Shown here in pieces: positions 1-64,000 of a stretch of 64,000 nt of DNA. Both the position numbers and the translations under genes were made by a program. Origin of the DNA: Planctomycetota bacterium (GTDB lineage: Bacteria > Planctomycetota > UBA1135 > GCA-002686595); contig JAJDEU010000056.1 in NCBI GenBank assembly GCA_029259635.1, positions 62,001-126,000 on the forward strand, given 5' to 3'. The notes below the pieces were generated by a model, which saw nothing but the letters and a program-made list of their open reading frames with translations, made no database searches and was not told the origin of the DNA. Each line of letters starts with the position of its first letter. The first letter of the stretch is position 1.

Positions 1-1863
1 CGTGATGCTCTTCGCGAGCATCAGCATGCGCGAACCGTTTCCCCAGCGCTCGATCCAGCGCGCATCGGGTCCGAGCAGACGCGAGAAGACCGGAGCGGAG
101 TCGGTCTCCGGTTGCCACAGCCACGGGAAGCAGCCGACCTGATAGGTCTCAAGTGGAGCTCGCGCTTTGATCAAGGCGGGCGCTGCGCCGAGGGGAATGA
201 AGAGCAGCCACGCCGCGGCAAAGCGCGGCCACGCGCGGCTCTCTGCGCTCGCAGCAAGTGCACGCGATGCGCCGGCGACGACAAGCCCTACGCAGACGGC
301 AACGACTCCGGCGACCGCGGGAACTAAGAGCGCATGTCCAACCAACAAATTGAAGGCCACTCCCGCGAGCCCCGCGGTGAAGACGCACAGTCCGAGTCGC
401 TCGGGTTGATCGTGGCCATCGAGCTCTGCCGCTCGCATCGCTCTCGCGCCGGAGAATAAGGCCAGCAACAAGAAGGCGATCCCCAATCCCGCACCGACGA
501 AGCCCTCCTCAGCAGCCCACTGCAAGTACTGGTTGTGCGCGTTCTCCTGGTACGGATTGAAGCTGCCGCCCGCATCGGGATCGTGATAGCGCGGGAGTGT
601 GCTCGCGAAACGTCCCAACCCGACACCCGTCATGGGCTCGTCCGCAATCATCGCGGTTGCGGAACTCCAGAGGGCGTAGCGGTTTTCTACCAAGTAGTTC
701 TGAGCGAAGTCAAAGCGCAGCGCGCGAACGCCGTCGCGTAAATAGCGCACTTCCATCATCTGCCCGACAGTGGCCTCCGGCAGGAGCTGTACGCCGATCG
801 GCAGCAGCGATCCGATCGCGAGTGCGGCCAGCACAAGACGACGGACGCGACCGCGCGCATAGAGACTCCAGAGCACGACAAACGCGACGAGCGCTACACC
901 GAACCCGAGAATCGCGGACTTCGAGCCGGAGAGTACGAGGAGCAAGAGACCGGAGGCGACCGCGATCAACGCGATTGGTTTTTGCCGCGGTGGTGCTGCG
1001 GCGTCTTGAGTCTTCAGCGAACGCCAAAGCCACCAACATGCGAGAGGGATCGCGAGAACCAGCGCCGTGCCGAGCGCGTTGCGATCGGGCAGCGGACGAT
1101 AGACACGGTCCAAGAAGGAGCTAGCCCGGGTTGCGATCGGCATCGCTGAACCGCGGAAGCCGACCAAAACTGCATAGGCGTTGACGAGGACGCCGCCTGG
1201 CAAAGCGACGGCCAGCGCGAAGGCGATGCGCCGCGGGAGGTCGCGATCTCGCAGCGCGACTTCGAGTGCAGCCCACGCGAGTAACAACATCTCAAGACGC
1301 TGGGCCAATCGAACGAGCGGATAGGTCGGATCCACCATCGATCGCGCGCCGAAGGGATCGAGCAGTACCGCTCGCAGGCTTTCGGAGAGCCACGGCGCCG
1401 AAGCCGGAGTCGCGAGCCAGGCGGCGTGCAACGCGGAGCCGGTCGACCAGGCAGCCCAGCCGAGTAGGATCGAGCGCAAGGAGAGGACCACGCCCGAAGC
1501 GCTTGAGCGCGGAGTCAGCAGGCCGTGCCACAGAAGCCAGGAGAGTGCGCCGCTAAAGAAGACGCGCTCGAGGGAGAAACCGAACAGCTCGACCAACGTG
1601 GGAAGCATCGGAACGACAAGCGCGGCTCCCGTCGCGAACGCGAGGACACGTCCGGCGCGGCGAGATTCGGAGCCACCGGAGCGCGCACCGACCAGCCAAG
1701 GCAAGACCAGACCTGCAGCTACAAAATACCAGCCCGCCCCGTCGCGTCCGATCAAGTGAAGTAGAGATGGTGCGACGACAACGATCGCGATTGCTCTCGA
1801 GAGCACGCCCACCCCGCCGTGATCTTCAGCGCCGCTCGGCGGTTTTGGGTCGCCGTCGTTCAT
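1..1863 (-). CDS. O-antigen ligase / Wzy-type polymerase-like membrane protein (partial)
   Basis: The minus frame is open from an ATG at 1863 to the left edge (621 codons, no stop), so the C-terminus is missing. The protein is highly hydrophobic with many predicted membrane spans and a periplasmic stretch around residues 435-455 containing AHNQYLQWAAEEGFVG. This is the HNxYL...E.G signature of the Wzy_C/O-antigen ligase family, which joins or polymerises lipid-linked glycans on the periplasmic face. The start ATG overlaps the stop of the upstream AhpD-like gene by 4 bp (ATGA), implying translational coupling. The substrate cannot be read from the sequence. It could equally be a polysaccharide polymerase rather than a ligase. 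Confidence 0.8.
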   Translation of the reverse strand, partial: MNDGDPKPPSGAEDHGGVGVLSRAIAIVVVAPSLLHLIGRDGAGWYFVAAGLVLPWLVGARSGGSESRRAGRVLAFATGAALVVPMLPTLVELFGFSLERVFFSGALSWLLWHGLLTPRSSASGVVLSLRSILLGWAAWSTGSALHAAWLATPASAPWLSESLRAVLLDPFGARSMVDPTYPLVRLAQRLEMLLLAWAALEVALRDRDLPRRIAFALAVALPGGVLVNAYAVLVGFRGSAMPIATRASSFLDRVYRPLPDRNALGTALVLAIPLACWWLWRSLKTQDAAAPPRQKPIALIAVASGLLLLVLSGSKSAILGFGVALVAFVVLWSLYARGRVRRLVLAALAIGSLLPIGVQLLPEATVGQMMEVRYLRDGVRALRFDFAQNYLVENRYALWSSATAMIADEPMTGVGLGRFASTLPRYHDPDAGGSFNPYQENAHNQYLQWAAEEGFVGAGLGIAFLLLALFSGARAMRAAELDGHDQPERLGLCVFTAGLAGVAFNLLVGHALLVPAVAGVVAVCVGLVVAGASRALAASAESRAWPRFAAAWLLFIPLGAAPALIKARAPLETYQVGCFPWLWQPETDSAPVFSRLLGPDARWIERWGNGSRMLMLAKSIT

Positions 1864-2459
1864 CCCTTGCCGAATCCTTCGGGAAGCTCATCGGCATAGG
1901 GCGTCATCTCCGGCTCCAGGTCAACGTGAACCGCATCGGCCACACGGTTGATGTAGTTGAAGTAGCTCACGACTTGGATGGCATCGTGAATGCTGTCGTC
2001 GTCGAGCCCCAATTGCTGCAGCGCTTCCACGTCCAGCTTCGTCATCGCGGCCGGCGAGCGCGTGAGCTTCTCGGCATAGCTGCAGAGAGCATAGTCCACT
2101 CCCGCGAGCCCGGCCGTTCGCCAGTTGCTCGCCAAGCGCTCCAAGAAGGACTCTCGCTCGGCGCTCTCCATTTCCGGCATCTCATCACGGAGATCACCTG
2201 CGTGCGCCTGAGTTCAGTAATGGCAATCGTTGGCAGCGCTGGTCACGACGGCCAGCATTTCGCGCTGCATTCGAGAGAGCCCGCCGCGGCGAAACATCAC
2301 GCGTTGATAGAGCATCATCGAACTGTCCAGCACGCTGGGAGCGAGACTCATCGCGCGGACGATCCCGAAGACTCGCCCCGCGCGCTGGATCGCGCTGTCG
2401 TACGATTTCTTTAAGCGGCCACGAGCTTCCTCCGGCGGCACGGTCTTAATCCAGGTCAT
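1860..2459 (-). CDS. AhpD-like peroxidase-related selenoprotein (in-frame TGA as Sec82)
   Basis: Peroxidase-related members of the AhpD/carboxymuconolactone decarboxylase fold use a CxxC...H centre in thiol peroxide metabolism. Here residues 79-86 read C-H-Y-TGA-T-Q-A-H: the TGA (2214-2216) falls exactly on the second Cys of CxxCxxxH. The same frame continues through the family C-terminus (SYFNYINRVADA, HVDLEPEM) to a TGA stop, giving 199 residues, normal for the family. Without readthrough the product would be 81 residues and lack half the active site. A hairpin starts 2 nt after the TGA (2181-2212). The start is the ATG at 2459; the long open frame further upstream is antisense noise from the neighbouring peptidase region. 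Downstream it overlaps the ligase-like gene by ATGA. Selenocysteine is inferred; a TGC/TGT-to-TGA nonsense mutation or base error is the alternative. Confidence 0.85.
2181..2212 (-). promoter_or_regulatory. Candidate bacterial SECIS hairpin of the AhpD-like gene
   Basis: Counting from the base after the TGA, CACG (10-13) pairs with CGTG (25-28), then a C-C mismatch, then AG (15-16) with CT (22-23), leaving a five-base apical loop GTGAT at 17-21 that begins with GU. An outer helix CTCA (2-5) with TGAG (30-33) closes the element. Bacterial SECIS elements lie inside the coding region directly after UGA, with GG or GU in an apical loop roughly 16-37 nt downstream, so position and loop both fit. 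Pairing was done by eye; no folding energy was computed. Confidence 0.6.
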
Positions 2460-2601
2460 CTCTACCGAGTCGTACCATTTTTCGCCGCCGAACAGCAGTA
2501 GGAGCTGAACGGCAGTGGGAAGAGAGACGTACGGCCTACTCTTCCCACTGTTGAGGGACACGAGTCCGAACTCGCGCCAGAGCGACGGAGGCGGTGTCTC
2601 G

Positions 2602-5133
2602 CTAGTAAGTCGTTCCGAGAGCGGCCTCAATCGCCCGCTTTTCGCGCGGGAAGACCGTGCTCCGGTAGTAGTCGTACAGCTTGCTGCGCGTGCTCGGATC
2701 TTTGAACTCCCCGAGCGCCTCGACGACGGCACCGCGCAGGCGGAAGTCCTCCTCGTCGAGCATGTGGACCAGGAAGTCTGCGATGGAGGCGCGCCCCCGT
2801 GCGAGCTTGGCGAGCTCGACAATCGCGACGGTTCTCGCGCCGGGATGAGAGCTGTCATCGCGCGCCCAGTTCTTGAGCTGCTCAATGACGGCCACATGAG
2901 GGAGCTTGCCAAGCTCGACAAGCAAGCGCGAACGCAACTGATCGTGAGGCGAATCGAGCAACAGCTGCTTCGTCATCCACTGATAGGCTTCCTCCGGCTT
3001 CGCGGCCGCGTAGAGCCCAGCGGCTGCCGCCATGCAGTTCCAGCTAAAGCGCGCATCGAACTCGTCGAGTGCGAGCTGAGCGAGATCCGGCGCCGGGCAA
3101 TAGGCGAGCAGCGCGTTCATCGCCGCCACGCGCACACCGGCACTCTCATCGGTGGTTGCCGCATCTTCGAGCTGAGCGCGAGCTTCCAAGCCCCCCGCCA
3201 CTCCGGCCGCCCGCGCCGCAGCGATGCGCACATCCTCGTTCGGCTCGGTTCGCAACCTCGCTGCGATCTCACCGCGATAGATCTCGCGCATCTCCAAGTC
3301 TTCGGTGGTTCTCGCGAACTCCCCGAGCTTCGTAATCGCATCGCGACGCCCATTGACGTCATCGTCCTCTTCGGCGATGGCGATCCACTCGGACGGGCTC
3401 TTGATCGAGTTGATCGTCTTCGGAATCCAACCGAACTTGTCAAAGCGAACCCAGATCGGCTCATGACTCACATCGAACTCGAAGCTGTGGCGACGGTCCG
3501 TGATCCACAGTCGATGGGTCGCTCGACCTCCGCGGTCGCGCACTTCGATATCGACCGGTGTGCGGAAGACGCGCGGGACACCGTCGGCACCGGTCTGCTC
3601 TTGAGCGACGTTGACGACGAGCTTGTTGCGGCCCGCATCCCACTTCCAGTCGACCTTGAACTCGGGGAAGCCGGGAGAGCGCAGCCACTGATCGAAGAAC
3701 CAGTCCAAATTCTCGCCGGAGACCTGCTCGAAGGCGTGCTGAAGGTTCGCGGTCGTCACCGGGCGGCCCGCGTTGGCGGAGATGTACTCGTGAACGCCTC
3801 CCACGAAGGCGTCGTCACCCAAAATCGAGCGCAGCAAGTGGAGCCGAGAAGCTCCGCCCGGATAGACGTGCCCGCCGAACAAGTCGATCGGATCCTTGTA
3901 GATCGAATAGATGATCGGTCGGCGCTTGTCTAAGTCCGCCGCGATGTAGCTCTCCTGAGCATTGCGCATATCGATTCGGAAGGCGTCCGCTCCTTCGTCG
4001 TGCTCGGTGAAGAGCAGAGCGGAGTACGTCGCGAAACTCTCGTTGAGCCAGACCTCGGACCAGTCTTCGCAGGTGACCAGATCGCCGAACCACTGGTGAG
4101 CGGCTTCGTGCGCGACGAGTCCGTGCGAGGTGGCGTCGCGTTGGCCGAGATCGTCGTCGAGCGTCACCGTCGTGAGAGTGGTCGCCGAGATGTTCTCCAT
4201 GCCGCCGAAGGGAAAGTTCTCAACGCAGGCTTGGCTGTACTTGGAGTACGGGTAGTTGACGCCTGTGAAGTCGCTGAGAAAAGTGAGGATGTCGCCGGTC
4301 TTACTGAAGCTCGCTTCCATCCACTTGGCGTACTTCGGCTCGGCCAGGTAATAGAGCGGAACGTCGTTCCAGCGATCCTCTTTCACCACGAACTCACCGG
4401 CGACAAGCGTCGTGAGATAAACGGCGTGGGGTTGAGTCATGCTCCAGTGCTCGGTCGCTGTGCGACCGTTGACGGTGCGCTCGAGCAGCTCGCCCGCAGC
4501 AACCGCCTTCCACTCGGCGGGCATGGTGACCGTTACTTCAGAGCTGGCGAAATCGGCGGTCGTCTCCCAGCACGGGAACCACCAGTGCGAGTCTTCGCAC
4601 TCGCCCTGCGTGAAGACGTGCGTCGGTTCGCCGCGCTTGTCGCCAGCGAACCACAGGCCTTTCTCCGGACTGCCCGAGTAGTCGACCGTGATTTCGATCT
4701 CTTGCTTCGATCGCAGAACCTCACGCAGCGTGATCGCCAGCGTGCTCCCGGTGTGCTGCCAGGACAACTCGCGGTCTTGATCGTCGCGAACCCCCTCGAC
4801 CCGAAGCCCCGCAAAGTCCAGGTCGACGCGCAAGAGATCCTCATCGCGCGCGAGGAATCGGATCTTGGTCGAGCCTTCGAGGCTGCGCGAGTCGGGGAAC
4901 AGCTCGAGCTGAATCGCGTAGTGCTGAACGTCGATCGACATGGGCCGAGGGGCCTGCGCTCGAGCGAGCGGTAGATCGACAGCGACCGGAACGAGCGGCG
5001 CCGACTCGGCATTCCAGTCGAGGTGACAAGCACCGACGAGGAGGAGGGCCGGGATTCCGAGGAGATTCAATCGGGTGAACCCGAAGGCGGAAGACGTGGC
5101 GGTGGAAGTCTTGTTGGCGGAGATTGCGTTCAT
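2602..5133 (-). CDS. M1-family aminopeptidase lipoprotein with C-terminal HEAT repeats
   Basis: A zinc aminopeptidase of the gluzincin M1 family, 843 residues from the ATG at 5133. The N-terminus has a hydrophobic stretch ending in a lipobox (VGAC, Cys36), so it is probably anchored in a membrane outside the cytoplasm. The substrate-binding GMEN motif is at 311-314, the zinc motif HEAAH at 342-346 and the third ligand Glu in WLNE at about 364. The last ~230 residues are Ala/Leu-rich helical HEAT-type repeats in place of, or within, the usual ERAP1-like C-terminal domain. It removes N-terminal amino acids from peptides. It lies 142 bp upstream of the AhpD-like gene on the same strand and may be cotranscribed with it. 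Confidence 0.93.
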   Translation of the reverse strand: MNAISANKTSTATSSAFGFTRLNLLGIPALLLVGACHLDWNAESAPLVPVAVDLPLARAQAPRPMSIDVQHYAIQLELFPDSRSLEGSTKIRFLARDEDLLRVDLDFAGLRVEGVRDDQDRELSWQHTGSTLAITLREVLRSKQEIEITVDYSGSPEKGLWFAGDKRGEPTHVFTQGECEDSHWWFPCWETTADFASSEVTVTMPAEWKAVAAGELLERTVNGRTATEHWSMTQPHAVYLTTLVAGEFVVKEDRWNDVPLYYLAEPKYAKWMEASFSKTGDILTFLSDFTGVNYPYSKYSQACVENFPFGGMENISATTLTTVTLDDDLGQRDATSHGLVAHEAAHQWFGDLVTCEDWSEVWLNESFATYSALLFTEHDEGADAFRIDMRNAQESYIAADLDKRRPIIYSIYKDPIDLFGGHVYPGGASRLHLLRSILGDDAFVGGVHEYISANAGRPVTTANLQHAFEQVSGENLDWFFDQWLRSPGFPEFKVDWKWDAGRNKLVVNVAQEQTGADGVPRVFRTPVDIEVRDRGGRATHRLWITDRRHSFEFDVSHEPIWVRFDKFGWIPKTINSIKSPSEWIAIAEEDDDVNGRRDAITKLGEFARTTEDLEMREIYRGEIAARLRTEPNEDVRIAAARAAGVAGGLEARAQLEDAATTDESAGVRVAAMNALLAYCPAPDLAQLALDEFDARFSWNCMAAAAGLYAAAKPEEAYQWMTKQLLLDSPHDQLRSRLLVELGKLPHVAVIEQLKNWARDDSSHPGARTVAIVELAKLARGRASIADFLVHMLDEEDFRLRGAVVEALGEFKDPSTRSKLYDYYRSTVFPREKRAIEAALGTTY

Positions 5134-5472
5134 CGCGGTTCGTGGTGCGGCCTGCGGGGCTCGGAAATCAATGGTGAAGCGGCTCGGAGATTGCCGCGGA
5201 AGTCCCTGCGAGACGGCGATTCGGCGTTCGGAACCCAAGCCCGGAAGGATGGCCGAATCCTACCAATCCGAAGCGCGTGCCCCCACGTTCGAGGATCGGT
5301 CAAGTGCCGCTCTACCCGGCTCTAGCTGCAAGTCGATTCAAGCACAACGATTGCCGCGAGCAGATCTCCAGTCGGGCGTTCCAAGGAAGTAGACTCCATC
5401 GCCCCTCGGGAACCATCGGAGGTTCCGAGCGGGCTGCCCACAACCCGCTCGCTCTCCCGTACACCCCCCACG
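5134..5472. other. Divergent intergenic region without a gene
   Basis: This stretch separates the divergent peptidase and sulfatase genes, so it should carry both promoters. I see no convincing coding frame. Small inverted repeats are present near the sulfatase start: GGAACC...GGTTCC around 5409-5426 and AGCGGG...CCCGCT around 5427-5448. I could not pick reliable -35/-10 boxes. Confidence 0.5.
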
Positions 5473-7056
5473 ATGCTCCATCGCGGCATAGCTCCAAAGC
5501 CGGCCTCCCTCCTCGGGCCGCAGACCTCCGGCCAACGCTCGATCTGCATCGCCACCGGTCTTCTCCCCTGGGCGCTCGGACTCATCGCCGCCAGCGCACT
5601 CCCCGGCTGCTCCGGTTCGGCTCCATCCGAGACTCGCGGCGTTCTCTTGATCAGTGTCGACAGCCTGCGCGCCGACCACGTCTCGAGCTACGGCTATCAG
5701 AGCCCCACGCGCCCGGAGATCGACACGACCCCGGTCATCGATCGCCTGCTGTCTCTGAAAGGCACCCGGTTCACGCGCGCCTACAGCACGACCAGCTGGA
5801 CCTTGCCCGCGCACATGGCGCTCATGACCGGCTTGCCCAATGAGCTGCATGGCGTGCGCGGAATTCCCGACCAGTTGCACCCCACTCGTCCCTATCTCCC
5901 CCAACTTCTCAAAGATGCGGGCTGGCGGACGGCCGGCTTTTGGTCCGGTCCCAACCTGCATCCCTACTTCGGGTTCGAGCGCGGCTTCGAGCTCTACGAA
6001 GACTGCAGCTCCAGAAAAATCACGGACACGGCGGTCTTCGATCCACAAGACGAGCTCGAGTTCGAGAAGACCGTCGAGATGCACGAGAGCTCGCATGAGG
6101 GCATCACGGGTCCCGCGCTCGTCAATGCCTTCGAGAGTTGGTTCGAAAAGCTGGAGAAGGACGAGCGCTTCTTTGCTTTCGTGCACATGTGGGACGTGCA
6201 CTACGACTACAACGCGCCGCCCGAGCACGACCTCTTCGATCCGAACTACCGCGGGGACATCGACGGTCAAGGCTTCACCGAACTGGAGCTTCGGTCACCC
6301 AAGACGCCGAGAGGCTTGGCCGATCTCAATCGATTGATCGCTCTGTACGACGCCGAGATTCATTTCACCGACCACAACGTCGGCCGCCTGCTCGATGTCC
6401 TGAGTTCGAGTGGCCGTGCGGACAACACGCTCGTGATCTTTCTCTCCGATCACGGCGAAGAGTTTCTCGAGCACGAAGCCTTGGGGCACAAGCACTCGCT
6501 CTTCGAAGAGTCCGTCCTCGTGCCGCTCATCATGCGTCTGCCCGAAGTCATCCCCGCGAATCGGTCGATTGATGAAGTCGTCTGCTTGACCGACATCGCG
6601 CCGACGATTCTCGAACTGACCGGCGTCCCGATTCCCGAAAACATGTGGGGCCGGAGCATCGTTCCAGCCATCGACGGGGATTCGCTGCCCGAACGAATCT
6701 TGCCGCTCGAGCTGTCCTTCAAACCGTTGCCTGAGATTTGGCGAACCACCGTAGATGGGTTCGTCAAAGTGAACGATGTGCCCACGGAGAATCGGAAGCA
6801 TCGCGAGAAGTTGTTTGTCTACGACCTGGCGAAAGACCCGGGTGAGAACGAGCCCATCTTCGTTCATCGCAATCAGCCCACCCGAGAGGTCGCCGCTGCA
6901 GAGGCGCTGTGGAGAGAGCTCGACGCGCAGGCGGCCGAGCTTCCGGTCGTGATTCCCGAGAGCCCGATGCCCGATCAACTGGAACATGACCTCGGCGATT
7001 CGGGCTATATCGATACGACCGACAAGGATGATCGCAAGTCGGGTGAGGACGAGTGA
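5473..7056 (+). CDS. Sulfatase-fold hydrolase/transferase lipoprotein with Thr at the nucleophile position
   Basis: An alkaline-phosphatase-superfamily enzyme of 527 residues. Metal ligands are visible as SVDSLRADH (Asp63 region), FLSDHGEEFLEH (about 315-330) and GHKHS following it. The nucleophile motif, which in true sulfatases is C/S-x-P-S-R and matures to formylglycine, here reads T-L-P-A-H with Thr110. Thr is the nucleophile in phosphoethanolamine and phosphoglycerol transferases of this fold, so sulfate ester hydrolysis is doubtful. A hydrophobic N-terminus ends in a lipobox LPGC (Cys46). First gene of an overlapping five-gene plus-strand cluster; its stop overlaps the next GTG start (GTGA). 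Confidence 0.85.
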   Translation: MLHRGIAPKPASLLGPQTSGQRSICIATGLLPWALGLIAASALPGCSGSAPSETRGVLLISVDSLRADHVSSYGYQSPTRPEIDTTPVIDRLLSLKGTRFTRAYSTTSWTLPAHMALMTGLPNELHGVRGIPDQLHPTRPYLPQLLKDAGWRTAGFWSGPNLHPYFGFERGFELYEDCSSRKITDTAVFDPQDELEFEKTVEMHESSHEGITGPALVNAFESWFEKLEKDERFFAFVHMWDVHYDYNAPPEHDLFDPNYRGDIDGQGFTELELRSPKTPRGLADLNRLIALYDAEIHFTDHNVGRLLDVLSSSGRADNTLVIFLSDHGEEFLEHEALGHKHSLFEESVLVPLIMRLPEVIPANRSIDEVVCLTDIAPTILELTGVPIPENMWGRSIVPAIDGDSLPERILPLELSFKPLPEIWRTTVDGFVKVNDVPTENRKHREKLFVYDLAKDPGENEPIFVHRNQPTREVAAAEALWRELDAQAAELPVVIPESPMPDQLEHDLGDSGYIDTTDKDDRKSGEDE

Positions 7057-7700
7057 GTTCGGCTCTACGAAGACCTGCGCGCAGGCCGCCGCTTCCGCTC
7101 TTGATCCTCTTGATCGCCAGCCTCTCCATGAGCGTGCTGACCGCGGGTCACGCGCGAGACTACACGCGGTCCTGGGATCGCGTTCGGCGCGGTAAGACCA
7201 ACCTCGAGCAACGGCTAACTCTGGGAAGACGAGCCGGCTGGCCCACTGCGGTCGTGCCGTGGTTCGACCGCTCCTTCTTGGTCTTCGCCGAGAATCTGAA
7301 AGCGACGATTCCCGCAGACGCCAAGATCCTGATCGAACCCGAGACCGGCGAGATCTACGACGAGACCGGGCGAGCGCGGTGGTTCATGTATTTGAACTAC
7401 GTCGTCTACCCGCTCAAGTGCTACGTCAAGCAACCAAAGAAGGCGAGCGGGACGCTTCCTGACTACGCGTTGTGGCTGCGTCATTATCGCAAGAAGCCGA
7501 ACGCCAATCGCGCCCTCAACGAGAACCTCGCGATCGCCAATCGCGGGATCGATTGGAGGCTCACCTTTGCTGTGACGCGCGATTTCGAGAGTGAGTCGGC
7601 CAAGCTATATCGCCGCGAAGGTGGAGGCTGGACACAGGTTCCGGTGCTCACCTCGGAACAACGCGAAGCGCGTAAAGCCGAGCGCGAGGATTCAGAATGA
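7053..7700 (+). CDS. Small membrane-anchored protein of unknown function
   Basis: 215 residues starting at a GTG that overlaps the sulfatase-fold gene by 4 bp. A single hydrophobic segment (about residues 13-32) after an Arg/Pro-rich start suggests an uncleaved anchor or signal peptide, leaving a soluble exported domain. The C-terminal 20 residues are highly charged (Lys/Arg/Glu). I recognise no domain. Its stop overlaps the next ATG (ATGA), so it is translated as part of the cluster and probably works with the membrane protein that follows. Confidence 0.75.
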   Translation: MSSALRRPARRPPLPLLILLIASLSMSVLTAGHARDYTRSWDRVRRGKTNLEQRLTLGRRAGWPTAVVPWFDRSFLVFAENLKATIPADAKILIEPETGEIYDETGRARWFMYLNYVVYPLKCYVKQPKKASGTLPDYALWLRHYRKKPNANRALNENLAIANRGIDWRLTFAVTRDFESESAKLYRREGGGWTQVPVLTSEQREARKAEREDSE

Positions 7701-9277
7701 TCACTTGGGCGACCATCGCGACCTTGATCGGCGCCTGGCTCAGCGGCCACACCGTAATCGGCTTGGTGGGTTTGCGATCGACGCGCCGAGCACGCGGATC
7801 CCTGGAGCGCCACGCGACCGCGACCCTCGTCGGCGCCGCACTGGCGACGACCGTCATCATGCACGCGGTCATTGCGACCGGGCCGCTCTCGGCGCTCGCC
7901 GCACGCCTCATCATCGGACTGCTCGCACTGCCGGGGCTCTGGTTTGCCTTTCGCCCCGCGATCGCGCCAGCCCTCGAGCCTCCGCCCGATCGCATTCCGA
8001 CTTGGGGACGGGTTCTCTTAATTCCGCTCTTCGCCTTCGGCCTGTTCGCGATCTTCAACGCGGCCAGCATGCCGATGCACATCTTCGACACGGTCTATCA
8101 CTACTCCTACAAGGCCAAGCTCATCTTTCACGAGGGCTTTGGCACCGGAGCGTGGACCGATGTCGACGGCAAGGTCGGTCGCATCATCACCCACCCGGAC
8201 TACTCGCCGGGAATCGCCGTCCTGAACGCGCTGGTCGGCTGGCTTGGCGGCAAGTTCGACGAGGATGCCTTCCGCGCGCTCGGCAGTATCTTCGCCATCG
8301 TTCCGGCGATCTGGTTGTGGATCGCACTGCGTTCGCGCAGCTGGGCCGCCGCTTTTTGCGGGAGCTTTATGTGGCTCTCTCTTCCGATCCTCTATTACAC
8401 CAAGCTGCCCGACAACCGAACTTGGGTCGGTTCGATCTGGGCGTTTCTGTTCGGAACGCCTTCCGCTAAGCAGAACTTCACCGAGTACAGCTTCGGACCA
8501 GCAGACGGACAGATGCTCGACGGAGGATCCGACATCGCCGTTGCGGCCTTCTTCTTCGGAGCGCTCTGGCACCTCCGAAGATTCTTACCCACGTCGCGAC
8601 TCGTCGCCGATCGCGTTGACCTCCTCTGTGGCGGTTTGTTGCTCGGCGCCGCGCAGCTTGCGAAGAACGAGGGCTTGGCACTCACGGCGGTGATCGCGCT
8701 CGCCTTTGTGCTCAGCTTGCTCGCCGGTCGCCTGTCGGGACGCGGCAAGCTCGAGCTGCCGAGCCCGCGACCGAAGCCCGCCATCGGCCTCATCGTCACG
8801 GTCGCCTTGGCCTTCCTCTGCTCGGCGGGTTGGCTCGCCATCCGCGGCGACATTCCATCCATCGATGAGAACTATCCCGAGCGACTGACGGTGGCGAACC
8901 TCATCGAAAACTCGCATCGCTGGATCGGCGACAAGGAGGAAGCGGGCGTCCTCGTCGGCTTCTGGAATTGCTACTCGCACGTCCTGCGTTGGAACCTGTT
9001 GTGGCCGCTGTTCTACGCCGTGCTCCTGTGGGCACTTCTGAAACCGCGTGAACTGCTGCGGGACCCGGTGCTGTTTCTGCTCTTGACGGTGTTGGGCGGA
9101 ACCTTGCTGTACGCGCTCATTCTGCTCGTCACGCCGTGGCACCTCACGCTCCTATTCGGGACCGTCATTCCCGGCCGACTCGTCGTGCACCTCGCTCCCA
9201 TCGCCATCCTCGCGACGATGTCGCTGCTCTGGCGAGAAGAGCCGGAGTCCGCGCTCGTCGAGACCAGCCAAACCTAG
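7697..9277 (+). CDS. Polytopic membrane protein, GT-C glycosyltransferase-like
   Basis: 526 residues with about a dozen hydrophobic spans. After the third or fourth span comes a hydrophilic loop with HIFDTVYHYSYKAKLIFHEG and HPDYSPGIAVLN, an acidic/aromatic first-loop pattern like that in GT-C enzymes (ArnT, PMT, GT39/GT83), which transfer sugars from polyprenyl-phosphate donors outside the membrane. The donor and acceptor cannot be named. It sits between two overlapping cluster genes and 900 bp upstream of a DUF2723 protein with the same general architecture. Confidence 0.75.
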   Translation: MITWATIATLIGAWLSGHTVIGLVGLRSTRRARGSLERHATATLVGAALATTVIMHAVIATGPLSALAARLIIGLLALPGLWFAFRPAIAPALEPPPDRIPTWGRVLLIPLFAFGLFAIFNAASMPMHIFDTVYHYSYKAKLIFHEGFGTGAWTDVDGKVGRIITHPDYSPGIAVLNALVGWLGGKFDEDAFRALGSIFAIVPAIWLWIALRSRSWAAAFCGSFMWLSLPILYYTKLPDNRTWVGSIWAFLFGTPSAKQNFTEYSFGPADGQMLDGGSDIAVAAFFFGALWHLRRFLPTSRLVADRVDLLCGGLLLGAAQLAKNEGLALTAVIALAFVLSLLAGRLSGRGKLELPSPRPKPAIGLIVTVALAFLCSAGWLAIRGDIPSIDENYPERLTVANLIENSHRWIGDKEEAGVLVGFWNCYSHVLRWNLLWPLFYAVLLWALLKPRELLRDPVLFLLLTVLGGTLLYALILLVTPWHLTLLFGTVIPGRLVVHLAPIAILATMSLLWREEPESALVETSQT

Positions 9278-9293
9278 CACTCGATATTCACGA

Positions 9294-10082
9294 ATGGAGT
9301 TCCTGCTCGAGTGCATTGGTTTTTCGCCGGAGGCCGACTTCGAGCAGCTCAAGCGTCGAATCGAACGAGAAGGCGAACAAGCGCCCTGGCGAGGACCGGG
9401 CGGCAAACATCTGCGGCTCCCTCTCGCCGGTGGAATTGAACTGTTTCTCGATCGCGAGGAGGGTCAGAACTTCGAGACTTTGATGCCGCAGTGTCGCGTT
9501 CCACATCGGCTTCGCGTTGCGACCAAGAGCCTCGTTGCGATTCCCGATTCGCCCTACGACGCGCTGCTCACGGGGCAGGCCAATCCGCTCGTCGAGCACC
9601 ACGACTCTTTCGACGGCCAGCAGTTCTCCATCACGACCTTCCTCACCGATCGCCGGCGGCTGCCCACAAAGGTCAAGGCGGGCCACGTGTTCGCGGTCAG
9701 CGTTGCTGGCTTCGCTCTGGAGGTGACCTACTCCGGCCCCAACGAAGGCGTTCGCGACGAGAGCATCTTCGACAATCCGCGCGGCGCTCTCCTCGAACCG
9801 CTCGGCGGACCGGAAGATCCCGGCGGGTGTATGGACTTATCCCTTCGGGTTCGCGAGATTCTTCACGTGCGCAATCCGATCACCGGAAACCTGATCGAGG
9901 TCATCGAGGCTGACGCTCCCGGACGCCCCTTGCGCCTCTTCGTCAGTCAGTGGCAGCTCGACCAAGACGGTTTGCAAATGCCGCGACCGGGCTGGAGGAT
10001 CGAGGGCACCTTTATGCTCACGGGGCGCATCGCCGGTGGCTTACCGCCAGCGCGCAACCGCGTACGGCGCAGCTTTGGTTGA
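9294..10082 (+). CDS. Soluble protein of unknown function in envelope cluster
   Basis: 262 residues, no signal peptide or membrane segment. It has a mixed alpha/beta composition with features such as LRLPLAGGIELFLDREEG, RRLPTKVKAGHVFAVSVAG and NPITGNLIEVIEADAPGRPL, suggestive of beta-barrel or sandwich folds. I do not recognise the family. The gene starts 16 bp after the GT-C-like gene and ends 40 bp before the DUF2723 gene, so it is very likely cotranscribed. Codon usage looks like its neighbours, arguing for a real and native gene. Confidence 0.75.
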   Translation: MEFLLECIGFSPEADFEQLKRRIEREGEQAPWRGPGGKHLRLPLAGGIELFLDREEGQNFETLMPQCRVPHRLRVATKSLVAIPDSPYDALLTGQANPLVEHHDSFDGQQFSITTFLTDRRRLPTKVKAGHVFAVSVAGFALEVTYSGPNEGVRDESIFDNPRGALLEPLGGPEDPGGCMDLSLRVREILHVRNPITGNLIEVIEADAPGRPLRLFVSQWQLDQDGLQMPRPGWRIEGTFMLTGRIAGGLPPARNRVRRSFG

Positions 10083-10122
10083 ACCGGCAACTTTCGCGAG
10101 CCCTGAAGCCGAGACGAATGTC

Positions 10123-11841
10123 ATGGAGTCCAACCGAGCACAACTGATGGACGGCGCGCCGTGGCTGTGCTTCGTGCTGTGCTTCGGCCTCTTCGCTTGG
10201 CGCGCCGCGCCCGGAGTGAGCTTCGAAGACTCGGGAGAGATCGCGGCGGCGACGGTGTGCCTGGGCGTTCCGCATCCGCCCGGCTATCCGCTTCAGATGC
10301 TGCTCGGCTTTGGCTGGCAGAGCCTCGTCGCTCCGCTCGTCGGCGATGCAGCCCGAGCGCTGAATTTGTTCTCCGCCTTTTGCGCCGCTGGCGCGGTCGG
10401 CCTGTTGGCGAGTTTCGCTCGAAGGAACGGCGCGCAGTTCGGCGCCGCAGTAGCCACCGGCTTCACGCTCGCACTCGCGCCGACCTTCGCCGCGCAGGCC
10501 GTCATCGTCGAGGTCTACGCCTTGGCCGCGCTCTTGCAGGCGCTGCTTTTGTTCATTTGCTTCGGCCCGGGACCTTCAAAACCCATCCGTGCGCTCTTCG
10601 TCTTCGGACTCGCGCTGTGCGCCCACCCCGCCTCGATCGTGCTGGCGCCGCTGCCTGTCATCGCGCTGATCCGCGCTTTTCGCGCGCCCGAATCCTCGCC
10701 GCTGCGACTCGCCGCTCGCTCTGCCCTCGCCTTCATCGTCGGACTGACACCCTTTCTCTATGTGCCGTTCCGCGCCGCGAGCCAGCCCGCGATCAACTGG
10801 GGCGAAGCCACGGGAGGTGCCCGTCTCGCCGACCACCTGCTCCGCTCTCAATATCGAACCGGTCTCGACCGCGCTTGGGAGAACCAACTCAGTCTGCTCG
10901 CCGAACAATTCGCCGGACAGTGGCCGATGCTCTTCGCCCTCCTCGCGCTCGCACTGATTCTCTTTCGCCGCGGGCTCCCCGCTCGCCAGTTCACTCCGCT
11001 CTTTGTCGCAACCCTCGTTGCCGCCGGTGCACTCTTCACCGCGATCAACTGGCCGCTGGAAGACGAGCTATCGAGAGCGCGCGTCGCGGGATCCTATGTT
11101 CCGCTCGTGCTGCTCGTCAGCGCACTAGGCGGTTTGGGCTGGATCGTTGTAGAGCGCGCCGTATCACCCAGGCTACCCGCTCTTCTCTGTGCGATCCTCT
11201 TGCCGCTCGCCGCTGCATCGCTGACGCAGCCCTTCGGCCCAAAAACCTTCGCAGAGGAAATCGATCAGCGCGGGAAGAACTGGGCCGAGCTCTACGCACG
11301 CGAAGTTTTGGACGCCTGTCCACAAGACTCCGTCCTGGTCATCAGCAAGCTCGGCTACGGCGACGACCTCACCTTCCCGCTGCTCTACTTTCAAGTCGCG
11401 AAGAACTATCGCAGCGACGTGCTGGTACTCTCCCGCGAGTTTCTCTCGCACGCGTGGTTTCGCGACCAGCTTCGTCGCCGCGAGCCCTGGCTCAGCTCCC
11501 CCCTCGACGCGCTCAGCCTAAGCATCGATGTCGCAGCCGAGGGCACACTGGATCCACGCTCTCGTCGAATACTCACCGCGGATTTTTTCCCCGCCATGTA
11601 TCGGCTTGCGGATCAAGCCGAGCGGCCGGTCGTGTTCGTTGCCAAGCCGAGCGAGCGCCTGCTCGGTGGCCTTCCGATCGAAGCGGGTCCCGCGCTCTGG
11701 CATCTCAGCTGGCGGTCCGAGCTGAGCGAAGAGCGGCGGAGCGCACCCGACGGCTTTTCGTGGCTTCCATCGTCGCCCGGCGACCCGATTCTTCGGATGC
11801 TCGGCGACCTCGCCGCCGCGCGCGCAAGAGCCCGTTACTAG
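10123..11841 (+). CDS. DUF2723-family polytopic membrane protein (GT-C-like)
   Basis: 572 residues from the ATG at 10123; the frame opens earlier, but that would overlap the preceding gene by 47 bp. The first periplasmic loop carries SFEDSGEIAAA and GVPHPPGYPL, the DUF2723 signature that resembles the Asp-Glu catalytic loop of protein O-mannosyltransferases. About ten further spans follow, then a C-terminal soluble region. It is the last gene of the cluster. Likely role: transfer of a lipid-linked sugar to a protein or glycan on the outer face of the membrane; specificity is unknown. Confidence 0.85.
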   Translation: MESNRAQLMDGAPWLCFVLCFGLFAWRAAPGVSFEDSGEIAAATVCLGVPHPPGYPLQMLLGFGWQSLVAPLVGDAARALNLFSAFCAAGAVGLLASFARRNGAQFGAAVATGFTLALAPTFAAQAVIVEVYALAALLQALLLFICFGPGPSKPIRALFVFGLALCAHPASIVLAPLPVIALIRAFRAPESSPLRLAARSALAFIVGLTPFLYVPFRAASQPAINWGEATGGARLADHLLRSQYRTGLDRAWENQLSLLAEQFAGQWPMLFALLALALILFRRGLPARQFTPLFVATLVAAGALFTAINWPLEDELSRARVAGSYVPLVLLVSALGGLGWIVVERAVSPRLPALLCAILLPLAAASLTQPFGPKTFAEEIDQRGKNWAELYAREVLDACPQDSVLVISKLGYGDDLTFPLLYFQVAKNYRSDVLVLSREFLSHAWFRDQLRRREPWLSSPLDALSLSIDVAAEGTLDPRSRRILTADFFPAMYRLADQAERPVVFVAKPSERLLGGLPIEAGPALWHLSWRSELSEERRSAPDGFSWLPSSPGDPILRMLGDLAAARARARY

Positions 11842-11857
11842 TTCCGCAGGCAGTGAT

Positions 11858-12499
11858 TCAATCCGCAAGTGCGACGTGGCGCCGGATCCAATCCCGCGTG
11901 AGCTCGCGCCCTTCCCCCAGCTGAAGGTGTTCTCGGAAGAAGACGAGCAGCGGACTCGCTTTGACTTGCTCTTCGGTCAAGGTCGCGAGATTTGCCAGCG
12001 CAACGACCGCGAGATCGGCGTTCGTCGTTCGCCCGCAGACCAAGAACCCGTTCTCTTTGAGGCGCGACTCGAGTTCTCCCGTCAGTTCATAGAAGTGCGC
12101 GTTCGCAGCGGCAATTCCCTCGGCAGTTCCGCCATCGGAGAGAGCCATACCAAAGAGAGTACCGATGGGCTTTCCAAGCTGCGTGCGGGCGAAGAGCTCC
12201 CACTTTTCAAGCTCACCAAACTCGGTGTAGTCCTCCGTAAACAATCTCGGCTCGCGCTTTACGTTGGCTTCTAAGTAACGAACGATTCCGTTCGAATCGA
12301 AGATCACCGTCTCGCCATGAACCAGCACCGGCGTCCGCGGTTGACCCGAAAGCTCGATCAAAGCACTGCGGTCGCCAAAGGGTGTGCTCATATCCAGAGC
12401 CTTACGCGTGTAGGCAAGGCCTTTAAATCCGAGCGCCATCCGAACTTTCAGATTGTTCGGGGACGCGGGAAGTTCGTGAAGCGTGAGATCTAAACTCAT
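11858..12499 (-). CDS. Glutathione S-transferase-like protein
   Basis: 213 residues with a GST N-terminal thioredoxin-like domain (LHELPASPNNLKVRMALGFK, then PVLVHGETVIFDSNGIVRYLE, the cis-Pro and Glu/Asp-Ser glutathione-binding motifs) and an all-helical C-terminal domain. The active-site region is SPNN rather than CP.., so Ser may be the catalytic residue. GSTs conjugate or reduce electrophiles with glutathione or a related thiol. It converges with the DUF2723 gene (16 bp apart) and is not part of an operon. Confidence 0.88.
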   Translation of the reverse strand: MSLDLTLHELPASPNNLKVRMALGFKGLAYTRKALDMSTPFGDRSALIELSGQPRTPVLVHGETVIFDSNGIVRYLEANVKREPRLFTEDYTEFGELEKWELFARTQLGKPIGTLFGMALSDGGTAEGIAAANAHFYELTGELESRLKENGFLVCGRTTNADLAVVALANLATLTEEQVKASPLLVFFREHLQLGEGRELTRDWIRRHVALAD

Positions 12500-12740
12500 T
12501 GTGAATGTTGTGCGTTAATCCAAGTCCATCTAGAGGAGCTAGAGACTTGTTTTAGCGGTGACGGGTTCGATGAACGGATAAATCGCAAAGTGCGTTGAGC
12601 GATCGGTGCTCGCCATGGGTCGCTTGAGAATCTAGCATCGCGCTCGCGATTCAGCGCCTAAGCAGCTTGAATTCGATTTCGCTCGCACCGAATGCGGAAT
12701 TTCGAGCTCCAGTCCATTCCTAACAACGAGAGAGAGATCG

Positions 12741-13589
12741 ATGAGCATTCATGTCACTTGTGATCACTGCGGAGCTGGATTCTCGGTCAAAGACGAGCAC
12801 GCTGGGCGAAGGGGTAAATGCAAAAAGTGCGGAGAGTTGGTCGTCGTTCCTGCAGCTGAATCCGAGCCCGAGCCCGAGGGCTTTGTCGCTGCCGACGGAA
12901 CCGGAGAGGTCTTCGAAGAGGTAGCTTCGCAAGTTCCGATCTTTGCCATCGGCGCAGCCGCTATTGCAGCGGTACTGGGCTCCATCGCGTGGGCCGCCGT
13001 CATTTACTTCACCGAATACGAAATCGGTTACCTCGCCTGGGCCATTGGCGGAGCGGTCGGATTCGGCTCCGTCAAATTCGGTGGCCGCGGCATCGCCATG
13101 GGAGTCGTTGCGGCCGCGCTCACCGTCGTCTCGATCTTCGGCGGCAAGTTCGTTTCGGGTTACGTACTCGTAAGTGAATACATCACCGAAGAAATCGACT
13201 CCCAGATGAACCGCGATTTCTTCCAAGAAGAGAAAACGGTTGCATGGAATTTCGCTGAACTTCCGGATCGATCCGACGAGACGCTTTCTGCGTTCATGGT
13301 CTCACACTCGTTCACGGAAGCTAGTTCGCAGGCAGAAGTGAGCGCCGAACAGATTCAGGCATTCAAAGCCAATAACGTTCCGTGGCTCGAGATGATGGTC
13401 TCCGAGAAGCCTTCGTTCGGACTTTGGAAACCCAGAGCCGTCGAGCGAGCGAAAGAGGCCATGGATTCGATTCTTCCAGAGGTGGTGATCGACAGCGTCA
13501 TTGAAGAGAGCCATGTCATCGACCTCATCTTCCTCGGACTCGGAGTGGCCACCGCGTTTGGCATGTGCACTCGAGGTCGAAAGAACTGA
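12741..13589 (+). CDS. Zinc-ribbon membrane protein
   Basis: 282 residues. The N-terminal zinc ribbon has Cys7, Cys10, Cys27 and Cys30 (CDHCG...AGRRGKCKKCG), a form very common at the start of planctomycete proteins. An acidic linker follows, then three to four hydrophobic segments (about 65-85, 90-135), a soluble acidic region and a final hydrophobic segment near the C-terminus. A purine-rich GAGAGAGATCG precedes the ATG. Function unknown; the architecture suggests a membrane-associated regulatory or scaffolding protein. A strong hairpin follows 20 bp after the stop. Confidence 0.82.
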   Translation: MSIHVTCDHCGAGFSVKDEHAGRRGKCKKCGELVVVPAAESEPEPEGFVAADGTGEVFEEVASQVPIFAIGAAAIAAVLGSIAWAAVIYFTEYEIGYLAWAIGGAVGFGSVKFGGRGIAMGVVAAALTVVSIFGGKFVSGYVLVSEYITEEIDSQMNRDFFQEEKTVAWNFAELPDRSDETLSAFMVSHSFTEASSQAEVSAEQIQAFKANNVPWLEMMVSEKPSFGLWKPRAVERAKEAMDSILPEVVIDSVIEESHVIDLIFLGLGVATAFGMCTRGRKN

Positions 13590-13609
13590 GTTCGCGTCTT
13601 TCCTCGATG

Positions 13610-13634
13610 GCCGTCGCTCCGAGAGAGCGACGGC
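13610..13634 (+). terminator. Hairpin terminator after zinc-ribbon gene
   Basis: GCCGTCGCT (13610-13618) pairs perfectly with AGCGACGGC (13626-13634) around a seven-base loop, 20 bp after the stop codon. No clear T-tract follows, so it may be a processing or Rho-assisted site. Confidence 0.5.
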
Positions 13635-13764
13635 AGTCCGTGGCGGCCGTCTTTCGCCGCAGACTCCTAGCCCGCCTTATTCGTCCGCGTGCTTATGAAT
13701 CAGGCAGGCTAGATGCGATTGACCTGCCGCGGCGGATTCAGAGCTCCCGCCGCAGGTGTCTCCG

Positions 13765-15051
13765 TCAATCGCGAACGACTCTCACCGACAAGGTGTCTAT
13801 GACGCGGTTCACGGCCTCCTCGTCGACACCCGCCCAAATCGTATAGCAGCGGAGGTCTTGCTTGATCAAACTCCAGTTAGCGCCGCCGGAGCCCTTCCCG
13901 AACTTTTTAGCGCCGGTGGCGAGATGCTCCTTCACGCCGTCGAGTGCCTCGAAAAACTCCTCGGCATCCGCCTCGGAGTCCCAGGTCGTCGCGACGTGCA
14001 GGATGCGCGCGTCTCCATTGCCGAGCAGTAGGTAACGGTCGCCTCCCCAACCCGCAGCGGCGTCGCTTGTGAATTCGGGCAGAGCCGTGAACTCCTGGCG
14101 TTCCGCAACCGCGCGCGAGATCAGCGAAAGTCCCAGCTCGCCGAAGGTGTCCTCTTTCAAGACGCTCCAGCTCGAGTCGAGTCCACTGACATCCAGGCGG
14201 ATATCGTCGGGCTCGTCGCTCGTTTCATCACCCCAGAATTTTTCGGGGTGCAGGATCTGCTCGGTGGAGCGCGGCGGATTTTGAAAGGCCGCGTCGATGT
14301 CCTCGCCGGGAGGCTTGGCCATCGCACTCGTCATGGGATTATCCGAGCGGGCCAGAAAAGCCGCTCCACGCAAGTACGAGTGCAGGAGCGGAAGCCAAAT
14401 GTACTCGGGCATACCCGAGAAGTCGGTCGAACCCGCGGCCTTTTGCATGTCCGCCATCGAGAGCTCACCCGCCATCACTTTCGGAACCATCCACTGATTC
14501 ATCACCGACGTTCCGCTGCCCTCAACGACGGCGTGAAAGGCGTAAGCCGCGTCGGAGTTGGTGTGGAGGAGCGGGCCCAACGTCTCGTCGATGCCGAACA
14601 ACTGATCGTCGAGCGCGTGCGTCAGCTCGTGAACGAGGATGACGCGCAACACACCGGGCTCGCTGAAGCTGTCGACCACGTAGAAGGTCTCTTCCGAAGG
14701 CTCGTAAAAACCACCGACTTGCCCCTCGAGGAAGTCGAACATCGTCGCTTCGAGGTCCATGTCGACCGGAATCACTCCAGTCAACTTGGCGATGTCGCTC
14801 TCGGCCGAGCGCTGCTCCGCCGACTGCATCGACTCGGTGCGCTTCTTGGCGTACTCGATGAAGCCCGCTTTGGTCGTCACCTTGACGTCGACCGTGCGCT
14901 CGAACGATCCGCCTCTCAGCTCTTCGACGTCTGCGAGGACCTCGTCTCGAATCTCCTCGAGCTTTTCCACCGTCAGAAGGTCGTCACCGGCGGGCAACGC
15001 GAGCAGCGAGAGGGCGAGAGCGCAGGGTGCGGCGAGAGTCAGTGTGGCCAT
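13765..15051 (-). CDS. Secreted zincin-type metalloprotease-like protein
   Basis: 428 residues with a signal peptide (first ~22 residues, ending near LPAGDD). The zinc motif HELTH is at 141-145, preceded by a GGFYEPSEETFYVVD strand typical of gluzincin-like exported proteins. A likely third ligand is Glu177 in AVVEGSG. The C-terminal half (from about 290) is a mixed domain with no motif I recognise. It probably cleaves peptides outside the cytoplasm, but could be a non-catalytic zincin. It is divergent from argR. A bulged hairpin (ACCTGC...GCAGGT, about 13724-13760) lies just beyond its stop. Confidence 0.8.
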   Translation of the reverse strand: MATLTLAAPCALALSLLALPAGDDLLTVEKLEEIRDEVLADVEELRGGSFERTVDVKVTTKAGFIEYAKKRTESMQSAEQRSAESDIAKLTGVIPVDMDLEATMFDFLEGQVGGFYEPSEETFYVVDSFSEPGVLRVILVHELTHALDDQLFGIDETLGPLLHTNSDAAYAFHAVVEGSGTSVMNQWMVPKVMAGELSMADMQKAAGSTDFSGMPEYIWLPLLHSYLRGAAFLARSDNPMTSAMAKPPGEDIDAAFQNPPRSTEQILHPEKFWGDETSDEPDDIRLDVSGLDSSWSVLKEDTFGELGLSLISRAVAERQEFTALPEFTSDAAAGWGGDRYLLLGNGDARILHVATTWDSEADAEEFFEALDGVKEHLATGAKKFGKGSGGANWSLIKQDLRCYTIWAGVDEEAVNRVIDTLSVRVVRD

Positions 15052-15231
15052 GGAGCGGAGGGGGTTGATCGGTGGTAGGGCGCGAAGTGTCGCGAGCGGG
15101 GCTGTCGCGGCGGGCTGCGAGTCTCAGCTTGGCTCGATGTCCGGAGCATACGTTTATTTTTCACCTGAGCGTCAGCGCCTTTCGCGACCTACACTCTGGC
15201 CCAGTTCGAAGCCCCCTTTCCCTCCGGAGCC

Positions 15232-15717
15232 ATGCCGCAGAATCAAGAGGTCCATCAGCAGCGCCGCCAATTGATCAGCGAGATCATTCGGGCCGGCAAT
15301 ATCGCTACCCAGGCCGAGCTGGTGGACGGCCTGCGCAAGCGAGGCTTCACGGCGACCCAGTCTTCGATCTCGCGGGACCTCAGCTACCTCGGCGTGGCGA
15401 AGGTCGCGGGTTCTTACGTACTGCCCGCGACTTACCTGAGCGCCGACCTGGACCCGAAGCACCCGGCGGCTAACGCAGCCGACCTCTCGCGATGGGTGCG
15501 AACCGTCCACGCGGCAGGTCCTTACCTACTCGTCGTGCGAACAGCGGTTGGTGCGGCATCACAGGTGGCCGTTCTGCTCGACGCGCTGCGCTGGCCGGAG
15601 ATCGTCGGTACCGTCGCGGGAGACGACACGATCTTCATCGCGACCGAGAGCAAAGTGGCTCAATCCCGAGTTGCCCGGCGTCTCTTCGATACTTCGGAGA
15701 GCCAGGACCTGCCCTAG
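15232..15717 (+). CDS. argR: Arginine repressor ArgR
   Basis: 161 residues. The N-terminal winged helix includes TQAELVDGLRKRGF and the recognition helix TQSSISRDLSYLG. The C-terminal oligomerisation/arginine-binding domain ends in GTVAGDDTIFIA, where the conserved GDD pair binds arginine. ArgR hexamers repress arginine biosynthesis and activate catabolism in response to arginine. No arginine gene is next to it; the next gene is a Na+/alanine symporter 111 bp downstream, a plausible but unproven target. The 180-bp upstream region contains an A/T-rich patch at about 15148-15160 that could hold an operator, too degenerate to call. Confidence 0.93.
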   Translation: MPQNQEVHQQRRQLISEIIRAGNIATQAELVDGLRKRGFTATQSSISRDLSYLGVAKVAGSYVLPATYLSADLDPKHPAANAADLSRWVRTVHAAGPYLLVVRTAVGAASQVAVLLDALRWPEIVGTVAGDDTIFIATESKVAQSRVARRLFDTSESQDLP

Positions 15718-15828
15718 CTTGGATGGAGAGCCCCTTCTCGCTCTCAATTTGCACATTCCGCCGCGCCTATGGCAACATCCCGCCCGGTTCGGACCGGATT
15801 CCTCCCCATCACCCCTAAATCACCACCC

Positions 15829-17469
15829 ATGCGGATTGTTCAACGCGCACTCGGAGCCTTGCTCCTCGGCCTCCTTCCGACTCTCGCACTCAGCTCCCCT
15901 GCTTACGCGCAGAGCGAATCGGACGAAGCCGCGGCAACGGTGGATGTCGAAGCGCCTGCTGAAATCGAGGAGGTAGCAGCGCCGGAAACGCTCGCCGAGA
16001 AGGTCGACGCGACCTTTGGCGAGATCAACGAAGCGATGATGGCTGTCATCTTCTTCAAAGTTCCCATTCCCGGAATGACGATGAACAAGCCGGGCACTGG
16101 AGAGGAAGAGCCCGCCAAAGTTCCGATTGCTGTCCTCATCCTTGTTCTCGGATCGATCTACTTCACGATTCGGATGGGCTTGCCGCAATTCCGCGCCTTT
16201 GGCCACGCCATCGCAGTGGTCCGCGGAAAGTACGACGACCCCGACGATCAGGGAGAGGTCACCAGCTTCCAAGCGCTAACCGCAGCGCTGTCCGCAACAG
16301 TTGGGCTGGGAAACATCGGAGGTGTCGCGATTGCCGTCGGCGTCGGTGGCCCCGGCGCCACCTTCTGGATGGTGATGGCGGGCTTCCTCGGAATGGCCTC
16401 GAAGTTCACCGAGTGCACCCTCGGTCAGATGTATCGCCAGAAACGCCCCAATGGGCAGATCATGGGCGGAGCGATGTACTACCTCTCGAACGGCCTCAAA
16501 GAGATGGGCATGGGTCCGGTCGGCAAAGTGCTCGCCGCGATCTTTGCCGTGATCTGCATCGGTGCGTCCCTTGGCGGGGGAAACACCTTCCAGGCCAATC
16601 AGTCTCTCGGGGCCATCAAGCAGACCTTCACTTTCCTCCAGGGCAAGGAATGGCTTTATGGCCTAGTACTCGCGGGCATCGTCGGCGTGGTGATCATTGG
16701 CGGAATCAAGCGCATCGCAACAACGGCGGAGAAAATTGTGCCGACCATGTGCGCAATCTATTTGCTCGCCTGTATCGCCATTCTCGGTATGAACTTGGGA
16801 GCGATCCCCGGCGCCATCTCAGCGATCTTTGATGGAGCCTTCAACGCGGATGCTCTTCGAGGTGGCTTTCTCGGCGTCCTGATTCTCGGCTTCAAGCGCG
16901 CAGCCTTCTCTAACGAAGCAGGCATCGGTTCCGCGGCGATCGCGCACTCCGCGGCAAAAGTTCCCCATCCCGCACGTGAGGGCATCGTCGCTCTACTAGA
17001 GCCCTTCATCGACACGATCGTAGTCTGCTCGATGACCGCCTTGGTGATCGTTATCACCGGCGCCTATAAGAACCCCGAATACGCGAGCATGGTTGCCGGA
17101 GACGAAGGCGCGGCGTTGACCTCCGCCGCCATGGGCGAGCAACTCGCCTTCATGCCCTACGTCCTCTCCGTGGCCGTGTTCCTGTTCGCCTTCTCGACCA
17201 TGATTTCTTGGTCCTACTACGGTGAACGCTGCTGGGCTTACCTCTTCGGGGATAGCTCTTCTCTGATCTACCGGATCATCTTTGTCGTCTTCGTGTTCTT
17301 GGGATCGATCGCTAACGCCAAGAACATCCTGAATTTCGGAGACCTGCTCATCTTCGGAATGGTGCTGCCCAACGTGATTGGCGTGGTGCTGCTCTCGGGC
17401 AAGGTGAAGCGTTCTCTCGACGACTATCTCGGCAAGCTGAAAGCCGGCGAATACAAGACCTTCAAGTAG
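15829..17469 (+). CDS. Sodium:alanine/glycine symporter (AGCS family) with signal peptide
   Basis: 546 residues from the ATG at 15829, where a signal peptide (MRIVQRALGALLLGLLPTLA..., cleavage near AYA-QS) begins; the earlier in-frame start would precede it with charged sequence. An acidic ~50-residue linker follows, then about ten membrane spans. AGCS signatures are present: YFTIRMGLPQFRAF, ALSATVGLGNIGGVAIAVG and FSNEAGIGSAAIAHSAA. It imports small neutral amino acids with Na+. The cleavable leader and periplasmic extension are unlike the compact E. coli and archaeal members. It follows argR, and a long hairpin lies beyond its stop. Confidence 0.92.
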   Translation: MRIVQRALGALLLGLLPTLALSSPAYAQSESDEAAATVDVEAPAEIEEVAAPETLAEKVDATFGEINEAMMAVIFFKVPIPGMTMNKPGTGEEEPAKVPIAVLILVLGSIYFTIRMGLPQFRAFGHAIAVVRGKYDDPDDQGEVTSFQALTAALSATVGLGNIGGVAIAVGVGGPGATFWMVMAGFLGMASKFTECTLGQMYRQKRPNGQIMGGAMYYLSNGLKEMGMGPVGKVLAAIFAVICIGASLGGGNTFQANQSLGAIKQTFTFLQGKEWLYGLVLAGIVGVVIIGGIKRIATTAEKIVPTMCAIYLLACIAILGMNLGAIPGAISAIFDGAFNADALRGGFLGVLILGFKRAAFSNEAGIGSAAIAHSAAKVPHPAREGIVALLEPFIDTIVVCSMTALVIVITGAYKNPEYASMVAGDEGAALTSAAMGEQLAFMPYVLSVAVFLFAFSTMISWSYYGERCWAYLFGDSSSLIYRIIFVVFVFLGSIANAKNILNFGDLLIFGMVLPNVIGVVLLSGKVKRSLDDYLGKLKAGEYKTFK

Positions 17470-17495
17470 GCCTTCGCGCCCCTTGAGGGCTACGA

Positions 17496-17540
17496 GCTGG
17501 CGTCCTAAGAGCTGTATTTACAGTTACTTGGGGCGCCAGC
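17496..17540. repeat. 45-base near-perfect hairpin between symporter and lon genes
   Basis: GCTGGCG (17496-17502) pairs with CGCCAGC (17534-17540); the helix continues with TCCTAAG against CTTGGGG using two G-U pairs, and an inner CTGTA-TT-TACAG can form in the loop. It lies 26 bp after the symporter stop and 104 bp before the lon start. No T-tract follows, so it is either a weak terminator, a 3' stabiliser or an element acting on lon. Confidence 0.6.
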
Positions 17541-17643
17541 CTCGCTTAAGGCCAGCCTAGCGAAAGAGGACCAGACACCAAGCCACACTCAGGGCGGTCT
17601 AGATGTCGATAGAGGCGGAGTTCCCCTGCCTGGGATCCCCGCT

Positions 17644-19995
17644 ATGTCTGCCCCCACCACCGAATACCCCGCGCTCGTCTTGCGCAGCCTCGTCCTGCTA
17701 CCGGGTCAGGTGCGCGAGGTCGAGGTGGTCCGAGCGGAAAACCTTTCCGCTCTCGCGGAGGTTCAAGGGGAACAGGACTGGATTGCCGCCATTCCCGCGC
17801 TTCGACCGCGGGGAAATAGCTCGTCCAAAAACCTTCTGAGCATGGCGGCCGTCTGCCGCGTTCTGCGGTCGCTGCACCTACCGGACGGGTCAATTCGAGT
17901 CACGCTGCAAGCGCTCCACCGCGCTCCGGTGGTTCACGTCGAACATGCCGGACCCGCGTTCTTCGTGCAGGTCGGCCCGCCTGTCTCGGAAACCAGAGAC
18001 CCGGAAGCCAACGAGCGCGCGAGGGCGCGCCTCTTAGACCTGCTCAGCGATGACGAGATGTTCGATCATGAGTCCGAGTTGCTCGCGCTCAACCGAGGCG
18101 ATCAGTGGCGCACGATCGAGGTCGTCGAGAGTTTTGTCGAGCTCGAGTACGAACAGAAGCTCGAGCTCTTGGTCGAGCCGAAGTTCGAGCAGCAGATCGA
18201 AGTGTTTGCGCGCGCGATCGAGCGCGAGAATCGGATCAATGGCATTCGAAGCGAGGAGGCCGCCTCAAGTCTCGCAGCGAATCGCGCAAAGCGCGGCGAC
18301 GCTGACCCGCACGAGCTCGAGGTGCTCGAGTTTGAAGAGCTGATTTCGAGTACGGCGCTCTCCGAGAGTGCGCGGCAGGAAGCGCTGCACGAGCTCTCCC
18401 AGTTTTCGAGGTGCAAGCCTTCCTCGCACGAGGCCGCAGCGCTGCGAAACTTTCTCCACTGGATGCTCGAGTTGCCTTGGGATTTCGAGACGAGCGCCCC
18501 AGCGGTCGCCTTCGAAGCCGTCGAAGAGGTTCTCGAAAAGAGCCACGCCGGCTTGCGCGATGTTAAAAATCGCGTGGTCGAACACTTGGCTGTGCGCCTG
18601 CTCGCCCGGCGCGCACACGGCTCGGTCTTGTGCTTCCTCGGTCCGCCCGGAACGGGTAAATCGAGCATGGGGCGCACTGTCGCCGAAGCCCTAGGTCGCT
18701 CCTTCGTGCAGATCCCCGGCGGAACCGTTACCGAGGAGGAGCAGCTGCGCGGAGCGCCCTGTCGCCAAGAAGGCGCTTTGCCCGGTGCCATTCTACAGTC
18801 GCTCCATCGAGCGGGACGCAGCGACCCGGTGATCATGATTGACGAGATCGACAAGCTCGAGCTCGGCGGCTCGGGAACCTCCGGTGGCGCGCTGCTCGAC
18901 ATTCTGGATCCTGAGCAAAACGCGGAGTTCCTCGATCACTATCTAGGCGTACCCTACGACCTCTCGCGTTGCATTTTCATTGTGACGGCGAACGATCCCG
19001 ACGAAATCTCCGAAGCCGTTCTCGACCGGCTGGAGATCATCGAGTTCAGCGGCTTTACCGAGCTCGAAAAGCTCTCCATCGCTCGGAAGCATTTGATGCC
19101 GAAGGTTCGGAGTATGCACGGACTCGAGAGCTCCGAGTTCCAGATCACCTCCGGCGCGATGCGCGCGCTGGTGCGCAGCTATACCGAAGAGGCTGGGGTT
19201 CGCCACCTGCATCGCTTGCTCAACTCACTCGCACGCAAGGCAGCGGTTTCCGTTGTGCGGGGCGGCGAAGGGGTTCGCGTCAAGAAGAAGGACCTGTTCG
19301 AGATGCTCGGCCCCTCGGTCGTGGATGAAGAGCTACGTCCGCGCAGCCCCAGCATCGGGATCGCAACCGGTCTCGCGTGGACATCGGTAGGCGGCACGCT
19401 GCTCCCGGTGGAAGCGCTCGCCATGCCCGGCTCGGGACGAATGACCCTGACGGGCATGTTGGGAGATGTCATGCGCGAGTCCGTTCAGACGGCGATCTCG
19501 TTCGTGCGCACGCGGTTCAGTTCGCTCGGAATCGACCACGGCATCCTCGACACGATCGACCTACACCTGCACTTCCCCTCCGGTGCGACTCCGAAGGACG
19601 GTCCTTCAGCGGGGTTGGCCATCGCGGTCGCCTTGATCTCGCTGATCAGCCGAAATCCTGTGCGGCACGACATCGCCATGTCCGGCGAGGTTTCCCTGCA
19701 CGGCAATGTCCTGCCGGTGGGCGGACTCAAGGAAAAGCTACTCGCCGCCGTTCGCGCCGGAATCACCGAAGTCATCGTGCCGGAACGGAACCACGAAGAG
19801 GTGCTCCGGTTGGAACCGGAGGTTCGGGACAACCTGGTGATCCACTTGATCTCCCACGTTCACGATGCGTTCGAAATCGCACTCACGCGGCCTGTGAAGC
19901 GGATCGGAACTCCCACCGTTGGGCCTCGACAATCTGGACGGGCGCGTTCGGCAAAGTCCAAGCTGAGAAAGCGCAAGGGTCGGAAGAATCGATGA
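17644..19995 (+). CDS. lon: Lon-family ATP-dependent protease, divergent
   Basis: 783 residues. Order: Lon N-terminal substrate domain (about 8-190), helical linker, AAA+ domain with Walker A GPPGTGKS (333-340) and Walker B VIMIDEID (396-403), then the S16 protease domain with catalytic Ser655 in PKDGPSAG and Lys698 in GGLKEKLL, 43 residues apart as in E. coli Lon. Odd: the pore loop, normally HRRTY(V/I)GxMPG, reads APCRQEGALPG, so the aromatic residue that grips substrate is absent. The tail is Lys/Arg-rich. It degrades damaged or regulatory proteins in the cytoplasm, but substrate handling here may differ. It may be a second Lon paralogue. Confidence 0.93.
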   Translation: MSAPTTEYPALVLRSLVLLPGQVREVEVVRAENLSALAEVQGEQDWIAAIPALRPRGNSSSKNLLSMAAVCRVLRSLHLPDGSIRVTLQALHRAPVVHVEHAGPAFFVQVGPPVSETRDPEANERARARLLDLLSDDEMFDHESELLALNRGDQWRTIEVVESFVELEYEQKLELLVEPKFEQQIEVFARAIERENRINGIRSEEAASSLAANRAKRGDADPHELEVLEFEELISSTALSESARQEALHELSQFSRCKPSSHEAAALRNFLHWMLELPWDFETSAPAVAFEAVEEVLEKSHAGLRDVKNRVVEHLAVRLLARRAHGSVLCFLGPPGTGKSSMGRTVAEALGRSFVQIPGGTVTEEEQLRGAPCRQEGALPGAILQSLHRAGRSDPVIMIDEIDKLELGGSGTSGGALLDILDPEQNAEFLDHYLGVPYDLSRCIFIVTANDPDEISEAVLDRLEIIEFSGFTELEKLSIARKHLMPKVRSMHGLESSEFQITSGAMRALVRSYTEEAGVRHLHRLLNSLARKAAVSVVRGGEGVRVKKKDLFEMLGPSVVDEELRPRSPSIGIATGLAWTSVGGTLLPVEALAMPGSGRMTLTGMLGDVMRESVQTAISFVRTRFSSLGIDHGILDTIDLHLHFPSGATPKDGPSAGLAIAVALISLISRNPVRHDIAMSGEVSLHGNVLPVGGLKEKLLAAVRAGITEVIVPERNHEEVLRLEPEVRDNLVIHLISHVHDAFEIALTRPVKRIGTPTVGPRQSGRARSAKSKLRKRKGRKNR

Positions 19996-20098
19996 GACGA
20001 AGGGGAATTCCGGGCTTGCGAGTCCACCCCAAGGCGCCCAAGCTTGTAGTTGGAGTCGGAACCGAGCGATCGCTGCCCGTCCGACCCGCCACTCGATC

Positions 20099-21193
20099 AT
20101 GACCCTTCGACTGCCCATCTCCGCCCTCTGCCTTATCGCCGCTCTCGTGGCGTTGGCCCCCGATCTAGACGCGCAGCGCCGTGGTGGTCGAAAAGGCGGG
20201 CGCCGCGGCGGGAACAAGTCGGCTCGGCTCTTTCTTCCCAAGCCGCTGCCTCCGATTAAAGTCCTAAAGCCGAGCACTCTCCCGCCTTCGGCCAATCGCC
20301 CACAGACCAGCCTACTGCCGGACGCAAGTGCCCCGCCCGTCGACGGTGGCATTCCCGGTACCGACATATCGCTTGAGAAGGATCGCAGCGTCGTGTTTTG
20401 GACCGACCCTCGGGATCCCGAACTCGAGGAGTATTACTTCCAACTGTGCGACCACGACGAGAACAATTGGATCTCCTTTCGTGAGAGCGCCTACAGCTTG
20501 CGGCACTCACGCCAGGAGTTCGCCACCTACGACACGGATCGCGATGGACGAATTCAGCGAGAAGAGTTCGCCGCGCGGTACTCGCTCGTTGTCGACATCC
20601 ATGGCGGATTCGCTCCTCCGAAGGCCCGTATCGAAGACTACTTCAGCGCAGGCAACGCACTGTCGGGTGCCCTCGGTTCCGAGTTCGAGCCCACGGACGA
20701 ATCTCGCGTACTCGATCGATTCGACCTCAATGGAAGCGCCGCTATCGAGCTGGGCGAGCTCCCGCCCCTCATCGAATTCTGGCGCCTCACTGTTCACATC
20801 ACGCCACCACAAGTCCTTGAGGCCATCGACGAAGATTCGAGTTCGGCGCTTGAACTTGCAGAGATGAGCGCATTGATCGACGTGCTTAAGATCGCACAGA
20901 AGAAGTTCAATGGAGCCGTTCTATCGCTCGACGAACTTTCCGGACTCTCGCCCGAGATCGATCTCGAGCCGGAGGAGCGATCTTCCATTGCATCCATTGA
21001 TCGCAGCAAAGCACCGACCGTTCATTTCGATCGACTCGATCAGAACGGCGACCGCTTCATTGATACGGAAGACCTTCGATTGCTTCAGTCTCCCATGCAG
21101 CTCAGCGTTCGAACCAACGCTGTCATCGCCGCTATCGATGCTGACGGCGATGGGAAGGTTTCCGAAGCCGAATTCGCGGCGGCCTTCGAATAG
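20099..21193 (+). CDS. Exported EF-hand calcium-binding protein
   Basis: 364 residues with a signal peptide (cleavage near DAQ-RR, residue 26) and a basic Arg/Gly patch after it. EF-hand loops recur: 118-129 (DHDENNWISFRE), 145-156 (DTDRDGRIQREE), 209-220, 244-255 (degenerate), 314-325 (DQNGDRFIDTED) and 347-358 (DADGDGKVSEAE). It probably binds several Ca2+ outside the cytoplasm, as a structural or sensing protein. Planctomycetes encode many such proteins. It lies 103 bp after lon on the same strand. Confidence 0.85.
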   Translation: MTLRLPISALCLIAALVALAPDLDAQRRGGRKGGRRGGNKSARLFLPKPLPPIKVLKPSTLPPSANRPQTSLLPDASAPPVDGGIPGTDISLEKDRSVVFWTDPRDPELEEYYFQLCDHDENNWISFRESAYSLRHSRQEFATYDTDRDGRIQREEFAARYSLVVDIHGGFAPPKARIEDYFSAGNALSGALGSEFEPTDESRVLDRFDLNGSAAIELGELPPLIEFWRLTVHITPPQVLEAIDEDSSSALELAEMSALIDVLKIAQKKFNGAVLSLDELSGLSPEIDLEPEERSSIASIDRSKAPTVHFDRLDQNGDRFIDTEDLRLLQSPMQLSVRTNAVIAAIDADGDGKVSEAEFAAAFE

Positions 21194-21259
21194 AGCTCGA
21201 AGGCCTAGTTCACCGATCGATTCGCGCCGCTCCGTGATTCCCGCTGCCAAAAAAAGAAC

Positions 21260-21287
21260 GGTCGCTAATCCGTAGAGGAAAGCGACC
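21260..21287 (-). terminator. Minus-strand intrinsic terminator with T-run
   Basis: Read on the minus strand, GGTCGCT pairs with AGCGACC around a 14-base loop and is followed by GTTC and eight T. This is a textbook Rho-independent signal, but it is ~285 bp downstream of the M28 peptidase stop with another perfect hairpin in between. Confidence 0.65.
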
Positions 21288-21482
21288 GCCCAGGGGTCGA
21301 AGGTGAGAGGCGGAATCCGGCCAAGACCGCCGCTCTATCATTCGTCAACTTGAGACTATCCCTGCCGAAGCGTTTGGGATGGATCCGAGCCCTCGAATGA
21401 CATCTCCGATGCTCAGGAAGACGGAGCATCAAAACCAGAGGTTCCCTGTATTCCGGCAGGAGCGATAAAGATCCCATCCAAG

Positions 21483-21526
21483 AAAAGCGGCCTGAGAGTG
21501 CGCTTTCGCACTCTCAGGCCGCTTTT
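21483..21526. terminator. Bidirectional intrinsic terminator, 20-bp perfect stem
   Basis: AAAAGCGGCCTGAGAGTGCG and its exact complement flank a CTTT loop. The stem begins with four A and ends with four T, so it works as a Rho-independent terminator on both strands, between the EF-hand gene (plus) and the M28 peptidase gene (minus, stop 46 bp away). Confidence 0.85.
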
Positions 21527-21572
21527 ATTCCACTGTGGAGGTCGAGGCTCTACGCCTTGCAGTCAGATTCAG

Positions 21573-23216
21573 CTAGAAGGTCATCTCGCGATCCAGCCAT
21601 TCCGAGGCTCCTTCACACCAGTCCCGCCAAGCTTGAGCGATATCGGAACGCCCCTCAGCTTCGGCGACCTGAACGCGCAGGTCTTCCTCCATTTTGAGCG
21701 AAGCGCGGTATCGCGCGAGGTCCCCTTCTTGAGGGTCGGCCAGTGCGATAGCGGTGGAGACCAACGCGACCTGAGTTCTCCGAATTTCTTTCACGTCGAC
21801 CATGTCGAGTCGATCGAGACTCGTGTGATAGGCGAAGTCCGTGAAGTGCCAGAACAGCACGGCCGGAATACCGAGGTCGATAAACTCGTCGTGGTCGCTA
21901 CCGCCCTCCCAGGGATGGTCGGCCGATATCCAACCACCAGCAATCGCAGCAACATCGTTCATTGCGCAACGGGCGATCACAGCGAGCGCGTTGGGATTGA
22001 GGTCATCCTCGGTCACCTCGCCAGCTCCCCAAGGCGTGTGCTCATCCGGTGCAAGCGGGAGCAGCGCGCCCGGGTCCGGCCCGCGCTCGAGCAAGGCAAT
22101 GGCACCGGTCTCGGAGTGGGACTCTCCGGTCATATCCGAAGAGAACCCGGCAACCGGCCGTCGCTCGGTGTACTCCAACCAAACCCGCGTTTGCTTGAAC
22201 TCGTCGCCCCATAGGAAAACGATCGTTCGAGCCGGCCAGCGCATATCCTCGCTCCGCAGCAGCTTCGCTAAGGTGCAAGCCGATTCCGCCAGACCCGCCG
22301 CACCGGAGGCGTTGTCGCAAGCTCCGGGCTCTTGAACGTGACTCGCCATCGCGACGGCTTCTTGCTCACGCCCTCTTCCGATGATTCGCGCCATCAGAGT
22401 GCGCAAGGGTCGCGCCTGCAATCTCACCTTTGCGTCGAGAGCAAGCTCGACGCCGTTTCCAGCTTCAATCGCTTTCTTGATGAGCGCGAAGCTCGAGGTC
22501 GAGATTTGGGCCACGGGAGTTTCAGAGCCCGCCGGAACATTGGTGAATTGAATCGCTTCCAAGTGGCGCATCTTTCCAGACGGGTCCACGTTGAAACTCT
22601 GAAGGGAAGCGGAGATGACACCAATGGCACCGCGTTGAACGGCTCGCGCCATGACTTGGCGTAGAGGAGCATCCGTGACCAGGATCCCCCCCTCTTCCAA
22701 TTTCGCGATGTCGAGGACCGCAGGTCCTGTGATCGAGCAGCTCGGCGCGTTGATCGGCAGCATCACCCGATCCACATCCCCGGACTCACTGAAGGCATGC
22801 AGCGAAGTCGTCGAACCGCTCGCCGTCATGGAGAGTGATGCGGAGATTGGATTCCAAGAGGGAGCGCTCAACTCCTCGGTCAGGAACTCAAGCTCGAGCC
22901 CCTCGACTGTTCCGAACCCAGCCTCGCCAAGCTGCGAAGCGAATTGGTCCAAGACCGCCTCGTAGCCGTCGTTGGCCGGGGCCCGGTAGAACTGGTCGAT
23001 GAAGACGAGATTCTCCATCGTCGAGTCCAGGTCGAACGCGTCATGCAGCTTGCCGGCAACCCGCATAGGCCCGGTCTCATCCATCGCCACCATGGGGCCG
23101 CGATGCATCGAGCTTGGACGGCCGTTCGAGTGAACGTCCTTCGCAGGTACGTCCGTCGTCTCGCAGCCGACGGCCAAGAGCACGCAGCCCGTCAACATCC
23201 ACAATCGTGTCTTCAT
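21573..23216 (-). CDS. M28-family metallopeptidase lipoprotein
   Basis: 547 residues from the ATG at 23216, giving a lipoprotein signal (MKTRLWMLTGCVLLAVGC, Cys18). A PA-like inserted domain spans roughly 130-290. The M28 catalytic part shows ASHVQEPGACDNASGAAG (His and Asp ligands), FLWGDEF for the Glu ligand region and GGSDHDEFIDLGIPAVLF with the Asp/His ligands, plus YHTSLDRLDMV for the last His. It probably removes amino acids from peptides outside the cytoplasm. It is monocistronic: terminators follow it and a 234-bp gap separates it from mtnP. Confidence 0.9.
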   Translation of the reverse strand: MKTRLWMLTGCVLLAVGCETTDVPAKDVHSNGRPSSMHRGPMVAMDETGPMRVAGKLHDAFDLDSTMENLVFIDQFYRAPANDGYEAVLDQFASQLGEAGFGTVEGLELEFLTEELSAPSWNPISASLSMTASGSTTSLHAFSESGDVDRVMLPINAPSCSITGPAVLDIAKLEEGGILVTDAPLRQVMARAVQRGAIGVISASLQSFNVDPSGKMRHLEAIQFTNVPAGSETPVAQISTSSFALIKKAIEAGNGVELALDAKVRLQARPLRTLMARIIGRGREQEAVAMASHVQEPGACDNASGAAGLAESACTLAKLLRSEDMRWPARTIVFLWGDEFKQTRVWLEYTERRPVAGFSSDMTGESHSETGAIALLERGPDPGALLPLAPDEHTPWGAGEVTEDDLNPNALAVIARCAMNDVAAIAGGWISADHPWEGGSDHDEFIDLGIPAVLFWHFTDFAYHTSLDRLDMVDVKEIRRTQVALVSTAIALADPQEGDLARYRASLKMEEDLRVQVAEAEGRSDIAQAWRDWCEGASEWLDREMTF

Positions 23217-23415
23217 CCTCAACTTCGTGCTCCTGAGTAGTTTCTGGGCGCCCTGAACGCCCATATCCGAAGTGAATCTCCCTCTCGTTGGACTCTATCT
23301 TCGAAAAATTGGTCCGAGGCTTGTCCCTGCCGGATGACTCCCCCCAAAACGAATCCAATCGCTGGGTCTGAGGATGATTCCCCAGTGCCAGCGATGGACC
23401 TGTGGCAGATCGGAG

Positions 23416-23440
23416 AGAGCCGGAAGCTGTTCCTGGCTCT
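23416..23440 (-). terminator. Hairpin terminator after mtnP
   Basis: AGAGCCGGAA (23416-23425) pairs with TTCC-T-GGCTCT (23430-23440), ten base pairs with one bulged base and loop GCTG, 10 bp beyond the mtnP stop. It closes the hpt-rluA-truD-mtnP operon; no long T-run. Confidence 0.5.
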
Positions 23441-23450
23441 TTCCCGACCC

Positions 23451-24311
23451 TTACAGGTAATCCTGGATGAGTAACCCGAGTCGGTCCCGTGCTTCGGGCC
23501 CTATCTGATCGCGAGCGGTCATTATGGCGTGCTGGAGAGCCGTCTGGCAAGTACAGGACCGTTCTCCGCTCAAGCTGGGCACAACCGCCCGGACCACCGC
23601 CTTGGCGTTGTCCACATTCCGGTGCATGACCTCCAGAATGGCTTCGACGGTCACGTCGTCGTGAGCGTCGTGCCAGCAGTCGTAGTCCGTAGACATCGCG
23701 ATTGTGGCGTAGCAGAGCTCAGCCTCGCGGGCCAAGCGGGCTTCCTGCAAGTTGGTCATGCCGATCACATCTACACCCCAGTTGCGGTAGATCTTGGATT
23801 CGGCGCGCGTTGAGAACTGCGGACCTTCCATATTCAGGTAAGTACCGCCGTCGTGAATGGTGAGTCCGACCTCTCGACCGGCCTGCACGAGGAGGGGTCG
23901 CAGATGAGGACAAACCGGATCGGCAAACATCACGTGAGCGACGACGCCCTTCTCGAAAAAGGTGTCGGGGCGATGGCGAGTGCGGTCGAAAAATTGATCG
24001 ATCACGACGAAGTGTCCCGGCTCAATCTCTTCGCGCATCGATCCCACAGCTGAGACCGAGAGAATCTGCGTCACACCCAGTTGCTTCATTCCCCAGATGT
24101 TCGCGCGAAAGTTGATTTCCGTCGGACTGATGCGATGACCGCGACCGTGGCGCGGCAGAAACACCATCTCTGTTTCACCCAGAGTTCCCGTGATGTAGGC
24201 ATCACTCGGCTCACCGAAGGGAGTCGACAGCTTGACCTCGCGAACGTCTGTGAGATCTTCCATCTCGTAGAGCCCCGAGCCTCCCATCACGCCGACGATC
24301 TCGACAGCCAT
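23451..24311 (-). CDS. mtnP: S-methyl-5'-thioadenosine phosphorylase
   Basis: 286 residues, full length for the PNP/MTAP family. Motifs: GVMGGSGLYEMEDL near the start, FLPRHGRGHRISPTEINFRAN, SVSAVGSMREEI, NMEGPQFSTRAES and IGMTNLQEARLAREAELCYATIAMSTDYDCWH. It phosphorolyses methylthioadenosine to adenine and methylthioribose-1-phosphate in the methionine salvage pathway. It is the last gene of a four-gene minus-strand operon; its ATG overlaps the truD stop by one base (TAATG). The 5' operon partner hpt also salvages purines, so the grouping makes metabolic sense. Confidence 0.92.
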   Translation of the reverse strand: MAVEIVGVMGGSGLYEMEDLTDVREVKLSTPFGEPSDAYITGTLGETEMVFLPRHGRGHRISPTEINFRANIWGMKQLGVTQILSVSAVGSMREEIEPGHFVVIDQFFDRTRHRPDTFFEKGVVAHVMFADPVCPHLRPLLVQAGREVGLTIHDGGTYLNMEGPQFSTRAESKIYRNWGVDVIGMTNLQEARLAREAELCYATIAMSTDYDCWHDAHDDVTVEAILEVMHRNVDNAKAVVRAVVPSLSGERSCTCQTALQHAIMTARDQIGPEARDRLGLLIQDYL

Positions 24312-26956
24312 TACTCGTCACCTTTCTCGGTCGGGTTGTTCGCCCGGTCCTCGCTCTTGCTTGGACCATCTCCAGATTTATTGGCCTTCGCTTTCTCCCA
24401 GGGATTGCCATCCGCCCAGGGATTGCCGCCCTTGGACACCGGCTTCGGCTTCGCGGTCCCCTCGTGAGGCTTTCGATCCTCACGCCCCGGTCCGCCGTAG
24501 GAAGAGCGCTCGGCGGGCTTGCCGTAAGACGAACGGTTCCCCGAACTCTTCGACGCGCCCCACGCGCTGCCGCCTTGGCTTCCTTGTCCTCGGCCACGAT
24601 CGCTCGAGTACCGATCGTTCGAAGTGGGACGACTATCGCCGCGCTGGAAAGAGCCGCGCGTGTCGCGATTCATCGAACCCCGATCGCCCCCGCCCTTCCA
24701 AGCCGAGCCGGGCTTGCCGCCATAGCTGCTCCTCGCGCCACCTTGTCCTGAACCGCCCGCGCCCTTGGAATGAGAGCGATCGTAACCGCCGGAACTTCCG
24801 CCCTGGCTCCGTCCGCCGCTCCAACTTCCGCCGCCGCGCTGCTCCGACCGATCGCCGTAGCTCGAACCGCCGCGAGAATCGCGGGCACCGCCTCGACCGG
24901 ATCCGCCGCTCTGCCCGCCCCAAGCACTTCCACGCCCGCCATCGCGATCGCGAGCATCGGAGCTCTGTCCGGATTGCGAGCCACCTTTTCCGCCCCAAGC
25001 CCCGCCTCGGTTTCCACCGCGCTGGTCATCTCTTCCCTGCGGTGAGGAACCCGAGTTCGGGCGTCCCTGCCAACCACGAGAATCGTCGCGTCCACGGTTC
25101 TCACGCTGATCGCCATAGCCTCCCGAACCCGAACGATCCCGGTTTCCGTATCCGCCGGAACTCGAGCCACCGCCCGGACGGTAGCCCCCGCGTTGCTCGC
25201 CGCCGCCTTGGCGATATCCGCCGCGCTGTTCGCCGCCGCCTTGGCGATATCCGCCGCGCTGTTCGCCGCCGCCTTGGCGATAGCCGCCGCGCTGTTCGCC
25301 GCCGCCTTGGCGATAGCCGCCGCGCTGTTCGCCACCGCCTTGGCGATAGCCGCCGCGCTGTTCTCCACCGCCTTGACGATAGCCGCTGCGTTGTTCACCG
25401 CCGCCTTGGCGATACCCGCTGCGTTGTTCACCGCCGCCTTGGCGATACCCGCCTCCGCCCGCACCGGCCCCGCGTTCCCCGCCGTGACCTCGCTGACCGC
25501 CATAACCTTGGCCGCCGCGATTGCGGTCACCTCCGCTATAGCCACCCGACGGCCCGCGTGCATAGGCTCCTTCACGGCGATCTCCGGCAGCGCGATCCCG
25601 TCCGCCCCGCTGCTCGTTCGGGCGGCCCTGCCGGTCGCCGCGTTCGCCCTGAACTTCTCGCGAACCGGTCTCGCGCCGGTCGCGGCCGAAGCCCGAGCCG
25701 GCGGACTGCTTGCCTTTGCGCTCCGCAGCGATCAGAGCCGATCCCATCCCCGCGTTATCGCCATTCTCCGCGCGCGAGCGTGCGTCGCGACTGCGGGCGA
25801 AGAGTCGCTTCACCACGAGAGTCGCGTAGGAACCGCGCGGCAACTCGAAGCGCAGAACCACGGCGCTCAAGCCCGGGTGATCCGCATCCGGAACCGCCGG
25901 TCGTACGCGCAGGTGCTTGGGCAACACGATCAGCGCGCGCTCTTCGGGCTTCAGTTGAAAGCCCGGAACGCCATCGATTCTGAATGTATCGACCGACAAA
26001 CCCTCGGCTTCCAGCACGCGCGCGAACAGAGCACGGGTCTCTTCGCCCTCCACTCCTTCGAGTTTTTCACCGGGCAGAGGAAGGCCACCATCGACAAGCT
26101 TGAGCGGCGGCTCGCCGTCAAAGAAGACCAGCGGGCCCTCGACCGATGGAACACGCACTCGCGAGTCCGATTCGACACACTCGCGAATTCTCTCGGCCAC
26201 CGTCCGGTTCCAGATGTGTGATTGGAACGCGTACAGGTGAATCAAGCGCAGTCGAGTCGCCACGCGGTAGAACGCTCCGCCGAAGTCCTTCGGCTCGCCG
26301 CCGAGATGCTCGAAGATCGAGTGGTGAGCGCCAAACTTGCCGGCGATATCGCGGCAGCTGCGCCAGTCGCCCCAGTTGCGATGTAGGGCCGACTTGAAGG
26401 CCTTATTGCGCTCGTCATCGAAAGGCGACGGCGCGGTCAGCAGGTTTTTTAGGCCGCCTTCGTGATCCCCCATCATCAGGTCGCGCGCGATCCAGCCCTG
26501 ACCGTGGCGCAGATTGCCGAAGCGCTGTTCGTCGAAATAGTTCGGTACACCGAACTCGCGAACCGGCGCGATGTTCTTCTTGAAGATCGCAAGTTCGTGA
26601 TTCTCGACGGCTCGCACAGTGATCTCGAAGGAGTTGCCTTCGCTGTCCGCCGAACTCAACTCGGCTTCGGCGAATCCAATGTGCTCGATGCGAAGGTCCG
26701 GACGCTTGGTCTTGAGCGGCCGACGACCGGGCACCGTCATGTGCTGAATCGTAATGCCCTGACGGTCTTTCAGTCCGGCGACCGAGACTTGGCTCGGCTC
26801 GACATCGCACAGATGCGCGAGCTCGCTCACCGCCTCCGGCGTCGAGAGCTTCCGCTTCGTCACGCGATAGACCGAGAACGGGCCTTTCTTTTGAACGAGG
26901 CCGGGGCGCAAGACTTCCGTCACACGGAAATCACTAAAGCGATGCTTAATCTTCAT
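24311..26956 (-). CDS. truD: tRNA pseudouridine synthase TruD with ~490-residue RGG-rich tail
   Basis: 881 residues. The first ~388 are a complete TruD with catalytic Asp64 in GLKDRQG, NYFDEQRFGN at about 139-148 and the TRID-type insert and C-terminal strands. TruD makes pseudouridine-13 in tRNA. From about 390 the protein becomes a disordered Gly/Arg/Ser/Gln/Tyr tail: eight exact-length 11-residue repeats GYRQGGGEQR(G/S) at 503-590, then many RGG, GYG, SAWGG and SSYG units, ending in an acidic/Lys stretch. Such RGG tails bind RNA and promote condensates in other proteins. TruD enzymes are normally ~350 residues without this. It overlaps the rluA-type gene by ATGA and mtnP by one base. Confidence 0.93.
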   Translation of the reverse strand: MKIKHRFSDFRVTEVLRPGLVQKKGPFSVYRVTKRKLSTPEAVSELAHLCDVEPSQVSVAGLKDRQGITIQHMTVPGRRPLKTKRPDLRIEHIGFAEAELSSADSEGNSFEITVRAVENHELAIFKKNIAPVREFGVPNYFDEQRFGNLRHGQGWIARDLMMGDHEGGLKNLLTAPSPFDDERNKAFKSALHRNWGDWRSCRDIAGKFGAHHSIFEHLGGEPKDFGGAFYRVATRLRLIHLYAFQSHIWNRTVAERIRECVESDSRVRVPSVEGPLVFFDGEPPLKLVDGGLPLPGEKLEGVEGEETRALFARVLEAEGLSVDTFRIDGVPGFQLKPEERALIVLPKHLRVRPAVPDADHPGLSAVVLRFELPRGSYATLVVKRLFARSRDARSRAENGDNAGMGSALIAAERKGKQSAGSGFGRDRRETGSREVQGERGDRQGRPNEQRGGRDRAAGDRREGAYARGPSGGYSGGDRNRGGQGYGGQRGHGGERGAGAGGGGYRQGGGEQRSGYRQGGGEQRSGYRQGGGEQRGGYRQGGGEQRGGYRQGGGEQRGGYRQGGGEQRGGYRQGGGEQRGGYRQGGGEQRGGYRPGGGSSSGGYGNRDRSGSGGYGDQRENRGRDDSRGWQGRPNSGSSPQGRDDQRGGNRGGAWGGKGGSQSGQSSDARDRDGGRGSAWGGQSGGSGRGGARDSRGGSSYGDRSEQRGGGSWSGGRSQGGSSGGYDRSHSKGAGGSGQGGARSSYGGKPGSAWKGGGDRGSMNRDTRGSFQRGDSRPTSNDRYSSDRGRGQGSQGGSAWGASKSSGNRSSYGKPAERSSYGGPGREDRKPHEGTAKPKPVSKGGNPWADGNPWEKAKANKSGDGPSKSEDRANNPTEKGDE
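25187..25450 (-). repeat. Eight tandem 33-bp repeats inside truD
   Basis: 264 bp make eight in-phase 33-bp units coding for the 11-residue GYRQGGGEQR(G/S). Units differ by only a few bases (for example alternating gatatcc, gatagcc, gataccc in the plus-strand reading), so the array expanded recently. A ninth unit starts at 25186 and diverges after GYRPGGG. Confidence 0.95.
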
Positions 26957-27942
26957 CGGGAATACGGCCGTACCTTGGCCAGTTGCTTCAAAACACGGAG
27001 GAAATCCGCAGGGAGCGGCGACTCGACCGTGAGGGTCTCGCCTTGAATGGTCGGAAATTGAATGCGCTCCGCATGGAGCGTCAGTCGACCGATTAACGCT
27101 CGCTCGGGTCTTCCGGGCTTGCGCTTGTAATTGGGTTTAAAGTCGGAGAGCGAGAAGGCCTCGCGCCTCCCGTACAACGGATCGACGACCAGGGGAAAGC
27201 CGGTCTCCGCGAGGTGAACTCTTATCTGGTGCGTGCGCCCGGTGACGGGCATGCAGCGCATAAGGGTATAGCCGCGAAAGCGGCGCTCGACTCGAACGCG
27301 CGTCTGGGATTCTTTGCCCTTGTGGTCCACGCGCTGTCGTGAGCCGCGCTTTCCATCCGGTCCGAGCTTGAGATCGATCAGCTCTTCTTCGCCGTCGTCG
27401 AGCGGATGTTCGCCTTCCACCAGAGCGAGGTATTCCTTTTGAACTCCGCCGTGCTCGAACAGCCCGCGCAAGTGGCGCTCGGACTCGATGTCCTTCGCGC
27501 AAACCACAACGCCCGTCGTGTCCTTGTCCAGGCGATGAACCAATCGCGGTCGGTACACTTTTTCGGGTGCTGCCTTTGCGGCGAGCCACTGAACGGAGCC
27601 CGCGAGACTGCCCTTCTCCGGCGCCCAGCGCTCGGGTTCCGACGCGAGCCCGGCCGGCTTATCCACCACCAAGAGCTCGTCGCTCTCGAATAACACATTG
27701 ATCTCGACCGGCTTGGCGTCCATCGGCGAAGCCGGCGCGTCGGTTTCATCGAGGTTGAGAATCAGAGTCTCGCCCTCTTTCAAACGACGTGAGGGTAGCG
27801 CGGGCTCGCCATCGACGAGGATATTGCCCGAGCTGACTTCCCGACGCAGGAAGCCCTTGCTCAGGCCTGGGAACATCAGAGACAAATACTCATCGAGCTC
27901 GATTCCACTCTGCTCGAAGTCGATCGTAACGTACTCGCTCAT
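26953..27942 (-). CDS. RluA-family pseudouridine synthase
   Basis: 329 residues. An N-terminal S4 RNA-binding domain (about 14-75) precedes the RluA catalytic domain with LVHRLDKDTTGVVV, where the first Asp is catalytic, then GRTHQIRVHLAETGFPLVVDPLYG. It isomerises uridine to pseudouridine in 23S rRNA or tRNA; the exact site cannot be told. It overlaps truD by 4 bp and follows hpt by 2 bp, so two pseudouridine synthases of different families are translationally coupled. Confidence 0.92.
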   Translation of the reverse strand: MSEYVTIDFEQSGIELDEYLSLMFPGLSKGFLRREVSSGNILVDGEPALPSRRLKEGETLILNLDETDAPASPMDAKPVEINVLFESDELLVVDKPAGLASEPERWAPEKGSLAGSVQWLAAKAAPEKVYRPRLVHRLDKDTTGVVVCAKDIESERHLRGLFEHGGVQKEYLALVEGEHPLDDGEEELIDLKLGPDGKRGSRQRVDHKGKESQTRVRVERRFRGYTLMRCMPVTGRTHQIRVHLAETGFPLVVDPLYGRREAFSLSDFKPNYKRKPGRPERALIGRLTLHAERIQFPTIQGETLTVESPLPADFLRVLKQLAKVRPYSR

Positions 27943-27944
27943 GG

Positions 27945-28511
27945 CTACTGAACGTCGCTCTGCTGCAGGGTCGCGGCTTCGATAACCGAGCCCTTGAGCT
28001 CGCCGACGAAGGGCAGGTTGCGATACCGCCCCGCAAAGTCGAGTCCGTAACCGACGATGAAGGAATCATCGACGTCGAAACACTTGAAGTCGGCTTCCAT
28101 CGACACCACTCGGCGCGAGGGTTTGTCGAACAAGACGCAAGTCGCGACGCTGGTCGCCCCGAGTTCGATCAGTGTGTTCTGAAGAAAGTGGAGCGTCCGT
28201 CCCGTGTCGAGGATGTCGTCGACGAGCAGGAGCTCTCGGCCTTCAACCTCTTCACGCGAGGGAAGGTAACGGAGCTCGATCTCGCCCGATGTGACGCCAT
28301 CGCGATAGCTCTCGGTCGCGACGAACCCTAGCTCCATCGGAATAGGAAGTCGGCGAATCAAATCCGCGGCGAACACGCAGGAGCCCTTGAGCACCGACAC
28401 GACAGTGAATTCTCGGCCCCGATAAGCGGACGACACGCGCTCCGCCAGTGCATCCACACCGGTTCGAATCATCTCTTCAGAGAAGAGCACTCGTTCTACG
28501 TCCTCTATCAC
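27945..28511 (-). CDS. hpt: Hypoxanthine phosphoribosyltransferase
   Basis: 188 residues with the PRPP-binding motif LLLVDDILDTGRTL (about 95-108), SVLKGSCVFAADL near residue 40 and FIVGYGLDFAGRYRNLPFVG at the end, all typical of HPRT. It converts hypoxanthine or guanine and PRPP to IMP or GMP. First gene of the minus operon hpt-rluA-truD-mtnP; the promoter should lie in the gap just upstream (28512 onward). Confidence 0.93.
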   Translation of the reverse strand: MIEDVERVLFSEEMIRTGVDALAERVSSAYRGREFTVVSVLKGSCVFAADLIRRLPIPMELGFVATESYRDGVTSGEIELRYLPSREEVEGRELLLVDDILDTGRTLHFLQNTLIELGATSVATCVLFDKPSRRVVSMEADFKCFDVDDSFIVGYGLDFAGRYRNLPFVGELKGSVIEAATLQQSDVQ

Positions 28512-29507
28512 GCCTCGGGACCTCTACCAGCTCTACTGGTTTTGAATTCACCTGTACTATTAAAGACGGGAAGCGCGCCCGAAGGACCCGACTTCCCTTG
28601 CGCCATTGCGCCACTCAGTCTCCGCCACCCTGCCTGCGTCACGCTGCTCGCACCATCAGGTGCACCGACGTGTCGATCTTCGATCCAGCCGCAGGAGTGA
28701 GGGTCGCCCCCGTACAAAACCAAACCATCCCATGGGGACCGAGATGTTCAGACGGAGCTTCTCAGCAATTCCGGCCGAATACTCTACCCGCGAGTTTCTC
28801 ACCGCGCTACTTCGCTCACTCGCGCTTTCGCGCCTCTCCTCACTTCTTTATTCATCCGCCCATCCGGCAGAGTTCAGCTCCAGCGCCCAAGAGCCCACTT
28901 CCAAGCTCTAGGAGCCATTCCCGCTCGATCCAGGGCGATTCTGCGTGCTCGCCGAATTCGCAACGACCGCTTTGAGATCGGACGCCACTCCATCGATATC
29001 GCGCAAAACTCCTCCACCACCGCTCTCGAAGCCTCGCGGTTCCGGAGTACATCGAAAGGCGAGACGGGCTCTTGCCCGGTGTCGATCGCGCTGTAACCTG
29101 TTGGCTCGTTTCAACCGCAGGGCATCCCGAGCGCCGGCCACAAAGGGTCGCAATCGAATCCTTGCCGAGGTTGATTCACTCTCGAGAAGTTCGCCCCACC
29201 ACCGCGAAGCGAACGACATCGACGAGCCGGATTGAATGAATCGGGCTCTTTTCGAAACAGTAATCTCGACTAAAGGGATGGATGGAATCGGATTGACCGG
29301 GTGACTCCGTCATATCGACACAAGGCCGCGAGCCGCGCGGAAAACGAAAGAGCGCCCGCTCGCAAATACATGATCGCCCTCGGAAGCCAAGTTCTGACAG
29401 TGTGATTGAACTTTGTCCGGCACAGCATCAATCGTCGACCGATTCCGAAGTTTAAAAATCTTGGATGAGTTCCCTCATCCTCTTGAAAGGCAACTGAAGT
29501 TTCTCAA
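28512..29507. other. Kilobase without a convincing gene
   Basis: Frames of about 100 residues exist on both strands (for example near 28908-29219 minus), but they overlap each other, are Arg/Ser-rich and lack a start signal or recognisable motif, as expected of noncoding GC-rich DNA. A short CGGGC-TCTT-GCCCG hairpin sits at 29065-29078. A stronger GGATGAG-TTCC-CTCATCC hairpin lies at 29463-29480 before the next gene. The hpt promoter should be near the left end. I see no tRNA. Confidence 0.5.
29463..29480 (+). promoter_or_regulatory. Leader hairpin before small coiled-coil gene
   Basis: GGATGAG and CTCATCC form a perfect 7-bp stem with a TTCC loop, 27 bp upstream of the ATG at 29508. An A/T-rich TTTAAAAATC lies directly before it and could be a -10 region. 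It may be a terminator for anything reading in from the left or a 5' leader stabiliser. Confidence 0.4.
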
Positions 29508-29819
29508 ATGACTGAGAGCACGAAGCGCAAGTACACCCGCCGTACCGAAGAAGATCGAATTTTGGAGTTGGAGAATCGAATCCAGCTCATGAAAGCCAAG
29601 ATCGTCGAGAGGAATCAAAAAGACTCTCCTCTGATGAAAGAGCTTCCCAAACTTCAAGGGCGACTTCGAAAGTTCGCCGACCTCGCCATGGAGTGTGGTC
29701 GTGCGGACATCTCCAACTCGACGGTCGCCTTCTCCGCGGGAATTGGTCGCAGCCTCACCCCCGACCAGAGCGAGCTGAAGAGCTGGAACACGGAATCCGT
29801 CGCAGAAGAAGACGACTAG
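29508..29819 (+). CDS. Small basic/coiled-coil protein of unknown function
   Basis: 103 residues. The N-terminus is basic (STKRKYTRRTEEDR), like an AT-hook or nucleic-acid-binding tail, followed by a charged helix (about 14-60) with heptad-like Leu/Ile spacing (RILELENRIQLMKAKI) and an acidic C-terminus. The codon and residue composition (Lys, Glu, Met, Ile) is unlike shadow frames in this GC-rich DNA, which supports it being a real gene. A nucleoid- or RNA-associated role is only a guess. Confidence 0.65.
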   Translation: MTESTKRKYTRRTEEDRILELENRIQLMKAKIVERNQKDSPLMKELPKLQGRLRKFADLAMECGRADISNSTVAFSAGIGRSLTPDQSELKSWNTESVAEEDD

Positions 29820-29878
29820 GGCACTCGCCTGAGCTCGTTACCGATGGCGCGCGGTTTCCGGGCCCGAGCTCTGAACTC

Positions 29879-31543
29879 TCAGGGCGAGGTTCGGTACCAC
29901 CAGTCCACGCCATCGCCAAAGTCTTCGGAGCGCTCCCAGCCCTCCATCGAGTCCATGACGGAGTAGAACTTGGTGGTGTCTCCGATTCCCGTATCTCGAA
30001 AGAGAACGTGAGCGATTCCCGCATGTCGAAGATCCAGCGCGAGGGCACTGGGATTCGGCATTGCTGTGTTGAGTGAGAAGCTGAACAAGTCCGGAGTCGC
30101 GCTGCGGATCAGCTCCAGATGAACCGGGTTCGTTCTCGCGACGTAGGAGACCGGAACGCCGCGCTGGTGAACCGTTTGCCAAAACATCGATTCGGTTGCG
30201 CCCGAGTGGTAGGGAACCGTCAGGACTAAACCCTCGATCGATGAAGCCGCGATCCGCTCGACCGCTTCAGGCGCTTGGAAAGAGTGCGTCGGATAGGGTC
30301 CGACCCAAGACTCGAACAAGAGGACCAGCGTGAGCGAGCCGGCGACGACGCGACCTCGGCGCTGGTCCAATAACGACTGCAGGCCGTATCCAGCAGCGAT
30401 CGCGAGGAACAGCATCGCGGCCGGAAGGAATCGCGCGGGAACGCGCAGCATGTCGAGCGGCTGCACTTGGCGATAGAGACTCGAGAGCCAACCTTCGGGT
30501 TCGGATCCCGGGTCCCACGCGAGCAGAAAGAGTAGACCGAATCCGTAGAACCAAGGCCGCGCGGCTCGAACTCGGAAGAGCCCGATGAGCGCAAAGACGA
30601 GCAAGGCGATTCGGATTGACAAGCCCGCGTGCTCGGCGCGAAGCTCGGACGATTCGGCTCCGATCCCCGCAAACAGCGGGTGAAGGCCGGACGGCCGAAG
30701 GAAGTCGATCAAGCGCGGGTGGTACTCCTGGGCAAGAGCTCCATAGCCTCCGCTGGCTTGAACCTCGCGGGCCCACTCGGCGATAAACGGTTGCGCGGTC
30801 AGAGCGCAGGCGATCAGCGCCACTAAGATCGGCAGCGGTTGGAAGACGGACTTGCGGCTGGGCTCTTGCAGCTCGTCGCGATGCGGGCACACGAGGATCA
30901 GCACGAGACAGGCGATCGCGAGGTAGACCGTCTGGAGCGAGCCGGTCAGCAAGCAGAGTCCAAAGACCAATCCGAGCCCGAGGGCGGTGCTCCAGCTTCG
31001 CTCTGTCCCTCTTCGGTTCAGCCATCGCAGGAGAAACAGTAGGCCGAGCGGGAGCCACGGGCTCGCGAACAGGTTGAGATGGACCAGCCCCTTCTGCAAA
31101 AAGTACGGCGAGAAGCTCCACGCAAGTCCAACGAAGATGGCGGCAACCGGCCTCATTCGAAGCTCTCGTACAAGCGCGTAAGTCGCCGTAGTTGCCGCGG
31201 CGAACAGCAACAGGATCATCGCGTTCACCGAAAATATCAAACCGCCCATCCACTGCAGCGGAATCGAGACCAGGCCCCACAAGAAGGTATGAGTGTGAAA
31301 GGCGAGGCTGTGACCGGTCGGCGGAAAGATCTGGTCGCAGAAGAATGGCGAGCTGGTACTCCCGACCACTTCTCTCGCCCACCAAAAATTCCAGACCCAG
31401 ATATTCATATCCGAGCCCGCGAACGGAGCAAACCGCGCATCGTGCGGGAGCTGACCGGACATGTCCGACGCCAGCGGCCAAGTCGCCACTACGGCGATGG
31501 TCAAGCCCACCAGAAGGGCCAAGAAAAGTTCACGAGCTCGCAT
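29879..31543 (-). CDS. Polytopic membrane protein, GT-C/YfhO-like
   Basis: 554 residues with ten or more membrane spans. After the first span comes a loop with GSDMNIWVWNFWWARE, an acidic/aromatic pattern resembling the catalytic loop of lipid-sugar-dependent GT-C glycosyltransferases. The last ~150 residues are soluble. The acceptor is unknown. It is divergent from the NUDIX gene with a 136-bp gap that carries an inverted repeat. Confidence 0.75.
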   Translation of the reverse strand: MRARELFLALLVGLTIAVVATWPLASDMSGQLPHDARFAPFAGSDMNIWVWNFWWAREVVGSTSSPFFCDQIFPPTGHSLAFHTHTFLWGLVSIPLQWMGGLIFSVNAMILLLFAAATTATYALVRELRMRPVAAIFVGLAWSFSPYFLQKGLVHLNLFASPWLPLGLLFLLRWLNRRGTERSWSTALGLGLVFGLCLLTGSLQTVYLAIACLVLILVCPHRDELQEPSRKSVFQPLPILVALIACALTAQPFIAEWAREVQASGGYGALAQEYHPRLIDFLRPSGLHPLFAGIGAESSELRAEHAGLSIRIALLVFALIGLFRVRAARPWFYGFGLLFLLAWDPGSEPEGWLSSLYRQVQPLDMLRVPARFLPAAMLFLAIAAGYGLQSLLDQRRGRVVAGSLTLVLLFESWVGPYPTHSFQAPEAVERIAASSIEGLVLTVPYHSGATESMFWQTVHQRGVPVSYVARTNPVHLELIRSATPDLFSFSLNTAMPNPSALALDLRHAGIAHVLFRDTGIGDTTKFYSVMDSMEGWERSEDFGDGVDWWYRTSP

Positions 31544-31569
31544 CGGTGATGGTCGGAGAGTTTACGTAG

Positions 31570-31674
31570 GTCCGGAGTCAGGACAAAATCCAATGCCAAC
31601 CGATTGAGCGAGAGATCCCTCAAATGCACGAGCCCTGCAATCCAAAGGCACCTGACTACGTCCCGACTCCGGAC
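31570..31674. repeat. Inverted repeat pair between divergent genes
   Basis: GTCCGGAGTCAGGAC (31570-31584) recurs in inverted form at 31660-31674 with 14 of 15 bases matching; the spacer is 75 bp. The right arm ends 5 bp before the NUDIX ATG. It could be a paired operator, a long transcript hairpin, or the ends of a small invertible or mobile segment. Confidence 0.7.
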
Positions 31675-31679
31675 TTACT

Positions 31680-32213
31680 ATGAATCGCCACTCAGAGATC
31701 GAACTCCGCTCTTCCGACCGCGTCTTTGAAGGCGAGATCTTCGATGTTGTCGTCGAAAGTGTGCGCTTGCCGTCCGGCTTGGAGCAGAAGCTGGCCGTCG
31801 TCGATCACCATGGCGCTGTTGCCGTGGCGCCGCTCACCGACGACGGACGCCTGCTCCTGGTCCGTCAATACCGACACGCAACCGGCGATTGGCTCGTCGA
31901 GGTTCCCGCGGGCCGACTCGAATCCGGCGAAGACACCTTAACCGCCGCCAAGCGTGAGCTCGAAGAAGAGACGGGCCATCGAGCGGAGCACTGGGAACTC
32001 CTGAGAGCGTTCTATCCCGCGCCGGGTTTTTGCTCGGAGATCATTACGCTCTACCTCGCAACCGACCTCACTGAGGTTCCCGGCGGAGGCCTCGATTGCG
32101 ACGGCGACGAAGAGTTCAGTTACCTTCGACTCACGCCCGCAGAAGTCTTGGCCACCGATTGCAAAGACGCCAAGACTCTCCTCGCTGCCGCACTCCTCCT
32201 GAATCGCTCCTGA
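31680..32213 (+). CDS. NUDIX hydrolase, ADP-ribose pyrophosphatase type
   Basis: 177 residues with a complete Nudix box, GRLESGEDTLTAAKRELEEETG (about 80-101, described by G-x5-E-x7-REUxEExG), and PAPGFCSEIITLYLA downstream, typical of the ADP-ribose/NDP-sugar pyrophosphatase subgroup (NudF-like). It hydrolyses ADP-ribose or related nucleotide sugars to AMP and a sugar phosphate in the cytoplasm. A 15-bp inverted repeat arm ends just before the ATG, with no obvious Shine-Dalgarno. Confidence 0.88.
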   Translation: MNRHSEIELRSSDRVFEGEIFDVVVESVRLPSGLEQKLAVVDHHGAVAVAPLTDDGRLLLVRQYRHATGDWLVEVPAGRLESGEDTLTAAKRELEEETGHRAEHWELLRAFYPAPGFCSEIITLYLATDLTEVPGGGLDCDGDEEFSYLRLTPAEVLATDCKDAKTLLAAALLLNRS

Positions 32214-32217
32214 TCCG

Positions 32218-32231
32218 GCCGAACGTTCGGC
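32218..32231 (+). terminator. Possible terminator after NUDIX gene
   Basis: The perfect palindrome GCCGAACGTTCGGC begins 5 bp after the stop and is followed by TTTCTTCC. The stem is short (5 bp with an ACGT loop), so it is a weak candidate. Confidence 0.4.
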
Positions 32232-32354
32232 TTTCTTCCGCGAGTTCGCGGCCGCGGTTCATCGCGCATCCGGCGTGATCTCGACACCGCACCATCTTCC
32301 TCCAGCTCGCTCTTTCCGAGACGGCGGCTCCATGGTTCCTTTCGCGAACGGAAT

Positions 32355-33350
32355 CTAAGCGCCGGTTTCAAATTCAGCGATCGCGAGATCCACGAGATGG
32401 CTAAATCCCCCTTGGCCAGCGCGCGGTTCACCATGCCCATCAAAAACGAGCAGCGCGCCCGGTGTTATGAGAAGCAGCGCACCGTGCTCCAGCTCCATCC
32501 CCAAACTCGCGCCTGCAAGCCTCCACTCGCGGCGTCGCCAGCCCGCTCCCCGCGCACCGAACTCTTGCGCGGTACGCCCCGCCTGATCGAGTGCCCAAAC
32601 CCCCTCCCCTGAGCCGGAGCTAAAAACTTGAGCCGCCTTCCGTGGTGCCTTCCGCTCACGCAGCTTCTCCAGTTTGACGTCGAGCTCGATCAGACGCCGT
32701 TCGGTGAGAAGCCACCAACCCGCCCGCGAAGAGCAGGCGCTCACGAGCCGATCGTCGAAACAAGCGGATTCGATTACCCGTCCGTCTTGAAGGAGACCGA
32801 GCTCTCCCCCGCGATGGAGTGCGAGCTGCTCCTCGCCAGATCTCGACACCAGTCTCGTAAAGCCTTCGCCATTCGTCGTACTCCCGCCCAAAGAACACCG
32901 ACTCCCGATGCGATCTCCGCCCCCGTCAAAAAACTCAACCGCTCTCCCCTGATGGAGAAGTACCGCGCACCCTCCGGATGAAGTGGACACCACGCTTCGA
33001 AAGCCACTCCACTCACCGCGCGCGATCAACGCTCCGTTCGAGTCCAAACGAAACCACTCGTGCGACTCCGCGCGCCGTCTGTTCCGCCAGTTGCGAAGCG
33101 CGGAGACGACCCAGACTCCACCGTCATTAGCGGGAGCCAATGCGATTGGATTCGAAACTCGAAAGGCGACCCGGTGAATCCAATCGCGATCCAGCCCGAC
33201 GACCTGCCCCGCTCCGCGATCCGCAAGCCAGACCGCTACGCTCTCATCCCTCGACTCGCGATTAGCCGACCACCAAGAACAGCCCCCCACGCAAACGCCA
33301 ACCGCCAGCCCCATCGCCGCACGTCGATCGATCTTGATTTCCGTGCGCAC
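32355..33350 (-). CDS. Lipoprotein of unknown function, beta-propeller-like
   Basis: 331 residues. The N-terminus has DRRAAMGLAVGVCVGGC: a twin-arginine-like pair before a lipobox (VGGC, Cys24). The rest has repeated strand units of the type W-x-L/V-x-G... (VWLADRGAGQVVGLD, GGVWVVSALR, EGVWALDQAGR) suggesting a beta-propeller. I recognise no specific family. It is the last gene of the haem A/oxidase assembly run, 87 bp after ogt. Confidence 0.7.
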   Translation of the reverse strand: MRTEIKIDRRAAMGLAVGVCVGGCSWWSANRESRDESVAVWLADRGAGQVVGLDRDWIHRVAFRVSNPIALAPANDGGVWVVSALRNWRNRRRAESHEWFRLDSNGALIARGEWSGFRSVVSTSSGGCAVLLHQGRAVEFFDGGGDRIGSRCSLGGSTTNGEGFTRLVSRSGEEQLALHRGGELGLLQDGRVIESACFDDRLVSACSSRAGWWLLTERRLIELDVKLEKLRERKAPRKAAQVFSSGSGEGVWALDQAGRTAQEFGARGAGWRRREWRLAGASLGMELEHGALLLITPGALLVFDGHGEPRAGQGGFSHLVDLAIAEFETGA

Positions 33351-33437
33351 ACTTCATGGACGCGCCCGACGCGATTCGGTTTCACATCTTCCCGCGCCTT
33401 CCGAAGCCCGCTCCCCATCGCCACGCGTCGCCTCGGT

Positions 33438-33992
33438 CTACCCGCCGAATTCCATCAACCTCTGACCGTGTCCCGCATGAGTGCGCTCGAGCTCCAACAG
33501 CTGCAACTTGCGCTCGAGCCCTCCAGAAAATCCGCCCAAGCCGTCCGCCGCCACACAACGGTGACACGGAATGACGATCGGAATGGGGTTGCGTCCGTTC
33601 GCTCCCCCGACCGCCTGCGAAGCACCGGGCTCCCCCAGCGCCTTGGCCAGCGCGCCATAAGTACGCGTCTCGCCATAGGGGATGCCGCAGAGTTCCCTCC
33701 ACACACGTCGATCGAAGACCGAGCCAGCCGGCGTAACTGCGATCTCAAACTCATTCCTCGCGCCGAGCGCGAACTCACTCAGTTCACGCGCCGCTTGCGC
33801 GAGAGGCTCGCCGTCCGAAATCAACTCGCTCGCTGCGTAATACTTCTTGGCGTGAGCGCGAAGGCTTTCGATTCCCAAAGCGCCCTCAAACGAGAGGAAC
33901 ACGAGCTCCTTCCCATCGCCGGCGATCAGAAGCTCTCCCAGTTTCGTTTCTACCCGCGCGAAAAAGAGCGTCTCACGGTTCACTCGACTCAC
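33438..33992 (-). CDS. ogt: Methylated-DNA--protein-cysteine methyltransferase
   Basis: 184 residues. The active-site motif IPCHRC holds the methyl-accepting Cys143; the upstream helix-turn-helix region VWRELCGIPYGETRTYGALAKALG and the ...GANGRNPIPIVIPCHR stretch are classical. It repairs O6-methylguanine by irreversible transfer to itself. It starts with an ATGA overlap on the DUF420 gene, an unusual partner, so its expression is tied to respiratory assembly genes. Confidence 0.93.
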   Translation of the reverse strand: MSRVNRETLFFARVETKLGELLIAGDGKELVFLSFEGALGIESLRAHAKKYYAASELISDGEPLAQAARELSEFALGARNEFEIAVTPAGSVFDRRVWRELCGIPYGETRTYGALAKALGEPGASQAVGGANGRNPIPIVIPCHRCVAADGLGGFSGGLERKLQLLELERTHAGHGQRLMEFGG

Positions 33993-34432
33993 CCCGCTGC
34001 GGGCGGATTCCAGTGATAGAGCGTGAGGTACACGAGCACTCCAGTCACCGACACGTACAACCAGATCGGAAAGGTCCAGCGCGCCATCCGCTTGTGACGA
34101 ACCCAGTCCTCTTTATGCGCGAACCAGAGCGTGCTGAGCACCATCGGCAAATTCGCGATTGCGAGAACGATGTGCGACAACAACATCGCGACATAGACCA
34201 GTTTGATGGTTCCCGTCCGGTTGAACGGAGTCGCGCCAACTTCGGCCTGAACCGTGAAGTGGTAGTACAGGTAACCCGCCAAGAAACAGACGCTCGCTCC
34301 AAAAGCCGAGCGCATGAGCCGCGCGTGCAGCACGCGCTTGTCTTTCTGGATGGCGATCCAGCCGGAGATCAGAAGCACCGTCGCCAACCCGTTGAAGCAC
34401 GCGTTGATCGCGGGAAGATCTGTACCGCTCAC
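33989..34432 (-). CDS. DUF420 membrane protein
   Basis: 147 residues, four hydrophobic spans, with conserved His residues in YLYYHFTV, LLSHIVLAI and HKRMARWTFPIWLYVSVTGV, the DUF420 pattern. The family is routinely found next to SCO and cytochrome oxidase assembly genes and is thought to help copper or haem delivery. It overlaps both neighbours by 4 bp (ATGA), giving tight coupling to the SCO protein. Confidence 0.88.
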   Translation of the reverse strand: MSGTDLPAINACFNGLATVLLISGWIAIQKDKRVLHARLMRSAFGASVCFLAGYLYYHFTVQAEVGATPFNRTGTIKLVYVAMLLSHIVLAIANLPMVLSTLWFAHKEDWVRHKRMARWTFPIWLYVSVTGVLVYLTLYHWNPPAAG

Positions 34433-35106
34433 AGGCCTTCGCTCTCGAGGAACACGAGCCGCGCGCGCGCGGCCGCCAAGCCCTCGCTCGTCACGCCGCT
34501 GTAGTAGCCGCGGATCATGCAGTCCCGATCGAAGACGACGAGCTTGCTGCTGTGGCTCACGTGCATCCCAATCGGAAAGTCTTCGCTGGGAACCTGTCGG
34601 CCGACAGCCAGATACATGCTCTTCTCAATCAAGTCGTCGATGACCTCTTCGTCGCCGGTCAAGAGTCGCCAGCGCTTCGTGTCCGCGCCAACCTCCTGAG
34701 CGTAAGCCTTCAGGACTGCCGGCGTGTCGTATTCGGGATCCACGCTCATCGAGACCAACCCGATTCCGGTGCCCTCCAATTCGCTCTGCAGCTGGACCAT
34801 ATTGCTGCTGATCACCGGGCAGGGCCCCGTGCAAGTCGTGAAGATAAAGGCCAGCGCGAACGGCGAGCCCTTCAGGTCGTCGCGGCGAACCGCCTGACCG
34901 TCTTGGTCCACGAGCTCGAACTCTCCGAGGCTGCCAAAACTCTTTGGAGAGTCCGGCAAAGCATCTCGGCGCGAGTCGTCGGACTCCGTCAAGCCTGAGC
35001 TAAAGCCCGCGGCCGACTCCTCGCAGCCCGCTCCGAAGAGTGTGCTTAGGGCGAGAACACTCGCGAGAAGGAGGGAACGCGTAGTGTCAAGAGATCGGTT
35101 CGACAT
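34429..35106 (-). CDS. SCO1/SenC-type copper chaperone lipoprotein
   Basis: 225 residues from the ATG at 35106, which gives a lipoprotein signal (LFGAGC). The thioredoxin-fold domain has the copper-binding CxxxC in FTTCTGPCPV and the third ligand His in GMHVSHSSKLVVFD. SCO proteins insert copper into the CuA site of cytochrome c oxidase on the periplasmic side. Located 26 bp after ctaB and overlapping DUF420, it belongs to the same operon. Confidence 0.9.
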   Translation of the reverse strand: MSNRSLDTTRSLLLASVLALSTLFGAGCEESAAGFSSGLTESDDSRRDALPDSPKSFGSLGEFELVDQDGQAVRRDDLKGSPFALAFIFTTCTGPCPVISSNMVQLQSELEGTGIGLVSMSVDPEYDTPAVLKAYAQEVGADTKRWRLLTGDEEVIDDLIEKSMYLAVGRQVPSEDFPIGMHVSHSSKLVVFDRDCMIRGYYSGVTSEGLAAARARLVFLESEGL

Positions 35107-35132
35107 CGAGTTCGACAAGGGAAGCAAGTGGT

Positions 35133-36059
35133 CTAAGAGCGAAAGAGTCCGACTGCTGGATCGACGAGAGCGAGCACCAGGAGCGCCGGTAAATATGCCA
35201 GAGAGACGAGCAGCAGAGCGCGCGCTCTCGTTCGGTTTTCTTTGAATCCGAAAGCTACCGAAGCCGCGATGTAGATCAGTCCGAGCGCGAACACTCCGAT
35301 GCCATAGACGAGCCCGGCATCCCCGCGCAAGAGCGGAACGAGCGAGACCGGCAGCAGGACCAGGCTGTAGCAAACCGCCTGTCGGCCCGCTTGTCCGTCG
35401 CTACCTTCTGTCGCCGGCAACATGCGCATTCCCGCGCGCGCGTAGTCTTCGCGATGCAGCCAAGCGATCGCCATGAAATGCGGAAACTGCCAAGCGAAGA
35501 TGACCGCGAAGAGCGCTATGCCCCAACCACCCACAGGATTCTCCGCGCTCGAGAGAGCCGCGTATCCGATGAGCGGCGGCATCCCTCCGGGGATCGCACC
35601 GATCAGGGTGTTCATTAAGGAGAGGCGTTTGAGCGGCGTGTAGACCAGCGTGTAAGCACACAAGGTGGCCAAGCCGAGTAAGGCGGACAGCATGCCGAAG
35701 CGCGCGGCCAAACCGATCGCGCCCGACAGCGCCAGAACCGAAGCGAACGCGATGGCCGCAGCGGGAGTAATTCTTCCCGCGGGCAGGGGCCGATTGCGTG
35801 TGCGAACCATCATTCGGTCGGTGTCGCGCTCGATGACTTGGTTGAATGCGCTCGCGCCGGCTCCGAGGCAAGTGACCCAGAGGCCGACCTCCAGCGCTCT
35901 CGCCCAATCGTCGGAAGAGCCCGTCGCCAGCAGAGCACCAACGAAAGCCGCGAAGAAAATGAAGCTCGAGATCCGCGGCTTGGAGAGCGTGAGCCAGTCC
36001 GCCCACAGGGGAACCTCCGCGCTCGACTCCGTCGAGACTCCTGAAGTCGGATCGTTCAC
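35133..36059 (-). CDS. ctaB: Protoheme IX farnesyltransferase (haem O synthase)
   Basis: 308 residues. I chose the GTG at 36059 because it overlaps the ctaA stop by 4 bp (GTGA) and starts just before LTLSKPRISSF; the frame opens further upstream inside ctaA. The prenyltransferase motif NQVIERDTDRMMVRTRNRP provides the Asp-rich Mg-diphosphate site, and nine membrane spans follow the UbiA pattern. It farnesylates haem B to haem O. The next step is carried out by ctaA upstream. Confidence 0.93.
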   Translation of the reverse strand: MNDPTSGVSTESSAEVPLWADWLTLSKPRISSFIFFAAFVGALLATGSSDDWARALEVGLWVTCLGAGASAFNQVIERDTDRMMVRTRNRPLPAGRITPAAAIAFASVLALSGAIGLAARFGMLSALLGLATLCAYTLVYTPLKRLSLMNTLIGAIPGGMPPLIGYAALSSAENPVGGWGIALFAVIFAWQFPHFMAIAWLHREDYARAGMRMLPATEGSDGQAGRQAVCYSLVLLPVSLVPLLRGDAGLVYGIGVFALGLIYIAASVAFGFKENRTRARALLLVSLAYLPALLVLALVDPAVGLFRS

Positions 36060-37039
36060 GCGGTCACTCCAACTGATTCTTGAGATTCCATGGACTTGGG
36101 CGAAGGAGCAAAGGGGCGCGTCGAGTAGGCGAGGAGCGTGCATTGAGCGAGCAGCATCCCGCCGACCAGGACATGCAATACCGAGAGAATCCACTCGACG
36201 ATGGACACCTCGCCACCAGTGTGCGTTGACCAGGCGAACAGTCCCAGCAGAACCTGGAGTGCCAGGAGGTGAGCCGCCCGCTTGCCCGCCCGGCGGAGGG
36301 GGGCGATATCGAGCTTGCCCGACCAGTCAGCGGCCGTTCGACGCACGCGCTTCGCGATCGCCAGAACGGACAAAAAGACGAGGAAGGCGCCGAGAAAGTG
36401 AAGGGCGAGCCGCAGAGCAATGCCCTCTTCCGCTGTCCGCAGACCGTGGCGATACCAGGCGCCGATCACAACCTGAACGTAGACCAAGGTCGCCGCGGTC
36501 CAGGCCGAGCGGGACAACGGGGAGAGCGGGCCGGCGATCGAGCCCTTCACGCTGCGCCACCAGGGCGAGAGAAAGAGAGCGATGGACGCGAGCAGAGCGA
36601 AGACGGCCTGCGCGAGGGCGCCGTGGAGAAAGGCGAGTTGGGGGCTGTTCTCGAGCACGCGAAATCCGCCCAGCGTGCCCTGGGCACAGACCGCAACGAG
36701 GCCGATCAGCGGCCAAGTCTTGTGCTTGGAAATCCAGCCCGTGACCACCGTCCCGATCGCGAAGAGCCCCACCAGAGCACCGAACAGGCGATGGGTATGC
36801 TCCACGATGGTGGCGCGGTTTCGAAACCACTTCTCCACCGGGAAGAAGAGCATGAAATCGCCTTCCGCGTCGAGCCATCCCTCAACGGCCATACCCGCCC
36901 CGAGCGTTGTGACCGACCCGCCGAAGAGAATCAGCGGGATCGTGGCAAGAACCGTGGCCAGGGCGAACCGATAGGCCCATACCTCCGACGACGACGCTCC
37001 CGCCGCGGGCAGACGGGCGACTTCGATTTCGGTGGACAT
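36056..37039 (-). CDS. ctaA: Haem A synthase (CtaA/COX15)
   Basis: 327 residues from the ATG at 37039. Eight spans with conserved His: VEHTHRLFGALVGLF (His ligand and loop Glu), a second HGALAQAVFA and the C-terminal HVLVGGM. It oxidises the haem O methyl to a formyl group to make haem A for aa3-type oxidases. First gene of ctaA-ctaB-SCO-DUF420-ogt. No oxidase subunit genes are in the window. Confidence 0.92.
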   Translation of the reverse strand: MSTEIEVARLPAAGASSSEVWAYRFALATVLATIPLILFGGSVTTLGAGMAVEGWLDAEGDFMLFFPVEKWFRNRATIVEHTHRLFGALVGLFAIGTVVTGWISKHKTWPLIGLVAVCAQGTLGGFRVLENSPQLAFLHGALAQAVFALLASIALFLSPWWRSVKGSIAGPLSPLSRSAWTAATLVYVQVVIGAWYRHGLRTAEEGIALRLALHFLGAFLVFLSVLAIAKRVRRTAADWSGKLDIAPLRRAGKRAAHLLALQVLLGLFAWSTHTGGEVSIVEWILSVLHVLVGGMLLAQCTLLAYSTRPFAPSPKSMESQESVGVTA

Positions 37040-37478
37040 GAGCGGCAAGAGGCGGGGATGGAGGCCAATTCGGCGCTTTCGGAGGCGCGGGCAGAGCGCT
37101 CCTTCCATCTTGAGCGGGGCAGTTTGACGGCCCCCCCCCGGGAGTCAAGTGACCCTTTTGGAACTGACTGGCTTCCGTGTGGAAAGCGAGCGCCCTACCC
37201 ACAGTCACTCCAAGACTTGCGTCAGAATGAGCACGGCCGAGGCCCTCGAGAGTGAAAAACCGTCGGAGTCTCCTGTCGCTCAGGCACTTAGCGCGAGCTT
37301 TCCACACGGAACCCAGTCAGTTCCTATTCACTACCCTTAGTCCGCTCGCAGGTACTCGGCGAGCGAGGAGGCATTCCACACCAGAGCCAAGCCGTTCCCT
37401 TGGTAGATTAAGAAGGCGTGAAGAGCCGGAGCTTTCGACTCCCCAAAAAAACTCTCCGCCCCGCCAGAATTTTTCGCC
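37040..37478. other. Divergent intergenic region containing a long inverted repeat
   Basis: This gap separates ctaA (minus) from the YgfZ-type gene (plus). It carries a run of nine C (about 37131-37139), then the 27-bp inverted repeat at 37161-37323, and beyond it an A/T-richer stretch ending in GAATTTTTCGCC before the plus-strand ATG. No coding frame is convincing. Confidence 0.6.
37161..37323. repeat. 27-bp inverted repeat flanking 109 bp
   Basis: Left arm 37161-37187 (GAACTGACTGGCTTCCGTGT... ) matches the reverse complement of right arm 37297-37323 at 26 of 27 positions. A further AGTGA/TCACT pair lies outside the arms at about 37147 and 37328, after unpaired spacers. No target-site duplication is obvious. 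It may be a structured RNA, an invertible promoter segment or the remnant of a small mobile element. Confidence 0.85.
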
Positions 37479-38564
37479 ATGAATCACTCTCCGCTCCTCT
37501 CCGCTCACGAAACTGCCGGTGCTCGATGTGCCGAACGCCCCTCGAAAATACCGGGAAGCGACGCCAGTTCCGTTGTTCTGACCTTCGGTGATGTTCCGGC
37601 CGAGTACGCCGCCGCCCACTCGGGATGCGCGCTGTTCGATTCGACCGAGCGGGGGCTGATCGCCGTTAAGGGCGAAGACTCGGCCAGTTTTCTTCACGGT
37701 TTGCTCGCCAATGAAGTTCGTTCGATCGCACCGGGAAAAGGAAACTCCAACCTGCTCTTGTCCGCGAAGGGCAAGGTTCAATTCGGCTTCGACTTGCTGC
37801 GAGACGACGGCGAAATTCTCTGCGCGAGTGAACCGGGCGAAGCTGCGGCATTGATCGCCGCACTCGACATGTACCACTTCGTTGAACAGGTGGAGTTCGA
37901 AGATCGCAGCGAGGGGTTTGCGCCGCTCTCTCTGCGCGGATCAAAGGCGAAGAGCGTCATCGAGGAGCTCGTCGGCCCCCTACCCGCCATGCAGGATCAC
38001 GATCACATCCGGCGTGACTGGAACGGAACCTCACTCCGGATCATCTCGCTCGAAGTCGCAGGGTCCGAGGGGTTCCAAGCCGATGCGGGTGCCGAGCATG
38101 TGCTCTCACTCTGGACGGCACTGACAAAAGCCGGGGCCACTCCGACTGGTCAAGTCGTCCTCGACATCTTGAGGATCGAAGCCGGACGTGCAGCGCACGG
38201 AGTGGACATCACCGACGACATCTACCCTCAAGAGGCTCAATTGGATCGCTCGTTCAGTCTCGATAAGGGCTGCTACATCGGACAAGAAGTGGTCGCCAAG
38301 ATCGACACCTACGGCGGACTGAACAAGCAGACGAGAGTGCTGCGAGTTTCCCACGACGATCCGGTCGCGGCCGGAACGCCGCTGCTGTTCACTGAAGACG
38401 GCGAGACTCGCAAGCTCGGTGTAGTGACCTCATGGGCTTATTCGTTCGCGCTCGACACGGGCGTCGTTTTGGCCTACGTCAAACGCAAGCACCAAGACAC
38501 CGGCAACACTTTCTCGCTCGGTGAAGGCGAAGCAACCATCGTCGACACGCCGCTCGCCGTTTGA
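37479..38564 (+). CDS. ygfZ: Folate-binding YgfZ/GcvT-like protein
   Basis: 361 residues. The YgfZ signature KGCYIGQEVVAKIDTYG is at about 265-281, and the N-terminal GcvT-like folate domain includes FDSTERGLIAVKGEDSASFLHGLLANEV. YgfZ (IBA57 in mitochondria) assists assembly of [4Fe-4S] proteins using tetrahydrofolate and a conserved Cys, here the Cys of KGCYIG. It is divergent from ctaA. The start at 37479 is the first ATG; a shorter start is possible because the first ~28 residues are poorly conserved in character. Confidence 0.88.
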   Translation: MNHSPLLSAHETAGARCAERPSKIPGSDASSVVLTFGDVPAEYAAAHSGCALFDSTERGLIAVKGEDSASFLHGLLANEVRSIAPGKGNSNLLLSAKGKVQFGFDLLRDDGEILCASEPGEAAALIAALDMYHFVEQVEFEDRSEGFAPLSLRGSKAKSVIEELVGPLPAMQDHDHIRRDWNGTSLRIISLEVAGSEGFQADAGAEHVLSLWTALTKAGATPTGQVVLDILRIEAGRAAHGVDITDDIYPQEAQLDRSFSLDKGCYIGQEVVAKIDTYGGLNKQTRVLRVSHDDPVAAGTPLLFTEDGETRKLGVVTSWAYSFALDTGVVLAYVKRKHQDTGNTFSLGEGEATIVDTPLAV

Positions 38565-38586
38565 GTCAGCTTCGCTTCTCTGTCGC

Positions 38587-39360
38587 CTAGCTGTTCCGCC
38601 AAGTCGGCTTTCGCTTCGCCAAAAATGCAGACAGACCTTCGTTGGCATCGTGCGACTTCATGAGCTCTTCGAGGTAGAGCTGCTCTATGCCGGCGATACA
38701 TTCCTCGAATCGTTGCATGACCTCGAACCGAGCGGCGCGAGTTGCGAACCGCAGAGAAGACGCGGAGTGCGCGAGCAGATTGTGTTCTGCCCAATGAATA
38801 GCCGCGTGCTCGGGATCATCGGCGAGCTCATCGACTAGTCCGAGCTTCAGAGCTTCGTCCGCGCCGATGGTTCGTCCGCTGAGCAACAGGTCATCCGCTC
38901 CCCCGCGCCCGACACGATCTGCGAGAAAGAGCGAGGCGATCGGAGCAAAAACCCCGAGCGCAATCTCGGGCTGGCCAAACTTCGCGCTCGGCGAAGAAAC
39001 GACTCTATGGCCGAATGAGGCCAATTCTAGGCCTCCTCCGAGACACCTCCCTCTCACTGCGGACAGGACCACGACGCCGGAATTTGCGACAACCCGGAGG
39101 AGCCCATGAAACCTCGCGAGCATTCCCTCCACCTCGCCCACGCGATGCTCTTGGACACTGGCGCCGTAGGAAAAGTGCTGGAGAGCGCCGGCCAGAACGA
39201 CGGCTTTAACCTCCCGCCGTTCAGCTAAGCTCGCGAAGACCTCGGTCAACCGAAGCGTAACTTCGGAGTCGAGAATATTGCCGGGCGGTCGCTCGATCCG
39301 AACACGGAGAATTTCTCCTCCCGCGAACTCTTCTGCGCTGGCTGCGCTCATCGAGTCCAC
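38587..39360 (-). CDS. Enoyl-CoA hydratase/isomerase family protein
   Basis: 257 residues with the crotonase fold: HFSYGASVQEH (oxyanion-hole loop, about 67-77), VRGRCLGGGLELASFGHRVV (second oxyanion Gly) and AKFGQPEIALGVFAP. The FSYGASVQEH form resembles dienoyl-CoA hydratases of the cyclohexa-1,5-diene-carboxyl-CoA type rather than short-chain fatty-acid enzymes, but substrate is uncertain. Last gene of a minus operon behind DUF3108 (57 bp) and the dehydrogenase. Confidence 0.85.
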   Translation of the reverse strand: MDSMSAASAEEFAGGEILRVRIERPPGNILDSEVTLRLTEVFASLAERREVKAVVLAGALQHFSYGASVQEHRVGEVEGMLARFHGLLRVVANSGVVVLSAVRGRCLGGGLELASFGHRVVSSPSAKFGQPEIALGVFAPIASLFLADRVGRGGADDLLLSGRTIGADEALKLGLVDELADDPEHAAIHWAEHNLLAHSASSLRFATRAARFEVMQRFEECIAGIEQLYLEELMKSHDANEGLSAFLAKRKPTWRNS

Positions 39361-39417
39361 TCCTTGGACCGTTCAGTTTTTGCGAACTCAGTTCCGAGCG
39401 AATCGAAGGCCCGGGCT

Positions 39418-40479
39418 TCAGTCGCTCGCAGCAACAACAGTCTTCAGCGCGCTCGGAGTACCCCGAAAGCTCGTCAACGAAATGTCGACGCTCAGCGTAA
39501 TCGGGCCGGCCGGAATCTCGCCCTGAATCTTCACGGGCACGCCTGTTTTGCGATCGACCCACAGATGAATTCCACCGTGTAAGCCGAACAAGCCCTCGAA
39601 TTTTTTCTTCTCGCGTTCCGCTTCGCCCTCATACTGACTCGCAACGAGATTCACCTCGATCGTGTCGAAGCTACCCGCGGGAGTGACCTGTTGTTGAGCT
39701 TCGCCCCGGGTGAGCGTCAGCGCCCACAGGTCCGTCTTGTCGAGCACGGGAAAATCCATGGTCTCTAATTCGCGCGCGATGAATGTGCGGACGAGATAGA
39801 CCGCCGACGTCATATCGAGCGCGGCCTCCGGGACGTCGCGAAAGACCGCGTCTTTCCAAATACGAGTTCCTCGCGGTGCGCCTTTGTCCGTATCCCGGCG
39901 ATAGCTCGATTGGCACTTGGAATCCAAGACTCCGATCAAGAGTTCGCGCCGGCGATTCTCGGATCCACCCTGACTGGACTGGTAAACGATTTGCGGCCAC
40001 TCCGTCGGTTGATGGCGAGCCTCGAGGGTGGCGTCCAGGGTGTAGAACAGGTGCTCGCCATAGGCGTGAGCTTTGAACCATCCCGTCTCGCCCGGCTGCT
40101 TGCCTTCCTTTGCCGACGGAACGAGCAGCGATGTCTTATAGGGCTCGACGCCAGAGCTCATGGTGACGGAGCCGAGCGCAGCTCCCAAAACGCCCCAGGC
40201 GACGTTCACCTCGTAGACCAACTCTTCATCGCGAGGAACAAACAGCGGAAGTTCGTTCTTACCGCGATCGATCCGAAGCGGCACGCGGCCGGCGACGGAC
40301 AAGCTCGCTTCGAGTGCGCGGTTCGCATCGGCCTCGCTCTCGATGACGATGGCGTCGATCGTGTCGACTTCCGGACGAAGTTCGGCCAACGACTCCGACT
40401 GCGCAGCGAGCGGCGCGGTCGGAATCAAGAGAAGTGCGAGAAGCGCGTGGCTCAGTCGGTAGGTCTTCTGAATAATCAC
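39418..40479 (-). CDS. Exported DUF3108 protein
   Basis: 353 residues with a signal peptide (cleavage near PLAAQ-SE). The body begins at ELVYEVNVAWGVLGAALGSVTM, the DUF3108 start, and ends with GIHLWVDRKTGVPVKIQGEIPAG, the usual C-terminal strand pair. Structure predictions for this family point to an outer-membrane or periplasmic lipocalin-like beta barrel; function unknown. Its start overlaps the dehydrogenase stop by 4 bp (ATGA). Confidence 0.85.
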   Translation of the reverse strand: MIIQKTYRLSHALLALLLIPTAPLAAQSESLAELRPEVDTIDAIVIESEADANRALEASLSVAGRVPLRIDRGKNELPLFVPRDEELVYEVNVAWGVLGAALGSVTMSSGVEPYKTSLLVPSAKEGKQPGETGWFKAHAYGEHLFYTLDATLEARHQPTEWPQIVYQSSQGGSENRRRELLIGVLDSKCQSSYRRDTDKGAPRGTRIWKDAVFRDVPEAALDMTSAVYLVRTFIARELETMDFPVLDKTDLWALTLTRGEAQQQVTPAGSFDTIEVNLVASQYEGEAEREKKKFEGLFGLHGGIHLWVDRKTGVPVKIQGEIPAGPITLSVDISLTSFRGTPSALKTVVAASD

Positions 40480-41549
40480 GTTGGTTGAAGCGGAGGCTTG
40501 TTGGCGGAGTCTCGACGCATGTTGATCCTCCGCTCGGCCTCACGCAAGGCTACGCGGGCTGTCGGAAGGTTTTCATCCGCGGCTTGCCCCAGAATATCGG
40601 TGATCGCCGAGCTGATTCGAGACTCAATTTCTCCGGTGGATTCCCGCTCACCGTTCAGATGGAACAGAGCCCCGCGAATCAGCGCTCCCGAATTGATCGC
40701 GAAGTCCGGTGCATACAAGATTCCCTTCCTGTGCAGCTGGTCTCCGTGCCCGATTCGCGCCAGGACATTGTTCGCGGCGCCCGCGACCGCGCGGGCCCTC
40801 AGACGCTCGATCGCAACGTCGTGAATAATGCCCCCCATCGCACAGGGGGCGAACACGTCACACGGCTCTCCAAACTCGCGAGCCGGATCGACCGTCTCGA
40901 TCTGCAGTTCCCTGCCGACGCGCTCCGCTCGCTCGATATCAACGTCCGCTCCCACGACGGTCGCGCCCACCGCTACCAAGCGGCGTGCCAGTCGTTCGCC
41001 CACTCCGCCGAGCCCTTGAATGACGATTTTTCGGCGAGGCCAGTCCTCTTCACCGTCCAGCTGCCTGAGGGTCGCCGCCATCCCCGCAAAGACCCCGTCG
41101 GCAGTGGCACCCGCCAAATCCCCCGGACCCGCGACGCCGGGGTCGGTCACGTAGCGAGTGTGCTCGGCAACCGCGGCGAGCTCGGCCGAGCCGGTACCGA
41201 CGTCCGGGCCCGTGTAAAACCGGCCGGCGAGCTCCTCGACTCGTCTCCCGATGAATCGATAGGCCTCGCGAACCTTCAGGTCCGGACTGTCGATGAGAAC
41301 GAGCTTGGCTCCTCCGGCTGGCAAACCGACCAAGGCACATTTGTGGGTCATCGCCTTGGAGAGACGGAGGACGTCCATCAGCGCCTGGTCCTCATCCAAA
41401 TAGCCGAATCGACGGATCCCGCCGAATGCGGGGCCGGCGCTGGTGTCGTGAATGGCCAGAAAGGCGCGGAGGCCACTCTTGCGGTCGTGAAGGGTGAGGA
41501 CTTCCTCAAAGCCTCCCTGAACCATCTCGTCGAGAACTTGAATTGACAT
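40476..41549 (-). CDS. Leucine/Glu/Phe/Val dehydrogenase family protein
   Basis: 357 residues from the ATG at 41549. The substrate domain has AGPAFGGIRRFGYLDEDQAL and the catalytic lysines in LSKAMTHKCALVGLPAGGAK. The NAD-binding Rossmann motif is GLGGVGERLARRLVAVGATVVGADVD. It oxidatively deaminates a branched-chain or aromatic amino acid to its 2-oxo acid, feeding acyl-CoA degradation; the crotonase two genes downstream fits that. Closest by length and motifs to leucine or valine dehydrogenases. Confidence 0.87.
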   Translation of the reverse strand: MSIQVLDEMVQGGFEEVLTLHDRKSGLRAFLAIHDTSAGPAFGGIRRFGYLDEDQALMDVLRLSKAMTHKCALVGLPAGGAKLVLIDSPDLKVREAYRFIGRRVEELAGRFYTGPDVGTGSAELAAVAEHTRYVTDPGVAGPGDLAGATADGVFAGMAATLRQLDGEEDWPRRKIVIQGLGGVGERLARRLVAVGATVVGADVDIERAERVGRELQIETVDPAREFGEPCDVFAPCAMGGIIHDVAIERLRARAVAGAANNVLARIGHGDQLHRKGILYAPDFAINSGALIRGALFHLNGERESTGEIESRISSAITDILGQAADENLPTARVALREAERRINMRRDSANKPPLQPT

Positions 41550-41757
41550 GAAGGGCTTTGGAACCGGCGCGGGGAGAATGCCGAGCGGGATCCCGTGGGC
41601 TGCTCGATCCGTAATTGTAAACCACACAGGGCGGAACTGCGGTCCGCGCCCACAAGACTCACAGACAAGAGTTGCAGACGGGATCCCCGCCAGCGAGAGT
41701 CCTGCCCTTCGAATGCCCGGGAATAGTCGCGGCGCAGCGCCGTCGAGAGGCCCAATC

Positions 41758-42663
41758 ATGAATTCAATGCGCCCCCACTCCCTCTGGATCCTGCTCTTCT
41801 GCCTCCTGTCAGCATGCGCCAGCAACGATCCGCTCAGCGACAAGTCGGAGCCCTACACGCCGCCGCCAGCACCCGATAAGGACTCCATCGGGTACTACTT
41901 ATCCCAGCTCGACAATGCCATTTCCGGCTGGAACCAGGCCAAGCTAGCCGTGCGCGATGAAGAGGACGAGCGCAAGGTCCGCGCCTTTGAACGAGCCATT
42001 CAGCGTCTGTCTCGACAGCGGTTCGGGGAGCTCGTTGCTCAGCTCGAATCCGGCCCCCCTGCCAATCGGGCGGTGTGCGCGGTCGCGCTCGGATTTAGCG
42101 ATCTGGATGAATCCTTGAGTCCCTTACTCTCGGCGCTTGAGGACCCCAGTGCGAACGTGGTGAGCAATGCCCTCCTGGGCCTCGGCTTACTCCGCCGTCC
42201 CGAAACTCCGCTCGCTCAGATCTGCTATCAGTTCAGTCGGAACCCAGACGCGTTCACCCGGAACAACGCAGCCTTTGCCCTACAGCGAATACTCATCGCG
42301 GGCGGTGACGATCCCTGCGTGCAAACCAGCGCTCGCGAAGCGCTCTTGGATCCCGAATCCGCCGTGCGCTCGAAAGCCGCACTGATCCTCTATCTGGTCA
42401 AGGACACCGAATCGATCACCTCTCTAGGAGACTTGCTCTACGACGATGAGATCGTCGTCGCTGCAGCATCCGCAACCGCGCTGGCGGGACTCGGCGCCGA
42501 CGAAAGCTACACCGGGGCAACGGCTCGCTTGATGGTCGCGTCGCTCGAAAAAGTTCGGCCCAGTCACCGTGTGCGAATCCTGCATGAGCTCAAGCGCTTG
42601 CACGGCAGCGATCTCGGTGAAGACTCCAAGCCTTGGCGAGACTGGGCTTACCGACTTCCTTAA
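41758..42663 (+). CDS. HEAT-repeat lipoprotein
   Basis: 301 residues from the ATG at 41758, which gives a lipoprotein signal (LLSACASN, lipobox LSAC). From about residue 95 the protein is made of Ala/Leu-rich helical HEAT repeats (ANRAVCAVALGFSDLDES, SANVVSNALLGLGLL, SAVRSKAALILYLVK, EIVVAAASATALAGLGAD). It is probably a periplasmic scaffold. The frame opens upstream, but residues there lack a signal and are antisense to the divergent dehydrogenase. Confidence 0.82.
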   Translation: MNSMRPHSLWILLFCLLSACASNDPLSDKSEPYTPPPAPDKDSIGYYLSQLDNAISGWNQAKLAVRDEEDERKVRAFERAIQRLSRQRFGELVAQLESGPPANRAVCAVALGFSDLDESLSPLLSALEDPSANVVSNALLGLGLLRRPETPLAQICYQFSRNPDAFTRNNAAFALQRILIAGGDDPCVQTSAREALLDPESAVRSKAALILYLVKDTESITSLGDLLYDDEIVVAAASATALAGLGADESYTGATARLMVASLEKVRPSHRVRILHELKRLHGSDLGEDSKPWRDWAYRLP

Positions 42664-42766
42664 CGGTCCGAAGGGTTCGTCCGCTTCGATCCGCTCGACG
42701 CGCCCGCATTCGCTCATTCTCCGAGCTTCCGTCCGACGCGCAGAGCCAACCTGCTAGGATTGGCCC

Positions 42767-43927
42767 ATGTCGAGTCGAGTTTCAGCGCGAACAATAGGGT
42801 TCGGCGAATCGGTCATTCGCGAGATGTCACGCGTTTGCGCGCGGGAATCTGGAATCAACCTCGCCCAAGGTTTCCCCGACTTTCCGGCCCCGGAGGCCAT
42901 GAAGGAAGCGGCCGTGCGAGCGATTCGCGCCGACGTCAATCAATACGCCGTCACCTGGGGCGCGCCCAACCTGCGTCGAGCCGTTGCCGAGCGCACATCG
43001 AACTACAACTCTGTGCCCACGGACGCGGACGCGAATGTCACCGTCTGCTGCGGTGCGACCGAAGCCATGATCTCGGCGCTGATGGCGCTCATCAATCCCG
43101 GTGACGAGGTCATCATCTTCGAGCCCTTCTACGAGAACTACGGTCCCGACTGCATCCTCTCGGGCGCGACTCCGCGCTTCGTCCGCTTGAGTCCGCCGAC
43201 TTGGAGCTTCGATCCCGCTGAGCTCGAGGCCGCTTTCGGGGCGAGCACGCGCGCGATCATCATCAATACGCCGCACAACCCGACCGGCAAAGTGTTCTCG
43301 CGCGACGAGCTCGAATTCATCGCAAGCCTCTGCATCAAGTACGACGTCATCGCGATCACGGACGAGATCTACGAGTACATTTTGTATGACGGTTTGGAGC
43401 ACGTCTCGATCGCATCCATTGAGGGAATGCTCGAGAGGACCATTACGATTTCGGGCTTGTCGAAGACGTGGTCTGCGACGGGTTGGCGAATCGGTTGGTG
43501 CATCGCCCCCGCCGACATCACCGGTGCGATTCGAAAAGTACACGACTTCCTCACGGTCGGCGCCGCAGCTCCGCTCCAAGAAGCCGCCGCAGAAGCGCTG
43601 CAGTTCGACGGGAGCTACTTCAGCGAGTTGATCGAATCCTATACGGAGCGACGCAGCATCCTGCAGAGCGCACTGGAGGACACGGGCTTCGAGGTCTACC
43701 GACCGAGCGGCGCCTACTACATCATGACGGAGATCTCGGGCTTGACCGACGAAGACGATGTCGATTTCGCGATGAGCCTGCTCGCCGACGGCGGAGTCGC
43801 AACCGTTCCCGGCTCAAGCTTTTTCGAGAACCCGAGCGACGGCAAACGCATCGTGCGTTTTTGTTTCGCGAAACGATTGGAAACCCTCAACGCCGCAGCT
43901 CGAGTTTTGCGCGAGCGGCTGGCTTAA
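42767..43927 (+). CDS. Class I/II PLP-dependent aminotransferase
   Basis: 386 residues. Motifs: INLAQGFPDFPAPE near the start, CCGATEAMISALMALINPGDEV, IINTPHNPTGKVFSRDEL, AITDEIYEYILYDG and the PLP lysine in SGLSKTWSATGWRIGW (about residue 228-243). It resembles kynurenine/methionine-type aminotransferases (YbdL/KAT family). It transfers amino groups from aromatic or sulfur amino acids to 2-oxoglutarate or pyruvate. Start ATG at 42767; a 100-bp gap separates it from the HEAT lipoprotein. Confidence 0.9.
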   Translation: MSSRVSARTIGFGESVIREMSRVCARESGINLAQGFPDFPAPEAMKEAAVRAIRADVNQYAVTWGAPNLRRAVAERTSNYNSVPTDADANVTVCCGATEAMISALMALINPGDEVIIFEPFYENYGPDCILSGATPRFVRLSPPTWSFDPAELEAAFGASTRAIIINTPHNPTGKVFSRDELEFIASLCIKYDVIAITDEIYEYILYDGLEHVSIASIEGMLERTITISGLSKTWSATGWRIGWCIAPADITGAIRKVHDFLTVGAAAPLQEAAAEALQFDGSYFSELIESYTERRSILQSALEDTGFEVYRPSGAYYIMTEISGLTDEDDVDFAMSLLADGGVATVPGSSFFENPSDGKRIVRFCFAKRLETLNAAARVLRERLA

Positions 43928-44000
43928 ATCGCTGGATTCGAAACTGCAGCTCGTTGAAGCGATAGTCGCCTAGGAATCGCCACACTCCCGTCTCACAACC

Positions 44001-45227
44001 ATGTCCATTATCGCGAGAAGTACCGGATACCTGACGATGGCCGTGTTCATAGGCTTTGGCCCTTCGAATGGTCAGCTGTTCGCCGAAACGGAGCTGGCGC
44101 AGGAAGTGAAGCTCGATGAGCAAGAGCCTCCGAAGCCGGCGAGCAAGAAACCGGATACGGTCATCGCTGGCTTCCGAGGGATTACGATAATTTCGAAGAT
44201 CGTTTTCCAATCCGCTCCCGAGAAACCCCACGACTTCGAGACCAACTACATCTTCCCATCGCGGGCTCGTTGGTGGTTGAGCTTCGACCGCGAACGCAGC
44301 GGTTCTCGAAGGGCGGATTATCGCTATGGCGACCGAGTCTTTGTGCTGGAATCAGGCACCAACGCCTCCGTTGAACTCTTCGAATTGGATCGCTCGAGCG
44401 CAATTCGTCGAATGGAACTACGACGCGCGCTCTTCCTCTATCCCGATGGATTCGATTGGGAACTGGACGGGCTAACGGGGACTGCGCCGCTCGGAGGTTC
44501 TGGCGATCAGGAGTCGATGGGATCCCTTCAAGTCGAGCTGGATTCAGAGAAGCGCCCGAGACTCATGCTCGTCCTCAGCCCGGAAGGTCAGCGGCACGAG
44601 GCGCTCATTGTCGAGAAGTGGAAGACTCTCAATGATCGAGATTGGCCCCAGGTGATTCGCTTGGAATATGGCGAACATGTGATTTGGAACGAGACGATTC
44701 TCAAGATCGATCCGGGACGTCGCTACGTCGACTCGTTCTTCATCCCGGTTGACCGGCGCAGTGGTACCAACTCAAACGAGCAGTCCACCACGAGCTCCGA
44801 ACTGAGGCAGATTGATTTGCCCGTGTTCGCCTATCGAAACTTCGATCTGCCTCAAGGTACCGACTGGAAAACCGCCTTCGAACTCGGGCGAGAGATTTGG
44901 AAGCGCGAGAACAAAGCCGAAAGTTCGGTCGCCGGTCGACTGGACCCCGTCGTTCGGTTTGAGATCGGGCCTCGTGGGCAGCCGACCTTTGCCATTCTGC
45001 ACCTCGTCAAAGCGGAGTCCTTGCCGAGCGAATGGCAACTGACGGAGGCGAGGACGGGCCTGATGCTCGTGCTCGATAGCTTCGACCAATTATCGCGTTC
45101 GCGCATCGACAAGATGCTTCGATCGATACCGGTCGGATCGCGCCCTACCCCCGCGTATGTCCGCAAAATCGGGGACGAGAAGAGCTCGCGACTCCAACTC
45201 ATTTTGCCGCTCATCCCGGTCGAATAG
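44001..45227 (+). CDS. Exported protein of unknown function
   Basis: 408 residues with a probable signal peptide (MSIIARSTGYLTMAVFIGFG, cleavage near residue 28). A Lys/Pro/Glu linker precedes a mixed, mainly beta domain (for example RARWWLSFDRERSGSRRADYRYG, FVLESGTNASVELFELD). No family recognised. Codon use matches neighbours. It lies 73 bp behind the aminotransferase on the same strand. Confidence 0.72.
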   Translation: MSIIARSTGYLTMAVFIGFGPSNGQLFAETELAQEVKLDEQEPPKPASKKPDTVIAGFRGITIISKIVFQSAPEKPHDFETNYIFPSRARWWLSFDRERSGSRRADYRYGDRVFVLESGTNASVELFELDRSSAIRRMELRRALFLYPDGFDWELDGLTGTAPLGGSGDQESMGSLQVELDSEKRPRLMLVLSPEGQRHEALIVEKWKTLNDRDWPQVIRLEYGEHVIWNETILKIDPGRRYVDSFFIPVDRRSGTNSNEQSTTSSELRQIDLPVFAYRNFDLPQGTDWKTAFELGREIWKRENKAESSVAGRLDPVVRFEIGPRGQPTFAILHLVKAESLPSEWQLTEARTGLMLVLDSFDQLSRSRIDKMLRSIPVGSRPTPAYVRKIGDEKSSRLQLILPLIPVE

Positions 45228-45561
45228 ACCCGCGGAAAGCCCTGGAGAGCTCGGCCAAAGGCGCCCCGAGGGTGTCCTCGATCGGCGACCGGTTGTCTGC
45301 ATTGAGGTACGGACAGAGCTGCGAGAAATCCTCCCCGGCTCAGGCCCGGGAAACTCCGAAACAGAAAAGCCGGCTTGGGGGTGTGAAAGAGGCTGCTTCT
45401 CGGCCCTGAGGGCGCGAAAGTGGCCACTTTCTGGCCCTCCCGGAATCCTCGCTAGCCGTGTCCGCCCAAAAAGCTCATTGCCCGTAGGCTAGGCATTGGA
45501 ATTGCTCGTTTAGTCGGTCATGCGGCTCAGACCAGAGCCCGCCACTACCTCCGGAGCCCCC
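45228..45561. other. Intergenic region with perfect palindrome
   Basis: No gene is visible. It holds a GCCCT-G-AGGGC repeat near 45403-45413 and a perfect 16-bp palindrome GAAAGTGGCCACTTTC at 45416-45431, about 130 bp before the next ATG. It probably contains the promoter of the following surface-protein gene. Confidence 0.55.
45416..45431. promoter_or_regulatory. 16-bp perfect palindrome, possible operator
   Basis: GAAAGTGGCCACTTTC is self-complementary over all 16 bases, a form typical of dimeric repressor sites. It stands alone in noncoding DNA upstream of the low-complexity surface-protein gene. The binding protein is unknown. Confidence 0.45.
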
Positions 45562-47520
45562 ATGCAAAGTTCAACACTCCTCCGCGCCGTCGCCGCACTC
45601 AGCATCGTCCTCCTGTTCGCGCCAGATACATTCGCTCAACGCGGGAGTCGCTCTTCCAGTTCCGGCGGTCGATCGAGCTCCGTCACCAGAAGCCACAGCT
45701 CCGGATCGACTCACTCCGTCCGGCAGTCTCGCCCAAGCGTCAGTACATCGCGCTCGCGTCCGACCGCCACGCCCTCGCGCCCCACCTACAGCGCTCCGCG
45801 GTCATCCTACTCCACTTCAACACGGAGCCGGTCGACCTCGTTCTTCGGCAGTCGCTCGAGTAGTGCGCAGCCGCGAGGCTCTTACGTGGCTCCGTCTACC
45901 AGCCGCGGTACGACCCGCTTCGTCCCGAGCACGACCCGATACGGATCATCCAACTCCTCGCGAGGCTCTGACCACACCGGATCAGCGCCGTATAGGGGTG
46001 CGGCTCCCGGCTCAACTTACGGGACTTCCCGCACCACCGATTCCAGAACCGCGCCGGTGCGCTACGGAAATCTTCGAACGACGACGTGGACGGATTCTTC
46101 GGGAACATCCACGACCACCCTCGGCCGAACAGAAAACGATACCGCCGAACCCGCACCGACGGCTCACCGCGAACCTCGCGCTCGCTTCCCTCGCCCCTAT
46201 CGCCCAAGTGCGACTCCTGACCGTCGCACGAGGCCGACGACGAGCGCGAATCCTACCGGTCGCCGAACAGCGATCGACACATCGACTTCGAGTGTGCCGC
46301 GCAGCGTAGGTGATATCGCTCAGCGCTACAGCGGCCGCCGCGATCACGCGAACACCGAACCCGGCAGGATCCACGAACCCACTCGAGGTGCAGGCCCGGT
46401 ACGCATCACCCCCGGAGGACGCCGCGGCAACGGCGACAGTCGGTATGCCGACGGTCCCTCCGGCCGACTGAATCCGCGCACTCCGAGCAGTCCGCCAGGT
46501 CGGCTGGCGGCACCCGGTTCTCAACCGGGAAGAGCAGGGAGCCTCCTCGACAACGTCTCTGCACGGCCCGGTGGTCGGCTCGTCGACGTCGATCCTTCGA
46601 ACAATCACTTGCCGTCATCGATTATTCCTCACGCCACTCCGACGACGGGCGGCGGTTACGTCACGCCGACTCCGGGATCCACGCTTGTGACTCCCACGAT
46701 CACGGTTCCCTCGGCGAGCGGCTACTACGGCAATAGTTCTGTCACCTGCTACTCGCCCTACTCTCCCTTCTCGTCTTGGACGTGGTACGCGTGGTGTAGC
46801 CCCTACTATCTGAGCACTTGGTTCTGGAATCGTTACTACCCGACCTACTACTGGCGCTACTACCCGAGCTATTACTCGAACGGGTACTACATCGGCGGAG
46901 GCTACGGCGCACCGACCGTTGTGGACAATCGCACCATCATTATCGACTCCGGAGAGACGGTCGTGGGTGAAGGCAGCGTGCTCTACGAGAGTCCGGAGGA
47001 CTTCGAAGGCAGTCGCATTGCAGGCGAGCGCTCGCCCGAAGAGACGATGGAGCTGACCACTGCGGCCGACAGCTATCTCCAGTCGGGCGACCGCGCATTC
47101 CGCGAAGGCCGCTATGGAGATTCGGTTCACTTCTACGCCAAAGCGATCGAGTTCTCACCGCAAGAAGGTGCCCTCTACTTGGTCCTCGCCGACGCGCTCT
47201 TCGCGACGGGTGACTATCACTACGCCGCCTACGCGATTCGTCGCGCACTCGAGATCGATCCGACTCTCATCGACGGGGAAGTCGACAAGCACCTCTTTTA
47301 TGGAGCGCCCGAAGACTTCGACTACCAGCTGCGCGTCTTGGAGTCCTACGTCCGCGATCATCCGACCGACAATGACTCGCGCCTCGTCTTGGCCCTCAAC
47401 ATGCTCTTCGGCCTCCGCGCTCAGGATGCCGTTCGGATTCTCGAGAATCAGTTCACGCAGTCTGTCAGTGACGATCCGGCTGCCGCGCTCATCCTGCAAC
47501 GAGCTCGACTCGCACAATAG
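45562..47520 (+). CDS. Exported low-complexity Ser/Arg/Tyr-rich protein with C-terminal TPR
   Basis: 652 residues from the ATG at 45562. A signal peptide (cleavage after FAQ, about 25) precedes ~350 residues dominated by Ser, Arg, Thr, Pro and Gly. A Tyr/Trp-rich patch (CYSPYSPFSSWTWYAWCSPY and a run of YY pairs, about 390-450) comes next, then a linker and TPR-type repeats (about 500-620: GDRAFREGRYGDSVHFYAKAIEFSPQ, GDYHYAAYAIRRALEIDP). Such layouts occur in cell-surface or spore-coat-like proteins. The TPR part may bind another exported protein. The next gene is convergent with a terminator between. Confidence 0.8.
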   Translation: MQSSTLLRAVAALSIVLLFAPDTFAQRGSRSSSSGGRSSSVTRSHSSGSTHSVRQSRPSVSTSRSRPTATPSRPTYSAPRSSYSTSTRSRSTSFFGSRSSSAQPRGSYVAPSTSRGTTRFVPSTTRYGSSNSSRGSDHTGSAPYRGAAPGSTYGTSRTTDSRTAPVRYGNLRTTTWTDSSGTSTTTLGRTENDTAEPAPTAHREPRARFPRPYRPSATPDRRTRPTTSANPTGRRTAIDTSTSSVPRSVGDIAQRYSGRRDHANTEPGRIHEPTRGAGPVRITPGGRRGNGDSRYADGPSGRLNPRTPSSPPGRLAAPGSQPGRAGSLLDNVSARPGGRLVDVDPSNNHLPSSIIPHATPTTGGGYVTPTPGSTLVTPTITVPSASGYYGNSSVTCYSPYSPFSSWTWYAWCSPYYLSTWFWNRYYPTYYWRYYPSYYSNGYYIGGGYGAPTVVDNRTIIIDSGETVVGEGSVLYESPEDFEGSRIAGERSPEETMELTTAADSYLQSGDRAFREGRYGDSVHFYAKAIEFSPQEGALYLVLADALFATGDYHYAAYAIRRALEIDPTLIDGEVDKHLFYGAPEDFDYQLRVLESYVRDHPTDNDSRLVLALNMLFGLRAQDAVRILENQFTQSVSDDPAAALILQRARLAQ

Positions 47521-47540
47521 TTCGCGGGCTGCCAACCAAA

Positions 47541-47575
47541 AGAGCTCTCCGAGTTGTTCGCAACTGGAGGGCTCT
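47541..47575. terminator. Terminator hairpin between surface-protein and galK-type genes
   Basis: AGAGC pairs with GCTCT, CTCC with GGAG and AGTTG with CAACT, around a TTCG loop, with one G-T pair and one bulge. It starts 20 bp after the plus-strand stop and could serve both convergent genes. Confidence 0.6.
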
Positions 47576-47617
47576 TCCGCGTTTGACTCGATGAGTCCCT
47601 CTCGAACTCAGATGAGT

Positions 47618-48838
47618 TCAGTTCCCGATTGGGATCTCGCGCGGACCGGCGTCACCTTCGAAGAACCACATCTTCGGAGTCTGCTTGTAGTCGCGCCGGT
47701 AGGCCTCCGTCATATGCGCACCAAAAGCTTCGCAGGCCTCAGCTCGCATAAGGACCACCACGCAACCGCCAAAGCCCGCACCGGTGAGTCGTGAACCGAG
47801 GACGCCATCGACCTCGAGGGCGGCATGGACGAGGCAATCCAGTTCGCCCACGGAGACTTCAAAGTTTTCCGCGAGCGAACGGTGTGCAGCAGACATCTGA
47901 GCGCCAAAGAGAGAGAGGTTTCCCTCGACGAGGGCTTCGCGCGCTATGAAGGTGCGCTCGACTTCGGAGAGCACATGCGTTGCACGACGGGCTGTGGCGG
48001 GACTCAGCTCATCACGGTGGCTATCCAAGACCCGCTGCGGGATGTCCCTCAAGCAAGTCGCTCCAGCTGAATGCACTCTGAGCCGCTCAAAGGCTTCGCG
48101 ACACTCGGCCACGCGTTCATTGAATGCACCGAGCGCCAACTGACGCCGAACCTTGGTATCGACGACGGCAACGCGCACCTCCGAGAAATCGAGCGGCAGG
48201 TGCTCTAGGCTTTCGTCCTTGCAGTCCAACCAGAGCAAGTGGCCAGGACAGGCGTAGCCGACCGCGAACGGATCCATGATTCCACACTGCACGCCGACGA
48301 AACTTCGTTCTGCCCACAGCGCGGCTTGCACGCGCGCCTCCGGTGACAAGCCCGCTTCCCAGAGCTGATCCAGAGCGAAGGCCGTCCCCACGCAAATCGA
48401 CGCACTCGACGAGAGCCCGGCTCCAATCGGCAGGTTTCCGCCGAAGAGAATATCGAGCCCGCAGGTTTCGTCGACCTGGCTGACCAGTGCTCGCGCAACA
48501 CCGAGTGGGTAGTCCACCCACCCTCCCGATGCGGATTCGGGGAGTCTCTCCAGCTCCAGCTCATGAGTCTCGACTCCAAAGGTCGTCGCGAGTCGGAGCA
48601 AAGAATCGGTCCGCTTCCTGGCGGCGATAAAAGTGCCGTTGTGAACCGCCATCGGCATGACGGGCCCCCCGTTGTAATCGAGGTGAGCTCCCATCAGATT
48701 CACTCGACCAGGAGAGAAGAACAGCCGACCGTCTCCGGGTCCGCCAAACCGCTCCCGGAAGGCGATCGAGTGTCGATGAATCAACTCTTCAAGCGAAAAG
48801 TCCTCGCTCGGGTCAATTCCCTCCGTAGACGCCTTCAT
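47618..48838 (-). CDS. GHMP sugar kinase of the galactokinase type, altered sugar-binding motif
   Basis: 406 residues from the ATG at 48838. GHMP motifs: FSPGRVNLMGAHLDYNGG (about 44-61), LPIGAGLSSSASICVG for ATP, CGIMDPFA with the catalytic Asp and LTGAGFGGCVVVL. In galactokinases the first motif reads GEHxDYN; the Glu contacts the sugar. Here it is Ala (GAH). Plant galacturonokinase also carries GAH, so the substrate may not be galactose. It phosphorylates a hexose or uronic acid at C1. Monocistronic; divergent from a small lipoprotein gene. Confidence 0.85.
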   Translation of the reverse strand: MKASTEGIDPSEDFSLEELIHRHSIAFRERFGGPGDGRLFFSPGRVNLMGAHLDYNGGPVMPMAVHNGTFIAARKRTDSLLRLATTFGVETHELELERLPESASGGWVDYPLGVARALVSQVDETCGLDILFGGNLPIGAGLSSSASICVGTAFALDQLWEAGLSPEARVQAALWAERSFVGVQCGIMDPFAVGYACPGHLLWLDCKDESLEHLPLDFSEVRVAVVDTKVRRQLALGAFNERVAECREAFERLRVHSAGATCLRDIPQRVLDSHRDELSPATARRATHVLSEVERTFIAREALVEGNLSLFGAQMSAAHRSLAENFEVSVGELDCLVHAALEVDGVLGSRLTGAGFGGCVVVLMRAEACEAFGAHMTEAYRRDYKQTPKMWFFEGDAGPREIPIGN

Positions 48839-48949
48839 CGGTGAGAGCTTAACCCGAGCAGGGGTCTCTTCGAGATGCTCATCGATACTTCTGCCGAGCC
48901 TTTTTCCCCGAGGCTGGCTCACCCTCTCCATCGCGGCTATCTTTCGTCC

Positions 48950-49333
48950 ATGTCCTTCCTGCGCACAGCCCACTCGGCACGCCCGCGATCCAGCCACTGG
49001 CTCGTCGCTCCACTTCTCTCAGCGATCGTCTTTGCCACCTGCGCTTGCTCGAGCATGTCCTTCACGCGACTCTCCGAAACCCACGGCGAGTTCTACGCGA
49101 ACGGAGTTGCGGTAACGATTCTCGGCATCGACCTTCCGCGCGCCGCCATTGATATCGCGCGGGAGAATCTCTCCGACGCGCGCCAACCCAATATGAAAAT
49201 CGAGGAAGAGCTGATTACGCCCTACCTCGGTTGGTTTGATTGGATCCTGGACATCTTCAGCGTGCGCTTCGCGAGCCTCAGCGGAACCTGGGGATTCTCC
49301 CCGGATTCAGAAAAAGGCGTATTCGCCAGGTGA
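48950..49333 (+). CDS. Small lipoprotein-like exported protein
   Basis: 127 residues from the ATG at 48950. The hydrophobic segment LVAPLLSAIVFATCACSS ends in a lipobox-like ATCAC. The rest is a short domain without a family I recognise. Its last 56 bp overlap the 3' end of the convergent GT2 gene, so the two transcripts are antisense there. Confidence 0.65.
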   Translation: MSFLRTAHSARPRSSHWLVAPLLSAIVFATCACSSMSFTRLSETHGEFYANGVAVTILGIDLPRAAIDIARENLSDARQPNMKIEEELITPYLGWFDWILDIFSVRFASLSGTWGFSPDSEKGVFAR

Positions 49334-50066
49334 AGATCCACCCGAGGATTTTCCAAGCCGCGAGAATTGTCCCGCGCCAAGTTCCCGTAATTTTGCTGAC
49401 GCCCACGCGCTCGCGATAGCGCACAGGAACTTCCACGACTCGCATGCGTGCCGTTCGAGCTTTCAGCTGCATCTCGATCGTCCAACCGAAGTCGCGATCG
49501 GCCATTCCGAGATGATTCAGCGCTCGCACGCGAATCGCTCGAAACGGACCGAGGTCTGTGTGACGCGCACCGAACAGGACTCGCAGTAGAAGGCACGCCA
49601 GTCTGTTGCCGAACCACGCTTGCGGCAACAGAGCATCCATCGTCGCACCGCCCAACACCCGCGACCCGATCACCATGTCAGCCTGGTTCGACAGAATCGG
49701 CTCGACGACCGTTTCGAGATCTTCCGGATAATCGGAGTGGTCACCATCCAAGAAGACCACGACATCGTTCGCGGTGAGGCCGGGTGCGCCGGTCTCGCTC
49801 GTCTTCAAGAGGGTCTCAATTCCGGTGAGACAGGCTTGCCCGTATCCCGGTCGGGGCTCGTAGACGACCTCCACTCCCGCAGCGAGTGCGACCTCTTTCG
49901 TCCGATCGGTGGAGCCGTTGTCGACCACAACCAATCGTGCGAGCAACTCACGCGGGATCTCGCTCAGAACAAGCGGCAACGCCGCTTCCTCATTGAACGC
50001 GGGAATCATCATCCCCACGCGGACGACTTCCACATCGCCATCGACGGGCGACTCTCGGGACTCCAC
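49278..50066 (-). CDS. Family 2 glycosyltransferase (dolichol-P-mannose synthase-like)
   Basis: 262 residues. GT-A motifs: GMMIPAFNEEAALPLVL, VVVDNGSTDRTKE, the DxD region VVFLDGDHSDYPED and RYRERVGVSKITGTWRGT towards the end. It transfers a sugar from a nucleotide donor, probably to a polyprenyl phosphate, like DPM1/GtrB-type enzymes. The lipid-linked sugars would be donors for GT-C proteins such as those at 7697 and 10123. It starts 5 bp after the parvulin-type gene. Confidence 0.88.
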   Translation of the reverse strand: MESRESPVDGDVEVVRVGMMIPAFNEEAALPLVLSEIPRELLARLVVVDNGSTDRTKEVALAAGVEVVYEPRPGYGQACLTGIETLLKTSETGAPGLTANDVVVFLDGDHSDYPEDLETVVEPILSNQADMVIGSRVLGGATMDALLPQAWFGNRLACLLLRVLFGARHTDLGPFRAIRVRALNHLGMADRDFGWTIEMQLKARTARMRVVEVPVRYRERVGVSKITGTWRGTILAAWKILGWIFTWRIRLFLNPGRIPRFR

Positions 50067-50071
50067 GGTTT

Positions 50072-51181
50072 CTACTGCTCTCTTCTGAAGAAACCGAACC
50101 CGATCTTGGCGTCCACGATTTGCGTCATTTCTCCCGGCTTTACGAGCCAGAGCTGCGAGACGGCCGACGGCAGATTGGGGCGCGATTTGTGAATCCAGCC
50201 CATATCACCAAAGCGCTCGCGTCCGGAAGCGTCATCGTGAACCTCGGCCGCGATTGCCGCCATATCTGCGCCAGCCTCAACCTCCTCCCGCAGCTTTGCG
50301 CCGAGCAGGACAGCTTCGTCCGCGTTCCGAGGATGAGGACGAAGCCCATCGGGAGCGTTGTCATAGGCGAGCAAGATCGAGCGAACTCGAATCCAATTGT
50401 TCTCGGCCAGGTTGGAGTCGATGTCGTCGACCGGGACTCTCTGGAAAAAGTAGAGACTATCGCCGCTCGAAATCGGACCTCCGACCTCTCCGATCGGCGT
50501 TTGGAAGACCGCGAGTTTGAGGTGACTGTCGCGAGTTCCGCGCTCATAGACGGCCCACTGACCTCCCCGCTCTCTACTTCCTGGATGGGCGGAGAACTCC
50601 TTCGCGAGCTCCCCGAAGGCGCGCCCCTCCGCCAAGTGTTGGCGAATCTCGGTCAACTGTCGCAGCGCAGCATCGTCGGTCCCCCGAATCACAATCATCC
50701 GACAACCTGCGCGCGTCTCAACGCGCTTGAGCACGAAGACGCCTTGATCGTTGACGACCGGATCGCTCACCGCTCCGAGTTTCGACGAAAACAAGAAGGC
50801 GTCGAAATCGGCGCGCAGAAGTCCCTTCGAAACCGTTCCGCGCACGCCGCCGGACGCTCGGTTTCGAAAAGCCGATTGAGTGCGCGAGGCTTCGTACCAA
50901 TCCGCACCTGCTCGAAGCTTTTCGGCGAGCTCGGCCGCGACTCGAGTCGCCTCTTCGCGGCTCCGGCCTTCGACGCGAGCATCGCCATCCACGAGTTCAT
51001 CAGCGATCCAAATCAGAGCGAGGGTTCGAAGCTCTGGCGGAGCTTCACTCAAGTAGAGCCGGCCGATAAGCGCCGAGTTGATCTCGGGCTCTTGTTTCGC
51101 CTCGTCCTGGGCCGCTGCGCGAGTCGGAAGGCAGCTGATGAGAATGAGTAGGCCGAGGAGATGTTTTAGTGCTGAAGGCAT
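50072..51181 (-). CDS. Parvulin-type peptidyl-prolyl isomerase (SurA/PpiC-like)
   Basis: 369 residues from the ATG at 51181, which starts a signal peptide (cleavage near RAAA-QD). Three related units follow, each with a Ala/Glu-rich helix and a closing strand: around 60-155 (AGADWYEASRTQSAF...VVNDQGVFVLKRVET), 160-250 (EGRAFGELAKEFSAHPGSRERGGQWAVYERG) and 265-369. The middle one is a clear rotamase domain. It is probably a periplasmic foldase. It heads a pair with the GT2 gene. Confidence 0.82.
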   Translation of the reverse strand: MPSALKHLLGLLILISCLPTRAAAQDEAKQEPEINSALIGRLYLSEAPPELRTLALIWIADELVDGDARVEGRSREEATRVAAELAEKLRAGADWYEASRTQSAFRNRASGGVRGTVSKGLLRADFDAFLFSSKLGAVSDPVVNDQGVFVLKRVETRAGCRMIVIRGTDDAALRQLTEIRQHLAEGRAFGELAKEFSAHPGSRERGGQWAVYERGTRDSHLKLAVFQTPIGEVGGPISSGDSLYFFQRVPVDDIDSNLAENNWIRVRSILLAYDNAPDGLRPHPRNADEAVLLGAKLREEVEAGADMAAIAAEVHDDASGRERFGDMGWIHKSRPNLPSAVSQLWLVKPGEMTQIVDAKIGFGFFRREQ

Positions 51182-51345
51182 CTCTCGAAAGTAACCCACT
51201 CCCCGTCTGGATCAACTTTCGGATCCAGTTCTCTGCCGCGATCTCGCGCGGAATGTACCTCTTTGAGGAGCGAGCCTTTGACCGGCGGGTGCCCGCCTCA
51301 TACGCAGAAGCTTATTCTTCAAGCAGCCCTGATAGCGACGGGCAG

Positions 51346-52353
51346 CTAACGACTCTTCAACCAAACGAGGGTCTCCTGGAGCACCTCGGCGAATGGGGTT
51401 GGTCGCCAGCCGAGCTCGCTGCGCGCCCGGTCCGAAGAGAATCGAAAATGAGTGCCGAGCAGATTCAATGCCTGGGGAGTTGCGAACTCTGCGCTCTTGA
51501 CTCGATCGAGACCTCTCGAAGCCGCGACGAACATGCGCCACAGGAACGGCGGGACGACTCGGGTTTGTCTTCTCTGGCCATGAAAGCTCGCGACGCGCTC
51601 ATACAGCTCACTCAGCCGCAGATTGGATTCCGTCAGCAAGTACCGTCTGCCCGCCACGCCCTTTTGGAGAGCCAGGAGGATCCCGTCTGCGACGTCCGAA
51701 ACTCCCACGCAGCTCAGGCTTCCCGGGGGAGCCACTCGACCGACCGCCGGATGAAGACGGAGTGTTTCGAGAAACCGCGATGTATTCGAAAGGACTCGCG
51801 CGGGACCGTAGATCGCGCCCGGATTGACGACGACGACGTTCATATCGCCGTGATCGGAGAGCGCGATGAGCTCCGCCTCGCGCTTGGTATCCGTGTAGTC
51901 GCAAGCGCCGAGCTCCGCGTTGTAAACCGCTTGCTCGTCGACCACCGAAGTCGCCGACTCCGCGACGCCGACGGCGACAACGGAACTCACGTGCACAACG
52001 CGTGTGACTCCTACTTTCCGGCAAGCCGCTAGAAAGGCGCGCGTCCCCTCGACATTGACGCGCTGCTGAAGTTCGCGATCGCCGGTGCGATAGCTAATCA
52101 CGGCCGCGCCGTGCACCGCCAAACACGCTACGCCGAGCTCGTCCGCTCGCTCGCGCGCAGCTTCAGCCGCGCGATCAAGAGAAGCACTGTCCGACATGTC
52201 GCCCGTATGCCAGCGCACTTCTCCTCCTCCTGCCAATCCCCTATCCGAACTCGCGCGCACAATCGCGTGCACCTCGTCGCCATTCTCTTGCAGCACCCGA
52301 ACGAGCGCGCTTCCGACAAAGCCCGTCGCACCGCTGACGATGACTACGCTCAA
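51346..52353 (-). CDS. NAD-dependent epimerase/dehydratase (extended SDR)
   Basis: 335 residues. Rossmann motif GATGFVGSALVRVL (8-21), active-site Tyr-Lys in DYTDTKREAE (YxxxK, about 160-164) and VNPGAIYGPARV. The layout matches dihydroflavonol-4-reductase/HpnA-like sugar or sterol-type SDRs. It reduces or epimerises a keto or sugar-nucleotide substrate that cannot be named. Its ATG overlaps the histidine kinase stop by 4 bp. Confidence 0.88.
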   Translation of the reverse strand: MSVVIVSGATGFVGSALVRVLQENGDEVHAIVRASSDRGLAGGGEVRWHTGDMSDSASLDRAAEAARERADELGVACLAVHGAAVISYRTGDRELQQRVNVEGTRAFLAACRKVGVTRVVHVSSVVAVGVAESATSVVDEQAVYNAELGACDYTDTKREAELIALSDHGDMNVVVVNPGAIYGPARVLSNTSRFLETLRLHPAVGRVAPPGSLSCVGVSDVADGILLALQKGVAGRRYLLTESNLRLSELYERVASFHGQRRQTRVVPPFLWRMFVAASRGLDRVKSAEFATPQALNLLGTHFRFSSDRARSELGWRPTPFAEVLQETLVWLKSR

Positions 52354-54572
52354 GCGCCTTCCTCCACAGCGGGAATCGGCACCTCAACCCAAGCGCGCGT
52401 ACCTTCCGCATCCTCTCGCGGCTCCAAATCGATCGCTCCGTCCATCTCCTCCATAACTCGCTTCGCGATCGCCAATCCGAGTCCGGTCCCCTCGCTGCGA
52501 GTCGTGAAGTAGGGCTCGAACAGGCGCTCGCGCACATCCGGCGTCAGTCCCGTTCCGCTGTCGATGAACTCGATCCGCACAAGCGACGGACGACCTTCAC
52601 CGCCCGAAACGAGAGAGCTCACGATTTCGAGCCGCCCTCCTTCGGTCATCGCCTGAAAGGCGTTCGAAATGAGGTTGGTGAGAACGCGACGCAATTTGCC
52701 CGGGTCCGCCCAGACGCGCTCCTCACCCAATCGCGCCTCAATCTCGATGCCCCGAGAGTCCGCCCAGGCTTGGTGCAAGACGATGAGCTCGCCCACAAAC
52801 TCCGCAACGTCGAGAGCCTCCGGCCGGGGTTTCCGACCGCCGGTGAACTCATAAAAATCCGTCGCGATCTCACGCAGATGGAGAACCTGGCGATCCATCA
52901 ACCCCATCGTCCGCTCCAGGATCGCATCAAAGTCCGCGCGCTCGTCCAAGCGAGCTCGTCGCAGTAGATCCAAGGAGAGCTTGATCGGTGTCAGCGGATT
53001 CTTGATGTCGTGCGCGATTTGTCGCGCCATCTCGCGCCAAGCCGCCGCCTTCTCGGCTTTGATGAGGGCCGCGCGATTCTCCTCGAGGTCGTGCGTCATT
53101 CGATTGAAAGCATCGCCGAGTTCGCCCAGTTCGTCGTGCGACGTCACCTGAATGCGAGCGTCCAAATCACCTGCAGCTACACGCTGGGTGTGTTCTTGAA
53201 GAGCGTGAATAGGAATCGTGGTTCGGCGAGCGATGACCATCATCCACAGGACCCCCACCAACAGGACGGCTGCGGTGCCCTTGTAGAGAACTTCGGTCAG
53301 CTCCGCGGTCGCCGCATAGATGTCGTCATTGTTGATCCCGACGCCGACATACCAGCCGAAGCCTCCGTCGACGGGCATTCGACAGCGCTTGAAAGCAGCA
53401 TTCTTCCTCACGCCCTTGAACTCGTACTCGCGGAACAAACCCGCCTCGCCCGGTTTTCCCGAGCGCGCATCTTCGACCATGCTGGTCAACCCGATGGCCT
53501 CTCCCGAGACTCGGCTCCCGATCAGGTTCGGATCGTGGTGAGCCAAAATCGTGTCGGCATCGACTCCCCAGATCCAGGCGTAGGGCGAAGGCACAACGTC
53601 CTCGGGCACCATTCCTCGGAAGTACTCTTTCATCAGCGGGGCTTGAAGCAGGTCATGGACCGAGCGCCAATTCACCAACCCGAAGAGCACGCCTTCGCCA
53701 CCTCCGACCGCCCGAGCGAAACCGAAATGGAACGCGTCCGTGCGGTCGTCCTCTGGCTTTTGAAGATCGCTTCCGACCAGCGCGGACAAATGCTGGTCAA
53801 TCTGCGCTCGCCCGGAGCGGCGCGACTCAACGAACCACTCTTCACTTGAGAAGTCCCACTCGAACGCGCGCCGCAAGAGCGCTTCGGGTAACGGCTCACC
53901 GTCGCTGCTTCGGCTATTCGAAACGACCAGTCGTCCTTCGGCGTCGATGAGAAGGATCAGCTCAAACGATTTCGCGTGCGCGACATAGCGATCGAAAGCC
54001 AAAGTCGCTTCATGGCGCGCAGAGCGATTCGATCGATTCTTTAGCCGCTCCTGCGAGAGCCGCAAGGTCTCGTCCACCCCCCATCCGCCTTCGGGTTCGA
54101 GAGCGAGCGCTTTACCCGCACGCGGTTCCGCCGCCCAGAGTTCGAGCAGACGACGATCGTTCGCAAGCTCCTCGTCGATCTCGCGCGTCAGGTCCGTCAC
54201 CAGACTCAGAACCGCTTGCTTCACGGCCTCGAGAGAACGCCACGAGACATACTGATCCACGTAGATCGCGAATCCGCCGAAGGGCAGAACTACGGCGGCC
54301 AGAACGGCCAGTACGAGCTTGGTCGAGATACGGCGTATCTTCAATGGATCACGGGCTCGAGAGACGAGCCGTCGCCGGAGCTGACGACTGCAGAAGAAAC
54401 GGTCGGAAAAGCGAGTCTGAGTTGAGGGTGGATCATTCGTCGTAAAGGGCGATTCGCAAGGCCGAGCTCCGATCTGACCGGAATTCCCCAGCCCGAGAAG
54501 TAGAGCACGATCACCGGCTGCTAGATTAACATCTTCGCCTCGCAAGCCGCTCCTATCCTCTCCGTCACCCAC
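52350..54572 (-). CDS. Membrane sensor histidine kinase (NtrY-like)
   Basis: The frame is open from a GTG at 54572 (740 residues); a TTG at 54344 directly before KIRRISTKLVLAV, giving 664 residues, is the more natural start because the extra N-terminal 76 residues look noncoding. Transmembrane span, large Cache-like periplasmic sensor, second span, HAMP, then H-box AHDIKNPLTPIKLSLDLL, N-box NLISNAFQAM and G-boxes DSGTGLTPD and GTGLGLAIAKRVMEEMDG. It autophosphorylates on His. No response regulator is adjacent. It overlaps the epimerase gene by ATGA. Confidence 0.9.
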   Translation of the reverse strand: MGDGEDRSGLRGEDVNLAAGDRALLLGLGNSGQIGARPCESPFTTNDPPSTQTRFSDRFFCSRQLRRRLVSRARDPLKIRRISTKLVLAVLAAVVLPFGGFAIYVDQYVSWRSLEAVKQAVLSLVTDLTREIDEELANDRRLLELWAAEPRAGKALALEPEGGWGVDETLRLSQERLKNRSNRSARHEATLAFDRYVAHAKSFELILLIDAEGRLVVSNSRSSDGEPLPEALLRRAFEWDFSSEEWFVESRRSGRAQIDQHLSALVGSDLQKPEDDRTDAFHFGFARAVGGGEGVLFGLVNWRSVHDLLQAPLMKEYFRGMVPEDVVPSPYAWIWGVDADTILAHHDPNLIGSRVSGEAIGLTSMVEDARSGKPGEAGLFREYEFKGVRKNAAFKRCRMPVDGGFGWYVGVGINNDDIYAATAELTEVLYKGTAAVLLVGVLWMMVIARRTTIPIHALQEHTQRVAAGDLDARIQVTSHDELGELGDAFNRMTHDLEENRAALIKAEKAAAWREMARQIAHDIKNPLTPIKLSLDLLRRARLDERADFDAILERTMGLMDRQVLHLREIATDFYEFTGGRKPRPEALDVAEFVGELIVLHQAWADSRGIEIEARLGEERVWADPGKLRRVLTNLISNAFQAMTEGGRLEIVSSLVSGGEGRPSLVRIEFIDSGTGLTPDVRERLFEPYFTTRSEGTGLGLAIAKRVMEEMDGAIDLEPREDAEGTRAWVEVPIPAVEEGA

Positions 54573-54605
54573 AGATCCCCAACGAACCGCTCTCCGATCT
54601 CTTCG

Positions 54606-55706
54606 ATGGAACCGAGGCGCATTTTAATCGCGAGGCTCTCGCACTTGGGCGATGTTGTGTGTGCACTCCCACTCTTTCACACGCTTCGCACCGTCGCCCC
54701 CGACGCCCGAATCGCCTGGGTGGTTCAACCGGAGTTCGCCGGACTGCTTCAGTCGCTGCCCGGTTTGGATCGCGTCATCAAATTCGATCGCAGAGGCCGG
54801 CTCGGCGCATGGCTCAATCTGAAAACGGAACTTCGATCTTTTCGAGCGGATATCGCCATCGATGCGCAGGGCAATTGGAAGAGCGCCGCTGTGATGGGCC
54901 TCTCTCGAGCCCCACGCAAGTTCGGAATGGCCACCGTGGATTGGCGAGAACCTTCCGCTGCGCGCGTCCTCACCGAACAAGCGCCCGCCCTTCCGAATGA
55001 TCAAGCGCACATCATCCAACGAACGCTGGCTCTCTCCCGCTTCGTCGCCGAGAGCCTCGGTGCAGACGCGGACGCCATCACGCCGCGCTTCGATCCGGAC
55101 CTAGCACCGGTGGAACGCGCCCGCGGAAGAGACCTCGCCGATCGCCACTTCCCCGGCGCGAACGGGAGCTCCGTCGTTCTCCACCTCGCCGCGAAGGGCG
55201 ACGTCCGCTCTTGGCCGCCGGACTACTACCGTGTTCTCGCGGAACAACTCTTGGCCAAGGGCCAACGCGTCTTGTTGCTTTCCGGCCCCGGAGAAAAAGA
55301 TCACGGCCACCACCTGCGCCACGTGCTCGGCATGCGGCCGGGGCTCTCGCACTGGATCGACCAAAACAATCTGCGGGAGGCGAGCGCCTTCTTCGCCGAG
55401 TGCGCGCAGCGTTCGATCCCCATGGTCGCCTCCGACTCCGGGTCGATGCACTTGGCCGCTGCGAACGGAGTGCGAGTCGTAACCCTGTGCGGACCTCAAG
55501 ACGCCGCTCGCACCGGACCGTGGCCGGTGGCTCCCGACACGCCTCACCGAACTCTGCGCGCGCAAGATTCTCCAGACTGTGCGCCGTGCTTTTCGCGCAC
55601 TTGCCGCCACCCGAAGGGCAACGTCTGCATGGAGAACATCACGCCGGAAGCCGTCGCCGACCTGTGCCTCTCGCTTGCAGACAGTTCGATCAACTCCACC
55701 GAGTAA
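54606..55706 (+). CDS. Family 9 glycosyltransferase (heptosyltransferase-like)
   Basis: 366 residues. GT9 features: RILIARLSHLGDVVCALPLFHTLR at the start, HLAAKGDVRSWPPDYYRVLAEQLL and the nucleotide-sugar region VASDSGSMHLAAANGVRVVTLCGP. Enzymes of this family add heptose or related sugars to the lipopolysaccharide core on the cytoplasmic face. A Cys-rich tail (CAPCFSRTCRHPKGNVC) is present, as in many members. It is followed 2 bp later by the DUF309 gene. Confidence 0.9.
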   Translation: MEPRRILIARLSHLGDVVCALPLFHTLRTVAPDARIAWVVQPEFAGLLQSLPGLDRVIKFDRRGRLGAWLNLKTELRSFRADIAIDAQGNWKSAAVMGLSRAPRKFGMATVDWREPSAARVLTEQAPALPNDQAHIIQRTLALSRFVAESLGADADAITPRFDPDLAPVERARGRDLADRHFPGANGSSVVLHLAAKGDVRSWPPDYYRVLAEQLLAKGQRVLLLSGPGEKDHGHHLRHVLGMRPGLSHWIDQNNLREASAFFAECAQRSIPMVASDSGSMHLAAANGVRVVTLCGPQDAARTGPWPVAPDTPHRTLRAQDSPDCAPCFSRTCRHPKGNVCMENITPEAVADLCLSLADSSINSTE

Positions 55707-55708
55707 CG

Positions 55709-56206
55709 ATGCGCTACGCACCACAAACAGCCTTTCCGCCCTACGCCTTCCTACCCGGTCGCGATCCGCATCCCACTCGCGATTCGAAGGGGCACTCCTA
55801 TTCCGAGGAACCGGAGCCCGTCGAGATTCACATCGACTCCGACCTCTGGCGAACGAACGTGCCCTTCCTCTACGGCGTGGACCTCTACAACCACGGCTAT
55901 CTCTGGGAAGCCCATGAAGCCTGGGAGAGCATTTGGCATCCCGCAAAGCACGACGAGCAGATGGCCAACTTTCTCCAGGGCTTGATTCAGTGCGCTGCGG
56001 CGTGCTTGAAGATCCGAATGAATCAACCCGCCGGGCTGACCAAGCTCTCCGACCTCGGACTCGGGCGTCTAGAGCGAACGGCCAAAGAAGTCGGACCGAC
56101 CTTTATGGGCGTCGACTTGATCGCCTTTACCGGTGAGATGAGCGAGTTTGTTCGCCGCGCCCCCGAGTCGATCGACGAGCGCCCGCAGATCGAACTTTTG
56201 ATTTAG
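55709..56206 (+). CDS. DUF309 protein
   Basis: 165 residues. The DUF309 core is the helix YNHGYLWEAHEAWESIW with the HExxW motif and QMANFLQGLIQCAAACLK. The frame opens earlier inside the GT9 gene; the ATG at 55709, 2 bp after its stop, is chosen. The biochemical role is unknown. It is convergent with the ArsC-like selenoprotein gene 5 bp away. Confidence 0.85.
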   Translation: MRYAPQTAFPPYAFLPGRDPHPTRDSKGHSYSEEPEPVEIHIDSDLWRTNVPFLYGVDLYNHGYLWEAHEAWESIWHPAKHDEQMANFLQGLIQCAAACLKIRMNQPAGLTKLSDLGLGRLERTAKEVGPTFMGVDLIAFTGEMSEFVRRAPESIDERPQIELLI

Positions 56207-56211
56207 CCGGC

Positions 56212-56562
56212 TCAGTCGAAGTGCTCGGTCCAAGTCACATCGCCGTAGCCGACGATCCACGTTTTTCCCATGCGAATGGCCGGCGCCTTCAGGTTGCCGC
56301 TTCGGCCGAGCACGAGCGCCGCGAGCTCTTCCGCTTCCGGGGCGTCCTTCTTCATATCGACGACAACCGTCTTCTTGCCCTTGGAGACCAAGATGCGGGT
56401 CGCACCCTCGAAGAGCTCGTCGAGCTCGTCCGGACCAATTCGTGTCTTGCGCGCATCCACCGTCTCACGGACGGCTAGCTCTCTTTCGCCGATAAAGGCG
56501 TCCGAGCGCTTGCACCCGGTTCACGACTTGCGGTGATAGTACCAATCGATTCGACGTGCCAT
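56212..56562 (-). CDS. ArsC/Spx-like thioredoxin-fold selenoprotein (in-frame TGA as Sec14)
   Basis: From the ATG at 56562 the frame reads ...DWYYHRKS, TGA (56521-56523), T-G-C: the TGA sits on the first Cys of the redox CxxC (C-T-x-C) of this ArsC-like subfamily, giving U14xxC17. It continues without break through VDARKTRIGPDEL, VDMKKD and the cis-Pro region GNLKAPAIRMGK to a TGA stop: 116 residues, normal for the family. A start downstream of the TGA (GTG at 56460) would leave an 82-residue fragment with no active site. Probable role: selenol/thiol reductase in the cytoplasm. A hairpin with GG in its loop follows the TGA. A Cys-to-stop mutation is the alternative, but the same pattern in a second gene 54 kb away argues against it. 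Confidence 0.85.
56495..56511 (-). promoter_or_regulatory. Candidate SECIS hairpin of the ArsC-like gene
   Basis: AAGCG (10-14 nt after the TGA) pairs with CG-C-CTT (21-26, one bulged C), loop CTCGGA with GG at 18-19. Position and loop fit a bacterial SECIS. A competing helix (2-8 with 13-19, loop CAAG) exists, so this is weaker than the element in the AhpD-like gene. Confidence 0.4.
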
Positions 56563-56688
56563 AGAGAGCTTGCGAAGGGGAAAATCGGAGAGTGAAGCGG
56601 GCACCAGCAGAAGAACGAATCAACCGCCGCCCAGCGATTCAGGGACTCTAGTCACTTGGGGACAAATAGAAAAGTGGGTGTCTCGTAG

Positions 56689-56713
56689 GCCCGGGTCTTG
56701 CCGAAACCCGGGC
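56689..56713. repeat. 8-bp GC-rich hairpin upstream of lipoprotein gene
   Basis: GCCCGGGT (56689-56696) and ACCCGGGC (56706-56713) form a perfect stem with a nine-base loop, between the divergent selenoprotein and lipoprotein genes. No T-run follows on the plus strand. It may shape the 5' leader or act as a regulator site. Confidence 0.5.
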
Positions 56714-56825
56714 TCCCAACTCCCAATCGGTAGAGTATCCAGGGAAGCCCAGTGATTAATCCCAGAGGGGTTGACCCCAGAGACACCTCTCCTTCAAGCT
56801 CCTGCTTCCTCCACAATCCGTCCTC

Positions 56826-57590
56826 ATGAAAGTTCAACGATTCGCTCTTTTCGCCCTGGCCGCAGCGTTCGCACCGCTCGCCAGTTGCCACATTCACATC
56901 GACGACGCCACCGGGTCTTGGACGGTCAACGGAGAACGACTCGATGAGGAGCACGCCGAAACGATCGAGGTTTTCAACTGGGATCCCGAGGGCCTCAAAG
57001 TTGATGTAAGCGTGGGAGATGTCCGAGTAGTCAGCACAGACGGCCCCACCGAAATCGAGGCAACGCTGCGCGAGACCATGGCCAATGACGCCACACTCGA
57101 GTATCGAGATGGCGTTCTATTTTGGGAGACCGAGAGCGGCAAACCCGCTGCGATTAGCGCGGTGATCGTTCGAACGAATGGAGCTATTCCGGGGCTCTCC
57201 ATCAAAACCGACGCCGGTGATATCGAAGTCAAAAAGGTCACCATCACAGGGGATCTTTACCTATCCACCGGAGCCGGGGACATTCGAGTGAACGACGTGG
57301 GAAGTCCGACTCACGTTGAGCTCAAGACCGATGTGGGAGACATTCGATTATCTGCCGTGAGCAGCCCGAGCCTATCCCTATCAAGCGATGTGGGAGACCT
57401 GACCCTGGAGCAGGTCTCGACCGGGCAGGCCAATCTCGACTCCCAAGTGGGTGACATTCAAGCTCGAGAGTGCGATCTGGGTCACCTCAAAGCCTCAACC
57501 GATATTGGAGATATCGATGTCTCCGAATCAGCCTACATCGATGCCGACCTGAGCACCGGCATCGGCGACGTCGATCGCGCGGACGGCTAG
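56826..57590 (+). CDS. Repeat lipoprotein, DUF4097-like beta helix
   Basis: 254 residues with a lipoprotein signal (AFAPLASC, Cys21). From about residue 55 it is built of short strands with the recurrent VGDI(R/Q/D) or AGDI unit (VSVGDVRVVS, DAGDIEVKK, GAGDIRVND, DVGDIRLSA, DVGDLTLEQ, QVGDIQARE, DIGDIDVSE, GIGDVDRAD), as in DUF4097/adhesin-like right-handed beta helices. It is probably a surface or periplasmic protein; ligand unknown. A strong terminator follows. Confidence 0.82.
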   Translation: MKVQRFALFALAAAFAPLASCHIHIDDATGSWTVNGERLDEEHAETIEVFNWDPEGLKVDVSVGDVRVVSTDGPTEIEATLRETMANDATLEYRDGVLFWETESGKPAAISAVIVRTNGAIPGLSIKTDAGDIEVKKVTITGDLYLSTGAGDIRVNDVGSPTHVELKTDVGDIRLSAVSSPSLSLSSDVGDLTLEQVSTGQANLDSQVGDIQARECDLGHLKASTDIGDIDVSESAYIDADLSTGIGDVDRADG

Positions 57591-57616
57591 CCAGCTTTCT
57601 AAATGGTCCCAACCGA

Positions 57617-57648
57617 GGGGGCGCTTTTCCGCAAGGGGAAGCGCCCCC
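57617..57648 (+). terminator. Strong terminator hairpin with GCAA loop
   Basis: A 14-bp stem (GGGGGCGCTT... with two T-G pairs) closes a GCAA tetraloop of the stable GNRA class, 27 bp after the lipoprotein stop. The 3' side continues TCCTTCG, so the T-run is poor, but the stem is very stable. Confidence 0.75.
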
Positions 57649-57816
57649 TCCTTCGTCGGAGCCCGGCGAATCGAAGGATGTTGATACTCGCCGCCAGAGG
57701 CCTGTAATTCCTCCACGGCCCATCGGTTACACTCCCCGGCTCACGCGGGAGGCTCCCGCATTCCATCCACTCCTCGCCAGGCGCGCCACACAACAGAAGC
57801 GCGCGGAAAATCGCTC

Positions 57817-59190
57817 ATGTCCGCTAAGGAAAAGGTCCTCATTGCCAACGGTCAGGGATTCTGGGGGGACTCGATCCTCGGCCCCATTCGCCTCATCCGC
57901 GAGGGCCCGATCGACTATTTGACGCTCGATTATCTGGCGGAGGTCACGCTCTCGATCATGCAGAAGCTGCGTGCTCGCGACCCCAAGAAGGGCTACGCGA
58001 CGGACTTCGTCGCGATGGTCGACCGCATGCTGCCGGACATCATGGAGAAGAACGTCCGCATCGTGGCTAACGCGGGCGGCGTCAATCCACGAGCCTGCGT
58101 CGACGCGTTGATGGAGGTGGCGAAGAAGCACGGCATTCGGGGATTGAAGATTGCCGTCGTCGAAGGCGATGACATCCTGGGCGACCTGGACGCCCTGATG
58201 AAGAGCGGCGAAGAGTTCAAGAACATGGACAGCGACGTGCCGCTCGCCGGAGTTCGCGATCGCGTGAGCAGCGCCAACGTCTATCTCGGAGCTTTCCCCA
58301 TCGCCGAGGCTCTCGATCTAGGCGCACAGATCGTGTTGACCGGCCGCGGCACCGACCCGGGCTTAGTCCTCGGTCCGCTCATTCACGAGTTTGCCTGGGG
58401 ACTCAAGGACTACGACTTACTCGCCGCCGGCACGATCGCCGGTCACATCGTCGAGTGCGGTGCACAGTGCACCGGTGGAAACTACACCGACTGGCGCAAG
58501 GTTCCCGACCTCGCGACCGTCGGCTATCCGATTATCGAAGCTCGACCGGACGGCACCTTCGCCGTCACCAAACATGAAGGCACCGGCGGCCTCGTAAATT
58601 GCGAGACGGTGTCGCATCAGCTCGTGTACGAGATGGGCGACCCCGCGAACTACCTCACTCCCGATTGCATCGCCGACTTCACGAGTCTCCAGATGGAGCA
58701 AGCTGGCGACAACCGGGTCGAGATCTCGGGCATCAAAGGCATGCCCCCCACCGAGTTCTTCAAGGTCTCCATGTCCTATGGCGATGGATGGAAGTCAACC
58801 GGGCAGCTGACCATCTCCGGTCCCGATGCACTCGAGAAGGCCAAGCTCGCCAGCGAGATTGTGTGGAAGCGCCTCGCCTACGACGGCTTTGAATACTCCG
58901 AAGACGAGCGCCTCGTCGAGTTCGTGGGCGCGAACGTCTGTCATGACGGGATCGCGATTCCGAACGCCGGCGAGCCCTCCGAAGTCGTCTTGCGAATGGG
59001 CGTCAAAGGCCCGGACCGACAGAAGGTGAATCGCTTTGGCGCTGAGCTGGTTCCGCTCGTCACCAGCGGTCCTCCCGGAGTGACCGGATTCGCGGGCGGT
59101 CGCCCGAAAGCCACCGAGATCATCGGGTTTTGGCCAGCGCTCATGAAGAAAGATCAGATCAAGACCGAGGTCACTCTGTTCGAATCCTGA
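57817..59190 (+). CDS. AtuA-like DUF1446 acyl-CoA pathway protein
   Basis: 457 residues. DUF1446 features: LIANGQGFWGDSILGPIRLI at the start, IVANAGGVNPRACVDALMEVA, VLTGRGTDPGLVLGPLIHEFAW and GAQCTGGNYTDW. AtuA is required for acyclic terpene (citronellol/geraniol) degradation in Pseudomonas, but its reaction is unsettled. Relatives occur in many heterotrophs without that pathway. The small AtuA C-terminal-domain gene follows 58 bp later, so the protein is encoded in two pieces that are one protein in some species. Confidence 0.85.
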   Translation: MSAKEKVLIANGQGFWGDSILGPIRLIREGPIDYLTLDYLAEVTLSIMQKLRARDPKKGYATDFVAMVDRMLPDIMEKNVRIVANAGGVNPRACVDALMEVAKKHGIRGLKIAVVEGDDILGDLDALMKSGEEFKNMDSDVPLAGVRDRVSSANVYLGAFPIAEALDLGAQIVLTGRGTDPGLVLGPLIHEFAWGLKDYDLLAAGTIAGHIVECGAQCTGGNYTDWRKVPDLATVGYPIIEARPDGTFAVTKHEGTGGLVNCETVSHQLVYEMGDPANYLTPDCIADFTSLQMEQAGDNRVEISGIKGMPPTEFFKVSMSYGDGWKSTGQLTISGPDALEKAKLASEIVWKRLAYDGFEYSEDERLVEFVGANVCHDGIAIPNAGEPSEVVLRMGVKGPDRQKVNRFGAELVPLVTSGPPGVTGFAGGRPKATEIIGFWPALMKKDQIKTEVTLFES

Positions 59191-59248
59191 CGGCATCGAA
59201 CGCCCATCGCTCCGCACTCTCCGCTCCCCTCTGAGAAGCTCTCGAATT

Positions 59249-59596
59249 ATGGTCAAAGTCGCTCTCTCCCGAATCGCCGCCGCACGCTCTGGCGACAAAG
59301 GCGAAGGATCCAATGTAGGCGTGATCGCTCGTTCGCCCGCGGCCTACTCGTTCATCAAGGAGCATCTGACGGAAGCCGTCGTCCAGCAACACATGCTGGC
59401 GGTCAATCCCGGCGGCGTGCAGCGCTTTTGCGCCGACAACCTGATGGCGCTCAATTTCCTGCTCGATAACAGCCTCGGAGGAGGCGGCTCCGCATCGCTC
59501 AAGACCGATGCTCAGGGCAAGACGCATGGCCTCGCGCTCTTGCGGCTTGAGCTCGAAGTGCCCGAAGAAGTGTTGGAGGCAACGCCAAAGCCCTGA
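59249..59596 (+). CDS. AtuA-like C-terminal (ferredoxin-fold) domain protein
   Basis: 115 residues. It matches the C-terminal domain of longer AtuA proteins: [25 protein letters not shown] at the start and [26 protein letters not shown]. It probably forms a complex with the 57817 product. Its stop overlaps the next ATG by one base (TGATG), so the Pta gene is translationally coupled. Confidence 0.85.
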
Positions 59597-60564
59597 TGGA
59601 CGTCCTGCTTGAATTGCGAGAGCGAGCGCGGCGAGCGGGCCGCACGATCGTTTTTCCAGAGAGCCAAGATCCGCGCGTCACGGAGGCGGCTGCGAGCCTC
59701 GCCGCGCAAGGGCTCGCCAAACCCGTTCTCATCGAGACTCGCGGGATGGCCGCCGTGCCCAAGGGTTGCGCATCGATTCGCCCCGAAGGCGACGGTCGCA
59801 TAGAGCAGTTCGCAGAAGTCTTGTTCGAGCGACGCAAGCACCGCGGGCTCACCATCGAGCAGGCGCGCGAGCACGTTCTCGACCCGCTGATATTCGCGGG
59901 CCTCCTCGTCGCAACGGGGGGAGCGCACGGCGCTGTCGCCGGTAGCGAAGCCGCCACCCCCAGCGTGATCCGCGCGGGCTTGTGGACGCTCGGTACGGCG
60001 CCGGGAATCTCCACGGTGTCGTCGAGCTTCCTCATGATCTTGCCCGAAGACAGCTCCCGACCGAACAGCGTCTACACCTACGCCGACTGTGGCGTCGTCC
60101 CCGACCCCACGGCCGAGCAGCTGGTCGACATCGCGATCGCCGCCGCCGAGAGCCATCGCAAGTTGGTAGGAGAATCCCCGCGGGTCGCACTGATCTCGTT
60201 CTCAACGAAGGGCTCCGCCTCGCACCCCCGAGTCGAGAAGATGCAGAACGCGGCGGCGATGTTGAAGGAGCGCTATCCGCATTTGCTCTCCGACGGCGAA
60301 CTGCAAATCGACGCCGCCATCGTCCCGAACGTCGCCGAAAGCAAAGCGCCGAATTCGCCGATCGCCGGACGCGCCAACGTCCTGATCTTCCCCGACCTCG
60401 ACTCCGGCAACATCGCCTACAAGCTGACTCAGAGACTGGCCGGCGCGACTGCACTGGGCCCGCTCGTTCAAGGTCTGAAGGAGCCGTACATAGATCTTTC
60501 ACGGGGCTGCGTCCCGGGCGATATCGTAGACGTGGCCTGCATCGCCTCGGTCCTCGCGAGCTAG
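59596..60564 (+). CDS. pta: Phosphate acetyltransferase
   Basis: 322 residues, short Pta form without the N-terminal DRTGG domain. Motifs: [49 protein letters not shown] and [45 protein letters not shown]. It interconverts acetyl-CoA and acetyl phosphate. No acetate kinase gene is in the window. Coupling to AtuA-like genes suggests disposal of acetyl-CoA (or a related acyl-CoA) from their pathway. Confidence 0.9.
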
Positions 60565-60574
60565 CTCCTCCCAC

Positions 60575-61138
60575 ATGCGTCGCCTTCTCCTCTTCGGTTT
60601 GATCGCGCTCGGTTCCGCCTGTTCCGGCGGTAACAATCCGAGCGTATCCGAAGCTCCGCACCCTTCTTCCAGCGAGAAGAGTCCGAGCGACGCGGAGTCC
60701 GTCATCATCAAGAAAGCGAACGGGCTCGAAGCTGAGGTCTTGGTGGAAGGCACCGGTCGAAGAGTACGCCGGAGCGATTGGATCACCGTTCACTACCGGG
60801 GCAGTGTGATCAACCAGGGCACCAGTAGTGCAAGCGAGAGTGAAGACTCGGACGATTCGAATTCCGAGATCGAGACCGAGGTCGCTGGCGAGTACGTCTT
60901 CGGCGACACCTTCAAAACCGGGGTCCCCCTCCGCCTCTCGCTTCAGTCCGTGCAGACGATCGACGGCTGGCAACAAGGACTCCCGGGGCTCCGCGTCGGC
61001 GCGCGCCTCATCCTGAGAATCCCCTCCGCACTGGCCTATGGCGAAAAAGGCTTGGCGAGTACTCGCATTCCAGCGGACGCCGATTTGGAATACGAGATCG
61101 AAATACTCGACGCCGTTGCGCAGACTGATCGACGCTGA
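60575..61138 (+). CDS. FKBP-type peptidyl-prolyl isomerase lipoprotein with acidic insert
   Basis: 187 residues with a lipobox (LGSAC, Cys16). FKBP core: DWITVHYRGSVINQG, VPLRLSLQSVQTIDGWQQGLPGLRVGARLILRIPSALAYGEKG. A ~30-residue Ser/Glu/Asp-rich insert (about 88-115) sits where the usual DGxxFDSS strand comes, an unusual extension. It is probably a periplasmic foldase. It follows pta by 10 bp and precedes another FKBP by 60 bp. Confidence 0.87.
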   Translation: MRRLLLFGLIALGSACSGGNNPSVSEAPHPSSSEKSPSDAESVIIKKANGLEAEVLVEGTGRRVRRSDWITVHYRGSVINQGTSSASESEDSDDSNSEIETEVAGEYVFGDTFKTGVPLRLSLQSVQTIDGWQQGLPGLRVGARLILRIPSALAYGEKGLASTRIPADADLEYEIEILDAVAQTDRR

Positions 61139-61198
61139 CTCGGCGCAGTCGGTGACGCAGACCAATAGACCTACGGCTCTCTGCCTCGAACACGCTCG

Positions 61199-61621
61199 AT
61201 GAATCGGAAATCCCTCGCACTGACTGGCCTGCTCCTGCTCGCATGCTCCTGCCGGAGCATGCCCAACGCCTACGGTCCCCGGATGCTTGACTCCGGGCTG
61301 ACCATTCAGGAGATCGTTGTTCCCGACGGACCGATCGCTCAGGTCGGCGACCACGTGAAAATTCACTATCACGGGACTCTCCCGGATGGCCTGATCTTCG
61401 ACTCATCGGTCGAGCGCGGGCAGCCCATCTCTTTCACACTAGGTGTCGGCGAGGTTCCTCAGGGTCTGGATCAGGGAGTGCTCGGAATGCATCTCTTCGG
61501 AAGAAGAAAACTGATCGCGCCTATCGCTCTGATGTTCCCGTCCGGGGTTCCGCCCCATCTCGACGAGGTCACAAGAGTTGACCTTGTCATCGAGCTGCTC
61601 GAGCTAACGGCCGCCGAGTAG
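61199..61621 (+). CDS. FKBP-type peptidyl-prolyl isomerase lipoprotein
   Basis: 140 residues. Lipobox-like ACSC near residue 18. FKBP core: GDHVKIHYHGTLPDGLIFDSSVERGQPISFTLGVGEVPQGLDQGVLGMHLFGRRKLIAPIALMFP. The GxFDSS motif is intact, unlike the preceding paralogue, but the usual AYG near the end is replaced by MFPSGVPP. Tandem FKBP genes in one run suggest a duplication. Confidence 0.87.
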   Translation: MNRKSLALTGLLLLACSCRSMPNAYGPRMLDSGLTIQEIVVPDGPIAQVGDHVKIHYHGTLPDGLIFDSSVERGQPISFTLGVGEVPQGLDQGVLGMHLFGRRKLIAPIALMFPSGVPPHLDEVTRVDLVIELLELTAAE

Positions 61622-61650
61622 AGCCGGCAGCGGGCAGCTCAAGCACAGTC

Positions 61651-61687
61651 GACGCAGAGAGCGTCGCGATCACTCACCGGTGAGTGA
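61651..61687. repeat. Hairpin and 18-bp palindrome between convergent genes
   Basis: GACGC-AGAGA-GCGTC (61651-61665) and the perfect palindrome TCACTCACCGGTGAGTGA (61670-61687) lie between the FKBP stop and the permease stop. The palindrome overlaps the last codons and stop of the permease gene on the minus strand. Together they may terminate both transcripts. Confidence 0.55.
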
Positions 61688-63163
61688 ATCCCAGCGCCGG
61701 CGAATCGCTGCTAGCTCCGAATCATTATTCTCGGCGCTCACGGCGGAGTCGAAGTTCATATCGATCTTCGCGTGACGCTGAAGCGAAGCCCACGCGTCTT
61801 CGCGGACCAGCTTCATCTCCGCGGAATCCATGAGTTCGAGCAAGATTCCACCGCCGCGCAAATCCTCCAGCTCCATCAATGCGTCGGCCATCTCTGCCAT
61901 CAGAAATTCATCTGCTTCGACGAGGGCTGCCGTATGGAGAGCATCCACGCAAAAGGCGCCCCCAACTTGACGCATAACGGTCACGGCTTCCTCGCGCCAG
62001 AGATCGTCGGGTTCCGAAAGATAGCTCGCCACGAGGACAAGGTATTCCGGATCGGGGCGTTTGACGACGAGTTCAAAGGCGCAGCGACGAACGGCGGGAT
62101 TGGAATCAACGAGGAGATCGGGCAGAAACGGACTCGCTTCGAATTCGAGCGAAGGATCCTCGAGGACAGACTGAATGGCTTGAAGTCGTTCCGTCGCAAT
62201 CGAGCTCGCTAAACGGTGATCGAGTGAATCGTGCACGGTCGGTTTCGTCGTCCAGGTCAGGATGAGAAAACCGACTGGAACCGAGGTCAGCAAGAGGGTG
62301 CGGACCAGGAGTCGAAGGGGGCTCGACGTATGACGCAATTGATGCACGAGAGTGCCGAGAGCTAGAAACGCTCCGAGGCAGACGACGATCGTTGGTCCGG
62401 AGGGCAGATCGTTTTGGTAGGAGATGAAGACGCCGACCGCGCTCATGACGGTTCCAGCAGCCCAGCCGAAGAGCAGCCTTGCCCGAATCGTCGTCACGAA
62501 CATCATGGAAGCGACGGCGGGAATCACAAGATAGGAGAACACGAGGAGCACACCGCCAATGGAGACAGAGCTCGTGACGACGAAGCCGAAGGTCACGTAG
62601 AACAAGAAGTCCCACATCCTTGATTTCAGGTCAAGCTCGGTCCCGTCCGCTTCAGCTCCGCGACTCGTCAGCCGTGAGAGTTCGAAGAACGGCTTGCGAA
62701 AGATCCAGTGAATCAAACCGACGACCACGTAGAGCAGTGTCGTCCACATCACCTTCTCCTTGGTCACCCAGAGGATGCTTCCGGATAAGAGCCCTCGAAC
62801 TTCCTCCGCTCCGTGAGCAAGTTGAACGCTCGCAAGAACAGTACTCGCCAGTGCAACGGCGTAGATGATTCCGATGACGGCTTCGTGTGGAATGCGCTCC
62901 GTTCTCGTTCGCGTGAGTGCAAAAATTCCGGCACCGATAATCGAAAAGCCCAGAGCTATCGATTGAATCTCCCACGAGTCGGACTCCAAGCTCCATCCCA
63001 AGAGGACGCCCCAAACGGATCCCAGAGCCGCGATTTGCGCGAGCGCCAGGTCAACGAAGACCACGCGGCGCTCGATGACGTGAATGCCGAGATAGACGTG
63101 GATGCCCGTGAGAACTAGGCAAGTGGCGAACGGCAACGCCATAGTCTGCAGGAGCTCTAGCAC
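61670..63163 (-). CDS. Zinc/manganese-type ABC transporter permease fused to HEAT repeats
   Basis: 497 residues. The first ~290 are an ABC-3 permease (ZnuB/MntB type) with VIERRVVFVDLALAQIAALGS, SGSILWVTKEKVMW and SIGGVLLVFSYLVIPAVASMM, about eight spans. From about 310 to the end comes an extra soluble domain of helical HEAT-like repeats (LPDLLVDSNPAVRRCAFELV, LYLSEPDD... , LMAEMADALMELEDLRGG). Permeases of this family are normally ~280 residues. It imports Zn2+ or Mn2+ with the binding protein encoded next to it (6 bp apart). The ATPase gene is not in view. Confidence 0.88.
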   Translation of the reverse strand: MLELLQTMALPFATCLVLTGIHVYLGIHVIERRVVFVDLALAQIAALGSVWGVLLGWSLESDSWEIQSIALGFSIIGAGIFALTRTRTERIPHEAVIGIIYAVALASTVLASVQLAHGAEEVRGLLSGSILWVTKEKVMWTTLLYVVVGLIHWIFRKPFFELSRLTSRGAEADGTELDLKSRMWDFLFYVTFGFVVTSSVSIGGVLLVFSYLVIPAVASMMFVTTIRARLLFGWAAGTVMSAVGVFISYQNDLPSGPTIVVCLGAFLALGTLVHQLRHTSSPLRLLVRTLLLTSVPVGFLILTWTTKPTVHDSLDHRLASSIATERLQAIQSVLEDPSLEFEASPFLPDLLVDSNPAVRRCAFELVVKRPDPEYLVLVASYLSEPDDLWREEAVTVMRQVGGAFCVDALHTAALVEADEFLMAEMADALMELEDLRGGGILLELMDSAEMKLVREDAWASLQRHAKIDMNFDSAVSAENNDSELAAIRRRWDSLTGE

Positions 63164-63169
63164 GTCGTC

Positions 63170-64000
63170 CTACTCCAGCGCAGCGAGGATGCCGTCGAAC
63201 AATCCGTCGATCAAATCGAAGTAATTCTCTCGGTCGACCGCGCTTCCACAATCGATTGGTTGAATGACAATCTTCGCACGACTCTCGCCAGCGAGAACCT
63301 GCATGGCCGCACTACCGTAGAAGCCCGCTTGAAGAACGAGTTTGATCTCACGCTCTTTCAGCAACCGCAAGACGCTATCGCGGTGTCTCGCAGACGGAGG
63401 AATCCCACCCAGGCTCTCGATTTCGATCGGGATCTCGATCCCGAAGCGCTTGGCGAAATACACCCAGTTCTTGTGATAAGTCACCATTTCGAGACCTCGC
63501 AAACCCTCCGCCCTCTTGAACCAGCCGCCGAGTTTGTCGGAAAGGTCACGGCGCTCCAACCAATCGAGAAGCCGGTACTGCTTGGCCAGTCGCAATAACT
63601 TTGTGCTACCCACCGCCTCGACGAGCTCTTCTCCGAAGAGCGCGACATCCAAGCGACGTTCTAACAGCTCCAAATTGGCCGCATAGTTCTCCGCATGCAT
63701 GGGGTCGACCCGTTGCATCGACTCAGCGATGTTCGCTGCCATTGATCGCGCATTGACCGGATCGAGCCACATGTGCGGATTGCCGTCGGGATGAATATCA
63801 CCGAACTCTCGCGAGAGGACACTCGGTCGCTCAAGCGGACCGATCCCTCGACTAGCTACGCACCTCCCACCAGAACCTCGTTGAATGCGTGGATTTCCGG
63901 ACCCGATCACCACCTGTTCCGCCCAGAGTTCCAGTCGGAGTCCATTCTCGATGAACAAATCGGCATCCCGAACACGCTGGTTTAGAGTCGGCCGGGGCTG
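63170..64000 (-). CDS. Metal ABC transporter substrate-binding protein (ZnuA-like, partial)
   Basis: The frame runs off the right edge, so the signal peptide and the first ligands are missing; 276 residues are visible. Metal-binding features: GNPHMWLDPVNARSMAANIAESM (His ligand), VTYHKNWVYFAKRFGIE (His ligand) and the family tail around LKEREIKLVLQAGFYG. It captures Zn2+ or Mn2+ in the periplasm for the adjacent permease. Upstream sequence PRPTLNQRVRDADLFIENG shows the start lies outside this window. Confidence 0.87.
   Translation of the reverse strand, partial: QPRPTLNQRVRDADLFIENGLRLELWAEQVVIGSGNPRIQRGSGGRCVASRGIGPLERPSVLSREFGDIHPDGNPHMWLDPVNARSMAANIAESMQRVDPMHAENYAANLELLERRLDVALFGEELVEAVGSTKLLRLAKQYRLLDWLERRDLSDKLGGWFKRAEGLRGLEMVTYHKNWVYFAKRFGIEIPIEIESLGGIPPSARHRDSVLRLLKEREIKLVLQAGFYGSAAMQVLAGESRAKIVIQPIDCGSAVDRENYFDLIDGLFDGILAALE

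Follow-up and report, generated by a model that had tools for sequence, protein, structure and literature searches.

On the minus strand of the window (the entire 64,000-nt stretch of DNA analyzed here), a frame opens with ATG at 56562 and, provided that one in-frame TGA is read through, continues to a stop codon at 56214..56212, giving a product of 116 aa with the sequence MARRIDWYYHRKS-U-TGCKRSDAFIGERELAVRETVDARKTRIGPDELDELFEGATRILVSKGKKTVVVDMKKDAPEAEELAALVLGRSGNLKAPAIRMGKTWIVGYGDVTWTEHFD. The terminal stop codon is itself a TGA. The internal TGA is codon 14 and falls where a first-pass annotation of this DNA had placed it, at the first redox Cys of an active-site pair. Translated with the standard code, the frame breaks off at this codon, and the longest ORF left downstream is one of 82 aa beginning at GTG 56460, from which the whole UxxC active site is missing; that a start downstream of the TGA would drop the active site had been anticipated in the same annotation. 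The coordinates are collected in Table 1. No sigma-70-like promoter was found for the gene, and an Rfam scan of its surroundings returned chance matches only.

Table 1. Positions of the features discussed in the text, numbered from the first base of the window
Feature	Position	Strand	Basis
Putative ArsC/Spx-fold selenoprotein gene	56212..56562	minus	NF041106 match, read-through translation, 42-member alignment
N-terminal coding segment MARRIDWYYHRKS, 5′ of the UGA	56524..56562	minus	protein-level conservation, mainly third-position changes
UGA predicted to be read as Sec, residue 14 of 116, first residue of UxxC	56521..56523	minus	homologue codons
Cys17 (TGC), second redox residue of UxxC	56512..56514	minus	Cys in 53/53 homologues; invariant in 42-member alignment
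SECIS-like region, 45 nt after the UGA	56476..56520	minus	family-wide folding versus synonymous-codon shuffles
AhpD/peroxidase-related gene with in-frame TGA at 2216..2214	1863-2954	minus	TIGR01926, 129.7 bits

A DUF309 gene (55211-56206, plus strand) is convergent with the selenoprotein gene, and the two stop codons lie only a few bases apart. This neighbor is present in just three of the loci examined (the window, L036 and L042). Neighborhood clustering over 54 loci found no constant partner gene, the largest clusters being the selenoprotein gene itself and its other frames.

With Cys in place of Sec, the read-through protein scores 122.7 bits against the NCBIfam model NF041106 ('ArsC family (seleno)protein', ArsC_rel_Se_1), for which the cut-off is 85. 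The [U/C]xxC motif required by this family is present here as the TGA of codon 14 together with Cys17. All 42 members that we aligned match NF041106, and the window protein shares 33–62% identity with them. Positions Y8, R11, Sec14 (shown as C), C17, A37, G86, G89, L91, A93, P94, G99 and G105 are invariant in this alignment. A scan of one genome per species (84,980 species) recovered at least 28 loci with the patterns tried. Matches to NF041106 were obtained in 36 of 61 related genomes, over the cut-off in 32, and 31 of these 32 matches contain one internal TGA.

The codon at position 14 was compared among homologues, as the first-pass annotation had proposed, and it specifies Sec (TGA) or Cys and nothing else. 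Within a set of 53 distinct homologues that includes the window gene, 51 have TGA and 2 have TGT or TGC; a third Cys form, outside this set, occurs in a genome of the same family (G025). The peptide that precedes the TGA (IDWYYHRK) is also conserved among homologues, and differences from the window gene in this segment number 154, 147 and 303 at codon positions one, two and three, respectively. Since these changes are concentrated at third positions, the stretch upstream of the TGA is translated and subject to protein constraint.

The genome that contains the window also encodes the machinery for Sec decoding. Searches with Rfam, SelB and SelD models also give low-scoring matches in control genomes, and only matches over curated cut-offs were counted. 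By this standard SelA (488 bits), SelB (325 bits, or 363.5 when neighboring in-frame pieces are included) and SelD (326 bits) are all present. A single tRNA-Sec match exceeds its gathering score (71 bits), has the anticodon TCA according to ARAGORN, and lies on the contig that carries selA, ∼1.6 kb away from it. The earlier suggestion of a selenium-using genome, to be checked by a search for Sec machinery, is thus well supported. The SelD gene (L019, G000:C1:124619-125548) has an in-frame TGA near its N-terminus, in the context GGUARK, and SelD of this genome is likely to be a selenoprotein itself.

When the window was scanned for TGA codons in redox-like contexts, one further convincing case was recognized by eye. 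It lies in the AhpD/peroxidase-related gene of Table 1, where the context ...NDCHY-U-TQAH... makes CHYU a CxxU motif, and this gene is likely to encode a second selenoprotein in the window. The first-pass annotation had described two unrelated selenoprotein genes of the thioredoxin fold; the number of genes holds, but the only other convincing candidate in our scan is AhpD-like (TIGR01926) and not a thioredoxin-fold protein.

Bacterial SECIS elements lie within the coding sequence, immediately 3′ of the UGA. RNAalifold identified no consensus pairs in 36 ungapped downstream sequences and a fixed-register helix scan gave weak excess pairing only; SECIS-like hairpins seem to vary in register across the family. 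Because no fixed-register consensus was available, we used a register-free test against synonymous-codon shuffles. In 96% of 51 TGA genes the 45 nt that follow the UGA fold better than the shuffles, with a mean z of −1.40 and an s.e. of 0.13, the latter being somewhat too small because the 51 genes are related. In stretches 48, 96, 144 and 192 nt farther downstream, mean z is 0.19, −0.38, −0.11 and −0.17. Taken by itself, the window gene shows a mild effect (−16.0 versus −12.6 ± 2.7 kcal/mol, with 21 of 200 shuffles folding as well). The family-wide excess of folding directly after the UGA is what a bacterial SECIS would be expected to produce. The single-gene shuffle test was not significant for SelD or for the AhpD-like gene, where 108 and 326 of 500 shuffles, respectively, were as good. 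We also note that loci L071–L078, from records mostly titled Deltaproteobacteria, share a regular hairpin close behind the TGA, GCGTCCAAGTTTCTGGACGC or a near variant of it, whose loop has GT in an early position; this hairpin looks more like the textbook bacterial SECIS than do those of the window's lineage.

Based on sequence comparison, we estimate a probability of roughly 0.96 that UGA codon 14 is decoded as Sec and that the gene belongs to the NF041106 family. Two other readings of the TGA need to be considered. The window comes from a draft assembly of 62 contigs, where a nonsense mutation or a sequencing or assembly error could have left a broken gene. Both forms of this reading, however, are refuted by the occurrence of the TGA in independent genomes: it is found at the same codon in the 51 of 53 distinct homologues noted above, which span many genera and include some records titled Deltaproteobacteria, and the frame is conserved on both sides of it. 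The first-pass annotation was right to doubt a chance nonsense mutation, an explanation to which we give virtually no credence. The other reading is that UGA has been reassigned genome-wide to another amino acid, or is subject to ordinary suppression, with no involvement of Sec. Read-through of UGA at this codon, and apparently in SelD too, would fit such a reading, but the selenoprotein gene seems to use UGA as its own terminator, the genome has tRNA-Sec, SelA, SelB and SelD, and Cys alone replaces UGA in homologues. Reassignment or suppression is accordingly most improbable.

The window's lineage offers a natural comparison of the Cys form with the presence of SelB. SelB exceeds its cut-off in 58 of the 61 related genomes, the exceptions being G023, G025 and G029. 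G025 is the sole relative with an NF041106 match over the cut-off and no internal stop; its gene (L079, G025:C191) reads ...RRNNCTGC..., a plain CxxC, and is a candidate for replacement of Sec by Cys with loss of Sec decoding. A SelB over the cut-off is likewise missing from the genome of a second Cys form, L067, so that two of three Cys forms (G025 and L067) are in genomes of this kind. The numbers are small, but they suggest that Sec has been exchanged for Cys upon loss of decoding. The Cys form is not always tied to such a loss, as the genome of the remaining Cys form, L065, has SelB over the cut-off. G023 and G029 have kept the TGA form yet have no SelB over the cut-off; their assemblies are fragmented (750 and 700 contigs), and the absence of SelB from them is therefore weak evidence.

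A structure model of the selenoprotein has high confidence, with a pLDDT of 92.7 and a pTM of 0.84. Foldseek places Spx first among its matches and ArsC-related proteins next, with modest TM-scores (0.51–0.53 to Spx), and the solved relatives identified by sequence are the putative arsenate reductase 2m46 and Spx proteins. The same genome separately encodes an ordinary ArsC with the motifs CxxS, ERP and GRP. That protein has one Arg before its cis-Pro and another in its GR motif; in the NF041106 family these positions hold Ala and Phe or Tyr, respectively. In ArsC these two arginines are part of the arsenate-binding site, and their replacement makes arsenate reduction by the selenoprotein unlikely. 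The earlier label 'ArsC-like' is thus apt for the fold but does not extend beyond it, given the loss of the two arginines found in the genome's true ArsC.

Could the protein nevertheless be a working ArsC-type arsenate reductase based on Sec? The fold class is the same and there is a weak similarity to Pfam ArsC PF03960 (15 bits, under the gathering cut-off of 24). Against this stand a UxxC rather than a CxxS motif, the substituted arginines and the ordinary ArsC encoded elsewhere in the genome, and we consider a Sec-dependent ArsC highly unlikely. A different possibility is a redox sensor of the Spx/MgsR type, binding RNA polymerase and having a Sec-Cys switch in place of Cys-Cys. In its favor, Spx structures rank first by fold and near the top by sequence, the redox pair sits at the same position, and 23 of the 42 aligned members touch the Spx/MgsR model TIGR01617. 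Scores to TIGR01617 and Spx are nevertheless far below the curated cut-offs (TIGR01617 gives 18.4 bits for the window protein, where 75.05 is required), and an Spx-like sensor seems doubtful to us. The more specific idea of a selenium-based transcriptional switch of the Spx type, in which planctomycetes and some deltaproteobacteria would control RNA polymerase binding through formation of a Sec-Cys bond, is a long shot.

We favor instead Sec decoding of an NF041106 protein that probably acts as a selenol/thiol oxidoreductase. In this model, which is proposed from the sequence as regards Sec insertion, redox reaction and substrate, codon 14 would be decoded through SelB and tRNA-Sec(UCA) with the aid of a SECIS hairpin just downstream. 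The 116-aa product would adopt an ArsC/Spx variant of the thioredoxin fold with a Sec14-x-x-Cys17 site. The substrate attacked by the selenolate could be a disulfide, a thiol or of the peroxide type, and the intermediate would then be resolved by Cys17 as a selenenylsulfide.

The NF041106 selenoprotein family is already known, and the gene described here is an added member and an annotation correction rather than a discovery. NF041106, with its UxxC motif, is catalogued as 'Arsenate reductase-like protein' in a 2026 review (PMC13188914), and a 2022 review includes 'Arsenate reductase-like protein, UxxC' (PMC9312934). The 2026 review credits the family to its reference 61, the 2008 Global Ocean Sampling survey (PMC13188914), in which one row of a table is 'Arsenate reductase 2, cd03032, UxxC', comprising 42 selenoprotein sequences (PMC2398784). 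Judging from the motif and the citation, this row is probably the NF041106 family. The present analysis corrects a gene that is truncated or missed by standard-code ORF calling, and brings in a planctomycete-type lineage where Sec decoding, as judged from SelB, is near-universal.

Among known systems, the closest is NF041106 (ArsC_rel_Se_1) itself: the UxxC motif and the position of Sec are the same, the match covers nearly the whole length and scores over the curated cut-off, and there is no essential difference. At the level of detail, TS is commoner inside the UxxC of family members, whereas the window protein has TG, as well as S13 before the Sec. The glutaredoxin-dependent ArsC proteins (TIGR00014, PF03960) share the fold class and the conserved Pro of the cis-Pro loop, but they have CxxS where the window selenoprotein has UxxC, and it does not keep the two arginines of the ArsC encoded separately in its genome. 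Spx/MgsR proteins (TIGR01617) share the fold and the position of the redox pair, and differ from the window protein in having Cys where it would have Sec; its score against their model falls far short of the cut-off.
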